A stretch of DNA of 64,000 nt from assembly GCF_019649055.1 (NCBI RefSeq), contig NW_026570226.1:2170001-2234000 (forward strand), in the 5' to 3' direction. Position numbers and translations under genes: made by a program. Origin of the DNA: Paramacrobiotus metropolitanus (Eukaryota > Tardigrada > Eutardigrada > Parachela > Macrobiotidae). Positions 1-64,000 of this stretch are shown here, one piece after another. Below the pieces are notes generated by a model that was given only the letters and a program-made list of their open reading frames with translations, was not told where the DNA came from and made no database searches. Position 1 is the stretch's first letter. Every line of letters starts with the position of its first letter.

Positions 1-295
1 CAATTTATTGCTTGATAAATTTTGACGCTGTTTCGGAAATTAGGACAGCGGGTGGAAGGAGTAATGAACTCTGTGACTAACAATGTTTTCTTTGCTCTTT
101 TTATACAAATACATGTTGTTGGGGAAAAAGTAATTTAATTGTTTTGATCGCTAAAATTAAAGTGGTAGTGATTCTCACTGGAAAAAATTATGTCCGGTAT
201 TTTAGCTAATTTGCTAGCTTAATGGCGAAAACATTACATTCGTGGTATGATTTCCGAATGTTGCAGCTTGTTTCATAATATAGAAATTATTTCAG

Positions 296-2868
296 GGATT
301 ATGATCCATTTAATCGTGAAAGTTTCGCTCGTCAGAGCATGTCGGAGAAGCGCCATGCTCACCTGGATCCGCGTCACTTGGAGACGTACCGGAAGTCCAA
401 AGCCGCCTTAGCCCACTTCCATTCAGCCGCCAAATCTCACACCCCCTCCCCCAGTAATCCCGCCGAGATGGAACAGAAACTACGGCGCGCCAATTCCCTG
501 GAAAGTGTGATTAAAGGACCGACAGCCGCGGGTGGTCCCGCTCCAACCGCCGCCACACCGCCTTCGCATAATGGCCGGCGCTCCAAGAGCAGTGCCAATC
601 GGAATCGGGGCTGTAATGAGAGCTTCCGCGTGGCCGTCGATCGGTCGTATGACGCGGAGAAGGATGAGGAGAACATTCGGCCCAGTGATAGTACACCGTC
701 GGTGACGTTTAAGGAGGAGAATATCGAGGTGATGGACAGTAGTCCCAGTGCTGATGGGAAGAAGCAGAAGAAGCCGGGCTTGCTGCGAGGATGGTTACGG
801 CGCAGTGGGAATCGCAAGGGCGACGGATCGCCGGTGTCGGAAAGTGTCGTGACGACGACGCAGACATTGTCCAGCAGTATTCCCGTATCCCGATCGGCGC
901 CCAGTGTGCATGATGAACAAGCGGCCAAAGCTCGACAAGCGGCGCTTGAAGAGCAACAGAGGTAAGGAATTTTTTTCAGTACACTATGTCAGTTTTAATT
1001 GAATTTAGTATGCACTGCAAGATTTTCCACTTAAGTGTTAGTGAAAAAATCATCCGACTCGTTCGCTGCACACGCGATGCAACAGAAATTGGCACTTCTG
1101 TAGAAGAAAATATTCTACAAACAGTTTTTGGTATCTTAAGTTCGGGTTGGTTCCATCTTGTCGCTTTGCTTGTAGAAGTTTCATAGTTTAACGCCATTCA
1201 GTACGTGTTTGTCGATTTCGACTTTTCATCGATTAATGCTGCGCTATATTTACGCAACAACTGAAGAAATCTGCAGTCGATTAGTTTAGCTTGAATTTGA
1301 TGAATCGGTGACTGGTCCGTCACCGATTAAAAGGCCTAAAAATATATTTCACGCTCCTTTTAAGTTGTTTTTTATTGAGCCGCGCAGCCACCGGCGGCGT
1401 ATGCACAGCCATATTTGTAAATCTGATTGACCTTGTCATAATGGCAGTTCTGACAAGAAAAACGGCTTGTTCCGATCGCCGTATCGTTTTAATGACCGCG
1501 AAACAAGATGAAAAACTGACGCGTACGCGTTTCCGTCTTTTGCCTTATGTTGTGATGTGATGTGCGTTTGCAAAAGTGACGATCTATGTTGAGGAATGTG
1601 TAATCAGTACAGTTCTAAATTCGCGATGATGTCAATCATTTTCCTTGATGCGTTTGTTATGCATTCTTTTGAAACTGCCCGCTGCTGTGCACAATAAAAA
1701 TTCCGGAATGTTCATATTTAATCTAAGGGCATCTTTAATCTGGTTATTCTTTATTCATATATGGGTTATAAATTATTAGAGACCGTCAGAAATAATCAAG
1801 CTTGATTTCACGCAATTTTTCTCACTGGTTTTATATAATATTTTTTTATGGTCGCCTTTAATTTTCAAATTTCATGGCTTGCACGTGAAGTTCCCAACTT
1901 TGATTTGTTTTTGCAGGATTAATGTTCACTACCAGCGATTCAAATCGCAACAGCTCCAACAACAGCAGAAATCTTACCAACAGTTACCCTCTGTTGCCGT
2001 CAAGCCAACCACGAAGAAGCCTACGATGCCTCCGGCTGCTGAACAGAAACCAGTAGTCGTTCACATTCCAACTAGCGGTCATCCACCACCAAGAAATTCG
2101 TATGTTTAACAATAAGAGGACCGCTGGTTTAAAATTGTTGACGCCATTACTTTTTTGTAACCGGTGACTGTTTTACAGGAAGTCAGAGAATATGTATGGT
2201 GTCGTAACGAGTGATCCTTACGGGCATTACATGAACTATGATGAGATTCAAAAAGTTATAAAAAGGCGACCCAATACACACGCCCAGCCCGTAGCTCTCC
2301 AGCGTCAGCGGCCTGTGTCCAATTTTTTCGAGTATGGAGCGGTGCCCGGTAATGGGGTCTATGCTCATCCCCGAACTGAAATACCGAACCACTTGTTGCT
2401 GCCGAATGCAGCGTACAACGCCCCCGCTAGGTTGGTAATAATTTTATTGCTATTCCGCCTATTCGGCATATTATTTTGTGTTTTTCACGTATTTAAAACA
2501 TAATTATTAATTGAGTTATGCGAGTATGATATATGAAGTATCTACAATCTACATCAGACTACATACCTGTGTCTCGCTCCATTTTTCATAGCAAATTTGT
2601 CGCGACTTGTTTGAATGCGGTTCTGTCTTCTGTGTTTTTTCGCTGCTAATGCAGAATTGATGTGAAATAGGGTGTTCTTGATTGAACGTTTATACATATG
2701 TACGCATTTTATAGGCCGCTGGGACAAATTCGAGAGAATTCCATGGAGAAATTAAGTGTTAATCGTGCTAATGATGGAGTGATTTACGCCGCTGCCAGTC
2801 GCCGTGGAATAGCAAAGCCGCTGGTGACCACCACCACAGCGGCTGCGCTCATGGGATCGCAGGTGTAA
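296..2868 (+). CDS. C-terminal part of a Ser/Gln-rich scaffold-like protein (5' end outside the window)
   Basis: Four exons join in frame: 296-961, 1917-2099, 2179-2430 and 2715-2868 (TAA). The first is entered in phase 1 after ATTTCAG, so the gene starts left of the window. Donors and acceptors are consensus (AG|GTAAGG, TTGCAG|G, TTTTACAG|G) and every junction keeps phase. The 417 or so visible residues begin YDPFNRESFARQS and are mostly disordered, with Ser/Thr/Pro-rich stretches, a basic cluster (KKQKKPGLLRGWLRR), a Gln-rich segment at the start of exon 2 and a Pro/Lys-rich linker. The C-terminus ends ALMGSQV, which could suit a PDZ ligand, but I do not claim that. No enzymatic domain or transmembrane segment is visible and I do not recognise the family. 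A cytoskeletal or polarity adaptor is only a guess. An AATAAA at 3242-3247 could serve as poly(A) signal. Confidence 0.72.
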
Positions 2869-3822
2869 ATGTCGCCAACCGATCCTGTGGAGTTTGTTTT
2901 TTGTTGTTTGAAATTTTAAGTTTTTTTCTCTTCAAAAGCATGCAATATTTTTTGAGAGTCGATTGTGTTCTTCGTGTTTGATTGGCCGCCAATTGCGAAA
3001 TTTGCTCAGGTTTTAAGAATTAATGTGTACAAATATCTTCCGAACATGTTCTGACGGGATTTTGCTTTAGTCAGCGTACGCTGCTTTTTTCGTGTTTTAA
3101 AGTCTGAATACGTATTTCTGTTCGATGCAAATTGGAACAAATTGAATTTTTGATCTGTTTTCCGGGGCAGTTTGTGCATGGCATGGTATATTCTGTTTTA
3201 GAATTTCAAAATTTATATGTGTCATTTGATATTTTTTAGAAAATAAAGCTCATATTTTTATGGCGTTTTGTCTACCGATTGTCAAACCAAAGTCTTTTTT
3301 TCGGATAACGATGATAAAGCGTACGTCAGTTTCATGGCTGCAACACAATTAATATGTATTTTATTCGACACCAGTCAGCTCACAGATCAGATGGGATAGC
3401 ACAGGTTTACACTACTTAAAATGATAAAAATTTAAACATTGAAAAAACATCCAAAATCGTTAGAATTAATATACTTGACCTTTCAGTATTACTGCCACTT
3501 CCACCCAAAGAATTTGCAGGTCTTTTATTCATTCAGTCGATTTCTTGTAAGTATTTGTAAGTTCCTTCGGCGTTTATTTTAATTTCTTGTTGGCCGATAA
3601 GTGTTTACTGTAGTCCAAAGCTCCAAATAACAACTGTATAAGATTTACACCAGCAGCAGGATGTTCAGCAATTGCTGTAGAACAGTTACTTACAATAAAT
3701 GCACTTTATTGGTCAAATAAATGCACTTGGGGGCAAAGCAAAGAAAGAAACATGCAAACTACAACAAGAAAATCTCATTTAATTTATCCAGCCCTTCCCT
3801 CGTGCCAAGCACTGACGCCGCG
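2869..3822. other. Spacer and probable 3'UTR, no gene seen
   Basis: The stretch is AT-rich with stops in all frames. It holds the likely 3'UTR of the upstream gene and its AATAAA near 3242. No other feature is recognised. Confidence 0.5.
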
Positions 3823-4110
3823 TTACCCCGCTGAATTTCTATATATCGACAAGCGCTGTCTTAAAAACTCATGCGAGCGTGCTTCGCCAGTTTGCTGCTG
3901 AAGTCTCTTCCCCAGTTCTTTGATAAATGCGATTGCTGACGGTCCCCATGGGCCCATGGTTTCAAAAGCAATTGGAACGAACAGGTAACGGCCAGCTAGG
4001 TAAATATAAAGTCTGGATTTCTTATCCTCAGCTTGCACGGCGGCCGCTCCCGCTGTAGTCGAAGTTGCTTTGACATGTGACGGCGCAACCGTGTCTACAC
4101 ATGTCACGTC
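3823..4110 (-). mobile_element. Truncated 3' end of a reverse-transcriptase retroelement ORF
   Basis: An open stretch of about 94 codons on the minus strand contains the signature tail of retrotransposon reverse-transcriptase polyproteins: FETMGPWGPSA, then KELGKRL, then TGEARSHEFLRQRLS. The usual closing block (QRGNAA) is degraded. Only this C-terminal tail is present. The catalytic domain (YADD-type motif) is absent upstream, so this is a dead 5'-truncated remnant. A second diverged copy of the same tail lies on the plus strand at 27060-27345. The exact element family cannot be named from the tail alone. Confidence 0.6.
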
Positions 4111-4484
4111 CCATGCTAGACACTTACAATTAATTCCCTACTATTTCCTGTCCTATAAACTGTTTCCTAGAAGGCTTTTAATATTGTTTTTTAGGAAGAT
4201 GAAAGCTCATCATACATACAATTAATTTCAGTAGTGAATATTGACAGTAAAATGTAGTGATCTCCTAAATTGTACTCGTAGCATAACTTGTTTTTTAAAT
4301 TCGCCGTACAAAGTACTATGTTTTTCCCTGGTTTTGAGATTGATATGCTACGATTCACTTTACCTGCTTAACACATTTTGTATCGATTGGTCAGGCTGCA
4401 GTGCAGGCTTCCGGCGGTTTAACAGTTCCCAAACCTTGCGAGTATAGCCTCTGCTTCGACAGAATTTGTTCAACTAGTATGAAA

Positions 4485-4570
4485 CCGACGATAGCTCAGT
4501 TGGCAGAGCGGACGGCTGTAGTGTTATCAGAGGTACCGTCAGGTCCTGAGTTCAATTCTCAGTCGTCGGA
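4485..4570 (+). tRNA. trnY(GUA): tRNA-Tyr (anticodon GTA) with 13-nt intron
   Basis: Acceptor arms CCGACGA and TCGTCGG pair perfectly with discriminator A. The D arm is GCTCAGTTGGCAGAGC (A-box like). The anticodon stem GACGG/CCGTC encloses CTGTAG, giving anticodon GTA. A 13-nt intron (TGTTATCAGAGGT) lies directly 3' of position 37, the canonical place, and eukaryotic tRNA-Tyr genes commonly carry one. The T arm GGTCCTGAGTTCAATTCTCAG keeps the GTTCAAT B-box core but with weaker stem composition. A T-run (ATTTTTGTTTTTTT) about 4 nt downstream supplies the Pol III terminator. The mature length would be 73 nt plus CCA. Confidence 0.92.
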
Positions 4571-4581
4571 AAATTTTTGTT
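4571..4581 (+). terminator. Pol III oligo-T terminator of tRNA-Tyr
   Basis: T-runs start within a few bases of the discriminator base and fit RNA polymerase III termination. Confidence 0.6.
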
Positions 4582-5253
4582 TTTTTCATTTTGTAAAAAC
4601 ATTCTGTATATATCTGTAGTCCCTCCTGTATCAAAATGAAAGATAAACAGTAATTAACTGACACTTTTATTTAGTAAGCTAACAGTATTTCCGAATTATG
4701 CAGTGACGTTTGTCGCAGTTGTTGTAATTCATAATGATCATGGACTTCAGACTGGCCCTGCCCTGTCTTTGTAATTTTAAAATGCACAGTATACGAAGAA
4801 TGTTCAGCAATAAACGTTTGCCAAATTATGAAATCGATAAAAGCATATAAATTGGGTTAAATCTTTGATATTGCAAAATGTTTACTATAATTATTGCTAA
4901 TTTTGTGTACGTTATGCCGTAACAAAATTTGTAACTTTAATACTTGGTTTTTTTTCAGTGTCTCCGAATGCGGAGCCAATATGGCAGCGATACAATATTT
5001 ACACATTGAATGATCTTTGTAATGCGCATGGTAATACAGTGGAGTGCACAAGGGTTCACAACTTCACAGGATTTTATTTCAAACAATCACACCATGATGT
5101 AATAGAATTTTCCAATTTAAAATATATATGCGACTATACAAACTAGCGGGTGTTGTCTCCAGAAAAATATCACAGACAAAAAAGTCGGCATTAATAATTT
5201 TATACTTAATCAAAGCCACAAAAGATGGCAACTCTTGTATTATATGACAGCAT

Positions 5254-5859
5254 TCAGCTCAGAAATATTTTGGTCATTTTCCTGACATATTTCATACAGA
5301 CCGGGCACTTGCGCATAGAGTGACCGGTTATGGTTTCATAGAACGGCAGGGTATTGGCGCATTTGGAGCAGGTAATAACATGGTGGCATGGCGAGAACAT
5401 AATGGCGCGGTCACCGGTAAAGCAGATAATACACTTATATTGATCCTGTGCCTTCCCGATGGCCTTCTCGCACTCCGCCTTGTAAAATTCCATATCCTGT
5501 ACAGAGTACCGACGATGCTTATCCATTTCCAAAAATACTCCGGAATCGCTGGGCGACATGGCTGTCCCGTCGGTGAAGGACTGGGAAGCCGGGAACACTT
5601 CGTCGAAGGAAGCGGCGCGATCCTCGCAAATAGCGGAAACGGCGCGTTGCCGCACAGGAACCGCCATCGGATCGGAGACCATGTGAAGGTTAGCCGGGAT
5701 GGAGCCGGCTAGCTGGGGGGACGGGAGACCGGCTAGCTGGGGGGACGGGAGCCTGGGAGCCGGGATAAGGGGAGCGGCGGCAGGTGCCGAGACTTCCGGT
5801 GACCTCGAGCGGCTTGGTCCGCTGGGACAGCGTCGCAGCCAATCCAGCAGGTGCACCAT
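5254..5859 (-). CDS. RING-HC finger protein (candidate E3 ubiquitin ligase), single exon
   Basis: This intronless 201-residue ORF starts at ATG 5859 (MVHLLDWL) and stops at 5254. Residues 1-130 are low complexity and Pro/Ser-rich, with a short tandem duplication (LPSPQLAG twice). Residues 142-190 form a C3HC4 RING: C143, C146, C158, H160, C164, C167, C185 and C188, with the PCxHxxxCxxC core typical of IAP, MUL1 and neuralized-type RINGs. RINGs of this class recruit E2 enzymes for ubiquitin transfer. The substrate is unknown, as no BIR, NHR or transmembrane region is present. A short helix (EFYKAECEKAIGKAQDQ) immediately precedes the RING. The tail after the last Cys is about 13 residues, as in IAP-type RINGs that dimerise. 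The lack of introns among intron-rich neighbours could reflect retroposition. Confidence 0.85.
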   Translation of the reverse strand: MVHLLDWLRRCPSGPSRSRSPEVSAPAAAPLIPAPRLPSPQLAGLPSPQLAGSIPANLHMVSDPMAVPVRQRAVSAICEDRAASFDEVFPASQSFTDGTAMSPSDSGVFLEMDKHRRYSVQDMEFYKAECEKAIGKAQDQYKCIICFTGDRAIMFSPCHHVITCSKCANTLPFYETITGHSMRKCPVCMKYVRKMTKIFLS

Positions 5860-7871
5860 TTCGATTTAAATAACAAAATGCCAATAGAGATATATGAAGC
5901 GTTTCCACAAAAATGAAACTTCCGGTATGAGTATAGACGTTTCTTCGGAGAATTACTAAACCGTAGTGTAAGCAGACACGATCGTGATTACCACAAATGG
6001 AACGGCAGGCAATGCTAAAATCCAAAATTGACACCAATTGAAATCGGAATGTCCTAATTATCGGAGGAATTGGATCACCATGATAAGATTCTTATATGAT
6101 CAGCCTGATTCAACCAGGTTAAACTGTATAACCTGCAGAAAATGTTGCTACTAGCCAAACTCATCGCTCGTGTCAGTGAACGTATGCCCTAGCATCGTAG
6201 GTACTTGAATACGTGATAATCATGTTCCTTTAATTAATATTACTAATAAGTAATCATGCACGTGAGTTGCTAAAAGTTGTAGATATCACATTAACAATAA
6301 AAGACGTGATGAACTACATGTAGTAAGCATTAATTTTCGCGCAGCGCATACAATATGCACAACTTCCTCCGCACAGCATTAATAATTAAGTATTTGTATT
6401 GGCATGCTCACTTGTGACAGGAAGTTAAGGAACTACCGATGCGTATGAACAAGGAAGGAACGGAACAACCGAACACACGACGTACTGTTTGCAAACTTAT
6501 TGTAAAACATAATAATATTCAGTCGCCTGTATGTTTAGGTAACGATTAAAGCAAATTTTTGATAAGGTGCGAGTACAGAAGTGCGTAGTCAAGGCATTTT
6601 ATGCCGGCATAAGCGATAGGACACAACACTGCAGGGGATTGCCCGGAAACGTTTATCGAGTTTGTTGTTACAACGGTTTTCTGATAAGAAGCTCGTTTGC
6701 AGCATGGCATAACTGCAGGTAAATTGGTTATTAATTAATAAAGAAAGTTTGAACCGGAAATAGCAGCGCTATCTGTGATTATTTGTAGCAGGTCACGCAA
6801 GTGGAGTTTAATGGTCCATTTTTAGACTGAATTTCGACAGTGCATACGTAAAAGAAAAACTGTACCAAATATCTGTATTTTCCAAATGCATGGTCATGAT
6901 GTTCTTGCTACGTATTTGTAATTTTTAGGTTTTTGTAATGCAAGTGCATCTATAAATATTGTAATAATGATGGCACCGCTTAAATAGCTTTTCAATGCAG
7001 CTTCCACAAAATTTTATTGCACAGAATTTTGTGTCGATACTATTCAGCATTACTTCTACTGGCGGAGTTCTACAATAAGAATAAGAAAAACGTATCGCAC
7101 CTTTTTAACTCCACGAATGGTTAACCATCGGCGCTGAAGGGATGACTAAAAGAGGAGCGATGCCGAAAGCAAAGTAAAAGATGCGCTGCGAAATTAATGT
7201 TCATTCGCTGACGTGTACAGCTGGTAAACCCTAAACAGGTTAGGTCACATTAATTAAATGCAAAAGAATAACAAAATTAGGAAAAATATTGCGAACAGGA
7301 CTTCCGGTTACAATCTGTAAGCACTTTATAAATGACAAACGCGGGATGGAGTTCAATGAACAGAGTGGCTTCGATGTACCAACTCTGTCCACCGCTGAGT
7401 AATAACAAACAGCGTGATGAGCAACCGCCTGTACGCTCGCTCGCTTGGCTGCTGTTCCAGATGTTCGTGGAGATATGGACTCCAGTACAGTAAGCGTGCC
7501 AGCACTTCGTAACACATTTTCCATGGTTCGTGCTTCCTTTACAAATGGTCCTTCCTCTTGGCCATGCCTCTTGTGCTATTCTAGACCTAGTGGTTCGTTG
7601 ATAAAACATTTCTCCGGTGCAATTATTTTGATGCAGTAGGCAGCACCAGGCTTCCCGGTAAATGACCGTAAAATCACATGGTTGCATGAGAATGATGACG
7701 CCATATTTCGCGTAGAAAGCGTGTTGTGCTTTCCTGCGTTTGCATACATGCTTGACGATTCAAAGCCCACGATCAGCTTACTGCTATCGTGATCTCACGG
7801 TTTTATCGGGTTTGTTTGTATGTGATACAGTTTTGCTTTAGCTGAAAGCTGTGATCTTTGTTGTCTATTAA
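5860..7871. other. Intergenic, no supported gene
   Basis: This is an AT-rich spacer between two divergently transcribed genes. Overlapping minus-strand ORFs at about 7240-7770 have no recognisable motif and use non-ATG starts or interrupted frames, so they are not called. Confidence 0.45.
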
Positions 7872-10800
7872 ATGGATTTGGACGCAGAAGCAGAACGATT
7901 TAGCATTGGCGTCTCGGCAGTTCTTTGTGGAGTAAGCACCATTATTTATCTGTAAGTTTATCATCGGCCTGGTAGCTATCACAGGGTTAGCTAATGATTT
8001 AAGAGCCCTAAGCCCTAATTAATTGACTGCTTATTTTGTAAACGACCCAGAACTGGAGAGAAGCGCAGCGAATTTTTCGAGCTTTTTTGTGCATTTAGTT
8101 TTTAAATAGTTCTGTAGTTTGCAGCGCTTGAATTATTCGAAATTGGTTTAGAGTTGTAGTTTAGAATTGGTTTACACCTTAGAGGTTTTGACTTGACTTG
8201 GGAACCGGAATTTTCTACGTCATCGTTTTTCGTGTCCCGTTTTAGCTGGGGGAGAAAACCAAAATAATGGGGTTCCGTTTCTCTTTCTATGTATGTCATC
8301 AGCGTCATCGCGCTTAATGTGTGCTATGAGAAATGCAAAATACAATCGATCAGAACACGCGATTTTCTCGGTAGGCGCTCTTCCGCTCGACACTCGGTAT
8401 AGCTGCTCTGACAGAGTCACAGTCAGCTGACTGCTTTTCATGAGAACGGAGAAATGCCTTGAGGTTCTCTATTTTGTTGTAAAGCGCTGCGCTAGGTAAA
8501 CATAGGTGTAGAAGCGGAGATCATGCACGCGTGACTTTACATGGAGTCGGATTAATAACAGAAATTTGATTTGAGTGCTCTTGCGTTGGGTGTTGGGCAT
8601 ATTTGCATTTGTGGTTCAGTGTGCGAGTGCGAAGTATTGAATCATAATTTATCACTTGTGAAGAAATACGCCGGAAAGCTGTTCATACGCTTTACGTTTT
8701 TCATGGTGCACCGTAAGTGTGGTTCTTTTTTAAAGTTTTAAAAATAGTGGTAGTGAAAATGTGAATTTTTACACAAGTTGTACGTTCTTGAATCTTTTGT
8801 GTGGAAACAACTAAAAATTTCCATTTTTATATCAGAAAGTGAAATTAAAGCGTTCGATACTGCAGGCAAGACAGTATAATAATTTTGTGTGGTTGTGCTT
8901 GTGTATACGTATGTTTGTTTATCTAATTGTTAATTGAGCCAGTGATTGAGTGATTTGTATTGTATTGGACATATATTTGTAAACGTAACAGATCGATTTC
9001 CGCTTAAACTTTTACATCGGTCATTGTTTTAATTAATTCTTATTGTAGCGTTTAGAAATCTATTTTTGCTTAACATACTGTAAACAGTTACAAAGGGGAT
9101 TCTGTTTTGTGTCACCGAAAAGGTCGGTGTCCTCATTTTAAACTCTGGTGCAGCGTTATTGATGTGCACTTGTTGGCAGGGTGCTTACATACAGTATTTT
9201 GCTATCGATCGATGCGGCCTCATTTAACGACCGCGCTGTGATGTTGTGGTTTTTTGTGCCAATTCCAGATTCTGTGATTTTGAGGAGCATCAGCCGCTAT
9301 TCTATATTTTCCTTTGGTTATCTTTCTCGGTTTTGGCCCTGGAGTACGGTGAACGATTCCTGATTCGAGGTAACGTTTTATGGTACATTAACTTAATACA
9401 CAGCCAAAATTTGACTTCTTAAAATGTACAGTTTTCGGGTATCAGTTAATCAGTACGGTAGACATCACGACGTTTTCCGAACTGTTTTTGATTTGAATCT
9501 TAATTCATAACAAAACTTTTAGTGAGAGTTGTTTGCCAGCGTACGCTTGTCGTATGCTTCTGTCATTTTAATGAAAGTTATTCAAAACTGTTCTCCAGTG
9601 ACGACAACGGATGATTAGTGTAGTGTGTCATGTGGATTTGTTATGACATTCTATTTTTGACATTTCTTTGCGCACTGGTTACACACTGGTGTTTTTCCTT
9701 GTAGTAGTGGGAGAAAGTGCACTGTTGAAGGTTAAAAACATTGCCCAATCGCCGCTCTTTATCGTTGGTCAGGGCCTGGGTTTCTTGTCGCGTTTACGTC
9801 GGGATCAAAGAACTACGGTATGGGTGTTATTTGATCAGTGAATTTTTTTAGATTTGGTAATCGTGGATCATTACGAAGCAAAATGCTGTTTGTATTTTAG
9901 TTCTTCTGGACATTGAACTGTTTCTTCGTGGCACTGTACTGTGTCAGCCGACAAATGGATGATGCATCGGTGGTTTATGCAGCCTGTAAGTGGTATTACC
10001 GGGGAAATTTTTGATGATTGTAGAGAAATTTCCAGGGCTTCTGGATTTCTAAGAAGATTTATATGGCCTTGGTATTAAATTTTGAATCAGATTATAAAAT
10101 GTAATCGCTTCTTGGAAGAGTTTTTTGTTTGCGATCTTTTTTGTCGAGGTGAGAATAATTTCTGCTACGGTGCAGATATGCTGAAAAAATTGAAGAGATA
10201 AGCAATTAAAAACGATTAGAATCTGAAACACCGTAGTAAGCTAAAATGATTCGCCGATAATTTTGTTAGTGCTGAGTTACGCTTTACTGATTTCGTACTC
10301 GTATATGTTTTGCAGGTGTGCTGCTTGGTTCGTCTCCCATAATTCGAAAATTATTAGGCCATGGCACCCAGCAGTTAGCGTCGCGTTTATTTCACCCTCC
10401 AGCTTCGGAACCAACCGAACTGGCTGAATATATGCCGCATATAAACGAGGTGTCCCGTGATTTCAGCATACGAATGCGAAGGAGCAGCTACGAAAAAAGC
10501 GGTAATGCCATTCGGAGATTCTCATTGCATTACGTAATAGTGCATAACCAAATATATGCATTTGTCTTATGCGTATCAATAAGATAACGTCTTCTTTTGT
10601 AAAAATATTGTAAACACATCCACGTCTTGCAACTCGAGCAGAGTCAGATGATAGTAAAATGAACATTTAATTAACATTTAATTGCCGATACGGTACCGCT
10701 TGCCGCTTGGTAGTAATTGATACTTGATTAGTAACTTACTATAATATGTTAAATCATAACATTCTGTTTTGTATTTTACGTGCGATGAGCAGATATTTGT

Positions 10801-11256
10801 GAGATCAGTGATTAGTTTGTTCTATAATTTAGTTTATGTTTAAAATGCAGACCCTTGTTTCGAAACCTCGAAACGCCGCTCGATGTATCTATTTCGAAAC
10901 TTTTGTAGTGGATCAGAATTGCCAAAGCAATAAATGCCCTAATCTTAGCTGACTTTGCAGAAGCTGACATGGATATATCGGTATTTGACGTTTCTGCATT
11001 AAATAATCTGGATGGCTCTTGTTCAGTATCGCTAATGCGGGAATCCCAGTTTCTTCCTGTGATGGCAGAGAGTATGAGCAGTTCCAAGGCCACGGACGAT
11101 GATACTTCGCCCATTCCCTCGGACGTGGAGGTGGTGGATGCCGATGATATACCGGAAGATTTCCCGGCCAGTATTGCCAGTGGCCGTCTCGTGGGTGACT
11201 TTACGTCAGGCGGAACACTGCGTCGCCACCGTCAGGAAAACAACCGTAAAGACTGA
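7872..11256 (+). CDS. Two-hairpin ER-type membrane protein, reticulon-homology-like (RETREG/ARL6IP1-like)
   Basis: Six exons keep frame: 7872-7951 (ATG, MDLDAEAERFS), 9269-9369, 9705-9817, 9901-9985, 10316-10501 and 10961-11256 (TGA), giving 286 residues. The first donor is taken as CT|GTAAGT, because it alone matches the phase of the TTCCAG acceptor at 9268. Hydrophobic pairs lie at about residues 11-60 (GVSTIIYLF, then LFYIFLWLSFSVLALEY) and 99-140 (FFWTLNCFFVALYCV, then VVYAACVLLGSSP). They are separated by an amphipathic basic linker (about 65-98). The last 100 residues are acidic and disordered. Two long wedge-like hairpins with a linker is the layout of ARL6IP1 and FAM134/RETREG proteins, which curve ER membrane. 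I see no canonical LC3-interacting motif, so an ER-phagy role is not claimed. Exon 3 has a NAGNAG acceptor (GTAGTAG). Assignment to a family is inference from topology and weak similarity. Confidence 0.62.
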
Positions 11257-12217
11257 GAATATAATGGGTTTGTCGCAACGTGGAACTGATTGGATTGTTA
11301 GAAGCGTACTATAAGCCCTGCTTTGTTGATTCGGGAGTGGTTTGCCATGGGATTTTACCTAATTTTATCTTTGATCAGGTCATGTTCCTCTTTCTCAGCT
11401 GACGTTTTGTACATAGTGGCTTGTGTCCTGGGATCTTGATTTATTTTCTTTTATTTTATTCCTTTGACATTGAAAAACGACATGCGGTTTTTGTTACTTC
11501 GTTAAATCTCGCTTATTGTGATAATTAAAAGTGTCGAAGGCAGCAGTCTGGTTCGGTTGAGATCGATGGAATCTTTTGTAGTAAAGTGCAGATTGCAGCT
11601 GCATATATTCGCAGTTCTGCGGAAGTAATTGAAGTGGTTTAATTCCTAAATTAAAAGTGCAGGTTGTGAAAAACCACAAGACCGGCAGCGCAAATATGTC
11701 CCGAGACAAGGCTTTAAATCGAAAGTGACGTCGATCGGGCATGTTATAATCAGAACTTGATCAGTGCAGAGCCTGGAAGCAGTGCTGCGATCGATGTTAA
11801 CCACAAGTAAAAACGCTACTCCTGTGCACAATGATGCATTAATTGATACAATGGTTTTGAGAAATGTACAGAGTCGGATCGCATCGGTCGACTATGCAAC
11901 CTCTCCCGGCACTGGACTATTGTACTCTGTACTTCAAATTTGTACTCGTACCATTCATTATATTATTCAAATTCATAATTATCATTTACATCGAAACTAA
12001 CACAATTCACGAGCATTTTTTGTTACTATAATTATATAAAACAACTTATTTCGCACCGGAAATCACGAAACGAAATTGTCTGGCCTCTGCACCGGTAAAT
12101 TTTGTTAAAACAAAACACAAATCGTGCTAGCCAACTGGAATTGCAGCCTACCGGCGACACCTTGGATATCAATGGGTGATCCGAGATCCTGCGCAGGCAG
12201 AAAATATTTTTCAGGCT
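11257..12217. other. Convergent intergenic region
   Basis: This lies between the 3' ends of two converging genes and is presumably their 3'UTRs. ORFs here lack coding character. One TACTCGTA motif sits at 11943. Confidence 0.4.
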
Positions 12218-13204
12218 TCAGCTTTTATTTCCATTGGCTTGTACTTTGACATTTCCATCATGCACCGTTACTCCAGTATAGTGGTGCTTGCGCATCCGGC
12301 GTCTCATCACAAACCACATCGTGGGAACCAGCAGCATCATAGCTCCAAACACCCCGCCAACAATATAAAGAAAATTGTCGGAAGCGTACGAAATATAACT
12401 GCTCGGCAACGGTTCACTAGTTACGTTCTTCGGGAAAGTGGTCTCGCCAAGAGCGTCCGTGAATCCCACCCCCATGTTGGAATTCGTTACGGACGTTGCG
12501 CTTCCTAATAGAATCACAAAAAGTCTGCTGTTGCATGTTCAACATGTGTTTGTACAGCGGATATGTCCACAACTGCACGTAATAATTGTACCGTATTAAA
12601 ACCGATTACCAATTATTTGTAATATTGCATTTTACAATGATGCGTTGCTGTCTCTTAACTATATTTTGTTATAACAGGAGTATAACTTTTAGTGAGTAAA
12701 AAAGAAAGCAGCATAGAGCTTGACTTGGTACGCTAATATATACTCCAAAGGGACGTTGATAATATTATATGATAGCAGTGGTTTCGCTTGCGAAGAGATC
12801 ATATATTATACGGTGTACATGAATTAAAATTTTACTGCTCAAGCTTTTAACATACCTGTTGGCCCCAACACATACGCCTTATTGATGGTGTTAGATGTAT
12901 CTCGTCCACATTTGCATGCATACTGGCCCGGATAATATGTTGCACATTCGTAGATTTTTTCATGCAAATCCCAGTAACCTCGTAATACTGACTCTCTTAT
13001 AACGCACAACGAATCATTAAATTTTGCTTCATTAGCAAAGAGCTGTAGATCACGAGTAGGACCACGGCAAACGAGAATTATTTTAGCAATGTTGGCATCG
13101 GTTTGGTCAACGAGAACGCAGTTCGCTGGTTCACCTGACAGAAGTTGTATCGCACACAGATGAAGAACGAGTACTATACACAAAACGGATTTTTCAGAAT
13201 ACAT
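12218..13204 (-). CDS. Type I single-pass membrane protein with six-cysteine ectodomain
   Basis: Two exons on the minus strand, 13204-12856 (ATG, MYSEKSVLC) and 12504-12218 (TGA), join in phase 1 to give 211 residues. The N-terminus is a clear signal peptide (VLCIVLVLHLCAIQLLSG). The mature ectodomain has six cysteines, consistent with three disulphides, within about 85 residues, followed by a Ser/Thr-rich stalk with one N-glycosylation sequon (NVT). A transmembrane segment (FLYIVGGVFGAMMLLVP) is followed by a stop-transfer RRRMRK and a tail of about 25 residues. I do not recognise the ectodomain. The neighbouring Ly6 gene also encodes a small disulphide-rich surface protein, but the cysteine spacing differs and I see no homology. 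Confidence 0.68.
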
Positions 13205-14793
13205 TGTTAGGAAATGCCAAATACGAACGTCCAGCATTTTACGCTTCGTTTCCGCGAATGTTGCAACAAAATTTTGGAGGATGCATGTCAAGCTGCAAAT
13301 ATGTTGTCTTTTTCAAGTGCTTTACGGAGAAGCGCTTGCCACAAGTTCATTAAACGATACGGCATGTGCCGACGATACTGTAATTGTGTTAATCGAAATT
13401 TGCAGTATGCACTACACGATAACAGTAAATTTGAGCAGATAGCGCCGGCATATTTTCACATTTACTCACAGCTACAGTAATATATGTAGAATAAACCTCC
13501 GATACTTTAACCTCCGGCGGTCAAGCTGATGATCGCTATCAGATTCTACAGACTGTACATGTTAACATTCTATTGCGAACAGTATATGAACCGCAAAGTA
13601 ATAATTATATTTGCATCCGTTTTTTTTGTCTACAGTTGTACGCGCGCTGTTATCTAACGACATTTATATAAGCAGGTAACAACTACTCAATCCATCGCAT
13701 GAAAAAAAATTGTTTAATGTAATAAGCTACATATTTCATCTGGTCTATCTGTATGTTGTCGCAGAATTATACTTAAACCGGACAGTTACTGCATCATCGG
13801 CTCCTTGAATACTCAATATTTCGTTCAAGCGTTACAAAATCAAAAAATAATTTAAAGTTTTTGATAACCATGCTGTGCAGAATCTTATCTTCAGGAGCAC
13901 TCAGGGGGAGTTTCAGGAGCTTCAGGAACAATTTGATGTACGTTGCAGTTCTCGATCAAGTGTATGCATGTGTAATGCGATCGATAGTCTAAAAGCAGTT
14001 TCAAATTCGAATACGGAGCTCTTTTGATCTTTTTAGAATAACCCTCTACTAATGTTTTTAAAATTCTGAGAACGCTTATCTATAGCCCTTAAAAATATTG
14101 AACATTCAAAGGGAGAAAACACGAAAATACTTCGATCGTGCCGGCTTGCAGTGCACTGCAAAAACTACTACGATACTACGAGAATCAGATTCCCAACCGG
14201 TTCTGACCTTCTGACTGTGAACAGAATGCGCCCACGTGCTCTGGCTCATCCATGAACGATTCCGGAATGCTTCAAAATTCTGCAGTCATCTGGTACGATA
14301 TAATATTAATATTTTAGTAGTTCCGAATTTTGTTATAGAGATGTGGCGTGCATGCTTGTTGACATACAATGCATGACTATGATTCAATGCATCGTTACTC
14401 ATACTTGTTAGTGAATGCTTTGTCCTACGCATGACTAACCCGGTCAAACCAATAATAAACAATCTACACATAAACAACACCTGTGCATCATAGCAGTGCT
14501 GCATCAAAATATCGCCGTGTGCTGTCGTCTCCACTGTAATAGGTGCAAAAAAATCACGTACGGGAATGTTTTGTCGGCAGCTGTACGAACGGTAGGCGCC
14601 GCTTATTCATCGTCCATATATGATCATATCATTCGTGCATGTTTATGCTTGTTCGGAGTTATTCCTCTTGTTCGGGAAATAACTAATGCGGTAATTATAT
14701 GGGAATCACATTTTGATTTGTGCACGTAAACTTATTCGAAGCTGTTATAAAATTATTCTTTTTCCATCCAAGAATACGATATTTTCCAATATA
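13205..14793. other. Intergenic region, divergent promoters likely
   Basis: This is the spacer between the divergent starts at 13204 (-) and 14794 (+). No gene is seen. It holds a perfect 16-bp palindrome, TTGCAGTGCACTGCAA, at 14146-14161. Confidence 0.4.
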
Positions 14794-15616
14794 ATGGCGA
14801 TGATTTGGTACAAAATGGTGATTGCCAGCACTATTCTCACCATCTTCCTGCAAGCGGGTAAGAAAATTATCGAATCATTTTAAAAACTCTTTAGAGAGCT
14901 GATTAGCTTAAAAAATATTTAGATTGCTAATCAATAATTCATTTCTAGTAAATCATTTTAAAAATTTTATTTTTGATCCAGAATGGTCATGAACAATTTG
15001 GAGTTGTCCATTTCTAGCGAACAATTTATCATAACATTTTTGAATATTCTGGACACTGCCAGATATATAATCCTCATTGTCTCTTTAGTAGCAGTATATG
15101 CTCTGGATTGCTACGTGTGTCAGGTAGTCCTCCAAAGCGGGGAGGATTGTAGCGTTGTCAGAAACACAATGCTGCGGAAATGCCAACTGAACGAGGATAT
15201 CTGTACAACGACTTCCGTAACCTTACCTGGAGAGCGAAGTAAATATTGCAGTACCCCCAAATCAAGAAAATTATTTTACTAGCTTGCCAAAATTGATACA
15301 GATCGAAGTGGACATAATTAAACATGTACTTTGAAATACAGTTCCAACCATTAGTCGTCAGTGCGGAAAGAGTGTAGAGATGCCGACCACTCAAAACGGC
15401 CAGCCGCTGATTAACACCTTCAACACCGGTCATCAGGAGAGCTGCACAGCGTATAACGAGGGAGCCCGCATGTCCAGACTGTGCCAGTGCAACTGGAATG
15501 GTTGCAATGGTAAAAGCATGCAGGAGCTGGGTTACGGATCAGGTGCCGGAAGTGTGCAGCCGTACCTTGGGTGTATTCTTGTTGCTCTGGCTTTGTTTTT
15601 TTCCAGGCTCATGTAA
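14794..15616 (+). CDS. Ly6/uPAR (three-finger) GPI-anchored surface protein
   Basis: Exons 14794-14857 (ATG, MAMIWYK), 15095-15238 and 15342-15616 (TAA) join in phase 1 at both introns, giving 160 residues. Residues 1-24 are a signal peptide, and the mature protein opens LDCYVCQ, the classic LxCxxC start of Ly6 domains. Ten cysteines follow in the family order, ending CQCNWNGCN, which matches the terminal Cys-Asn of Ly6 proteins. The C-terminus has a small-residue site (GSGAGS) followed by a hydrophobic tail (LGCILVALALFFSRLM), the form of a GPI-attachment signal. Introns after the signal peptide and within the domain are usual for this family. Invertebrate Ly6 proteins act at septate junctions, in ion-channel trafficking and in neuromodulation, and the specific role here cannot be read from the sequence. 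Confidence 0.85.
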
Positions 15617-16562
15617 TTAATATATGAAAGGTGTGATTTTTTCAAGTGCTTTTATTGCCAGAAGTGTTTATGTGTACCGGGCATGCTGAATATGCATTAT
15701 TCGTGTTACTAGCGTTGTGAATTTGTGAAACTTGTTGAACTTGTTACCGGCTGTCATTATTCGGTATTTAACCGTGTTATTACTAACTGCGCATAATGCA
15801 TTTTAAATTATATTCCAAAAATTATGTTAATTGTAGTAGCGCTATTCGTAAACCATTCTTATAGTATAGTCTTCTGGCTTTGCGCTTAGCACCCGAAAAT
15901 ACGCTGACAATTGTAAACAGGACACATTACTCGACAAACTTTCGCAGTAAGTTCCAAAATAAGCAGTTGCTAATTTACAATATTATTTTGTACTCGAATA
16001 ACTATCATATCCCTGTGACAACTACAAAAAAGCTAACTTTTCTAAACAATTCTTCGCGGAGAACGTTATATCTGTATGCTGCTTCCGGATGAACTGATTG
16101 TGAATATTATAACAGTCTACAGCCTTAATGCAGTACGGTAACAATGATTTCGCATAATATAAGTATTCTGTATGTACGAGTACTCGTAATAATAATAATG
16201 GTTCCAACTTCCAATTAAGACAACAGGTCAAGCCGAAAGTTTTGTAATACGGCAATGCATCTCAGTGTTCGGTTATTATGCCCAGTTGAGCAAACGAACA
16301 CTATTCCATAATACATCTTCACGATCAGTTTTTCGTCTTATTATTCGGTAATAATTGGACATTATTGACGTCGAACTGTTCTGATTATGACCGTTTTTGA
16401 CCTCCCTTCCGTTACGTACACAACACTACTGTAGCTCGGTGTCAACTGCTGCAGTCGAATCCATTTTCACGCAAAATAAATTAAATAAAGGTACATTATA
16501 CTAGAACACTCAACAGTACAAAATGAGCAATGAGGTACAAATAGATAAATAATTTCCGGTAA
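15617..16562. other. Convergent intergenic region
   Basis: This lies between the stops of the Ly6 gene (+) and the proline-rich gene (-). No gene is seen. It contains the perfect 14-bp palindrome TACGAGTACTCGTA at 16175-16188. Confidence 0.4.
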
Positions 16563-19500
16563 TTAAACTGCCGTTCCCAGCGCCCACATAGTTTGCGGAT
16601 TGCGGGTGTCCATCGGATTGTAATACGCCCGACTGAACGGGTACTGATACGCAAACCACATTCCACTATTCCCGCTGCTGGTACTGGAACCGGAACCACT
16701 ACTGGAGCCGCTACTTCCGCCGTAAGAGCTCCCACCATACGACGAGCTACCGCCGTAGGACGATGAACCGTATGAGCTACCATACGCCATCGTGGTCATC
16801 ATCATAGGCGTGGTGGTGGGGGGAGGCGGCGGCGGCGGGGTGGTAGTGGGAGGAGGTGGTGGGGGGCCAGCCGTGGTAGTCGGTGGTGGAGGCGGCGGTG
16901 GGGTAGTGGTGGTTGGAGGGGGTGGCGGCATCGTGGTGGTCGGAGGCGGTGGTGGCACTGTCGTGGTAGGAGGCATGGTCATGGGGGGAGCCATAGTCAT
17001 GGGCGGGGCCATTGTGGGTCCGCTCGGATAGGAGCCGTAGGAAGAGGACGGTGATGCCACATAGCCACTTCCGCTGCCGTAAGAAGCCGGCGAGCTGCCG
17101 TAAGCGCTCTGCATAGGAGCGGTAGCCACTGGAGACGGCGCTGAGGGGCTGCCGTACGAGCTAGGGGAAGGGGAGGGCGATGACCCGTAGGAACTCGGTG
17201 GTGACGGTGATGGAGTCGGTGAGGAATAGCTTGCCGGTGGAGACGAGCCATACGAGGTGGACGGCGGGGAGGGAGCCGGCGGTGTCGGCGACGAATAGCT
17301 TGCGGGCGGCGATGATCCGTACGAAGCTGGAGGTGATGGTGCTGGTGGGGTTGGAGACGAATAGCTGGCCGGCGGGGATGACCCATAGGAAGTTGATGGT
17401 GGCGACGGAGCGGGAGGGGTCGGGGAAGAGTAACTGGCCGGTGGAGAGGATCCATAAGAGCTGGTCGGCGGTGACGGCGCCGGGGGTGTGGGCGACCCAT
17501 AAGACGTCGACGGGGGAGCCGGCGCAGGAGGCGAGGGAGACGGAGACGAGTAACTAGCCGGTGGCGATGAACCATAAGAAGTCGACGGAGGAGATGGCGC
17601 CGGCGGCGTTGGGGAGGAGTAACTAGCAGGTGGGGATGACCCGTAAGAAGAGGAAGGCGGAGAGGGCGCCGGGGGTGTCGGTGATGAATAGCTCGCCGGT
17701 GGGGAGGATCCGTAGGATGTTGACGGGGGAGAAGGTGCTGGTGGTGTTGGAGCCGGTGGCGAGGATCCATACGAACTAGGAGGGGACGGGGATGGGGGAG
17801 TGGGAGAAGATCCGTACGAGCTAGGTGGTGATGGCATGGGTGCCGGAGGTGTCGGAGAAGAATAACTGGCCGGTGGTGACGAGCCGTACGATGTGCTAGG
17901 TGGAGATGGCATTGGAGCCGGAGGTGTCGGGGAAGAATAGGTGGCCGGAGGTGACGAGCCGTACGATGTCGAAGGTGGAGATGGCATTGGTGCCGGAGGT
18001 GTCGGGGAAGAATAGGTGGCCGGTGGCGATGGTGAAGGAGGTGTCGGGGACGAATAGCTAGCCGGCGGTGAGGATCCATACGATGTCGAAGGTGGAGATG
18101 GCATTGGAGCCGGAGGTGTCGGGGACGAATAGCTAGCCGGCGGTGAGGATCCATACGATGTCGAAGGTGGAGATGGCATTGGAGCCGGAGGTGTCGGGGA
18201 AGAATAACTGGCTGGAGGTGACGAGCCGTACGGTGTGCTAGGTGGTGATGGCATTGGTGCCGGAGGTGTCGGGGAAGAATAACTGGCTGGTGGCGATGAG
18301 CCATAGGACGTCGAAGGTGGGGACGGCGCCGGTGGTGTCGGTGACGAATAGCTGGCAGGGGGTGACGATCCGTACGAGCTGGATGGCGGTGATGGTGAAG
18401 GTGGAACTGGGGTCGGTGATGAATACGAAGCCGGGGGCGATGAGCCGTAGGAAGATGGTTGAGAGGTTATAGGAGCCGGTGGAGACGGCGCCGAATAACT
18501 CGAGGGAGTTGGTGTTGGGGACGGTGAGCCATACGAACTCTGCATTGGTGCGGACGGTACCGGGCCTAGTTCGAGATATATTCATATTAATGGAAATCTG
18601 ATTTAGCAGATTAAACGAATTTAATTTGCACTGGCTATACTGTTCCAATTTTCGGTCCTAACTACTTCCGCTAAACCCGCCATTGATATACATAATTTAT
18701 TTGCATGTGCAGCGTCCTTTCTTTCTAGTTCATTGTATGGTTTTATCTTTTATGCACTTTCACATGAGAATGGCGCTGATAACGTTCGTATAGACGCTAT
18801 ACGATTTGCACTAGTTAATTTTAATGAACAAATTGCAATTTTGCCGTACTTGACGGTGAACTTCCGTACGAAGCCGGTGGCGTTGGTGATGATCCATACG
18901 AACTGGGAACTGGACTGGGAGAAGGCGGCGAGGAGTAGCCTATTATTCGTGAATGCTTCTTACATAGTGCAGCAATAGACACTACTACTTTTAAGTCGAA
19001 ACTGCTTGAAGGTCATTAATATTTGGTAGCACATTTTGCAACTATCAACAAGTAGATCTACTTACTGGGATCTTCTAAATAAAGCTAATCAGTTCAAACG
19101 GTGAAGCGAGAAGTGGATTTGCCTTATGACCTTATGTAATACAGAGAAGTATTTGGTGACCTTTCAAGTATATAGGAAAATAGGTGATGCGTATGCAAAT
19201 AATTACAGCAAACGATAATATTAATACGATAAGAGCAGCAGCAGTTCGGTATTATAATGTACGGTTGTAGTTCGTTTCGGTATTATATATTATATGGACG
19301 TATACGATTATCTATACATATATACAACATATTTATGTAGCAATGAAGCGTATAATATGTTTAGCCCCTTTCAGTTTCAACAAGCGTTGTTGTGGGATAC
19401 TTAAAACTTACTCGTCGGTGAGCTTCCGTATGACGATGGCGGAGATGGTGCTGGTGGAGAGGGTGCTGGTGGTGTCGGACTGGATCCGTATGAAGACGGC

Positions 19501-19676
19501 GATGACCCGTAGGAACTCTGCATGGGTGCCGGGGACATCGGCGACGGTGCCGAATACGAGCTGGAGGGTGGCGAACTGCCATATGCCTGTCGTACCCGAC
19601 GAATAATAGCACTGTCACTAAAAGGGCATAACAGCAGGGCCAGCCCTATCACGTAGAAATTCCGCGCTTTCGCCAT
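16563..19676 (-). CDS. Secreted Pro/Ser/Tyr-rich tandem-repeat protein (extensin-like composition; structural or cuticular?)
   Basis: Three minus-strand exons, 19676-19412 (ATG, MAKARNFYV), 18939-18850 and 18565-16563 (TAA), all join in phase 1 and encode 785 residues. A signal peptide (VIGLALLLCPFSDSA) is followed by a basic stretch (IIRRVR) and then about 560 residues of imperfect repeats of roughly 22-25 residues, built on YGSSPPASYSSPTPPAPSPP. Next come a spacer (APMQSAYGSSPASYGSGSG), a block alternating P5-P7 runs with TTT, a Gly/Ser/Tyr stretch (SSYGGSSYGG) and a unique C-terminus with Trp and Tyr (MWFAYQYPF, MWALGTAV). There is no transmembrane segment and almost no Cys. Regular Tyr spacing would allow dityrosine cross-links. 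Ser-Pro and Pro-Pro blocks recall plant extensins and animal cuticle or adhesive proteins. The composition is seen directly, and the extracellular structural role is inference. Repeat number is probably polymorphic. Confidence 0.85.
17200..18540 (-). repeat. Coding minisatellite, about 66-75 bp units, of the proline-rich gene
   Basis: Imperfect in-frame direct repeats encode YGSSPP-ASYSSPTPPAP-(M)PSPPST. Several adjacent units near 17820-18300 are nearly identical, which suggests recent unequal exchange or gene conversion. Confidence 0.85.
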
Positions 19677-21431
19677 AGTATTGACAATTATGCCAGCATG
19701 CGGTGTCGTCGTGTACTCAGATAGTGTGGACAGTGGAATGCACGACCTGAAATGTGCTTTTTAATCAAATCAATGGGCTTTTACCTTGGTTCGTTTTAAC
19801 AACTTAAAGCAGCCCCGTATTAGCTCAAGGGTTTTGAAGTAATTAGCGGAAGTTCGGATATTAAAATGTTATTAAATGTGCCGCCGTACCATTGCTTAAC
19901 ATGTAGACGTCAGCTCAAGTCCAACGGACGTTCTGCTGTTGTTTTGTTACGCACCATTCGGTGTTACGGTGTCTTATCGCACCAAAATGTCAGTGGTAAA
20001 TAATATGACTTTTTCCACCTTTTTCTGCCATGTTTTATGACAATATAATTTAATTAGGCCTCTGTTTCGCACTTCCATGCGCCGCATGTGGTGTGCAGCT
20101 CGCACTGAATTACCCACTTCGGCTTAACTGGGATCAACACATATGCATGCCGCGCCAGTGATAATAAGCTTTTAATACTTACATAAATATGAAATCACTC
20201 AGAAAAACATTCTTTCTTCGTCAACCACAACAAAAGAGCGATCGTTCGGCGGCTGTTCTGGCCAAATGCAGGTAAAACGGCAATGAACACGATGACAGAA
20301 GCTTTTCGATAACTTTCCAATGTATCATATTCATACGGTATTACAGCATTCTTCATTCTACTTGGAACCAACCCTGAACTGGCAGATCTTCTACTTCAGT
20401 ACTCTAGCTAACCATAAGGAAAACTGAAGGTACATCATCAATTAAAAGAATTCAACAATATAGATAAGTATATCAAACATGGGTACACGGGTACAAGTAC
20501 AACACTTAAGAAGTCCATGTGCCTCTTGGGATCCTCTCGTATTCTGCTTTATATAGTACGAAGCAAACAAACAAATTGTGGGAAACCGGAAGGACGTTCT
20601 TGCCGACTCCGCGGACAGCAGCATTTACTACGAAACCATCGCAGGATGTTCTTACGGCCTGCATCGAAACACACGAGTATGCATCGTCAACGTGGCTATG
20701 CATCGTTTCAGACACAGCATCATTAATTGCTCGAAAATTGGTTTGATTTGAAAGATTTTAACTTGAATAATATAATATTACAGTACTCCGTACAATAGTC
20801 CGCACATATGATAGCAAAGTACGGCCAGCAAGGCAAAAATTGATCTTTACATGTCAATAACAAACGTTGAAGAGTTTGTACCCGAATGCGATTTCTAGTT
20901 AAAATGCATAAATTCCGGTACTTGTACAGTCGATCGATCGACATTCGACACATAACTCTTCCTCAATACACTGCTCGGTTTTATAGCTCATACATAGTTC
21001 ATTGTAAACTGACTTGTTATGCTCATGTATACCGGATATATGAATTTCAAATTATTGTTAACTGTAAGTGTCGCAAAATGTTTCGGCAATACTTAAAAAT
21101 CAGAAGTTCACTTTAGTATTACCGAACATAATAATCGCATGTAAACGTTCTAAACCCTTTTTATCGTTATCAGTATTCAGTACAGACATATTCACAGGAT
21201 GACGCACAATTTTTGACTGACAAAGATTGCTAGAACACAAAGCTAGATTGCTAGAAAGATGTTAACTACAGCGTAACATCAACCGATTACCGAACAACAC
21301 AAGTACAAAACATTTGGCATTAATTTCCGTTATGGAGCACTGTGCAGCAGACTCCACCGCGGTGACAGGCGGGAAGCACGGGATGAGATTTACCGAGCGT
21401 GGAATGGATCCGACATCGCTGCAGAATCCGG
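19677..21431. other. Intergenic, no supported gene
   Basis: This is the upstream region of the proline-rich gene and the 3' side of the LEA-like gene. Short opposite-strand ORFs at 20440-20750 overlap each other and look like chance. Confidence 0.4.
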
Positions 21432-22095
21432 CTAATTGCCCTTAAGGGTGTTGACGATCTTATCGGTGGTGGATTCTGCACCCGTGGCATGCTTTAACTG
21501 CAACAAAATAATACAACTGTAAAGTTGTGCTTATAGCATGCGAAAGCCTGCCATAAACATAATAAACAACCTAATTTACTGACGCAACCTAATAAACATT
21601 AAACAATCGCAATATTTACAAATAATCTATAAGGAAAGTCAAATAATCTTATAATCTTATTCATATGGTTGTAAAACTTACAGGAAAGCAATTAACGAAT
21701 ATAATACGTGCGTTGCAATTGCATACAAACGACTGACTAACAAATGAATTATTAGTTAATTAGTGAAGCCTAAACGAAAGCCACCTGTTTGCACGGACAA
21801 TACCATACCAAAAAGCGAAAAAACTATCCTCGAACGTCAAAAAATATTCGCTTCGTCCATTTGTTAAATCAACTTATCAACATACAAAATCGCGACAACA
21901 CAGGATAACTTCAAGGTAAAACACAAAAACATGACTATCAGTCTACCAGCCACCTTTCCTATATCGTGATGAAAATGCACTTACTTTATCGATGCCCTCT
22001 TTAGCTTTATCGCCTGCTGCTGCTCCAGCATTCTGCAGATCTTTCTTGGCGGATTCCGCGACATCCTTCACTTTATCCTGGGTTCGGTCAGACAT
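21432..22095 (-). CDS. Small LEA-like (group 3 type) hydrophilic helical protein, 58 residues
   Basis: Exons 22095-21985 (ATG, MSDRTQDKVKDVAESAKKD) and 21497-21432 (TAG) join in phase 0. The product is highly hydrophilic, rich in Ala, Lys, Asp, Glu and Gly, and lacks Cys, Trp, Phe and Tyr. Exon 1 carries 11-residue-like periodicity (DKVKDVAESAKKD, then AGDKAKEGIDK), as in group 3 LEA proteins, which fold into amphipathic helices on drying. Exon 2 ends TTDKIVNTLKGN. No signal or organelle peptide is seen, so a cytosolic location is likely. The length is far below classic LEA proteins, so it may instead be a small lineage-specific stress protein. The LEA resemblance is compositional. A second, frameshifted copy with the same two-exon structure lies 1.5 kb away on the opposite strand. 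Confidence 0.78.
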
Positions 22096-23623
22096 GGTTG
22101 CGGCTTACGTTAGGAACGAAAAAACTGCGAGAAGACTTAGAGGAAATGCAAACAGTTGAATGTTCACAATCTGGAAAAAGAGATCAAAATTGCTTTGGCC
22201 AGAAATGGAGCTAAAGTCAGGATGCTGCGCAGTTAAAAGCACCACGCTGCCGTTTCGGAAATTTCCGCTCCATCCAAATGCTGCTGTTATGGGGCGGAGC
22301 CTGCTCATCGGTTACTTTATCATTCTGTACGAGCAACCAGTTTATCGCGCCGGTTTGCGCATAAAATCATGGAATCGTCCGCGGCTGCATAGATCAGATT
22401 TGAATTTCCAACATTCGCGGAACATCATTTCAGGTTGTCCATCCTCCGACAATTGTAACTTTCCAGGAAGCTGCAAAAACGTTTCACAAATGTGAACAAC
22501 CGAAAAGCTACCGGAAGTGGGCCAGGACAAAAACTTCGCAGTTCGCACCATAAATTCCTTAATAACTCTTACGTCTTTATCCACGGAAGGCAGAGCAATA
22601 GTTTAGCCGTTACTGTTAGCATACTAGCGTAACTAGCTTTACTTTAATTTACAGTTTAACGAAATTTAGAGCAACAAAATATTTAATTTGCATCCTGCAT
22701 TTAATTTTCATTACAGTAACTATACGATCTCTCTATCTTTGACACGAGGATTCAAGTTCATCGTCGCTTTTTTTACGTGAAACGCGGTGAGACGCGAGCG
22801 TTAGTGCTCGCTATAAAACTAATTAATGTCTGAGGTACTATACAATCATAGAATATAGATATAACGATAAATAAGTGTATACATAATCCTACAGTACAGA
22901 GTCTATAGATGAAACAAAAAATAGTTTCTATATATTTTAATTCTAAAAAGTAAATTTGCAGCTACGGTAGTGCCGTACTTTATTCTACTAGAGTACTTCT
23001 TTTATTATTACCGTAATTTCGACATGAATGTCGCGCGTGACTGTCAGTGCATCGCATGCAGCTTCTTGCAATTGAAATTTAAACATTACCATTTCCCACT
23101 AGTATGTGGAAACGTCCGCCACTATTTAAATACTCTGTGGATCGATAAGTACCATGGCATTTCCGGTGGAACCCAGTTCAACCCACTAACCGTTGATGAT
23201 GCCGCTTGGAAGTTTGAATGCCGACTGTGCGTCCACATTACGTCTCGATCTGTCCTATGTATCCAGGATTTACTACAGTATAACGAGACTTCGTGCTTAC
23301 AAATGCGAGCGCAGATTTGAACGTCTACAGTACTTACGCAAACAAAACAAAGCAATAATTAATACTGTACGTTATGGTTTCGAAGTCCAAACTCCAAAGT
23401 TTAAAATAGCTGCGGTATATCACTTGTACTACGCTGAAGTAAATAAAGATTGGGAAATGTGCTGTAGTTGCGGTATAAAAGCATGTGCAGTGCAGCCGGT
23501 TTGAAATGAACTTCAATCCTTCACTTCAGACTCCTTTGAGTGTCCAAACGCATCTTATATTCGCGCAAACGCCATCTTGTTTTGATTTATCGTTGCTTAA
23601 GAAGTAAGACAGTGTTTTTAATA

Positions 23624-23953
23624 ATGTCTGACCGAACCCAGGACAAAGTGAAAAATGCCGCCGAATCCGCAAAAAAGGATGTGCAAAATGCAGGTGCTGC
23701 TGTTGCCGGTCGACAAGTGCAAGGAAGGAATAGACAAGGTACAGTATAAATATCTATAGATATACGAGTATAGTTATACAGTACGTATACCGCGCACTTA
23801 CGTCCTAACCAGTGCCAGTGATATGCAGTTGTACATATCGTATATAATTACATACTATATTAAATTCATTTGTTTTCTAAACTTCAGCTAAAACATGCGA
23901 CGGGATGTGAATCTACGACAGACAAGATCGTTAATACCTTAAAGGGCAATTAG
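23624..23953 (+). pseudogene. Frameshifted inverted duplicate of the LEA-like gene
   Basis: Exon 1 (23624-23738) and exon 2 (23888-23953) match the minus-strand gene at 21432-22095 over their whole length, including start, intron position and the C-terminal TTDKIVNTLKGN. Relative to that gene, exon 1 is four bases longer: one extra codon plus one net base near 23708-23712. Downstream of this point the conserved residues (D-K-x-K-E-G-I-D-K) continue in another frame. Spliced as is, exon 2 would be read out of frame and stop early. The splice sites are still intact. This could be a young pseudogene or an assembly error of one base. Confidence 0.72.
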
Positions 23954-24900
23954 CTGACCGGAAATGATGCGGAGGACCGGTGTGACATAGCGAAAGGAAG
24001 GACGCATCTCTCAAAACTTCCTTATATAATTACTCCTCAAGCCTTACATTAAATTGCACAGTATTCCAGTTTTCACGGAATTGACGGTCATGATTGTTTT
24101 GTTTTACTTTTGATGCGGACTCGTACAACCAGATCAGATTTTGATTGGTTGTCATCTTTCTGAATATGTATGTATTTTATGTATGCATTGTATTTTATTT
24201 GTACAACAATGCTTAGGATACTTACTTTGTGCAGCCATTGTGGAAAACTAGAAATCCAGCTTGGAATTATGACCACTGATTAAAAGTTCTGTATCAAGCA
24301 CGAGCTCGTACTTCGTAGTAAAATGCTGATCTAGACGAATGTACCGTACAAATTACACTCATACGGTTGTACCTTTAAAGGTCACACTCTGAACATGATG
24401 TTAACCAGCCAGCGCCCAGCGGTGAGCCGCAAATGCATCAGCATAACAGAAATGCATCAGCATAATTATTACGTAAGCCACTGAAACATGTACACCAACT
24501 GCAATGATTTTCTCAAGGTTTTAACACTCATTATTAACTTTATAATTCATACTGATCTTCTTTGGTAGACCTGTTCATCGACATCGTACAGTACTCGTAC
24601 AGTCGTACTCAGCAGTTCTGGAATCCATACGATTGACGAGCACTACTCTAGTGATATTCTCAACATTTTACTCATTTTACAGAAAATACACGCAAATAAA
24701 GTCGCAAAGTTAACAGAACAGAATTTTACCTAGATATGCGTGCAACATCGACACAAATGCAGTAGTTTATCCTTGAAATAAATCATGAACAAAATAAAAC
24801 CATCTAAAACCTATCATGAACACTTGTAACTAACACGGCTGCCCATAGCCATCTGCTTATTACTTGAACACAGAGACGCCCATCGCTTTGATGCAAGAAA

Positions 24901-26119
24901 TTAAATAGTGATAGCAAAATCACCCAGTTCTTCATCAGACGGTAGAATTATGTTCTCTCGGGGTACAAGGTCGGGATCCACTAAAGGCAGGCCGAATTTC
25001 TCACGACGATGTAACTCCAGGAAAGCTTCGCGGCAAACCCAGTCCGTATCAGGAAACCTACAAACACGCAAAACGGTATGATTAAATCCTTCCCTCGTTA
25101 ATATAGCTCCGTCAAAAATCGCAAGTTAGAAGCTGCATTACCTCACTGGGGCGTACATCATAAACCAAGTGGTTCCTATGGTGAAACAGGTAACCACCAC
25201 AAACATTATAATATTCCACTGCCATCTATCGATGTCCTCGTCGTCATAATCCATTCCACGAGTATACCAATCCTGTGAAGCAGTAACAAAAATAGTTGAA
25301 AGATAGGTACTTATTAAACCCAGTAACTCGTTGCGCACCCTACCTAGTTGCATGCGTTTGATCTACCAAACAACGATATGAAAAGAATGTGTTTAATCTT
25401 CCAAACAACCATATGAAAAGCAAGCGTTTAATCTTCCAAACAATCATATGAAAAGCATGCGTTTAACCTTCTAAAGAACCATATGAAAAAATAAACAATA
25501 CTGAATCAGTAATCCAGCAACATTACGAAAGCAACCGCCTGTTGGCATAAAAGGCTAAAAAACGCGATGCGCTCTAAAAAATGAAAAAGCTGCAACCACT
25601 ATGTACGTTGCAATGGCAATGCAGTAGCCAAAATTCAAATGGCACGAAAATATGCATCGAAAAATTCAAAAATAACACCGATTCTCCACTGCAAAAATTA
25701 AAAATCGTTGAGGGGACGGGACCATCGATGTGTGCATGTTTAGACATTCTAACAATTTTTGGCGAATTATTTGTTACAAGAGAAGTCATCAAAACAACAT
25801 GCAAAAAGCAAACCCCTGATTGATAGCAAAGCGTCATACATTTCGTGAGTTTCTAAACTTAATTCCAGCCAAAATCCCCATTTGCTGGGCACATCAGACA
25901 TACCTTTCGCTGCTCATAATTTGTATCCACACCACCTCCTGGTTTAGTAACTGAGCAATCATCGGGCAAAGCCAGTCCTCCAACCGCGGCATCCTTTTTC
26001 TTTTCCGTAGTAGCAATGAACCTGATGCATGGAGTAATAGTCGCTCGGAGCGGTCTACGGAGATGTACCCGCTGCTGCAAACATTGTGCGAGAACCCGTC
26101 TGCAGAGAAATGATGCCAT
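24901..26119 (-). CDS. NDUFB11: NADH dehydrogenase (ubiquinone) 1 beta subcomplex subunit 11 (ESSS)
   Basis: Exons 26119-25904 (ATG, MASFLCRRV), 25272-25142 and 25057-24901 (TAA) keep phase (0, then 2) and give 167 residues, near the usual length. Residues 1-40 form an Arg-rich, acid-free mitochondrial presequence. A single transmembrane helix (NIIMFVVVTCFTIGTTWFM) precedes the matrix or intermembrane tail. The family signature is clear after it: YAPVRFPDTDWVCREAFLEL, then HRREKFGLPLVDPDLV, then ILPSDEELGDFAI, which corresponds to the conserved W-xREA-x-LE-x-RRE-x-GLP-x-VD block of insect and vertebrate ESSS subunits. NDUFB11 is an accessory subunit of the membrane arm of complex I, needed for its assembly. 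The first intron carries a 4 x 35-bp tandem repeat. The predicted start is supported by the presequence. Confidence 0.9.
25352..25491. repeat. Tandem repeat, 4 copies of 35 bp
   Basis: Four consecutive 35-bp units (25352-25386, 25387-25421, 25422-25456, 25457-25491) share the core GTTTAATCTTCCAAACAA followed by CATATGAAAAG. They differ by a few substitutions and no indels. The array lies inside intron 1 of NDUFB11. Confidence 0.9.
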
Positions 26120-26885
26120 TCTTGTCCGACGTCACCGGGCACGGACCACGTTGCAATCAACCTACGGTAAGCCAGCTTATCAATTCACATACTCTCCTGC
26201 TCAGACCCTAAACGCGTTATTAATCGAAAGATCTGAAAATGGAAACTCACGAGGGACACTTCAGTTTTTGCTCAACCCACGCAGCACGAATCGGAATGGC
26301 AGGGAATGCCAAGTAACTTGGCCCAAGTTAATCCGAAATCATAGCAGTCTCCAATCACCGTAAAACACTGGAAAACATTCAGAAGACCAGCAGACCAACG
26401 AATCTTGCGAGCACCATACTAATAGCTCCCAAAAGAAAGGACTTTAACAAGAAATTAGAAATAGTAATTTAACTAATTTTTATGACTTTGGTTATCTTCT
26501 CAATTTTTTTCGCCAAAATGATTATGTTCAGGATTGCGATGGCTTGCTGCTTGCATGGCCAATGCATGCGCCTGGATTTCAACTAAATTTGTTAACGGGG
26601 TCTAGAGCGCTTTGCGCCACAATTCGGCTTAGCGTACGGGCACACTCCAACTAAAATTTGCGGTGGATTTAAATCTCCTGTAATTCGCCCTTCTTACTCG
26701 TATACAGTATTTTATTTTATTACGAATCCAGCTCGCACCTCCAAATCACAGGAAATTTCGCTTCAGACTCTGAAGTGAAAGGGAGAAAGGCGAGATTGTG
26801 TTGTTGCTTTCGCAAAAATGGGAAAAAAGAAGATAGGCTGTTTTTATTCTTAAGCTTAAAACGTGAACCCAAAAAAATAAAAAGT

Positions 26886-26957
26886 CTCCCAGTCGGGGAA
26901 TCGAACCCCGGTCTTCCACGTGACAGGCGGAGATACTCACCACTATACTAACTGGGA
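26886..26957 (-). tRNA. trnD(GUC): tRNA-Asp (anticodon GTC)
   Basis: Read on the minus strand, acceptor arms TCCCAGT and ACTGGGA pair fully with discriminator G. The D arm TTAGTATAGTGGTGAG and the T arm CCGGGGTTCGATTCCCCG are near identical to canonical animal tRNA-Asp. The anticodon loop CTGTCAC gives GTC. The length is 72 nt with no intron. A stretch of T residues follows on the minus strand (complement of the A-run at about 26869-26883), consistent with Pol III termination. Confidence 0.95.
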
Positions 26958-27059
26958 TTGTTCACAAACTGTACGCATTTAATATCCGTTGAACTTGCAT
27001 TTATAGAAGGTACTTACAATTAGCTGCTCTAGTAGCTAGCAACGAAGAACTTATGTTAA

Positions 27060-27345
27060 GAACTCCGTACGCAGCAACATCCGTGCGAGCTGGACCAGCG
27101 GCGGCAAAGGCCGAACAGGATAAGGCAACTTAGGTAAGTACCAGAAGTTCAGAACATCACCCAGGACTACCTTTTCAGTGCTTTTTGCTTCGAAACGCTA
27201 GGACCAAATGGACCGAAAGCTGCCCGCCTGCTTACGGAAGTGGGGCAAGAAACCGGAAAGGCACGAGCACTGGAATATTTGCGCCAGCGCATCAGCATAG
27301 AAATCCAGCGCGGGAACGCGGCCTTGGTTCAGAAAACAGCTCCAC
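27060..27345 (+). mobile_element. Degenerate 3' end of a reverse-transcriptase retroelement ORF (second copy)
   Basis: Frame-broken plus-strand remnant. A first piece encodes TPYAATSVRAGPAAAKAEQD and then a stop. After a short unrelated-looking stretch, a second piece encodes FETLGPNGPKAARLLTEVGQ, TGKARALEYLRQRISI and IQRGNAALV, the typical C-terminal tail of retroelement polyproteins. Both pieces align with the minus-strand fragment at 3823-4110, so the two are diverged copies of the same kind of element. The tail is better preserved here. The catalytic region is absent. Confidence 0.65.
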
Positions 27346-27769
27346 CGGGAGCAAATTTAGATAAGTTTTTCATTGTTCTTAGGCCTCCCGAGCCTGTTTT
27401 CTGCCGGCTAGCTGCGTTGTTTGGCCATCGGCCGTTCTGACTGACTGCATGGCAGGAAGTCTACTTACCGCCTCAGGATGCCGTATCCGTGAATAAAAAT
27501 TACAGTAAGTATTGTAAGGTACTACATGCACAACAAAAACAACAACACTTGTGATATTTGTGACATTTTGCTCCCAAAAATCTTTCAAAAATCAGACCTT
27601 GCTTATTGATTTTTAAAGCAAGCTGCTTTTCGGGCAGGTTTCGAGCCCACTCACCCTTGCAGTGTTCTGAGATGTTCTGACTATTATGTTCTGACATGAG
27701 CTAAAACTTGTAGGTGACGTTTTGTTACGAATAATTTGTTACTTCCATAGGCTGTTTCTGTGGAAGCCG

Positions 27770-29206
27770 ATGGGGGAACGGAAAAGATCGAGGTACCCTT
27801 CCTTTCCCGATGAGTATCTCACAGGATTAGAACAACGTTTACAGCTGCTCTTGGAAGAAGTAAGGACAGTGTTGTAAAACCCGTTAGTTAGCATGTAGGT
27901 TTTGCCAATTTGACAGATGGTACGCACTGGTGTTTTCAGACTTCAGAGTCTGCAGACTGTGTTTTAAAACATTTTTGGAATTTGAGTCTTGAGAGACTAA
28001 TTAATACTGGAACTATGTATGACCGCTGGTCGCTGAAATAGTTCATTAGCTGAATAAGAGTTATTACGGTCTTAATAGGAGGATTTTCTTGCTGTACTTG
28101 TATGCAAAACAGTAGAAGCGCTGCTGCCAACTTGACAAGTGGCAACGATTAGATTATGAAAACTGCGAAAACTTCCTTTTTTCTGCAGACTCCGGTCTTA
28201 GCAGATGTTGCAAAATTTGATACGGAAGAGCTTAAAGATATCGTGTTGCGGGAATCTGGGAAGGGAATTCTGATTATATTGCATCGAGAATCGGAGGGTT
28301 CTGTCGGTACGAGATGTTCTAACAACAAGTTTTGTGTAAGCTTATAAGCAGCAAGTACTTGCAGTAAGATATAGAAATGAGCACAACTTGCATGTTTGTC
28401 GAAGTAATTACAGATGTGACATGTCTACTTGTTGGCGTTAATAAGTTTTCGAGACATGCATATTTGATATTACAACATGGTACAGTGCCAGTTGGCAGAG
28501 GATTGACTTGTTCTCCAGGAACAGCAATTGTGGAGCGCTGGACTTTTGATCCTTTATTAAGTGGGGTTTATGTTACTTTTTTCAGAAATTGTAATCCCAA
28601 GGAATTCATCAGTGAATGAATTAAAAAAGGCAGTCGGACGGAAGCTAAATCTTCTCAATGCAAAGCAGCGACGCATAAACTGGTAAAATGAGGTTTTTTC
28701 ATTATGCGGGCTTTGTTTTTACTTCGCAGGGTCACTACGGTAGAAGTATAGCTAGCTGTAAGTCGTGCAAGTTTTTGACGCTTTGTTTTTGCAGGAAATA
28801 CATCTGGCAAAAGCACAATTTGGCGTTTGGTAATCAACAGCTTACCAACGATTTGACCACCTTAGAAGAGTGAGCTTGTAGAGCGATAAATACTTTACAG
28901 ACAGTTCTCATTGTGCACCATTTACTTAACTTTGGTTTATTTACTTATCCCAGCTTATTTTGATAAAGAAACATTATAAGGCATGGTTTTTGGTTGACTT
29001 TTTGTTATTTTGTATGGGTATGGTACCGTATGTAAATTTTTCGCAATGTGTTTCTTGCTGTTGTTCTTATTCTTTGTAACGTATTATTTAGGTACGACTT
29101 GGAAAACAGTTCGGTGGTGACCTTTGTTAGAAAACCAAGAAAAAGAAAGCCGAAAAAGGCGGGAAAGCGAAAAAATGAGGAAAATGTGAGATCAGATTTC
29201 CAATAA
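27770..29206 (+). CDS. SNRNP25: U11/U12 small nuclear ribonucleoprotein 25 kDa protein
   Basis: Five exons, 27770-27859 (ATG, MGERKRSRY), 28189-28306, 28586-28682, 28795-28869 and 29092-29206 (TAA), keep frame and give 164 residues (human is about 132). The ubiquitin-like domain is recognisable. A VxxLKKAV-type segment (SVNELKKAVGRKLNLLNAKQ) leads into INWKYIWQKHNLAFGNQQLT, matching the family's ISWSYVWRTYHLTSAGEKLT. Next is DLTTLEEYDLENSSVVTFV, matching the family's DRKKLRDYGIRNRDEVSFI. The C-terminus adds a Lys/Arg-rich extension (RKPRKKRKPKKAGKRK is the approximate character) that may act in RNA binding or nuclear import. SNRNP25 belongs to the U11/U12 di-snRNP that recognises minor introns, so its presence implies this organism keeps a U12-type spliceosome. 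The reading frame is open just upstream of ATG 27770, so an earlier start or a 5' exon remains possible. Confidence 0.88.
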
Positions 29207-31164
29207 CGCCTGAGTTATTGCAGTGTTCGATATGCATACGGCATAGTCGTGATTTGGGACGGAATGATCTTTTTAAAAATTTTTTTAATGTATCGAATCT
29301 GCTACCCTAGCTAGAGCTATATATGCAATGCATTTGCGAGCTGGAAGAACCTTTTGCTTAAAGTTATACGTGTACTCAAAGCTGGATTTGAATTCACGGC
29401 TTGACTGAGAGTTGAGTTGAATTAAAAAGTAAATGTTACTAAAAATTTGAGTAATTGGTGCTTACCGTTTGCAGATATTAGGCGATTAATGATTGAGATG
29501 ATTGCGGTAATTATTTATAGCGAAACATTCGAGGATGTCCAGAATTTCTGATAATTATAGCTGAATTTGAATCATATTCGTTTTTAAATTGAAATGCTGG
29601 TGCAGGGGAATATTGACAGAATTAGAATGTCAGGAAATATATGTAGGACTGTACGCATTGCAAATATTTCTTGCAGTGGCAGTTAAGCTAGCGCTACATA
29701 GCGCTAGCTTAACTATACACTAATAATGTACCAGCGCCTGGGAAGATTGACAGGAGCAAGGGCAAGATGCCCGCGCTGTCCATCGACCTTATATCGTGAT
29801 GGCTATCCCATAATAACGACTGATGTAATGTTTGCGTACAATCATCCGCAGCTGGTTTGTTGAATAGGCCTGATTAATTATGAACCAGCATTTTATTTAT
29901 CTTTACACGCATCGGTCAAAATGGAATGCCTTCTCCGGAAACAATTACGATGCCGCCGCAACCACGGTGCTGTGCGGTCAACAGCTGTACAATCTGCCGT
30001 CGTTCCTATGGCGCAGCGTCTGACTGCGTAAATACCTCATATTAATCTACGATATTCCGAACTATAGTGTAACATTCATGTCAGGGACAGATTGTGCAAA
30101 GGATCTATTCAGCTGGACACAGCGGGAACCGGGAGTGTGATGCAATAGATATATCAGCCGCTGCGGTCGTGAGTTCGAGCAAATGACCATTGACATGCCG
30201 GCCAACAATGGCTGAACCACTTGGACGCGAACAGGGAATTCATCGGTCAATAGCGGAGTCAGAAAAGCATACGTATTTTGCTGCGGTGCAATTATGGCCA
30301 ATGTGTCATCGAGTGGCAGATGATTCAGATGGACGTAATAAACGAAGAAAAGGCTTTGACTGGTTAATTTATTAAAATAGCGTCAGTTTTCTTTACCAAG
30401 TGGCACTTGAGCCTCGAGAGGAGAACGGCCATGGCACTTTCATACGCGGGAGCAGTTTGTGGCTCGAGTAAGCAGAGCTGTCCTGTTTTTTTACTCGATT
30501 ATTTCCGGTGTTGTGTTTATGGTGCGTTCTTGAACGGACTAGTAGCAATGCGCTAATTGAGTTTGACCGTTCCACTGGGGCGACCAGCGTAAAGAAACTA
30601 ATAAGACGACGTAACTGTTATGTTCTCAAGAACAGCAACATTTTACTGGGTTATTTAACACTGTGTCAATATACGCCATCAAAAGACATATTCATTTGTA
30701 ACTCTGTCTCTTTTCCCACAAGTTGTCGCAGCTGAAGAATACGACGAACGTAATCAAATCGTTCCCTTATTATGTAACAGTCTGAATAACGCTTCCGGAC
30801 TAAGTTGAGGACAAAGCCTAATTGCGGTTAAAATACGTAGACGCTGCACTTGAAATCTACTTCGTGTGAAAGTTTTGGGATTCCATTATTTTCGTGACTG
30901 GAATATGTGGGACGTCGAGTTGGGACACTTACGAGTTTATATGTACGATGCAACATGGATTACTGTACTTACATGATTACGATGATTAGAATAGTCAAAC
31001 CATTAATTCTGCAATTAGAAATTTTGATCTCCTTTCATGGCGTAGAAATTTTGACATACAGTACAGTACTTGCACTTCTGTTGTACGATCGAGGCGCACC
31101 TTGACAAAAGAATTTTTAATAATATTGAATTAATGATATTATTATGACAATTAAAACTACTTAC
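29207..31164. other. Intergenic, no supported gene
   Basis: AT-rich spacer with short chance ORFs. The one clear structure is the 34-nt inverted repeat at 29681-29714. Confidence 0.4.
29681..29714. repeat. Perfect 16-bp inverted repeat with 2-nt spacer
   Basis: The left arm AGTTAAGCTAGCGCTA (29681-29696), CA, and the right arm TAGCGCTAGCTTAACT (29699-29714) are exact reverse complements. They would form a tight hairpin or cruciform. Confidence 0.95.
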
Positions 31165-31426
31165 CTACTTCTACCGTACGAGTATGGCTGTTTTGGGAAA
31201 ATGCTGTGACGTACGATCGGTCAGGGTCAGGGAGCTCTGGATTTTCGTCTGTTACTAACGCGTGTACGTACGGAGCTAGCGTCAGAAGGGCAGTAGATAC
31301 CGCGTAGTACCGGAATTGCCGTAAAAACTCTTTAAATGCACATTGCACAGGTTGTACTGTGTTTTCACTGTATTGCCAAGCTAAAGTGCTAAACCAATGT
31401 CTTCGCCTCCCGTGGAAAAATCCCAT
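31165..31426 (-). CDS. Possible first coding exon of an unidentified gene (uncertain)
   Basis: From ATG 31426 an open frame of 87 codons runs to a strong donor (G|GTAAGT at 31164). The start is basic and aromatic (MGFFHGRRRHWF), then comes a moderately hydrophobic stretch (FRYYAVSTALLTLAPYVHAL), then an acidic DENPELPDPD. It could be a small organelle membrane protein. I could not find a convincing downstream exon or a homologue, and it may be a chance ORF. It lies head-to-head with the secreted-peptide gene starting at 31675. Confidence 0.3.
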
Positions 31427-31674
31427 AATGTACCGCGGATCCACTGACCAGCATCTTTACCCTAATTTAAATTTTAGGGCTAGTGCCACTGTGTCACTTT
31501 TGTATTTAAACGCCCTGCAAACATCACGAATTTTTAGATTTAGTGACTTACCATACTGCGCCTTCATCATCGACCTTAAAGATTTTCCGACTTAAACAAT
31601 TTTAATCGTAAGTTTCTCCGATCCAAAGAGCACGTTTTACTCGTTGATAGCGTATTGATATAAATCTCAGCAGA

Positions 31675-32323
31675 ATGGAATCCCGTGTGTTGTTCATTTT
31701 CTTCCTGATGGCGTTGCTCATTTCGACAACTGGTAAGTGTACGCAGTACAACTTTTGTAAACAAAAGCGAAAAGTGTAAAAAATTGTAGTCTGACCTTCT
31801 GTATCAGAACATCTAAGTACAATCCTAAACAATTTGCAAGTATGCGACGGTAAGCTTTGTAGTGATATTTTCGGCGGTTCTGTTCAACTGGTAAGCTAAC
31901 AATAAGTTAGTCTGTGCCCGTTACTAATTCTATGCTGAATGCAAGATCATGCGTTTCTTACAATTAGCACTGCTGCAGTGTAGTGCATGCAGAATTTTTT
32001 GGAATCGCAAGTGTCTGTACATTGGTTACCAGATTTCGGATTTAAAACATCTAATTTTAGAATTTTTTAGATTTAGAACATCTAATTTTTTCTTCGATCC
32101 CATAGACTTCGCCGATGGAGCCGGATCAGTTATGAGTTACCGTGTCAAGCGTGGCGCGGTGTCCAAGACAGCGAAGGGTGCTGCAGCTGGTGCCGTGATT
32201 GGAGCAGTCGTTCCGGGTGTCAGCGCCAAAGAGGGGGCTGCAGCGGGAGCAGCAGTCGGAGCCGGATCGGCACTGGCCAAGGGCGTGAAGAACCATGCTG
32301 CTGCTGGCTCCACTTCCACTTGA
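31675..32323 (+). CDS. Secreted glycine-zipper peptide precursor with furin-type site
   Basis: Exons 31675-31732 (ATG, MESRVLFIFFLM) and 32106-32323 (TGA) join in phase 1 and encode 91 residues. Residues 1-19 are a signal peptide. A short acidic propart (DFADGAGSVMSY) ends in RVKR at residues 32-35, a consensus furin site. The predicted mature 56-residue peptide is Gly/Ala-rich and mildly cationic, with no Cys. It has two internal related blocks (GAAAGAVIGAVVPG and GAAAGAAVGAG) with GxxxGxxxG spacing, the glycine-zipper pattern of membrane-inserting helices. The signal/acidic-pro/dibasic/cationic order is that of many host-defence peptide precursors, but function is inference. An alternative is a cuticle or matrix peptide. 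The intron falls just after the signal peptide, as is common for secreted peptides. Confidence 0.75.
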
Positions 32324-33688
32324 TGATCGCATTGATATGTGCTGGTAATTCGTTGGGTTTTGACCCTGGCACTTGTTGTTGTTGTCGCGAACTGTGGTGT
32401 TGCATGCTCAAACGCTCCCAGTTGATGCTGGTGGATCTGACGCATTTTCTATATTCCAGGTTTAAAATTTTTAGAATATTTGTTTTCGGACAGTTTTTAC
32501 TGATTTGTACTACCTGAGTTTCACCTTTCTTAATTGCGATTGTGCACTACGTACTGTATAAATGCCAATGTTTGTACATTGAAAGGTGCTTGATAAGTAA
32601 ATTTTATACGAGGACGGAGAAAGACTGTGGTTTGTACGGTGGCTTCACCGATTCGCACCAGCCATAAACAGTAGTAAATTGTAAATACTCGTAGTATAGT
32701 ATGTACAGTAAATCATCTGTAACTGCATTCCGCAATTATTTGTCGGGTAATTCTTGCTTTAATTAATTTGAACATATGGATAACGACTTAAAATTGGCAA
32801 AGCCCTACAAGGAAGAAACTGAAAGGGGAAAAAAAATAAGAGTTACAATTTTATTGTTGACATTGATGTATTATTTCCGTAATTGTTGTACTGTGAAACA
32901 ACACAGTCGAGGATGCCAAACGTTTGACTTTGTCAGAAAACGTCGCCGCATTATTTTCTGGTGCAGTAATATTTGCGTAGTATGCCCATATTGTATTTGT
33001 AATTAAAGACGCACATCCTGATGAGCCAACAAAAACACAAACACAGTGAAACACCTAATCCCATTTCTTATTGTCAGTCGCCTGAATGCAAACGGGACAT
33101 CTGTCGGATATGCAAACCATCCTAACACCCGACACACGCGAGACGAATGATCAGGGACAATACTGCTGTTGGTGTTAATCGCGGTAATTTCTTGGTCATT
33201 GCAGTAGCATCCCATTCAATCAGAAGTTAGGCAGGACAATTGCTGGCCATAAAACCAGTGTTTGCTTATCCAGGTTAAGACTCATAAAGCTCCTTATTTG
33301 TATCAAAGTCTGGGTCATAAAAGGGCGTTGTCGGAGCGACGTCTATAAGGGGATTAACGTTGTGCGTCTGGGCAAGTAGAGCAGGTGGAGGAAGGCCAGC
33401 GGCTACTGTATCAGCTGGACGCTGTCCACACTGCTCGCTGCACGGTATCCTCACGCAAACGTTTAATTAGTCTTATTATTAACTTTGGCACCCTTCTGTT
33501 CAGGTCACGCTACCCAATAGCCCGGCTACCAAATTAAAAATTCTTACCGTATATCCGCTGTTCGCTACAATATAATACCAATATTTAATAGCAAAATTAT
33601 GTTCACAACTTTAACATTATCATGCACAATATATATACTAGCTACAATATACGAGTATTATGTTGACTTTAAATTAATCTGACCGAGT

Positions 33689-33745
33689 GACTGCAATACG
33701 ATGTGACTGCAATACGATGTGACTGCAATACGATGACTGCAATAG
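33689..33745. repeat. Short tandem repeat, about 3.6 copies of 16 bp
   Basis: The unit GACTGCAATACGATGT is repeated exactly at 33689-33704 and 33705-33720, followed by a 14-nt copy lacking the final GT and a partial fourth copy. Confidence 0.9.
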
Positions 33746-36700
33746 CGAAGGGGGTATAATTTATTTTGTGCTCTTACATTTATATACTAATGGTTTTCTC
33801 TTATTAACAATTATGGTTTGGCCTTCGATTAACAATTTGGTTTAGTAATAGAAATATCGTATACAAATTGTAGCCACATTCCCAAAAATTCGCCTTCAGT
33901 AATTATTGTTTTTACAAAGTGCAGGTTTTGAAACTACATTCAAAATCTAGAACTGTTAAACAGTGGTTATTATTATTCGTGTTATGTGGCAAGGTTGTTG
34001 ATGCTCACCATGAACACTTTGGTTACGAGAAATTAGCCGGAAATCAATTTCATAATCTTCAGCACTAAAAAGAAAATAATTTCAATATCCCAGAATAGTA
34101 GAAAAATTTGTAAGAATTAATCTGATGCTGCAGTTTATAAATACACGTCGAACGCATCATTTGCGCAAAATCGCGTGCATTAGTTAATTAAATAATCTAT
34201 GCATGAATAAATAATGTATATGCAACCTTATCAAAACTCGAGAAGTGTTCTCATTATATGCGCGATGCATAGCGCACGTGATGTTTACAGGCGGGACACG
34301 GATACAATAATGCACCTTGACAAACGGGAAATTTCTAAAGTGGACATCACACAACGGTGTCCAGCGGGTTCGCACCGCCTCTCCATATTCCCTGAGTGGG
34401 ATTTTACTCCACAGTAGGTGCTATTGTTTGCTAAACGACCGGTGTCCATCCATTTTACTTGAGCCTTAAGTAAGATGGCGATGTGTATTCTCAATTGCTT
34501 TCGCTATGGCTTTGCAAAGTGTCGCGGTCCACGTACACGGTCATGGAACATTTACATATGCGTGCATCATTCGATCATTTAAATGAATCCCCAGGAGGCC
34601 AAGTAAATTTGATCGCGTGGATCCATTTGGCCACTGCAGTAATGCAGCGGCGGACAGCGTCCATTGCCACCACGCAGGAGCAGTGCCGTTAGGATTCGGA
34701 CGTAAATGAACGGAAAATTGGGCCCCAAAAGGGACCACTGCACTAATTAAGGCGGGATGCAGTGCGGACGGGCATGTCCCAGGCATATCCCATATCGGCT
34801 CATTTTGTTTACGGCATACAGACTAATTTCGTGAAATGCTCGGTCCGAAATGCACAGCCAAGCCGGCAGTGAATATACACAATTTATAGCAATTATGGTG
34901 TGTGCTTCTCTAGAGTTGATGAAAAATATTTTGTATAATTTTGATTGGAGAGGAATGTGATCGCAATTAACTCTCGAAAATAAACTAAGCCTGCGCATGT
35001 TCTCGTGCAAATTCTGAAGACTTCCTATCTCCTGTCGAATAAAAATTTTGTTATTTTATCACGGTACAAAACCCTACTGCTAACCAAAACTAAAGTATAC
35101 GTAATTATCAAATTTTTGCATCGTTATATTTGAATGGAGCTGAAAGTGAGCAGAAACCGCACAGACCTCACTTTGAAGATGGTTACGATTTAAATAAAGA
35201 TATGAACTACATGGATAACGCGAAAATTAAAAATCCATAAATCACTTCCGACGATGAGGAGGATGACCACAACAGACTGTTATCAGTTGGCGCTGAAATA
35301 TTATTGCGGGTAGTCTGTTGGATTGGTTTGGCCCGCCTAAGAAACATAATCTTCACTGCTGACTCTTAATTACGTCCCACGACACGTCGTCAACTGGTCT
35401 TCCGTTTCCTTTAATAAACCGGCACTCTAGATGCATTATCATACATTCACTGGGTATGTTGTACGAATTCCATAAATCTTCGCAAAAATCTATCGACAAC
35501 ATCAGGATTGAGCAAGCAGTTCAACCTGACAGTAAGGGTGAACAACTGCAAATTTAACATAACTCCAGTCAAGTATTTCGCGCGTTTGCTGTAAAGTATA
35601 ACATATGCTAAAGGCAGAAAAATGTATGTTTTAAAAGTAGACAGTTGCGAATACAGCAACCGTAAAAATATTACCCTTCAGTGTTATTCGCTGATGGAAT
35701 TTCTTACATTTTACGGGCACTTAGTGCCAATTAGCGGCTCAAAAACACCCGAGCCATCATTTATCTTTTTCTTAACTGTTCGAAATGGTTAGAGATGTGT
35801 ACTGCAAAAAAGCGAAGTATTATTAATAATCCTATTTATACAAACAAATATTTTTATGACTGTTTAAGCTTCTATAATAATACTTCTCTACAAGGAAACA
35901 ATTTAGTTTTTCATCGGAGATGAGATTCGCTTCGAGCCCATAACATACTTGGGTGGCTATAATTTTATAACAGCCTGCATTTTTAGGGAAATACTAAATA
36001 TCTATCGTATTTTTATACAATTAGGAAATTATTAACGGTCATCAATCTCATATAAAAACCTGCTTTTTAAGTGATTCCCATGCAGCGGCGCATGTGTGGT
36101 CGCTCGCATAGTTGGATTTCATCGCGTAAGCCAATAATAATGATCGGCTGAGGCGGAATATGATTATTACTCGCTGTACGCATTTTCTGTCACAGGAGAT
36201 AAATTTGGTGATAAGCAGATCTGGGTATGGTGCTTATGCAGCATGCAGATCACTTTTAAACATCTGACAATAAATTGCGAGGTTTCTATTTTCATTCACG
36301 GATGCCACCGTTCTAAAGCCGGATCATGTAAATTAAATTAAAATTGTTGTGAAAGATTAGTGTTATCCTGGCGTGCGCTCAGCAGTGTTCGTGCCAAAAC
36401 ATGATTTCTAATTTGAGATATAACTGTCAATATATATATGAAATATTTTATCTACGTGAAGACTGGAAAGAACGCAATGCGTCTGAATTCAGAAGCAAAG
36501 TTTCCGAATCCGATAGTGAGTTTTAAAGATTAACGAACTGCTAAAAAATCTTTTGACCAGTGGTCAGACAGATCGTGTATTCGCTTTTGTCCTACTAGCT
36601 AATTGTGAACTACGAAATAATGTTCATAGTTCTATTTGTATAATGGAACAAAGAGCGGCATCCGTTATTTCAATATGCTGAAAACCGGAAATACGTGGAC

Positions 36701-37465
36701 AAGTGCTTGATCCGATAAAGGGAAAAAATTTCCCCAAATCCACCCGGCGAGTTGATCCTTGAAACGGCAGCCTTTTACATTAAGCAGGTCAAGCGATCAT
36801 GTTTTGCATGCGAAAACCGATTTACTTTGGGGACAAACTTAATCCTTTTTCGACAGTGTCACACATATGAATCTGCGGAGAAAACATATTTACAATTGAG
36901 TCTTAAACACTAGTGATTCATTATAATCCGATCCTGTCACTGTGTGGCAAGCATCATTGGGTGCGCAGAGATGCGAGTTTTGCGTATAAAATTTAATTTT
37001 CGATCGCCTATATACCGTAGTGTAGAGCACAGCTTGGCATCTGAAATAATAATGATGCCGATATATGGTGCACAATTTTAACCTGAGCAGATGGTCAGGC
37101 GACGGTAGTCCTTTCATGAACTATTGGCAAAAAGAAAAAGCCAATGGCTAACGTTATGTACACTTTTATCTGTCCTCTATACAGTCTCGATTACGGCCAG
37201 CAATAATGCCGGACAAGTGCTGTTTAGCGTAAATGAGAGGCGCACTGGTGCAGGTAGAAAAGCCAAGCGCGAACAATTTTCGGAGAGAGCGAATATAATA
37301 ATGGTAGCCGGCACATGTTCCATAAAGCGGCATAAAAGAAAACTGTACGCATACATTATGATTATCGATGGCAATGTATTTTCCGTTCGAATATCGACCA
37401 TCTGTTGATTAGGATCTTATTTCCCGGCGTTTGGTTTGTCTGACTGTTTTGTCATATTATGGCAT

Positions 37466-37485
37466 AAAATGCATATATGCATTTT
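37466..37485. repeat. 20-bp perfect palindrome
   Basis: AAAATGCATATATGCATTTT is its own reverse complement. It could be a homeodomain-type or POU-type site pair or chance AT-rich symmetry. Confidence 0.9.
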
Positions 37486-40400
37486 GAGTCGGCGAACACG
37501 TATATATTCCGCATCCGGTCAGTTATGGGCTTAAGCCATAATACTGCAAACCGATAAGGAAAAGTGTTCCTTCGCACAACGGGAGGTCGGTCGGATTGTC
37601 GGCATAAAGATGACGGCTTATGTAGCGAGGAAATTTGTAGTGGCGATAAAAATATGGCAGTACATGATCTAGATGATCATTTCGTCCCGGAGAGTCGCGG
37701 CCGGAAAATGTGTATAGTATGTGATTAATCGATCCAGTTGCAGCTGGACATCATATCGCACAAATCTGGTTATGCATGGGTGTGAATGCTGCGCCACAGT
37801 GCAGCTCCAGACCACAATGTTACGGTTCTTAACCTTGAAATCGTAACGCGTAAATGTAACTGCGCAATGAGTATGCACGAAATTTCCCCATAGTTCCGGT
37901 TTTTGGGAGCGTGCAAAACATTTTCAGTTTATCAAAGTCGACCTGTGCGAAACCGCTAATATACGATACAAATATATAGCGTAGCAGTTCAGTAAATATG
38001 CTTCTGGTTTAAGAGGCATTTCCCAAAACATACCCTAATTTCCATCACTAGCATTCAATCAATTTTGTTAATTGTTCTAGATACTGATGTTTTATCATGG
38101 TAATGAAACATAATAGTATAGTGGACATAAAACCATTGGCATTTCGTCCGAAACATGCATACTTTGCACAGTACGTTTGCACAGGAATTAATTAGGGTAA
38201 ATGTAATGAAGTGTCGGTTGTATCTCTCGCTAATCGCATAATGTGCTGATGAAAACCGGCTGACCATTAACTCTCATTATTTTTGTTAGTGATTCTTGTT
38301 TTGATAGGAATCAGAAGCTGTAAGCTGCCTACTCAGCCGGGCTTTGTTCCCAGCGTGCCGGCTGGATAATGCTGTTAGATCCATACGGTCGATCTCGAGG
38401 TAACTGCTAATCGAACTCTACTGATATGCTGAACACCATTAGGCGGCTATGTCTGGCCGCGGTCCGGCACGCGCTCCTGCTCCGCCGTATAAGGCAACTC
38501 AGCACAGGAAAATACAAAACGGATGACAGGTGTGCGCCATCTCATTTTACCTACCCTTCAACTAACTTTTCAGCATCCACAAGCTGTTATTATCTTTACA
38601 CTCATTATTCACGTTAACGTTATTACTTTATTAGATCGTATTCCGCGCTTTCCCGAATGGAATAATGACCAGAAAGTGCCTATCTGTCTGCACCTTCTGT
38701 ACTTCCATTTTAAGAGCATTCAGTAGTGCATGCCTGTGTTTGAATGATATCATATTTACATTAACACATGCCAGTGCTGTACATAAGCACTCAGTTTTTT
38801 TATATGAAAATTATGCTGCAATTATATACACATGTTACACAACAACATTAATCCTTTCCACTTTTTTCCACAAAGCAGAAAGGGTTTTCAGAATAAAATA
38901 CAAATACTGCAGTTCATAGAATTAATGGATTCGCTTCGTATGAGCGAAATATGCAATGCAAATAGCTCTGAAATAATTAACTCAACATCTTCCGAATTTT
39001 AAAAATACTTGCTCGACAGCTGTAGCGGCTTGTCAGCACTACGCCAGTACCATACACCCGATCGAAACAAAGCGCTTCTGTAAGAATGAATTATGAGTTA
39101 TCATTGAACAGGGATTACTTTGTCGGAAATGCGTATGCGCCCTCACTTGAAGATCTCAACGCGCATTTACCGAAAATATTTTTCATTAAAATACCAAACT
39201 TATTCCACATTGTCAAATTGGCTGTGCATTGTCCCCAGCGCCAATCGGTCAATGATGAGGGCAATTGAGTGGCGTTGTATGGATGTTATTATAAGGTCGT
39301 CTAACTTTTTATTTTCCACCTGTGGATAATTGTTCTAAAGACATACGGTGCTCACAGGAAGAAAACGCCAACAATATTCAACTGGAGCGAATACGAACAC
39401 CCCATCGATGTGCCCTTTTCTCTTTGTTCTAACAAGTAAAACCGGCAATGCGTTCGGCTTGGCATGCAAATCCGCAGTCTACTCTCTTCGCTGTTTCCCT
39501 CTCCAAAGGGGTCTATTGTTTGCAAGGAAATGAATTCAAATACACACATTCTGCTTATACATATATGGTCGTCTAAAAGGTATGAAAGACTATTTCAACA
39601 ACCCACTTATTTGCCAGGTGAGGTGAGGCCGACTACAATCAGAACGCCTTTGGTCACTCATGCGAATCCGCGCGCTGGACACGCCATATACCGGTGTACA
39701 TACTCAGGTATAACTACGATAGCGTGTCCAGTGTATAAAAGTATCATTATTCTCTTAGCACCGCTAGACTGACAGTCTACCTTACATCAGGCTGGAAAAT
39801 AACGGCTTCCGGCGATCACACTAATTACCATTGCACTGAACCGCTATGCCGGTGTAAATCACTATAATTTTTCTTTGAAAAGTATATCTTGAGTACAATT
39901 TATGGTCGTTTATCTATATATGCATCAGACAGATATAGGTGCATACATAACACACGGATTACGCGCGCGGATCAATTTTATTCTGAAAAACGCTCAATAT
40001 CCGAAGCAAATGCTCGGCAATTACCGGCTACAAGAAAAAACCGGAAAACAGTCATATTGAGATGCTTTTCATGACGCGGTGTATTGCATTTGCAGTGAGG
40101 CTCGTTGATGCAAGTTGGTGTTGATGGCTGTTATCTGGTGTTGAAATGGATACATCTCACGGTTACGCTTGTACGGAGAATAGCAGTGGGAATGTTGTTC
40201 TCCCATTGTGATGCGATCACGATGGCGTGATCTTCTCCATATATTGTAGAGTTCTGTCCAAATGTTATGCAATAATACTCTCCAATGTATTGGCCCCATT
40301 GACAGGCAGAAAAATCCCTAATGTATACAAAGAACGTGCTTAGTAAATTTAATTGCTCAAGGGTCGCTTACGAAACCCTACGATAGACAAATAAACTCAG

Positions 40401-41381
40401 CCCGAATGACAAGGAAAAAAACTGGTATGCAATTACAACTAATTTGAGAGGGAGACACAGCCACTTTAAAAGTATCGAAGAAAACACTCTTTGTGGTTGT
40501 TTTTCTTTAATTGCCCCAACGCAGGGAGTCGGAGAGAGAACAAATTCTTTTTGATATTAATTTGACCTATTGCGCAAGGCACTTAACAGGGCCCAACTTG
40601 ATTACTATAGTATGGCCACCCATCAGCAGCGGTTCGGCATTTTTTCCCAGACCAGTTTGGTGGGCCTTCCGGTTGGGTGTAACCGGGGTGGAAACTGTGC
40701 TATTCGTAAAATACACAATACCCGTTAAATATTCTGGGCAGCCACCGATCCTCCCATATTGTATCCAAGGAGGGTGGTTCTTGTGGTTAGTAGCCGGCCA
40801 ATCGGCGCCGAGCATTTCTACCATATATGGAATCAATGGCTATTCACGCCAGCTGTTCAGCGGCGAGTGTACGAAACTTGTGCAGATGCAGAGAGAGAAG
40901 CGAGAGTGGTGTATGTCTGTGTGAGATGGAGCATTTTGATTCTGCGCATATTTCGGTGTGTGAATGGCAGACCAGTTTCGAATGTCCAGTCAGCTTGTAT
41001 ACGCGCCGCTTGTTTTCCCGCTCACTGAATGTGCCTCTTTTACTTTGGACTTTTTCAGACTACGCGCTTCACTCTGATGTGCACTGTTGATCAGTTGGCA
41101 ATGAAAGAATATCCGCTGGTCAGTTGCGGTTGTTTGATTTTGGACAGGCATTGATTTCCCGTGGAATCGGATGTTATTACATATGTATCATAATATCTCC
41201 ATCCGTACCGAATCACATTAATGCATTATCCATGGGAAAACGCGCGCGCTATCCTTCATTTTCACCGGCATTAATTTTGTGACATTTTTGTGGAGAAACA
41301 GCGATCTCGTTAGTATATACTGCGCGTCGCCAGGAGCGACTTCAGTGGTGTGAAAATTTCTCTCATTTACGCTAATAGAAA

Positions 41382-44300
41382 ATGAGGCCCCTGGTGCTAT
41401 GCGGCTTATATGTTCTCAGTTATATAAATGCATTATTCAGTTGGACGGCAGCCGGGGAAAAAATCTATCCCGTTATTGAGGAGTTGCCGGTGGGAACGTT
41501 TGTGGCTGACGTCCGTGAACAGCTACCGCGGAATCTCAGCAGTAAACCGGACTTGAAATTCGGTTTCCTACGGGGCTATGACAAAAAAGGCTTCTTTCAA
41601 ATTAACGATACTTCAGGCCATATCAGTACGGCGATGAAACTGGACCGCGAGACGTTGTGCGCTGATCAGCATGAGCCGGCTAATTGTTATTTTGACATTC
41701 CGGTCATAACGCTGCCGTTGCACCAATTTCAAATTATCCCCATTAAAGTGGAACTGCTGGACATTAACGACAATGCGCCGGTCTTCCCACAACGGGAGAT
41801 TGTCCTGGAGATCAGTGAAAATCAGCCGGTCGGGGCGAAATTCCAGATCCCACCGGCTACCGATGCCGATGGGGGTAAAGCGGCGCAGATTGAGTACTCG
41901 CTGAAAAGCCCATCGGCCGACATTCCATTCGTGATAATTAACAGTGTTAATACAGAAACACAAGACGTGTATCTGCAATTAAGCGCTCCACTGGATAGGG
42001 AAGTTAAGGATTTCTATGCGTTCTCCGTACTGGCCAAAGATCAAGGTGTACCCGCCCTTGTCGGCTCTATGGATGTGGTCATTCAAGGTAAGACACATAT
42101 GCTGTATGTACAGTGACGATGTCACATGTAATTACGGAAAAGTATGAATATTTGTCGGCATAGCATACTTTCCTTATCTTTTCATTGACTTGTCAAACAT
42201 CAAACATAGATATGTATCCATAGTGGCCACTTAAGGATGGGGTATGAGTGTCTATGAAAAAAACTTGTCCATCCGTGTTTACCGATGATTATGCTCAAGA
42301 ACAGCATCGCTGCTGTGTCAGACAATTGTTGCGGTTTGAACTTGTTTCACCGAAGGTCAGACAGTTAAACATTATCAAAATAATAAGTGGGTTATAAGTG
42401 TAAACAAGCGGCACTTTGCAATATGTCTTGATTGTTATATGCGTTGCACTTTTGAGTGCTACCAGTTTGTTTTCATTTACACAACTGGTTGTTTATTCAT
42501 TAGCACTATACAATTAGCAGAGCACAATAATTACTAAACAAAGAAAAGGTAAATAAGTATATGTATTACGAATCAGAATTAGCAGAGTTACCTTTCTAGA
42601 GACTTTTGCTTAAATTAGAAAGCAGCTTAACTGCCTATTTTTATAAATTTTAATTCATATCAGTTAAAGCACATTATTCCTTCTTTTGGTATTACTGCAT
42701 AATTTTGTCTAGATAATTTTGTATAGTGGTGGACTGAGTGCACGAGCGTGATATGCAAAGCGTGATACTGGTTGCATCTCCAAAGAGTTTTTTGCTGCTG
42801 TACTTACATAATGCAAAAGGCGCTTTAATTGACCGGAAGTATAACAGACTGATCTAATATTTAGGTGAAAACGTCACCCTGTCGATCTAACGATCCATAA
42901 CCAGTTTGTACATAAAATGCAAATTAAAATTTGATCGCATATCGTGCAACCGTTAATTGAGCAACCCAGTGTATGTATAAAGCATTTGCACGTTTTTTCT
43001 CTCCCAGTATTGTGCGACAGCAATCGAATCTCCCCTGTGGCTGGTTCTACACACCTTTTGTTAAAACGACCACATCCAGGCGAATACACTAATAACAACT
43101 TGATTGCTCCGCACAATTTGATAATGAAGCCGTGCACAAAATTGAGTGTGTGTTGGGTCGGCGATGGTTGGTGGCGGGTTGCGCAATATATCACATTCCT
43201 GGATACGCCTCATATATAATACATCCGAGGGTAACGGATCGAGCCGGGTCATGTTTAAACTACTGGCCGGCATTGATTTTACTTACATACCGTAAAGAGA
43301 TGGGTTCCTTACCGCACCACCAACGATATGTGGACATTTTTTCCAACCACGTTACACTCTCATATATCATGATTAAACTACAAAGATTCACTTGATAGGT
43401 TCTGCGGTAACTCAAGCTGTTTTCTAAACGATTTGCTGTCGACAGTCGTTAAAAAAACCATACATTTAGCGCTTCTTGTGAAGAGAGAAAAGCCGGCTTT
43501 TTAAGTTTGACTTATGACAGCCGAGTGTTGACATGCTGGTATATAAGACAATTGATTTTTGGGGCTGGGAATAATAATTGACATGGTTTTTTCGATCGTT
43601 GGTTCTTAACGACGGAACCACTTGGAAGCCGTGCCATATCAAATGAATCACACATTTAGGAAAAGGAAAGAGAAAACCGGGAAAAAACACCCGAAACCCA
43701 CTTCCGCCCTGTTGGGAGAGAAAGTAGGCCAGGCTCGTTTGTAGTCCGCTAAACTGGACGATGTGGTATTATGACAGCTGATCGTAATACCAGAAAATTA
43801 AGTGTTGTGCTTAAAGGGCAACTCCCCGCTTTTTAATCTATCACTGTGGAATAGCAGTGTACTGGGCGCATTGTACTGTTTAAAAATTCAATGCCCTTTA
43901 AATTGGAATAGGAAAAGTCTAAAATTGACAATTATCAGCCCGAATTTCCATCGGGAGTAGTTGATCGATTTCGTGTAATCCGGCGGTGTGTCCGGCAAAC
44001 TAGCCGCTATTCACCATTTTCTGTGTGTGTGCAAAGTATCACAAAAATCAGGCGTCGGGTGTTGTTCTGTGGGAAGATATAATACAAGGCCTGCACGTAA
44101 CGGAAGTAAGTTTATTTAGGTCGGGATAGTCCATCCGAATGGAAAATTTTGAATTTGGGTTGATGTGTCCGTCACTGGTCAGTGTGTGAGATGTGTGACT
44201 TGTACACGTGTATCCGTAGCGCGAAAATACGTTGCCATATGTGAAATCTAATATGAATGCAGATTCGCATATGTGACTGTGTGTTTACACTGATATGTCA

Positions 44301-47300
44301 TAATTAGTTAGAAAGGATACTCTTCAATAAATGTTCAATAATCAGATTTGATGGTAAGCATACTTTTAAGTGGGTCTAATGTCAATTATTGAACAACTTA
44401 ATATAAATGTTTTATAGCTATCTCTAGCAAAATACTTTTAAGTGCTCATAATTTTTTCGGTACAAGCTTGTATTCAAAATACGTTTCCGTTTACAATAAT
44501 TATTTTACATACACTATCATTTGGGCCAGAATTATATTATGAAATATGTCGCATTCAGTGAACATTTCACGCCTTTCTTGGCGTAATTCCAGCGAAGACA
44601 GATAGAAAAACGTCACAGCGAGCGCAATATACACTGTAGCTGCAAAAATTCTGTGCCGGGTGATTAGAAAACATTTGCCGATTAGAGAGTTGTTTACGGC
44701 CGTAATGGGCGCTAATCAAGTCGACTTGATGAGTTAGAAGAGACTGACGGGGTTGAATTTTCTCATCCCATGTTTGTATGCTGCAGTTACGGATGCCAAT
44801 GATCATGCCCCAGTTTTCGATGACCCCAGCTACGAGAAGCGCGTCCCCGAGAATGTCCCCCGTGGGACGCGCATCCTGAAAGTGCACGCCTCGGATGCCG
44901 ATCTGGGCCGGAACGGGGAAATCACCTACAGTATCGCCCCCATCACCAGCAAATTAGTCCGTGACATTTTCGACATTGACGGCGAAACCGGCGAAGTCCG
45001 GCTGAAAGCCGAACTGGACCGGGAGGTCAAGGATGTCCACAAGATCTGGATCAGTGCCCGCGATCGGGCCGACAGCAACCCGCTGGACGCCAGCGTCCTG
45101 GCCACGGTCATCGTGGATGATTTGAACGATAATCCGCCGCTGATCGATGTGTCGTACTTCCCCCCGGAAGCCAGTGCCGCCTTCATCTCGGAGGACGCCC
45201 CCATCGGGACATTCGTGGCGTTGGTGCGGGTGAAGGATGCCGATGCCGGCGTCAACGGTCGCGCGGTGTGCTCCCTGCAAAGCGACACTTTCGTCCTCCA
45301 ACAACAGTCCGACGACACCTACGCCATCATCACCAGTAAGATGCTGGACCGGGAGAAACGCGAGGATTACCTCTTGGAGTTGACTGCCCGCGACCAGGGC
45401 AAACCCTCCCTCGAGTCCCGCACCACTCTACAGATCCTGGTGGGCGATGTCAATGACTCGCCGCCCGTGTTTGACCGCTCTACATACTTGATTAAAGTGC
45501 GGGAGAGCGCCAAAATCGGAACGGAAATAGTTTCACTACGCGTGCAGGATCGCGATTCCAGTCCGGACAACCAACAAGTCCGCTACCGGCTACTGGAGCC
45601 GTCGAGTTTATTCAGTATTGATGATAAACGCGGCGTCATTTCCCTGCAAAGTACCTTAGATCGGGAGACCCTCGGGGACATGATCCAGTTGGCGGTGGAG
45701 GCCTTTGACCCCGAGAAGCCGGCCTTCCGCTCGCAGGCGGCGGTTGTGGTAGAAGTCCTGGATGAGAATGACAACGCACCGGAATGGTCCACCGCAGTGT
45801 ATGAATTCGACATCCACAATGACCTCCGCCGGGGCACGGTGCTGGGCAGTGTCCACGCCAGTGACAGCGACTTCGGAAACAACGCCATTATCACGTACTA
45901 TATCAATAGCTCGGAAATCACCATTAATCAGACATCGGGTGAGCTGGTAGCCGCCCGGGATATATTCGTCACTGAGCCACGACAGATTCAATTAACACTG
46001 CTGGCGGCCGATGGCGGTGAGCCGCGCCGTACCGCCACCGCCCAGGTCTTTATCACCATTGCCAATGTCAGCGCCAATCAGCTGGCCACGTCGCAGAATA
46101 TCTTGACCACGTTTTTCGCCTCGGATGTGGGACTTCCGGTCATCGTGGCGCTGATCGTCATGGGGCTGGCGCTGTTCGGTAAGCTTAAGTCAATGTGCCG
46201 CCGTGCGCAGTAATCTGTTGACAAATCATGATTAATGGAGTGTCGAAAGACGGTCAATTTCTCAACAGTATACGCATCGGTTTTTCTTAAATGACAAAGT
46301 TGTTGATGTGTAATGAACGAGCTTTTTCGCTTGCGGTTGCGTAAAAAGACGTTTAACTATGCCTGTATAAAATTTTTACGCCCAAATAAGCGCGCAACAA
46401 ATAATTTTCATTATCATAGAATTTATGGAAGTTGTTTTGTAAAATTTGTAATAACTATAACTGATGCAGAATGAGTTTTTCGCAAGAAAGCTTATTGGCA
46501 AATACTGCCGGATGTAGAAAAAAGAACCACAAACATGTGTTTTCGTTTATACTGCACATGGCTATGTAAATGAAAAAATATTCAATACAGTTTTGTACAT
46601 TGCTATAAAGGATAAGTGGCTCTCATATGTTTGAAATGCACTAGCAGCAAAACGAGCAAGTGGCCCAGTTTTTTCCTTCTCCCAGTGCGACCTGCCGGCA
46701 TTCTTATATGTATACATCTATACTGTGTAATGATTGTTTGTCTGGTGATGTGTTTGCAGTGGGAGCCATCTGCTTTGTGGTATTATATCGTAACAAATCC
46801 AAAGAGAACCACAGCTACAACGTCCGCATGGAGACGGCGCGTGTTTTTCAACGGGGCTCCAAAAGTCAATTAGCCCTGGGCGAGGGTAGCGGCCTGCAGA
46901 GCGACACGGACTCCTGTCATCGGCGGAGCGTGGAGAGTAGCAGTTGCAGTGCCGGTGGTACTGGCGGGGTTGATGACAAAGCCGGGTATGACTGGGTATT
47001 CCCCAATAGCCAAACGCCACCCGTCAGCTCCAGCACCAAATCATCGCGATGCTCCTCAGCCAGCACTAATCGCAATTCCCTGTTGAATGTAAGTAGATAC
47101 TACTGTCGTCGCAAATCGGCGGCAGCATAATATTTCGCCGGGCTCTGTAGTAGGAAACCAGGCCAATTTTGCAATTTACTCACAAGAAGCTACTTGATGA
47201 AAATTCAAATTCGGCCTGGATGTCGATCTGGGTTGGGATACATTATATGCACATATATGCCGTATCGTCTATATATACGTGTGTGGTGTGGATTTCTCCT

Positions 47301-50300
47301 TGACCAAACACCATAAGAAAACGACAAGTTGTGTCATGAGAAGGGCATCCTTATGTGCTACTTGTGAATGGGGGGAAGAAGAGTAGCCTTTTCACACTGG
47401 CTGAGACGTAGAGCGTGTCAAAACCGGTGTGACACTTTTTTTCCAGCGCCCCTTTTATCTCCCTACGCCTTGCCATCCATTGAAGAGGTTATGCTTTCGG
47501 TGTCAGTGGTATATATTGACATTTTTCCCCGCCGGAACATATGCACCCAAAAACCGGCATATTTTATTATATTACCCCCGATGTGTGCACTGTGTACTGT
47601 ATATAAGCAAAAACGCGAATTTTTGTACATTATATTTATGTCGGCATACCATGCGGAAAGCAAATAATCCAGTCTATGATACGTTACGTGAGGCAATATT
47701 TATCTTGCGATACCGATAATTTTCCAGCCCAGGTTTTTGAGTCAAAGAGAGAGAGCAGAACTACTCTCTTATCATAACCGCTATCCGCGCTGACGGAGCA
47801 TGGTCAGCCGCGGTAAATACACGTCGGAGTTGTTTAATGCGGCATATGGAGCGAAATTGTAGAATCAACGTCACCTTAAACAGCGGTTGAGGCGTTGATA
47901 TGACCCAAATATTGACCACACGTGCCGGCGCTGGTACAAAGTGGTTTTTCATCAAAATTCACTCATTTTCGCTCAGGTTGAAAATTAGCACTTTTCTCTC
48001 CGCACGGTGTGATGCGGCGCTGCGCCTGTAATAATAACTGGGCAATGTGGCGCTCGACCGACTGTCGCCGGTGAAGTGTATACGTAATAAAAATGAAAAA
48101 TTGCAGACTACTGTCTTTTTAATCTTTGAGCGAAGTTCCATAAAAACGTGGTAAACATATGACATGGTATATTTTTATCAATGCCGAATGTGTAATTCCA
48201 AATAGCGAAACGTCTGTAACTTTCATAACTAGGACACACCCATTAATTTTTAAAACTTAAATATTATTATATAAGCCAAATTTTTCTTCTTGTCGCTTAT
48301 TAAGAACAAGAACTGAATATTTATTAATAGTTACAAATTTATTTATTTAACGTTTTTGATTTTTGCGTACGACTGAACTGCTTTTTCATCTTGTTAGCAG
48401 GAATTCCAAACAAATACGTTTTGTATCCGTTATTCAAATTATTGAGGTAGAAACTTTAAAGGGGCGTCTGCTTGTGTGAATTATGATGTCTGTATTACAA
48501 AGAAATGAGATATCTTCATAATCTACCTTTTCAAAAAGAGCGCCAACCGCACGTATAACAGCTTTTCCATACATAAGAATAATGTTTCACGCTGTGCGTG
48601 AATACAGTCATTAGAAAGGAATATTTAAAAGGCCATCGTCTAAGAATGCTTGTGTATAATTTATGGTTCGACGTTGATCGTTGCCTGATGAATAATCGCT
48701 CGAGTATTGACCATATGGTGGACATTAGCATGGCCTAGCGCAGCTTCAAACTAAAGATGCCCATAGGGAGCCCTTTTTCCAGCGGAAGTGCACGTACAGC
48801 CTGGGTCTGTATAGAAAAGCGCAGTCTCAAGTACACTTGACTGTTTGATGTATCTTTTCGTATAGCATCACAATTCACAAGGAATATCAGCATAGAGATA
48901 TTCGCTGGAAGACATAATGCGTAATGTCCATATATACTGCCAGCATGTAGCCGAACAGCATTCATTGCCGATCAGCTTAACTAACTTTATTTCTCTCCTC
49001 GATAGAATATCCATACATACCGTAGGGTTGTATCTGTTTAATGAAATTGATGAATAATTAAATATTGACACAGAATGACCAACTGCAAATGGAGAATGAA
49101 TTTACGCAGCGGTCTATATATATTATGGCTGTAGCGCGTATATTTACTGCAGGGACGCTTTTTGATCGATACTGACAGCTTTATCGGTCAGGGCATTTTA
49201 TGCAGATACGCGTACACGCAGACAGGGAAGAAGCAGCAGTCGGGGAATGGTTTTTAAAATTTAAAAAGCAATTCACTCCAATGGCACTGGACAATTGCCG
49301 GGGCCAGACAAAGTATGCCAAAAGAGGGAAAAGTGTAAGAGGCAGAAAATAGGAAATATGAGGACGGAACCGGCAGAATGCTGCTCTGTCTCTCTCTTTC
49401 TCTTTTTCTGCAGCCTGATGAAAATCAACACGAAGACAATACTAATGCAGCCGGCCATCGATCAGAGCAGGTGAAATGAAAGAATTTTTGAGGTTTAGAA
49501 TATAGTACAATATAAACACACATATCTAATATGCTGCATAAGTGAAGTGTTTCGTGCTTTCTGTTTGTTTAATCTCAAGTTTGCCTATCCGGTACGCATA
49601 TATCGGCAAAATGGCCAACCGTTTGCTCCATATATTATTCCTGTTGTCCGTATATATAAGAGGTATGCGAAGCCGGAAGAGATCCAACTGATGGAATATA
49701 TACAGAGATCTTATCACAATGTTGCTGTAGTAGCCAAAAGCCATCCAAAGTGTTTGGTGATTGACCATCAATATCCAATAAAAGCAACCTGATCTGCCGT
49801 TTGGTCAAAACAGGAGAATTTTCATATTATCCCAAGTGTGTGTGTGTGAAACTGACATACAGTACACACGCAGAGAAAGTAGCATAGTAAGGAACATCAT
49901 GGGAATGGTGCATGCCTGTCAGCTAGCAATTGAACCGAAGGGAAGTTCGCCGGGGTCATGGCGCACAGTCCAGTAATATCCACAGAAAATTGCAACTGAA
50001 TCCGACTTCTTCCATCTCGGCAGAAATTTTAGCGTAAATGAACTTTGACTTCGCACATTCTTCCGCACTTGAGGACCTTCGAATTCATTTGAATTTCATT
50101 CTAAAGCATTGCAACTTATAAATAGATTTAGACACTTTCTAAGGCGTGGCATGTCTTATTATCTGGAATTTTTTTACTAGTATGCGGTGTATACAGATTT
50201 GCAATTCCGGATTTTTATTGTTACAAATCGCAGTTGTTTCTGTAACTAAGCAAAAATTTAGCGCTTATGAATCGTCTGATGTGTAATATAAATCATTAAA

Positions 50301-53300
50301 AATTTAAATCTACTCATTCGGTCCCAACTTTTTAAAATGTTGATAAATCGCAAAAGAATAAAAAGTTTTCATTAACAAGGTACAGGTGTTTAATTTTGGA
50401 TAAAAAGCCGCATTCTTACTGAGATATTGAATTGCTGAACAAGTTGGTAATTGTAATCTTGAGTAAATCTGCTTTCGCTGTTCATATCGCAATTATCGGT
50501 TACTATCTACGTCATCCGTTGATACAGTAAAAATAATAGTAATATCGTTGACCAGTGGTAGCGCCGCCAAAAATTGTTTGACTGCCTGTCTAAACATATA
50601 TTTTGATTCGATCAAGCCGGGAATCCCATGATCATCATTGTGTGTAATCGGCACTGGGACTGCCCAACCGGCAACATAATATCTGGCTTTTAATCGATAA
50701 AAACCGGGGGGAAATTGTTGTTTTCGATATCCTGTGGTCAGTGGAATGGAATGCGTGACCAGTGAAAGGGCTCGCTGTAATTCGCCCGATACATAATATT
50801 ATACGCGAAAGTATCTGTATTCTGTGTGCAGAGTAGCCATCCTAAGCCCCTCTTTTCTTCCCCGCAAATTGCGACCTTTTCGGTCAGTAGATCCATGTTT
50901 AAATCGATCCGATTATCCGCTATGTGCGCGTTGTTTACCCCCGCTCGCGCTGCGTCATGCGCAGAATGGAATTTTGAACAGGCTGAAGTTCAGGCTATAC
51001 TTCTGCATGCAACCTTTTGGAAGTTTTAATGCCCGCCAGCTAGTCAGTCGGCGCTGTACTGTTTCAACCGATTCTAATGCTAATCTACAAATCAAAACAG
51101 GACAATTTCGTGTCAGGCTCTTGAAATAATATTTGAATGACAAATTTTGTTACTTACATGTTGTACCAGAGTAACCAACATGACGTATACGTAACCTAAA
51201 AGCTGCACCGCCGCGGTGTCGGTAATGCACTTAGAGAAATTAAAACTTTTGATAGCGAAGATATGCCGTTTATGCATTTTTAAATCAAGTTCCGTATAGA
51301 CTATGGCCGCATTTTTAACGTTTCAATTAAGTGTGCACATATACGTATTAGCTTATATTTTTTGTGGAAATTATTGCTTGTTTAAGAATTCATATTCCAA
51401 AAGAGAACAATTTTAATGTACTTATTTTTACTAAAGTAAAAGGTATAATGGCGGTATATGTGCCAATACATGCTGTTATATGGCCATGCCTAGCACATAA
51501 ATCGGTTCATTATACGGCTGTTTTAATGGGCCTAAACTAGCGATTAATTGTGATTGATGACGATTAGGCAAAGTGCAAATGAAAGCCTCTCATTTTGTCA
51601 CATGCTACTGACGTGTGTGAGAAGGGGGGATTATCAAACCGCCCGTGTCATAGTGCAGTGCAGCAGAGCCCTGTTTTCTCACCAAAATCCCTTCCCCGTG
51701 GCATGTCTGTGTACCCGGTCCCGGCGACACAACACCCTACTTGTGTGTTAGGACAGCCAGTATAAGACCGCCGTTTTGAGAACCGGCAATCAGGGCCAGG
51801 GATGCTTCACCCGCAACAACAGAACCGGATTATTAAATAGCCATTAGGATGCTACGCATCATGAATAAAAACTTGTTCCGATTGCGGTTTTAATACTTAA
51901 CACTTCACTGGTTAGCTACATTAAACTTTAATTTCCATAAAAATATATACGTGTACCAGTTCGGCTGCCCGGTCGGGCAATGGGCCGGGAAATTTTGACA
52001 TGTTAAATCCCTTTGACAATAGATCAAATGTGTGTCAAACACATAAATTTTTTCCACTTACACCCAACTACAAATTACAGCTGACCATCACACAAGGACA
52101 TTCTCAGACATACAATGGAAGGAAAAAATCACAGGATTATCTGTCCATTTTCCGAATAAGTTTCTTTCTGGGTTTATATAAGGAAACAAATAAAATTGAT
52201 GAGTGTATTTATCGTTGCAGGATTATGGAAAAGTCGTTAATGGCCCTATAATTTATGATGTTGTCAATGAAGAAACCACTAGTCCACCGGGAAAAACCAT
52301 CCAGACATTTCAAGTAAGCCGCTTAATGATGCAGTGAAGAAGAAGAGCGCAACGCCGGTCATCTGGCCTAATGAGTTTTCGTCCGCGCGCGCGTCTGTCC
52401 ATGTTATGATAGGCGCATCTGTGCCGCAACGCATATCTGTATATCGAGAGAGAAATTTTCATCTTCTTTATTAAGCCAATTAGTTGACACCTTCCAGACC
52501 ATTAATTCTGATTTATTTCCTGTCCCTAACCAGTACGCTAGTCGGGTATGCCGGTCAGTGAAAATCAATTATTATCCCCGGCGTTCACCGCGGGCTGTTG
52601 TGGTCATTCTGGGCCACATCGTTTGCTTAGTGTATTTCCGGTGTTATCCCATTTAAATGCCAATGATCAGCATTATGCTTCCCTCTTTGCGCGCTCACTG
52701 ACTTTTGTGCCTAATTATTCCACATTTGATTATATATATGTGGCTGTTTGCAGTTGGCTAATCAATTACAAAAGACGCTAGATCAGGATGTGGATAACAG
52801 CGGTGAGGAGGACGATGATGGGGGCTTCAAGCGGCCATCGGTGATACGAGGTAAATACTCCATTGTCTGAGATGGGGATGCGAGCGCGCGATGCCGGTTC
52901 AGTGTGTGTTTCCTCGGGTGACGGCCTATATTATCTCTTCTTCTGTGTATCCCCCCTAATCTTCTATCTTTATCTCACACTACCTATTCAAAATGCATTC
53001 TTCTCACTCCACATGGCCCTCTCTCTCTGACCACTCCACCAGGTATGGGGTCGCCGTTTTAAAACCGGCACAAATTCATTTCCGGTGTAATTGGCTATTT
53101 TTCCCCGGTTTCTCCGCTTCTCTATACATGCCGGCGCCACGAGCGTATTGTCTGACACGCATATCTGGCTTTTCCGCAGCTTCCTCATTCTACCAAGCGG
53201 CACGACATCCGCTGACCCTGTCGACAGCCCGTTGTGCCAGCAGTATCAATGGGACCTGCAGTACACCAGCCAATTTCCAGCGGGTCAACAGTCTGCCGCG

Positions 53301-53772
53301 GCGTGTCTCGCTGAATAAACGCGGCTCACTGCCACCGCCGCCCGCGGAGAGCGGCTACAGTTCCAACTCTTCTTTTATCATTCGCGCCAACCCTATCGCC
53401 TACCCCACCTCCCCCCACCGGGAGCCGGTCACCTCTCTGAGTCCCATGACCCGCAATTACATCGATGCCCTGCAAGTGGGACGGATTTATGCCCTGACAC
53501 CGGTTCCCGGTGGCGGCGCGGGTGCGCAGCCAGTGTATGCGGCTAGTCAGTCGCAACCCAGTAGTCAGGATCAGGACCAAATCTCCAGTCCGTTTTCCAG
53601 TTCGCTCAACATGTCCGCCACGAGCGGCAAATCCACCTTATCCTCATCCATCGGTGCCGGTTTGGAGTTTGATGATTTTCTCCCATCGCCACCGATCGGA
53701 TTGCTTCCCATCCCACCGACACCGCCGCAGTTTGGCGTGTCTCAAGTCGTAGAATACCAATCGCTTTGTTGA
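41382..53772 (+). CDS. Protocadherin-like adhesion receptor, six EC repeats
   Basis: Six exons, 41382-42087 (ATG, MRPLVLCGLYVLS), 44787-46178, 46760-47088, 52221-52313, 52754-52850 and 53180-53772 (TGA), keep phase throughout and give 1069 residues. After a signal peptide come six cadherin repeats with the Ca2+-binding linkers LLDINDNAPVF, VTDANDHAPVF, VDDLNDNPPLI, VGDVNDSPPVF and LDENDNAPEW, and with DxD/DRE motifs (LDRETL, LDREVKDFYAF, LDREKREDYLLEL). The sixth repeat ends without a canonical linker, as expected next to the membrane. A transmembrane helix (VGLPVIVALIVMGLALFG, then VGAICFVVLYR) is split by the exon 2/3 intron. The cytoplasmic tail of about 345 residues is Ser/Pro-rich with a GYDWVFPNS motif, an acidic patch (GEEDDDGG) and no beta-catenin-binding region. 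Six EC repeats and this tail fit non-clustered protocadherins, which mediate homophilic adhesion and signalling. Most of the ectodomain sits in two large exons. Confidence 0.9.
42088..44786 (+). other. Protocadherin intron 1 (2.7 kb)
   Basis: Intron between EC2 and EC3, donor CAAG|GTAAGA and acceptor CTGCAG. No embedded gene was recognised. Overlapping ORFs on both strands near 42870-43270 appear fortuitous. Confidence 0.7.
47089..52220 (+). other. Protocadherin intron 3 (5.1 kb)
   Basis: Long AT-rich intron after the juxtamembrane exon, donor AAT|GTAAGT and acceptor TTGCAG. It contains short CA/GT and CT microsatellite stretches (about 49390 and 49840). No nested gene was recognised, although an ORF near 50826 starts at ATG without further support. 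Confidence 0.7.
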
Positions 53773-55720
53773 AACGGAAGTGCACAATTGTGTCAATAAT
53801 GTTACAAGAATTTGTGTTTTTTGTTAAAATTTTTTAACGGGCATTTATCGTTTGGACCATTTTCGTACGCAATTGCTTCCTGAAGGGTTTCATGGTCAGT
53901 CGGTTGTCACTGTATTCTGGATCTGGTCGGAGAGGAAAATGTTTCTAGTGCACATTTTTTAAAATGTTGATCTGTCTATTTATTATTGGTCACATGTGGC
54001 CAGTTCAGTGCAACATAGCGTGTACAGCGCGAAATGCAGTAAAATTCCCCGTTTTACGATTAATGCGCGTTTTCCGCATGAAATGCTACAAAACCCACAA
54101 AGTTGACAAAATATCTGATCGTACAGTAAAGAGTTACGACAAGCCCAGCACAGCGAAAGAGACCGAATCCAATTTAAAGTGAAAAGGCTGTCCAGAGTAA
54201 TCCTTAGCAGTGCAGTGCGCCCGAATCATTACTGATATCGGTTGTTTCCGTATCCTGCGTTTATAGGTCGCTGATTGCCACCTGAAACACAGAGAGAGCC
54301 GAGAATAAGTGCGCGCGTTATATGAGGAACAACACTGATCCCATACGAAAGTGATGCGGTCAGAATGCGAACGCGTGCATTTTGGCTTCTTCTATTCTGC
54401 ACGATTTCTCAATCTAACGAATTTTTAAAAATCTCTGCTATTATTTTTTTCTACTTCAGTTAAAAGCCCTGCTGGTCAGAAATCCAGTGGTTGATGTCGA
54501 TCGGATTTCGTGCTAGCTCAATCGAAAAAGTAGTCGTTCTGCAAAGTGGTACTAAAATGTGCGCAAGCGTCTAAATTTCCGTAAGATAGCGCATACCTGG
54601 CATACGATTTAGAGACAACCAACTAACTACATAATTTCAACAGTCGGATTTGCGCGAAGTTAATTGGAAATATACAGAAAGATGACCAAATCAGCATAGT
54701 TTTTCCGCATCACTTTCGTACGGGGATCTCACTACGGACTGTGCACTCTCTGGAAATGGTGCAAAAAATTGGGCTTGTTTAGCCAATTTAGCCGGTAATG
54801 GAGCTTCCAATTTGCACTTTAATGGGCACGGAAGCGAGTAATATCAAGCAGCACTGCCTGCCGCTCAGCGGCGTTTAACGAAGTTTGTTAACAGGTAAAT
54901 TCGATTACTTGCACGCCAGGGAAAAATACATTTCACCACCAATGCAGTGCATGTGTCAATCCATAAAACTGTTCTAAATATTTTGTATGCACCGCTATTC
55001 ACGTTTGAAAAGTGGCAATTCATTCGAAAAAAATTCAGCACAACAGAACTTTGGATAACTTTGCCGCAACTTACCGCACGGCGCATAAGTACAGTAATAG
55101 CCATCATATGCAAAAATAATGTATTCACGTATTCTTACGGTTAGCATTTGTGACCGAAATGCAATTAGCGTAGGTACTGTAACTGATTTATACAAAACAA
55201 TATTTACAACTGTAGGTGTATGTAAACTGTAGCGTCAGAAATTGTCTCAGCAATGCTAAGCATAAATTTTCACGCGAAACAAATTACTACTGTATTTGTG
55301 AAGGCAAATGTTCTAGGAAAGAAAACATAAAGAAAGAAAAAAGGAACTGTAAAGAAAAAACCGCGCATTCCATTCGCATACTCACTCGCCTTGAATAATG
55401 TACATCAGATTTAGCGTCACTTATAAACTAACCATTTGCGAATTACACGGAGGGAACCCTATAAAAAATACTACTTATGACCTTAACCAAGTGATATGAA
55501 TTACAAGGTCGAGCTTTGTCATTTGTCAAAAAGCTGTTAGATTCAACGTGGTTTTTGTTAGAACAGAGGAAGCGGCACCTAGAAATGTCCCATCGGTAAA
55601 ACACACAATAATATGATCAAAGCATCGCGTTTCTTTTCTGACAGGAAAAAACCATGATAATTAATTACAATCTAACCTAAAGCTGTACCACTGTGGACTT
55701 AAATATGTAACAAATCGTGA
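53773..55720. other. Convergent intergenic region with a MITE-like element
   Basis: Spacer between the 3' ends of the protocadherin (+) and calponin-like (-) genes. No gene was recognised. The inverted-repeat element at 54337-54728 is listed separately. Confidence 0.45.
54337..54728. mobile_element. Candidate MITE with 23-24-bp terminal inverted repeats
   Basis: The left end (54337-54359) begins GATCCC and continues TACGAAAGTGATGCGG. The right end (54705-54728) is its reverse complement, apart from one substitution and one inserted base. The 392-bp interior has no ORF. Size, TIRs and lack of coding content fit a non-autonomous DNA transposon. No clear target-site duplication is seen, and only one copy is in the window. 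Confidence 0.45.
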
Positions 55721-57282
55721 TTAATTACCGGCATTGACGGCTGACATGAACTGGTGCTGACTGTACTGGACACTGCTGCTGTATTGACGCTGCTGTTGTT
55801 GTTGCGAGCTGTGGTGATGAATCGTCGTCGTCTGCTGTTGCTGCTGGTGGTTTTGCTGTTGATTAAATTGCTGCTGATCATATTGATAGTTTTTGTTGTA
55901 AAACTGCTGGTTTATCTTGTTGGTATCACCGAAACGGCCATCCTGGTCAGCGAAATTCTTTTTGGTTTCCTCCGCGATTTTTGGTCCATATGGTGGAAGA
56001 TCCGGCCGAATTTTCTGCACCTATACATGCACGTATAAATATTAACTGGTTCTTCGAAGATTAATATCACTAACAAAACAAACAATAATCAACACTCGTT
56101 ATCACAGTAACATATCAGAACAGCTACAATAAGCACATAATAATGTGCAGAATCATGAAGAAAGTCATCGTACATATAAGGGCTGTAGAAGGAACGAAAC
56201 TCCTGTTAAACGAAACCGCAGCACTCAGTGTGTATTAATTTAAGCAAGTATTCAGTGTGTATTAATTTAACCAGCACAGCTCACAGGCTGCCACCAAACG
56301 TGTTAGTACATATAATTATTCGTTTACCAAGTTACTGAGAAATAATATTTGTGCCCCAATACGCTCGCGGTATGCTTACGATTTTGCCAAGCTGGCTCAA
56401 GCAGTTGTACACAGCTCCTTAAAACGGAAGACGTTGTCATTAATGATGTGCTGAGTACATTAATTAAATCATGGAGCATAACAAACCGATATCCTGTTTA
56501 TCCCACAAGTCAGTGGTCAGGAACAGATCCACATGGTTAACGCCTAAACGCCGGCAGGCTGCGTTGAACATGCCAAGATTCTCCATCAGCTTGATAGGTC
56601 CACCGGATGTGTTAATTTTTCGTATCAGCTGAGGGTCGATTCGTTGCATAAACCTGCGTGGATACAGTTTCGTGATCAGACTACCAAAGTGAGTTCAACG
56701 AATTTCACCAGGGATTTACTCCAACTGCACTTTTTTATGTAAAACGCGATTCGTGATACATCGGCTGTCAGAATAAAAGAAGTACCATCTAACCGGCATC
56801 GTATTGATTAATTAACAATATTCACAGATTTAAGATCAAGAAACCACAAAAACTCTAGGAATGGCTTTACTAATTTAATTCACAATACTTAACAGTTAAT
56901 GACCACGTAATACAATAAACACATAGTGCGGACTCACTACTTGTAAGTTGTAAGCACCAGAATTACATACTATTTGAAACTGAAGTCAAAAGTTTTAATG
57001 ATATGCAATATTTCTATCATTTTATTTAACGTACATGGAAAACAATTAATTCTATCATTTAGACACTAACGTATTCTGCAAACGCAGCTGTAGAAAACGA
57101 TTTATGTCATTACTTTTTAACATATACGTGATCTCACGATCATTCTGTACCTACCGGCACAGCACTTGACCATCTTTCAATAATTCGTCAAATGGAACAT
57201 TTGCCGGCACCGGCTCCCGTAGTACGCCGAATATCCACTGCAGCGCAGCTTGTTCTTCCGCTAAATCACGGCCACCTCGGAA
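55721..57282 (-). CDS. Calponin/transgelin-like CH-domain protein with Gln-rich tail (5' exon not found)
   Basis: Minus-strand exons 57282-57155, 56653-56487, 56417-56380 and 56030-55721 (TAA) join in phase and form most of a calponin-homology domain: LAEEQAALQWIFGVL, then DGQVLC, then RKINTSGGPIKLMENLGMFN and DLFLTTDLWDKQDIGAVYNC. This matches the KINTSGG-x-KxMENI and VDLFQTVDLYE-xK(D/N)IGxV signatures of transgelin and muscle protein 20, which bind actin filaments. The third exon is only 38 nt and was found by phase and homology. A PPYGPKIAEETKKNF segment resembles the family's LGPKPA linker. The usual calponin repeat (GLQxGxxxGA) is replaced by about 70 residues rich in Gln, Tyr, Asn and His. 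The first exon, encoding the N-terminus, should lie upstream of 57282 but I could not place it. Confidence 0.78.
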
Positions 57283-58094
57283 CTGAAACCCAAAGACTTT
57301 GTAAATTCGGTCATGGAAAATTTAATAATTTTCACTGTACGGGTTCTGACCTTTCTTCCACCAAAAACCGTGGACGACTGTGCCATTTTTTTCAAAATGT
57401 AACGCACCGAGTAAAAAGAACGAAACACAGAAATTTCTTAGCGATGTGTCTGACTATAACCAGATGTGGAATCTCAAAGCAGACAGAAAATACTGAATCG
57501 ATTAAGCAGACAGAACAAGAAAAACGTACACTTGTTTACCTAGGCGCCAGCCAAAAATAATCCCATGAACTTAACTCAGCCTAGTCACCAACTAATATCA
57601 AACAAATTGCCATCCAAAAAAACCAATACCATCACAAGAAATTATAGCGATTCTTATTTCTCATTCACGACAGATTAAAGATTTTGAGTTTACACGACAC
57701 GAGCTGCCGAAAAACATTGTGGAAGATACAAAGAATATAAACAAACGAGATTATCAAGGTTTATAGAATAATAATCTTCCAATGAAAGAAGATATCTCTA
57801 TATTTGGCCGCGATTGGATGCAAAAAAATACTGACGAATCAATTTTAAAGCTACTGAAATCCAACCACATCGACTAAATGCCAATTAAGCAAAACGCGAA
57901 CCGCAAAACTGCTGATACAGATGTTTTCAGTTTTCATTTCAATATGCGGCTGAAAACCACATACCCATAAACTGTTCTCAAGTCAGTCAAACTAACCTAA
58001 CAACATAATGAGAACAACATTATGCTACAGTAATAACAACACTGAGCTAACTAAGAAAAACTAGCCAAAAAGAAATATTATCGTCGGCAGAGTA

Positions 58095-59772
58095 CTATGA
58101 CATTAGGTATTCTTGTTCCAGCTCCAACATGTTTTTGTGAGTCTCATCCATCTGACGTTTCGTATCAGCAATTTCACGTCTCAATGAAATCATGCTAGCC
58201 AGGAGATCGCGAGCAGCGTCATCCAATTTCTTGCAGTTGGAACAACCACGTGGCTTCATGGTCGTCCGCTGCTTCCGCGAGGCACCTTTGGTCACTTCTG
58301 TAGTAAACCGTTCAATGCTATCACAGAATTCGCAATAAGGGCAACACACTCATTGTTAATCAATTCCAAAAGGCTACGAATTCAGTACCATCACCCTGCT
58401 CCATAACACCACAACTAACTGGCCTGTCGGGGCCAAACACCCTCGTCAACTATAATTAACGCTTGCGCTAACATCACTGTTGTCTGCTTCTATCTGTACG
58501 TTCGAATGGTTCAATTAATGGATACCGGGATAGTTTTCGTTTCCACTTTCCACTGTTGTGGATCAAACGGCTAAAACACTTTAAATATTTCCTGTATTTA
58601 ATCGTTACCTTTTTAAATATAAGTCTCGCAAAGCCCTTCACTGCACAATAAAAAAGGACTCATTAGTTATAAAAACTCATCATGCAAAAGACTGAGCTCA
58701 GTAACAGCCTCCATAAACTAAATTGCAAAACTAGACTTAAATTATAAATTATTCCGTATGTCTAAATACGAATTCCAAACACACATGCACATACGCACTC
58801 CAAACACGCTTGTAAAGAGCAATACACAACCGAAATAAAACTTCAAAAACTCGTAAACATACACATTGCAAAGTATGAGCCGTACCTTTCTTTTTCAGTT
58901 TTTCACGAACGACGCGCTGAGCAGCACCCTTCTCCTTGGACACGTTAGTCCGCTTTTTATTGCGGGCAGCCTGTTTGGATGGCAGAGGGTTGCATGGAAC
59001 TGTCGTGTCAGTGATTCCTAGAAAATCGCCGTCACCTGTAATTAAAAATCAATTTATCCTCTAATGTGATAAGGATAAAAAATATTAACGAACATTAAAT
59101 TAATCGAAAATTTTTATAATGCCAGTACCTTTCTTGACTATGACCAGACTCATAACATTAAGACTTCCGTTAGCAGTGCAGCCCTGGGCACCTTTGCACT
59201 TGCGTTCAAGAGTGAGTCGTTGGCGCTCTCGGACAGGCTGCTGGACTGGAGAACTATCTTCGGCATCACCCCGAACGATTCGGCAGACATAACCCTAAAA
59301 AAGCAAATAACGGAATGCAGTTACAGTACCATGGCAAGACGGGCGTAAAAAACAGTCTGTTGCGGCGCTGTTTAGTGAAAGCTTGTACTCAATTAACCAT
59401 GTCGAAACTGCCACTTAACAGACGGTGAATACTGACGTTGAAATCTTAAAACAAAGCAAATTCAAAAGTAAGTTTTAGGCCAATTTTGATTGTTTCTTAC
59501 TTTCCATTCATCACCGAGACGGTCCATGGCGATTTCCTGTCCTACGCGCTGTGCATGCAGAAAGCGAATGCAAAACTCATCTTCTATGTCAAGGAGCATC
59601 TGAGCCCCAGTGGCCGGATACGTGACGTTCAGCTGCAAAACCACGACAAAGATGCTGTAATTTTAATTATGCACAATTCACCGTACCTAGCCTCAATATG
59701 ACCGTACACTCGTACGACGCTCTTCAGTCAGTTTAGAGGAAACAATTAAAGATAATGAAAGTTCACCTTCAT
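58095..59772 (-). CDS. Divergent RPS6 (eS6)-like protein with CxxC/coiled-coil tail
   Basis: Five exons, 59772-59767 (ATG AAG only), 59632-59501, 59294-59129, 59035-58886 and 58297-58095 (TAG), keep frame and give 218 residues (human RPS6 has 249). Residues 1-46 track RPS6 closely (LNVTYPATGAQMLLDIEDE, ending DRLGDEWK at the same length as human). LNVMSLVIVKKG, then GITDTTVP, then SKEKGAAQRVVREKL match the later RPS6 core. Between them about 15 residues are missing, including the conserved KQGFPMKQGV region and much of the basic rRNA-contact segment. The canonical C-terminal helix with kinase sites is replaced by a basic stretch, PRGCSNCKKLDD and a heptad-like helix. It is therefore probably not the ribosomal protein but a neofunctionalised paralogue. 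Exon 1 carries only two codons, as in RPS6 genes with an intron next to the start. A pyrimidine run (TTCCCTTT) lies just upstream. Confidence 0.82.
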
Positions 59773-60849
59773 AATGGCATAAAGGGAATGAAATCGGGTT
59801 CTCGTGGGATTCTACTCTTGGTTCACAGGTGTCCGAAACTCCTGCTACCAGAACTATTACAAAATTAACGAGCGAGGATCGTTTTAAAGTTGTGATTTAA
59901 AGTCTAGACTCCCGAATAATAATAATGATAATAATTATGATAATATTATACGAGTAAGTACTCTGTTGTAAGTACGCTGTGCTACTGCTTACATAATAAA
60001 TTATTTTACCAAATTGACCTTATGCGACAGGGCAGCCGCGTACGGACGGCAGTTCGTGAAAACTTACGAGTTTCCGGAAGTCGCTGTTTCTGTCGCTAAG
60101 CACATGTTCGAAACAGCGACTTTAAATACTGCTCATGCAGCTAATGATCTGTTAGCAAAACCAAGACCATAACCAAAATGTACAGAAAAATGTGCTCTAC
60201 AAGGAAATGTTAACTGTCACGTGGAAATCTGTTACTGCAGTGACTTATTGCCGCCAGCGCTTTGCACCATAAAATTCGGTACTACAGATTCTGTTATAAC
60301 TGCGCACCTGTAGTTTGCCCTGTTAGCGCTATGCTTAATTCTCTGTTGTTTGGCCACTCACATAGCCAATGAGCGTGTTTGCACCGGCACCGCCCCTCTA
60401 CCGCATACCAGGAATTACCATAGAACTCTCTACAACTACTTACCGCTACAGAGATGCGGTTTCGTCGTAGAATACGGTAACGCTTAACAGTTAGTTAACA
60501 CTAAACAGCAGTCGGGCCGCGTTTGGGATTCCATTACCCCGAGCGCGACAGCGGAGTGACCGGACAGGGATAGGCGACAACCACATCTGTCGTATTTGGA
60601 ATTGGTGGAATCAAAAGTATACCTTGGTGGAATACACATTTCTTCACTTGGGTGACCCGCCAGGACTCACATCGCGATTCGCGACATGCAGCGGATGTCG
60701 TCAGACGCGATTTTTGTGAATCGCTTTTTCATTTTTTAGAATTGTTAATCGGGCAATTTTGGGAAAGGCAATTTTTTATTAAGTATCTTTCCTTGTATCA
60801 GTATCCTTCCTTGTACCGCGCGCTTAATTTTATGCTAGGGCGTTCTAGT
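59773..60849. promoter_or_regulatory. Divergent promoter region between RPS6-like and PACSIN-like genes
   Basis: This region of about 1.1 kb separates the two divergent starts, so it probably holds both promoters. It includes a TACGAGTA motif (59949). No TATA box was assigned. Confidence 0.4.
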
Positions 60850-63643
60850 ATGGAGCCCAACCTGCAGGACCATGGTGAGCCCGTCAGTGTGCTGAACTTT
60901 TGGGAACCAGGTGGTTATCAACGAACGACGAAGCGCGTCTTCGACGGTTACGAACTCTGCAATGATTTAGCGGAGATGATTGAAGAGCGCGCCGAAATTG
61001 AAACAAAACATGCCAATGAGATAAATAGTTGGTCAACAAAGTGGAATGGAAAGATCGTCGATAAAGGTTAGTCGGCCTGGATTGCCCCGGGCGGTGTTTA
61101 GTACAGACAAATTTCTTATGGAGACCTAATGGAAATTTGCGCTGCAAAAATTACGTAGAGCAGAAATTACACAGTTTCTGTTTTGTTTCCTGTAGCTGCA
61201 AATAATTTTCGTTTTCATTTGTTAAACCATGTGCAACGGTCGTTTGGTCGTTATTTCAATTCGTTACAGGATAGCGCCAACGGTATACGTAAAGTGCAGA
61301 AGTTGATTCCTTTGTTAACGTGCATTGATGGTTTTAGACAGAGTGTATGGATCGTTGGTTGGCGCATGGAAAGCTGTTTTCGTTGCAGCGGACCGGGAAG
61401 CGGAAGTTCGTTTGCGTGTTAAAAAAGATCTTATCAATATTGTCCAGGAGATTGGACGCTGGCAGCAGGATCATTTCCATCAAATTAGGATGTTAAACTC
61501 AGTGCATTTCAAGGAAAAGAAAGATACGGACGTCGCATTTGAGAACGTATGACTGAACTAAGTGAATTTACCTAAACGTTTATTTATAGTTTGTAAATAA
61601 TAGTACTTGCCGATTTCTAAATCATGCAGAATTATATTGCAGGCTCAAAAACAGTGGGCAAACCTCCGAAAACTCGTAGAAAAATCTAAAATTGAATACC
61701 ATATCAGTTCCCAAACAGAACAGTCGGCAGCTGCAAGATATCAGATGTTCAACGGCGACACGACTATTTCCGCAGATCAGGTACAAATACTGGAAATGTT
61801 GAATTTCGGGTCTGTCTATTGCAGTGTTGATTGTGAGTTAATTCCATGCAGCATAAGGACATTGCTGATGAAGTGGCGAAATCTGCACATTTAAAAATGG
61901 AAGCAAAAGCAGTTTACGAGGGTGCTCTTCGGGATTTGACTCGCTATAATCCGCGATATGTAGAGGATATGAAGAAGGTGAACACTGAATACTGGTAAGG
62001 TCAGGCTTAAGAGTAATCAAGTTACACATGTTTTTCAGGTCTACGGCAAATGTCAAGATATGGAGAAAAAGCGACTTGAGTTCTTCCACGAAAGACTGAT
62101 GTCCATACATCAAATACTAGACTTACCCAATGACATACAGTATGCTAATAACCGTCTTACGCGCTTTAATAAATCTGCACACATAACGACATAAACTGTT
62201 TACGTATTCGCTTATCGTTAAGTATGTAATTATCGTTAGTTTCGTTGTGTGTTACGTTTTGAAGGATAGACTCAAGATCAAAATACCGGTAAATCCCCGC
62301 ATGTTCTTTTTTTTGTTTTACGTTAGGTGTATTAATGGTTTGTTACGATAATTTTGTCGAAAGTTTGAAAATGTTGTCACGCTATATATCTATATAAGGC
62401 ATCAGCACGCTCCACGAAACTTTGCTTCGTTGTGTTTTTCCGTACAGGTTCAAGCAGATTTTTGAGGATTTCTTCAAGGAAGTTGAAGCAGCAAGTTCTG
62501 AAAACGATTTAATATGGTGGAATATACACAGAGGAATCGATATGCCTATGAGCTGGCCCAAATTTGAAGTGCGTTTAGCCGTGTACCATCTGTACGCGTA
62601 CTTAAGTCTGCACCTTATATAGATACTTCTATAGTCTATACTTCTACTCTATACGTATAACGGACTGCTATTGATGCAGCACTTACATACTTCTGGCATA
62701 TGTAAAGCTGACAGTTTGCTGGTTTTTTAGGAACGTTGCACCGGTTTGCCGGATGCGCTTCCTGAGGTGCACAACGTGCAGGACGGGCCGGACGCGGTGC
62801 TGGAGGTGTCAGCCGTGGTGCAGGACGTGTCGGCCGTGGTGCAGGACGTGCCGACGGCGGCGATGGGCGTGCCGGTCGTGGTGCAGGGCGGGCCGACCGC
62901 AGTGCTGGATACGTCAGCCGTGGACGAGGATGTGCCGGCCGTGGCACAGGACGTGTCGGCGGCGGTGCTGGGCGTGCCGGTTGCGGTGCAGGACGTGCAG
63001 GAAGCGTCGTCACGGAGCAGGACGCGTCATCGCGGAACACCGCATGCCCGGCGCGGTGTTGGACGTGTAGCCACGGTGGAAACCTCGTCCGTCGCATTGA
63101 ATAACCAAGTTGTAGGGATGGATGACCCTCCCATCGGGATGGTTAACCAGCCGAACGGGATGGTTAACCAGCCGAACGGGATGGAGAACCAGACCGTAGC
63201 AGACGCGCCTGCCGCCGTTTCTCTCCGAAGATCCCAAAGGCCACGGACCACTGTTGGTAGGTTATTCAAATAAACTGACTGTTTTCAGATAATATGGTAC
63301 TTATTATAGTTAAAATACAGCGTAATATGAAATACATGACAACTGACAGCCTTTGTAATACGGCAATCGGCTGTCAGACAGGTGAACACATCTGCTTTTT
63401 TCAGTTTCGGTTGTCGACCCTACTTCGCTACCCACAGTCGCTCCGCGTTCTACTAGTCGTCGAGGTTCCAAGCGCCCGCGTAAATGCGATCAGTGCCAAC
63501 TCAAAGACGATCAGATTAGCAGAATGACCGCAGAACATACTATAATGAGCAATGAGCTGGCAATCGTGAAGCAACAGAATGCAGACATGGAAAAAGTGCA
63601 GCAACGCCTTAGGACCCTGCGACGCCGAAATCCCTCACAGTAG
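60850..63643 (+). CDS. PACSIN/syndapin-like F-BAR protein lacking SH3, with Val-rich repeats and CxxC/coiled-coil tail
   Basis: Eight exons, 60850-61066 (ATG, MEPNLQDHGEP), 61338-61546, 61643-61780, 61852-61977, 62039-62139, 62448-62568, 62731-63256 and 63405-63643 (TAG), keep phase and give 558 residues. Residues 1-305 are an F-BAR domain of PACSIN type: NFWEPGGYQRTTKRVFDGYE, then YGSLVGAWKAVF, then AQKQWANLRKLVE, then KKRLEFFHERLMSIHQILDL, ending MPMSWPKFEE, which matches the family's AMNWPQFEEW. Such domains bind and bend membranes as dimers. After that, the usual NPF motifs and C-terminal SH3 are absent. Instead there are about 75 residues of GC-rich Val/Asp/Gln repeats (QDVSAVVQDV), a GMVNQPN duplication and a basic stretch. 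A terminal exon follows with RPRKCDQC, DD and a Gln-rich heptad-like helix. An in-frame upstream Met (MLGRSS) could also start translation. Alternative 3' exons beyond the window cannot be excluded. Confidence 0.84.
62776..63190 (+). repeat. GC-rich coding repeat, about 30-33-nt units, plus a GMVNQPN duplication
   Basis: Imperfect units around GTGCAGGACGTGTCGGCC recur about ten times between 62776 and 63010, in frame. A second simple repeat (ATGGTTAACCAGCCGAACGG) is duplicated near 63139-63182. Base composition differs sharply from the flanking AT-rich introns. Confidence 0.8.
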
Positions 63644-64000
63644 TTGATGTCATTCGAATTTGTGAACTATAACATCCAGGTATGTACTGTAAAATCAGGT
63701 TGTATCACATGGAAACTGAGGTCCGTTTTCTGCCAGTATCCATTTAGTTCTTGTTTTTGTTACAACGTTTATAAGAGAATGATTCTGTACATGGTACCGA
63801 TTGGCAGTAATCCTTTGCGTATCCCCCCGAGGAGTGTTGTGTATTTTTTTACGTGACTACAGAGCCAAATAAGGATGCATTCATTCGCATGCATTATCAA
63901 AAATTGATTTTCCCAACAAGCATCTGCAACTTTTCCAACGATTCCCATCAGTGACAGTTCAGTGTCATCAGTAATAATACACTATACTCGTAAATATGGA
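63644..64000. other. 3' flank of the PACSIN-like gene
   Basis: Short non-coding end of the window. It includes a TACTCGTA motif (63985) and no other recognised feature. Confidence 0.4.

Follow-up and report, generated by a model that had tools for sequence, protein, structure and literature searches.

Predicted CxxC-helix tails of similar build on neighbouring eS6-derived and PACSIN-derived genes in Paramacrobiotus metropolitanus

Coiled coils that carry a CxxC motif are the closest described systems to the protein ends discussed here. In the Rad50 zinc hook, two chains with one CxxC each are joined by zinc. The hook is found where an antiparallel coil turns back on itself, unlike the CxxC of our tails, which opens a C-terminal helix. 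In CtIP, according to excerpts of the published work (PMC8205527), the two chains of a parallel dimeric coiled coil each contribute one CxxC to a shared zinc, and dimerisation does not require the zinc. The tails would resemble CtIP in combining a CxxC with a parallel dimeric coil, if the proposed dimer and zinc hold, but the CtIP motif, as described in those excerpts (PMC8205527), interrupts the coil whereas the tail CxxC caps the start of a helix; the two are likened here by analogy.

In the tardigrade P. metropolitanus, a gene derived from eS6 (RPS6) on the minus strand and a gene derived from PACSIN on the plus strand are head-to-head neighbours, and each ends in a tail made up of a basic stretch, PRxCxxCxxxDD and a predicted helix. 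The window is the whole stretch of 64,000 nucleotides in which the two genes lie. Both gene models were rebuilt with GT-AG introns and open frames (the splicing is predicted), and in these models both terminal exons are entered in phase 1, as a first-pass annotation of the window had said. The start codon of the PACSIN-derived gene is a choice, there being an alternative in-frame ATG six codons upstream. The 1,077-base stretch between the two gene starts is a possible shared promoter.

Table 1. Predicted exons and tail features of the two genes (positions in the window)
Feature	Position	Strand	Remark
eS6-derived gene, exon 1 (ATGAAG)	59767..59772	-	predicted, GT donor; matches eS6 start MKLN
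eS6-derived gene, exon 2	59501..59632	-	
eS6-derived gene, exon 3	59129..59294	-	15-residue gap vs human eS6
eS6-derived gene, exon 4	58886..59035	-	clear eS6 similarity ends here
eS6-derived gene, terminal exon 5	58095..58297	-	tail, phase 1 entry
Motif PRGCSNCKKLDD in eS6-gene tail	58218..58253	-	
47-residue helix, eS6-gene tail	58101..58241	-	AlphaFold2 prediction, residues 19-65 of tail sequence P0002
Intergenic stretch between gene starts	59773..60849	.	1,077 bases, head-to-head; length varies with start codons chosen
PACSIN-derived gene, exon 1	60850..61066	+	F-BAR
PACSIN-derived gene, exon 2	61338..61546	+	F-BAR
PACSIN-derived gene, exon 3	61643..61780	+	F-BAR
PACSIN-derived gene, exon 4	61852..61977	+	F-BAR
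PACSIN-derived gene, exon 5	62039..62139	+	F-BAR
PACSIN-derived gene, exon 6	62448..62568	+	PACSIN similarity ends here
PACSIN-derived gene, exon 7	62731..63256	+	in-frame 21-base coding repeat, basic end; without Pfam family
PACSIN-derived gene, terminal exon 8	63405..63643	+	tail, phase 1 entry
Motif PRKCDQCQLKDD in PACSIN-gene tail	63476..63511	+	
47-residue helix, PACSIN-gene tail	63488..63628	+	AlphaFold2 prediction, residues 28-74 of tail sequence P0001

The PACSIN-derived copy has clearly lost its SH3 end, which has been replaced by a new one. What it has in common with PACSIN/syndapin is the F-BAR domain, which is found in a full-length alignment to syndapin 3i2w (E 3.6e-74) and also aligns along its length with chains of PACSIN 1, 2 and 3. 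Compared with the close paralogue, the F-BAR part has a dN of 0.21 and a dS of 0.89 over 289 codons, and from these values it looks to be under constraint. Both PACSIN paralogues have an SH3 where this copy has a coding repeat and the CxxC tail; the SH3 is absent from the gene, and none was found in the surrounding 144 kb (best E 1.0). Near the paralogue at C6:340001-356000, the search for eS6 or a tail gave nothing convincing, with the best matches to eS6 or the eS6-derived gene at E 2.7 and above. The earlier claim that each tail replaces the normal C-terminus of its family is borne out for PACSIN, while for eS6 it is probable only.

The eS6-derived protein contains the S6e domain (PF01092, 55.9 bits against a cut-off of 26), and residues 1-165 of human eS6 align to its residues 1-151, not gap-free but with a 15-residue gap. 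This similarity halts at the exon 4/5 junction, and the C-terminus is unrecognisable as eS6, apart from a faint suggestion that residues as far as the PR are native. The tail has probably replaced the native eS6 end, although 24 of 58 PDB eS6 alignments extend at least 8 residues past the junction, reaching at least residue 160 (and in 6 cases at least residue 185). Such alignments favour a reading that we consider unlikely, namely that the tail is a strongly diverged native eS6 C-terminus. Its PR would then correspond to that of the conserved VTPR and its helix to the native C-terminal one, and the likeness to the PACSIN tail would be secondary; this reading is compatible with a chance resemblance between the tails. 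The native eS6 end is likewise a basic stretch followed by a helix. An ungapped alignment to yeast eS6 across the exon junction sets the PR of the tail on the PQ of VTPQ, and when the first 20 tail residues are matched to the yeast C-terminus with a gap opening of 12, 8 or 6, the score is equalled by 313, 182 and 56 of 4,000 shuffles, respectively. The whole tail, however, is at shuffle level against human eS6 (4,781 of 10,000 shuffles as good) and against yeast eS6 (2,627, 1,074 and 757 of 4,000 under three settings). Appending the real tail to exon 4 does not beat shuffled tails under any setting (979, 1,349 and 845 of 4,000 match its score with yeast eS6), and tail-only PDB searches gave no eS6 chain among the matches listed up to E 10, so that on sequence comparison a diverged native end is disfavoured. 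An error in the gene models, with at least one tail exon not spliced to the named gene or with an alternative 3' end encoding the normal C-terminus, is rather improbable. The splicing of both tails is a prediction, the pyrimidine tract ahead of the eS6-gene tail is weak, and this tail has an ATG of its own (MKPRGC). Against such an error, the splice sites follow the consensus, the phases agree on both sides, and the surrounding 144 kb contains no eS6 C-terminus (best E 0.68), just as it contains no SH3.

The resemblance between the tails, which the first-pass annotation had pointed out, was recovered with PR, CxxC and DD at the same spacing. From PR on, 13 of 45 aligned positions are identical, or 15 positions in all when the S and R ahead of the motif are included. 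In the six-frame translation of the 144 kb, the patterns C..C...[DE][DE] and P[RK].C..C each occur three times, and in both cases two of the three are these tails. The tails detect each other by BLASTP (E 1e-4, single pair) and above shuffled controls: 1 of 20,000 whole-sequence shuffles, 14 of 20,000 segment-wise shuffles and, in a further test, 0 of 10,000 reach their score. Among 3,804 ORFs of the 144 kb they are reciprocal best phmmer matches (E 0.003 and 0.0038, with runners-up at 0.34 and 3.9). These statistics overstate the significance because the pair was chosen by eye among many exons. The likeness resides in six motif residues, since masking PR, CC and DD removes the signal (3,420 of 5,000 shuffles then match the score), and when only the helices are compared in register, 588 of 20,000 shuffles are as good. 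The loss of signal on masking and the helix figure would fit chance, by which two fast-changing terminal exons each came to encode a CxxC and a helix behind a basic stretch and the best pair was picked from many; we regard this as a doubtful but serious possibility. Also in its favour, another CxxC-helix is found at L029, and human eS26, although chosen via weak database matches, has a P-containing basic stretch plus CxNC that reaches a score of 42 when aligned with the eS6-gene tail (7 of 5,000 shuffles). Against chance, the tail pair scores 63 where no other ORF of the 144 kb exceeds 46, the genes are adjacent, both exons are terminal and of phase 1, and the best heptad register is identical. 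Since both exons are terminal, are entered in the same phase and encode the motif, one could also think of a recent exon transfer from one neighbour to the other, by duplication or shuffling, as had been proposed initially, but the DNA speaks against it and we rate it very unlikely. In codon register the tails are 36-41% identical with a pS of 0.72-0.82, compared to 0.52 for the PACSIN-derived copy and its close paralogue, a reference that gene conversion may have lowered by rejuvenating part of the F-BAR exons (pS of individual exons 0.32-0.74). A pS of 0.72 was reached in 82 of 2,000 bootstrap draws (median 0.525). Only 4 of the 15 residues common to both tails have identical codons (6.1 expected from codon use), as against 110 of 168 when the PACSIN-derived copy is compared with its close paralogue and 43 of 115 with its distant paralogue. 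Recent copying is unlikely because the synonymous sites of the tails are saturated, and no inverted repeat of at least 14 bases links the terminal exons among those listed.

The explanation we prefer, tentatively and without calling it probable, is that of two derived gene copies with CxxC-capped, parallel coiled-coil tails, homodimeric or joint, with zinc or a disulfide at the N-terminal end. Starting from the computed gene models, SH3 loss, motif, predicted helix and register, we infer that the eS6 end was probably replaced, that the tails may dimerise and bind metal, and that the two proteins may be co-expressed and paired; heterodimerisation and metal binding had already been suggested in the first-pass annotation. 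One copy would retain a shortened eS6 fold and the other the PACSIN F-BAR domain, and in each tail a basic linker would lead into a helix that is capped by the CxxC and runs for about five coiled-coil heptads in the same register. Each tail would most likely form a parallel coiled coil, either as a homodimer or common to the two proteins, and two CxxC pairs would then meet at the N-terminal end of the coil, where they could bind zinc or form disulfides. The predicted helices (AlphaFold2) are 47 residues long in both tails and start one residue past the first Cys, so that the CxxC adjoins the predicted heptad helix. Determined separately for each tail, the best register is the same, with position a at +2 counted from DD, the PACSIN-tail register being weak (equalled by 753 of 5,000 shuffles). 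An E15(g)-K20(e') pair is common to both tails, the C-terminal halves have net charges of -3 and +4, and a heterodimer would have 3 attractive g-e' pairs compared to 2 and 2 in the homodimers, so that charge matching appears to favour the heterodimer only slightly. The shared zinc of CtIP is a precedent for such tails, and the apparent constraint on the F-BAR part also agrees with the explanation; the confinement of the likeness to six motif residues, the dispensability of zinc for dimerisation in CtIP and the CxxC ahead of a helix-like stretch at L029 weigh against it. If the tails share an ancestor, their split would be old, probably predating the PACSIN duplication; otherwise they would have converged. 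A bolder version, which we see as a long shot, is a dedicated heterodimer encoded by a chimeric head-to-head pair, in which a zinc-clasped coiled coil would join an eS6-derived protein that is no longer ribosomal to an SH3-less F-BAR protein; the tails would then be what is left of an older gene at this locus, whose last exons received eS6 and F-BAR exons.

Two unrelated duplicated neighbours with the same kind of dimerisation tail would, if true, be a clean case of a new protein partnership arising via a last-exon change. Should the match be due to chance, the locus would still hold a PACSIN copy with a replaced SH3 end next to an eS6 copy whose own end is new or remade, and would show the ease with which a CxxC-helix motif misleads.

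A literature search of titles and abstract openings found nothing on such tails, and their Pfam matches are all under the respective cut-offs. Their best-E PDB matches are generic coiled coils, for example GCN4 constructs, and the PACSIN tail alone gave one zinc-finger match (E 1.9). An eS26-like zinc knuckle was rejected as a source, with weak profile matches (best E 0.051) and 7 and 247 of 5,000 shuffles as good after picking from a large database. A viral source was rejected as well, as viral contigs gave no relative and none of 84 pattern matches was confirmed. No third member was found with two made-up consensus queries of the genome, which returned these two tails and at most two weak others and which remote copies would escape. 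Four candidates were set aside: in L003 the aligned part has a stop and no CxxC, in L004 only residues 1-27 match, L030 lies within a long open frame that is partly coiled coil, and L029 has an N-terminal CxxC and then a helix-like stretch. It is worth noting from L029 that a CxxC ahead of a helix-like stretch occurs elsewhere in the genome.

Both neighbouring genes were rebuilt as predicted models, with GT-AG introns and open frames throughout, and lie head to head, 1,077 bases apart with the start codons chosen here. In each model the terminal exon sits where the first-pass annotation had placed it and is entered in phase 1. Its product, the tail, consists of a basic stretch, the motif PRxCxxCxxxDD and a helix.

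Predicted genes, repeat arrays and open frames, in window positions
Feature	Position	Strand	Description	Status
eS6-derived gene	59772-58095	minus	five exons, 218 residues	rebuilt predicted model
eS6-derived gene, terminal exon	58297-58095	minus	tail	
PACSIN-derived gene	60850-63643	plus	eight exons, 558 residues	rebuilt predicted model
PACSIN-derived gene, terminal exon	63405-63643	plus	tail	
Exon 7 minisatellite	62776-62998		in-frame coding, 21-base period, 10.6 copies; encodes a seven-residue V/D/A-rich repeat	
Further 21-base array	63115-63192		3.7 copies	
Cadherin-domain open frame	41379-42113	plus		
Cadherin-domain open frame	44738-46210	plus		

The similarity of the two tails had been noticed by eye, and that observation is correct and careful. 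Counted from PR on, 13 of 45 positions are identical, as first reported, and BLASTP gives the pair E 1e-4. Among the 3,804 ORFs of the surrounding 144 kb (window included), the tails are reciprocal best matches, self aside (E 0.003 and 0.0038, with the runners-up at 0.34 and 3.9). They align with a Smith-Waterman score of 63; no other ORF scores above 46. Pieces of 67 residues from a long, partly coiled-coil ORF reach at most 49 (194 pieces, both tails), and F-BAR pieces 30 (48 pieces). The tails also detect each other above shuffled controls: their score was reached by 1 of 20,000 whole shuffles, by 0 of 10,000 in another run, and by 14 of 20,000 segment-wise shuffles. Masking all six motif residues (PR, CC and DD) abolishes the signal, the masked score being reached by 3,420 of 5,000 shuffles; when a single pair is masked, the corresponding numbers are 37 for CC, 6 for PR and 3 for DD (5,000 shuffles each). 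What the tails share is a motif and a register, with no long similarity; the motif match is modestly significant, and the pair was picked by eye out of many exons.

It had also been claimed that the family C-terminus is replaced in each gene. At the sequence level this is solid for the PACSIN-derived gene. The protein has a complete F-BAR domain (syndapin 3i2w, E 3.6e-74), and PACSIN similarity ends with exon 6, followed by the repeat of exon 7 and the tail in exon 8. Two PACSIN paralogues share the contig, a close one, L024, at C6:346.8-350.5 kb (64% identity, dN 0.21 and dS 0.89 over 289 codons) and a distant one at 1.174-1.178 Mb (45% identity over 284 codons). Both keep an SH3 domain, and NPF was detected in the close one; a search for SH3 in the surrounding 144 kb gave nothing better than E 1.0.

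For the eS6-derived gene, replacement is less sure. The protein matches eS6 (top PDB match E 5.4e-32 with 58 chains listed; PF01092 at 55.9 bits, cut-off 26), and its local alignment with human RPS6, which includes a 15-residue gap in the eS6-derived protein, stops at residue 151, the final residue ahead of the tail exon. Of the 58 chains listed, 24 align into the tail, reaching at least residue 160, and in 6 of these the alignment extends to at least 185; yeast eS6 crosses the exon junction ungapped, with the PR of the tail landing on the PQ of VTPQ. The whole tail scores no better than shuffles against human eS6 (4,781 of 10,000) or yeast eS6 (2,627, 1,074 and 757 of 4,000 with three gap costs), and exon 4 with the real tail does no better than with shuffled tails (979, 1,349 and 845 of 4,000). 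The first 20 tail residues, compared with yeast eS6, give 313, 182 and 56 of 4,000. No eS6 chain was among the matches listed up to E 10 in PDB searches with the tail alone, and the eS6 C-terminus, sought in the surrounding 144 kb, gave nothing better than E 0.68. These comparisons suggest that the eS6 end was probably replaced, perhaps with native residues retained up to PR. When the genome (G000) was queried with PF01092, human RPS6 and the window gene, the matches listed were all in the window gene and included no ordinary eS6 gene, which missing stretches may explain; ribosomal eS8, by contrast, is present on two contigs.

Exon duplication or shuffling between the neighbours had been offered as the origin of the tails. 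Had an exon been copied between them since the origin of the PACSIN copy, its synonymous divergence should not exceed that of the F-BAR part. In the tails it does: pS is 0.72 over 49 aligned codons and 0.82 when all 61 are counted, while the F-BAR part has 0.52; bootstrapping 49 F-BAR codons reaches 0.72 in 82 of 2,000 draws. In the small codon sample of the tails, 4 of 15 shared residues use the same codon (6.1 expected from codon use). The corresponding counts, with Met and Trp excluded, are 110 of 168 between the PACSIN copy and its close paralogue, and the distant paralogue gives 43 of 115. By F-BAR exon (60850-62568), pS against L024 is highest in exon 1, at 0.74, and down to 0.32-0.33 in exons 5-6, a spread that could reflect gene conversion and possibly blurs the comparison with the tails. 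Since the tails exceed the F-BAR part in synonymous divergence, a recent exon duplication is unlikely, which leaves as origins an old module, convergence or chance.

As a query of the genome, the eS6-gene tail matched only itself, and the PACSIN tail itself and two weak matches. One of two made-up consensus queries found both tails only, the other both tails and two weak matches; the weak matches were read as candidate third members and rejected. Neither tail's own search recovered the other tail, so relatives this remote would escape it. Viral contigs yielded no relative. Another CxxC open frame, L029 (G000:C124:170136-170264, minus strand), has MALPIKPSEMNKKCPQC and then a helix-like stretch; it is like the tails in form, but apparently at an N-terminus.

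AlphaFold2, given two-row alignments, predicts one helix of 47 residues per tail (19-65 in the eS6-gene tail, mean pLDDT 84.3; 28-74 in the PACSIN tail, 81.8), each beginning one residue past the first Cys. The best of seven registers, scanned per tail, places position a at +2 after DD in both; it is strong in the eS6-gene tail (3 of 5,000 shuffles) and weak in the PACSIN tail (753 of 5,000). Extrapolated backwards, it puts the second Cys at an a position. Together with E15(g)-K20(e'), common to both tails, and end charges of -3 and +4, the predicted helix and common register fit a parallel coiled coil capped by the CxxC pairs. CtIP is a known precedent for zinc joining both chains of such a coil, although its dimerisation does not need the zinc (PMC8205527). 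As a model, the proposed role of the tails in dimerisation or targeting is plausible and testable, and we infer that the eS6-derived and PACSIN-derived proteins may pair with each other.

Elsewhere in the window, the two cadherin-domain open frames are probably exons of one large cadherin gene.
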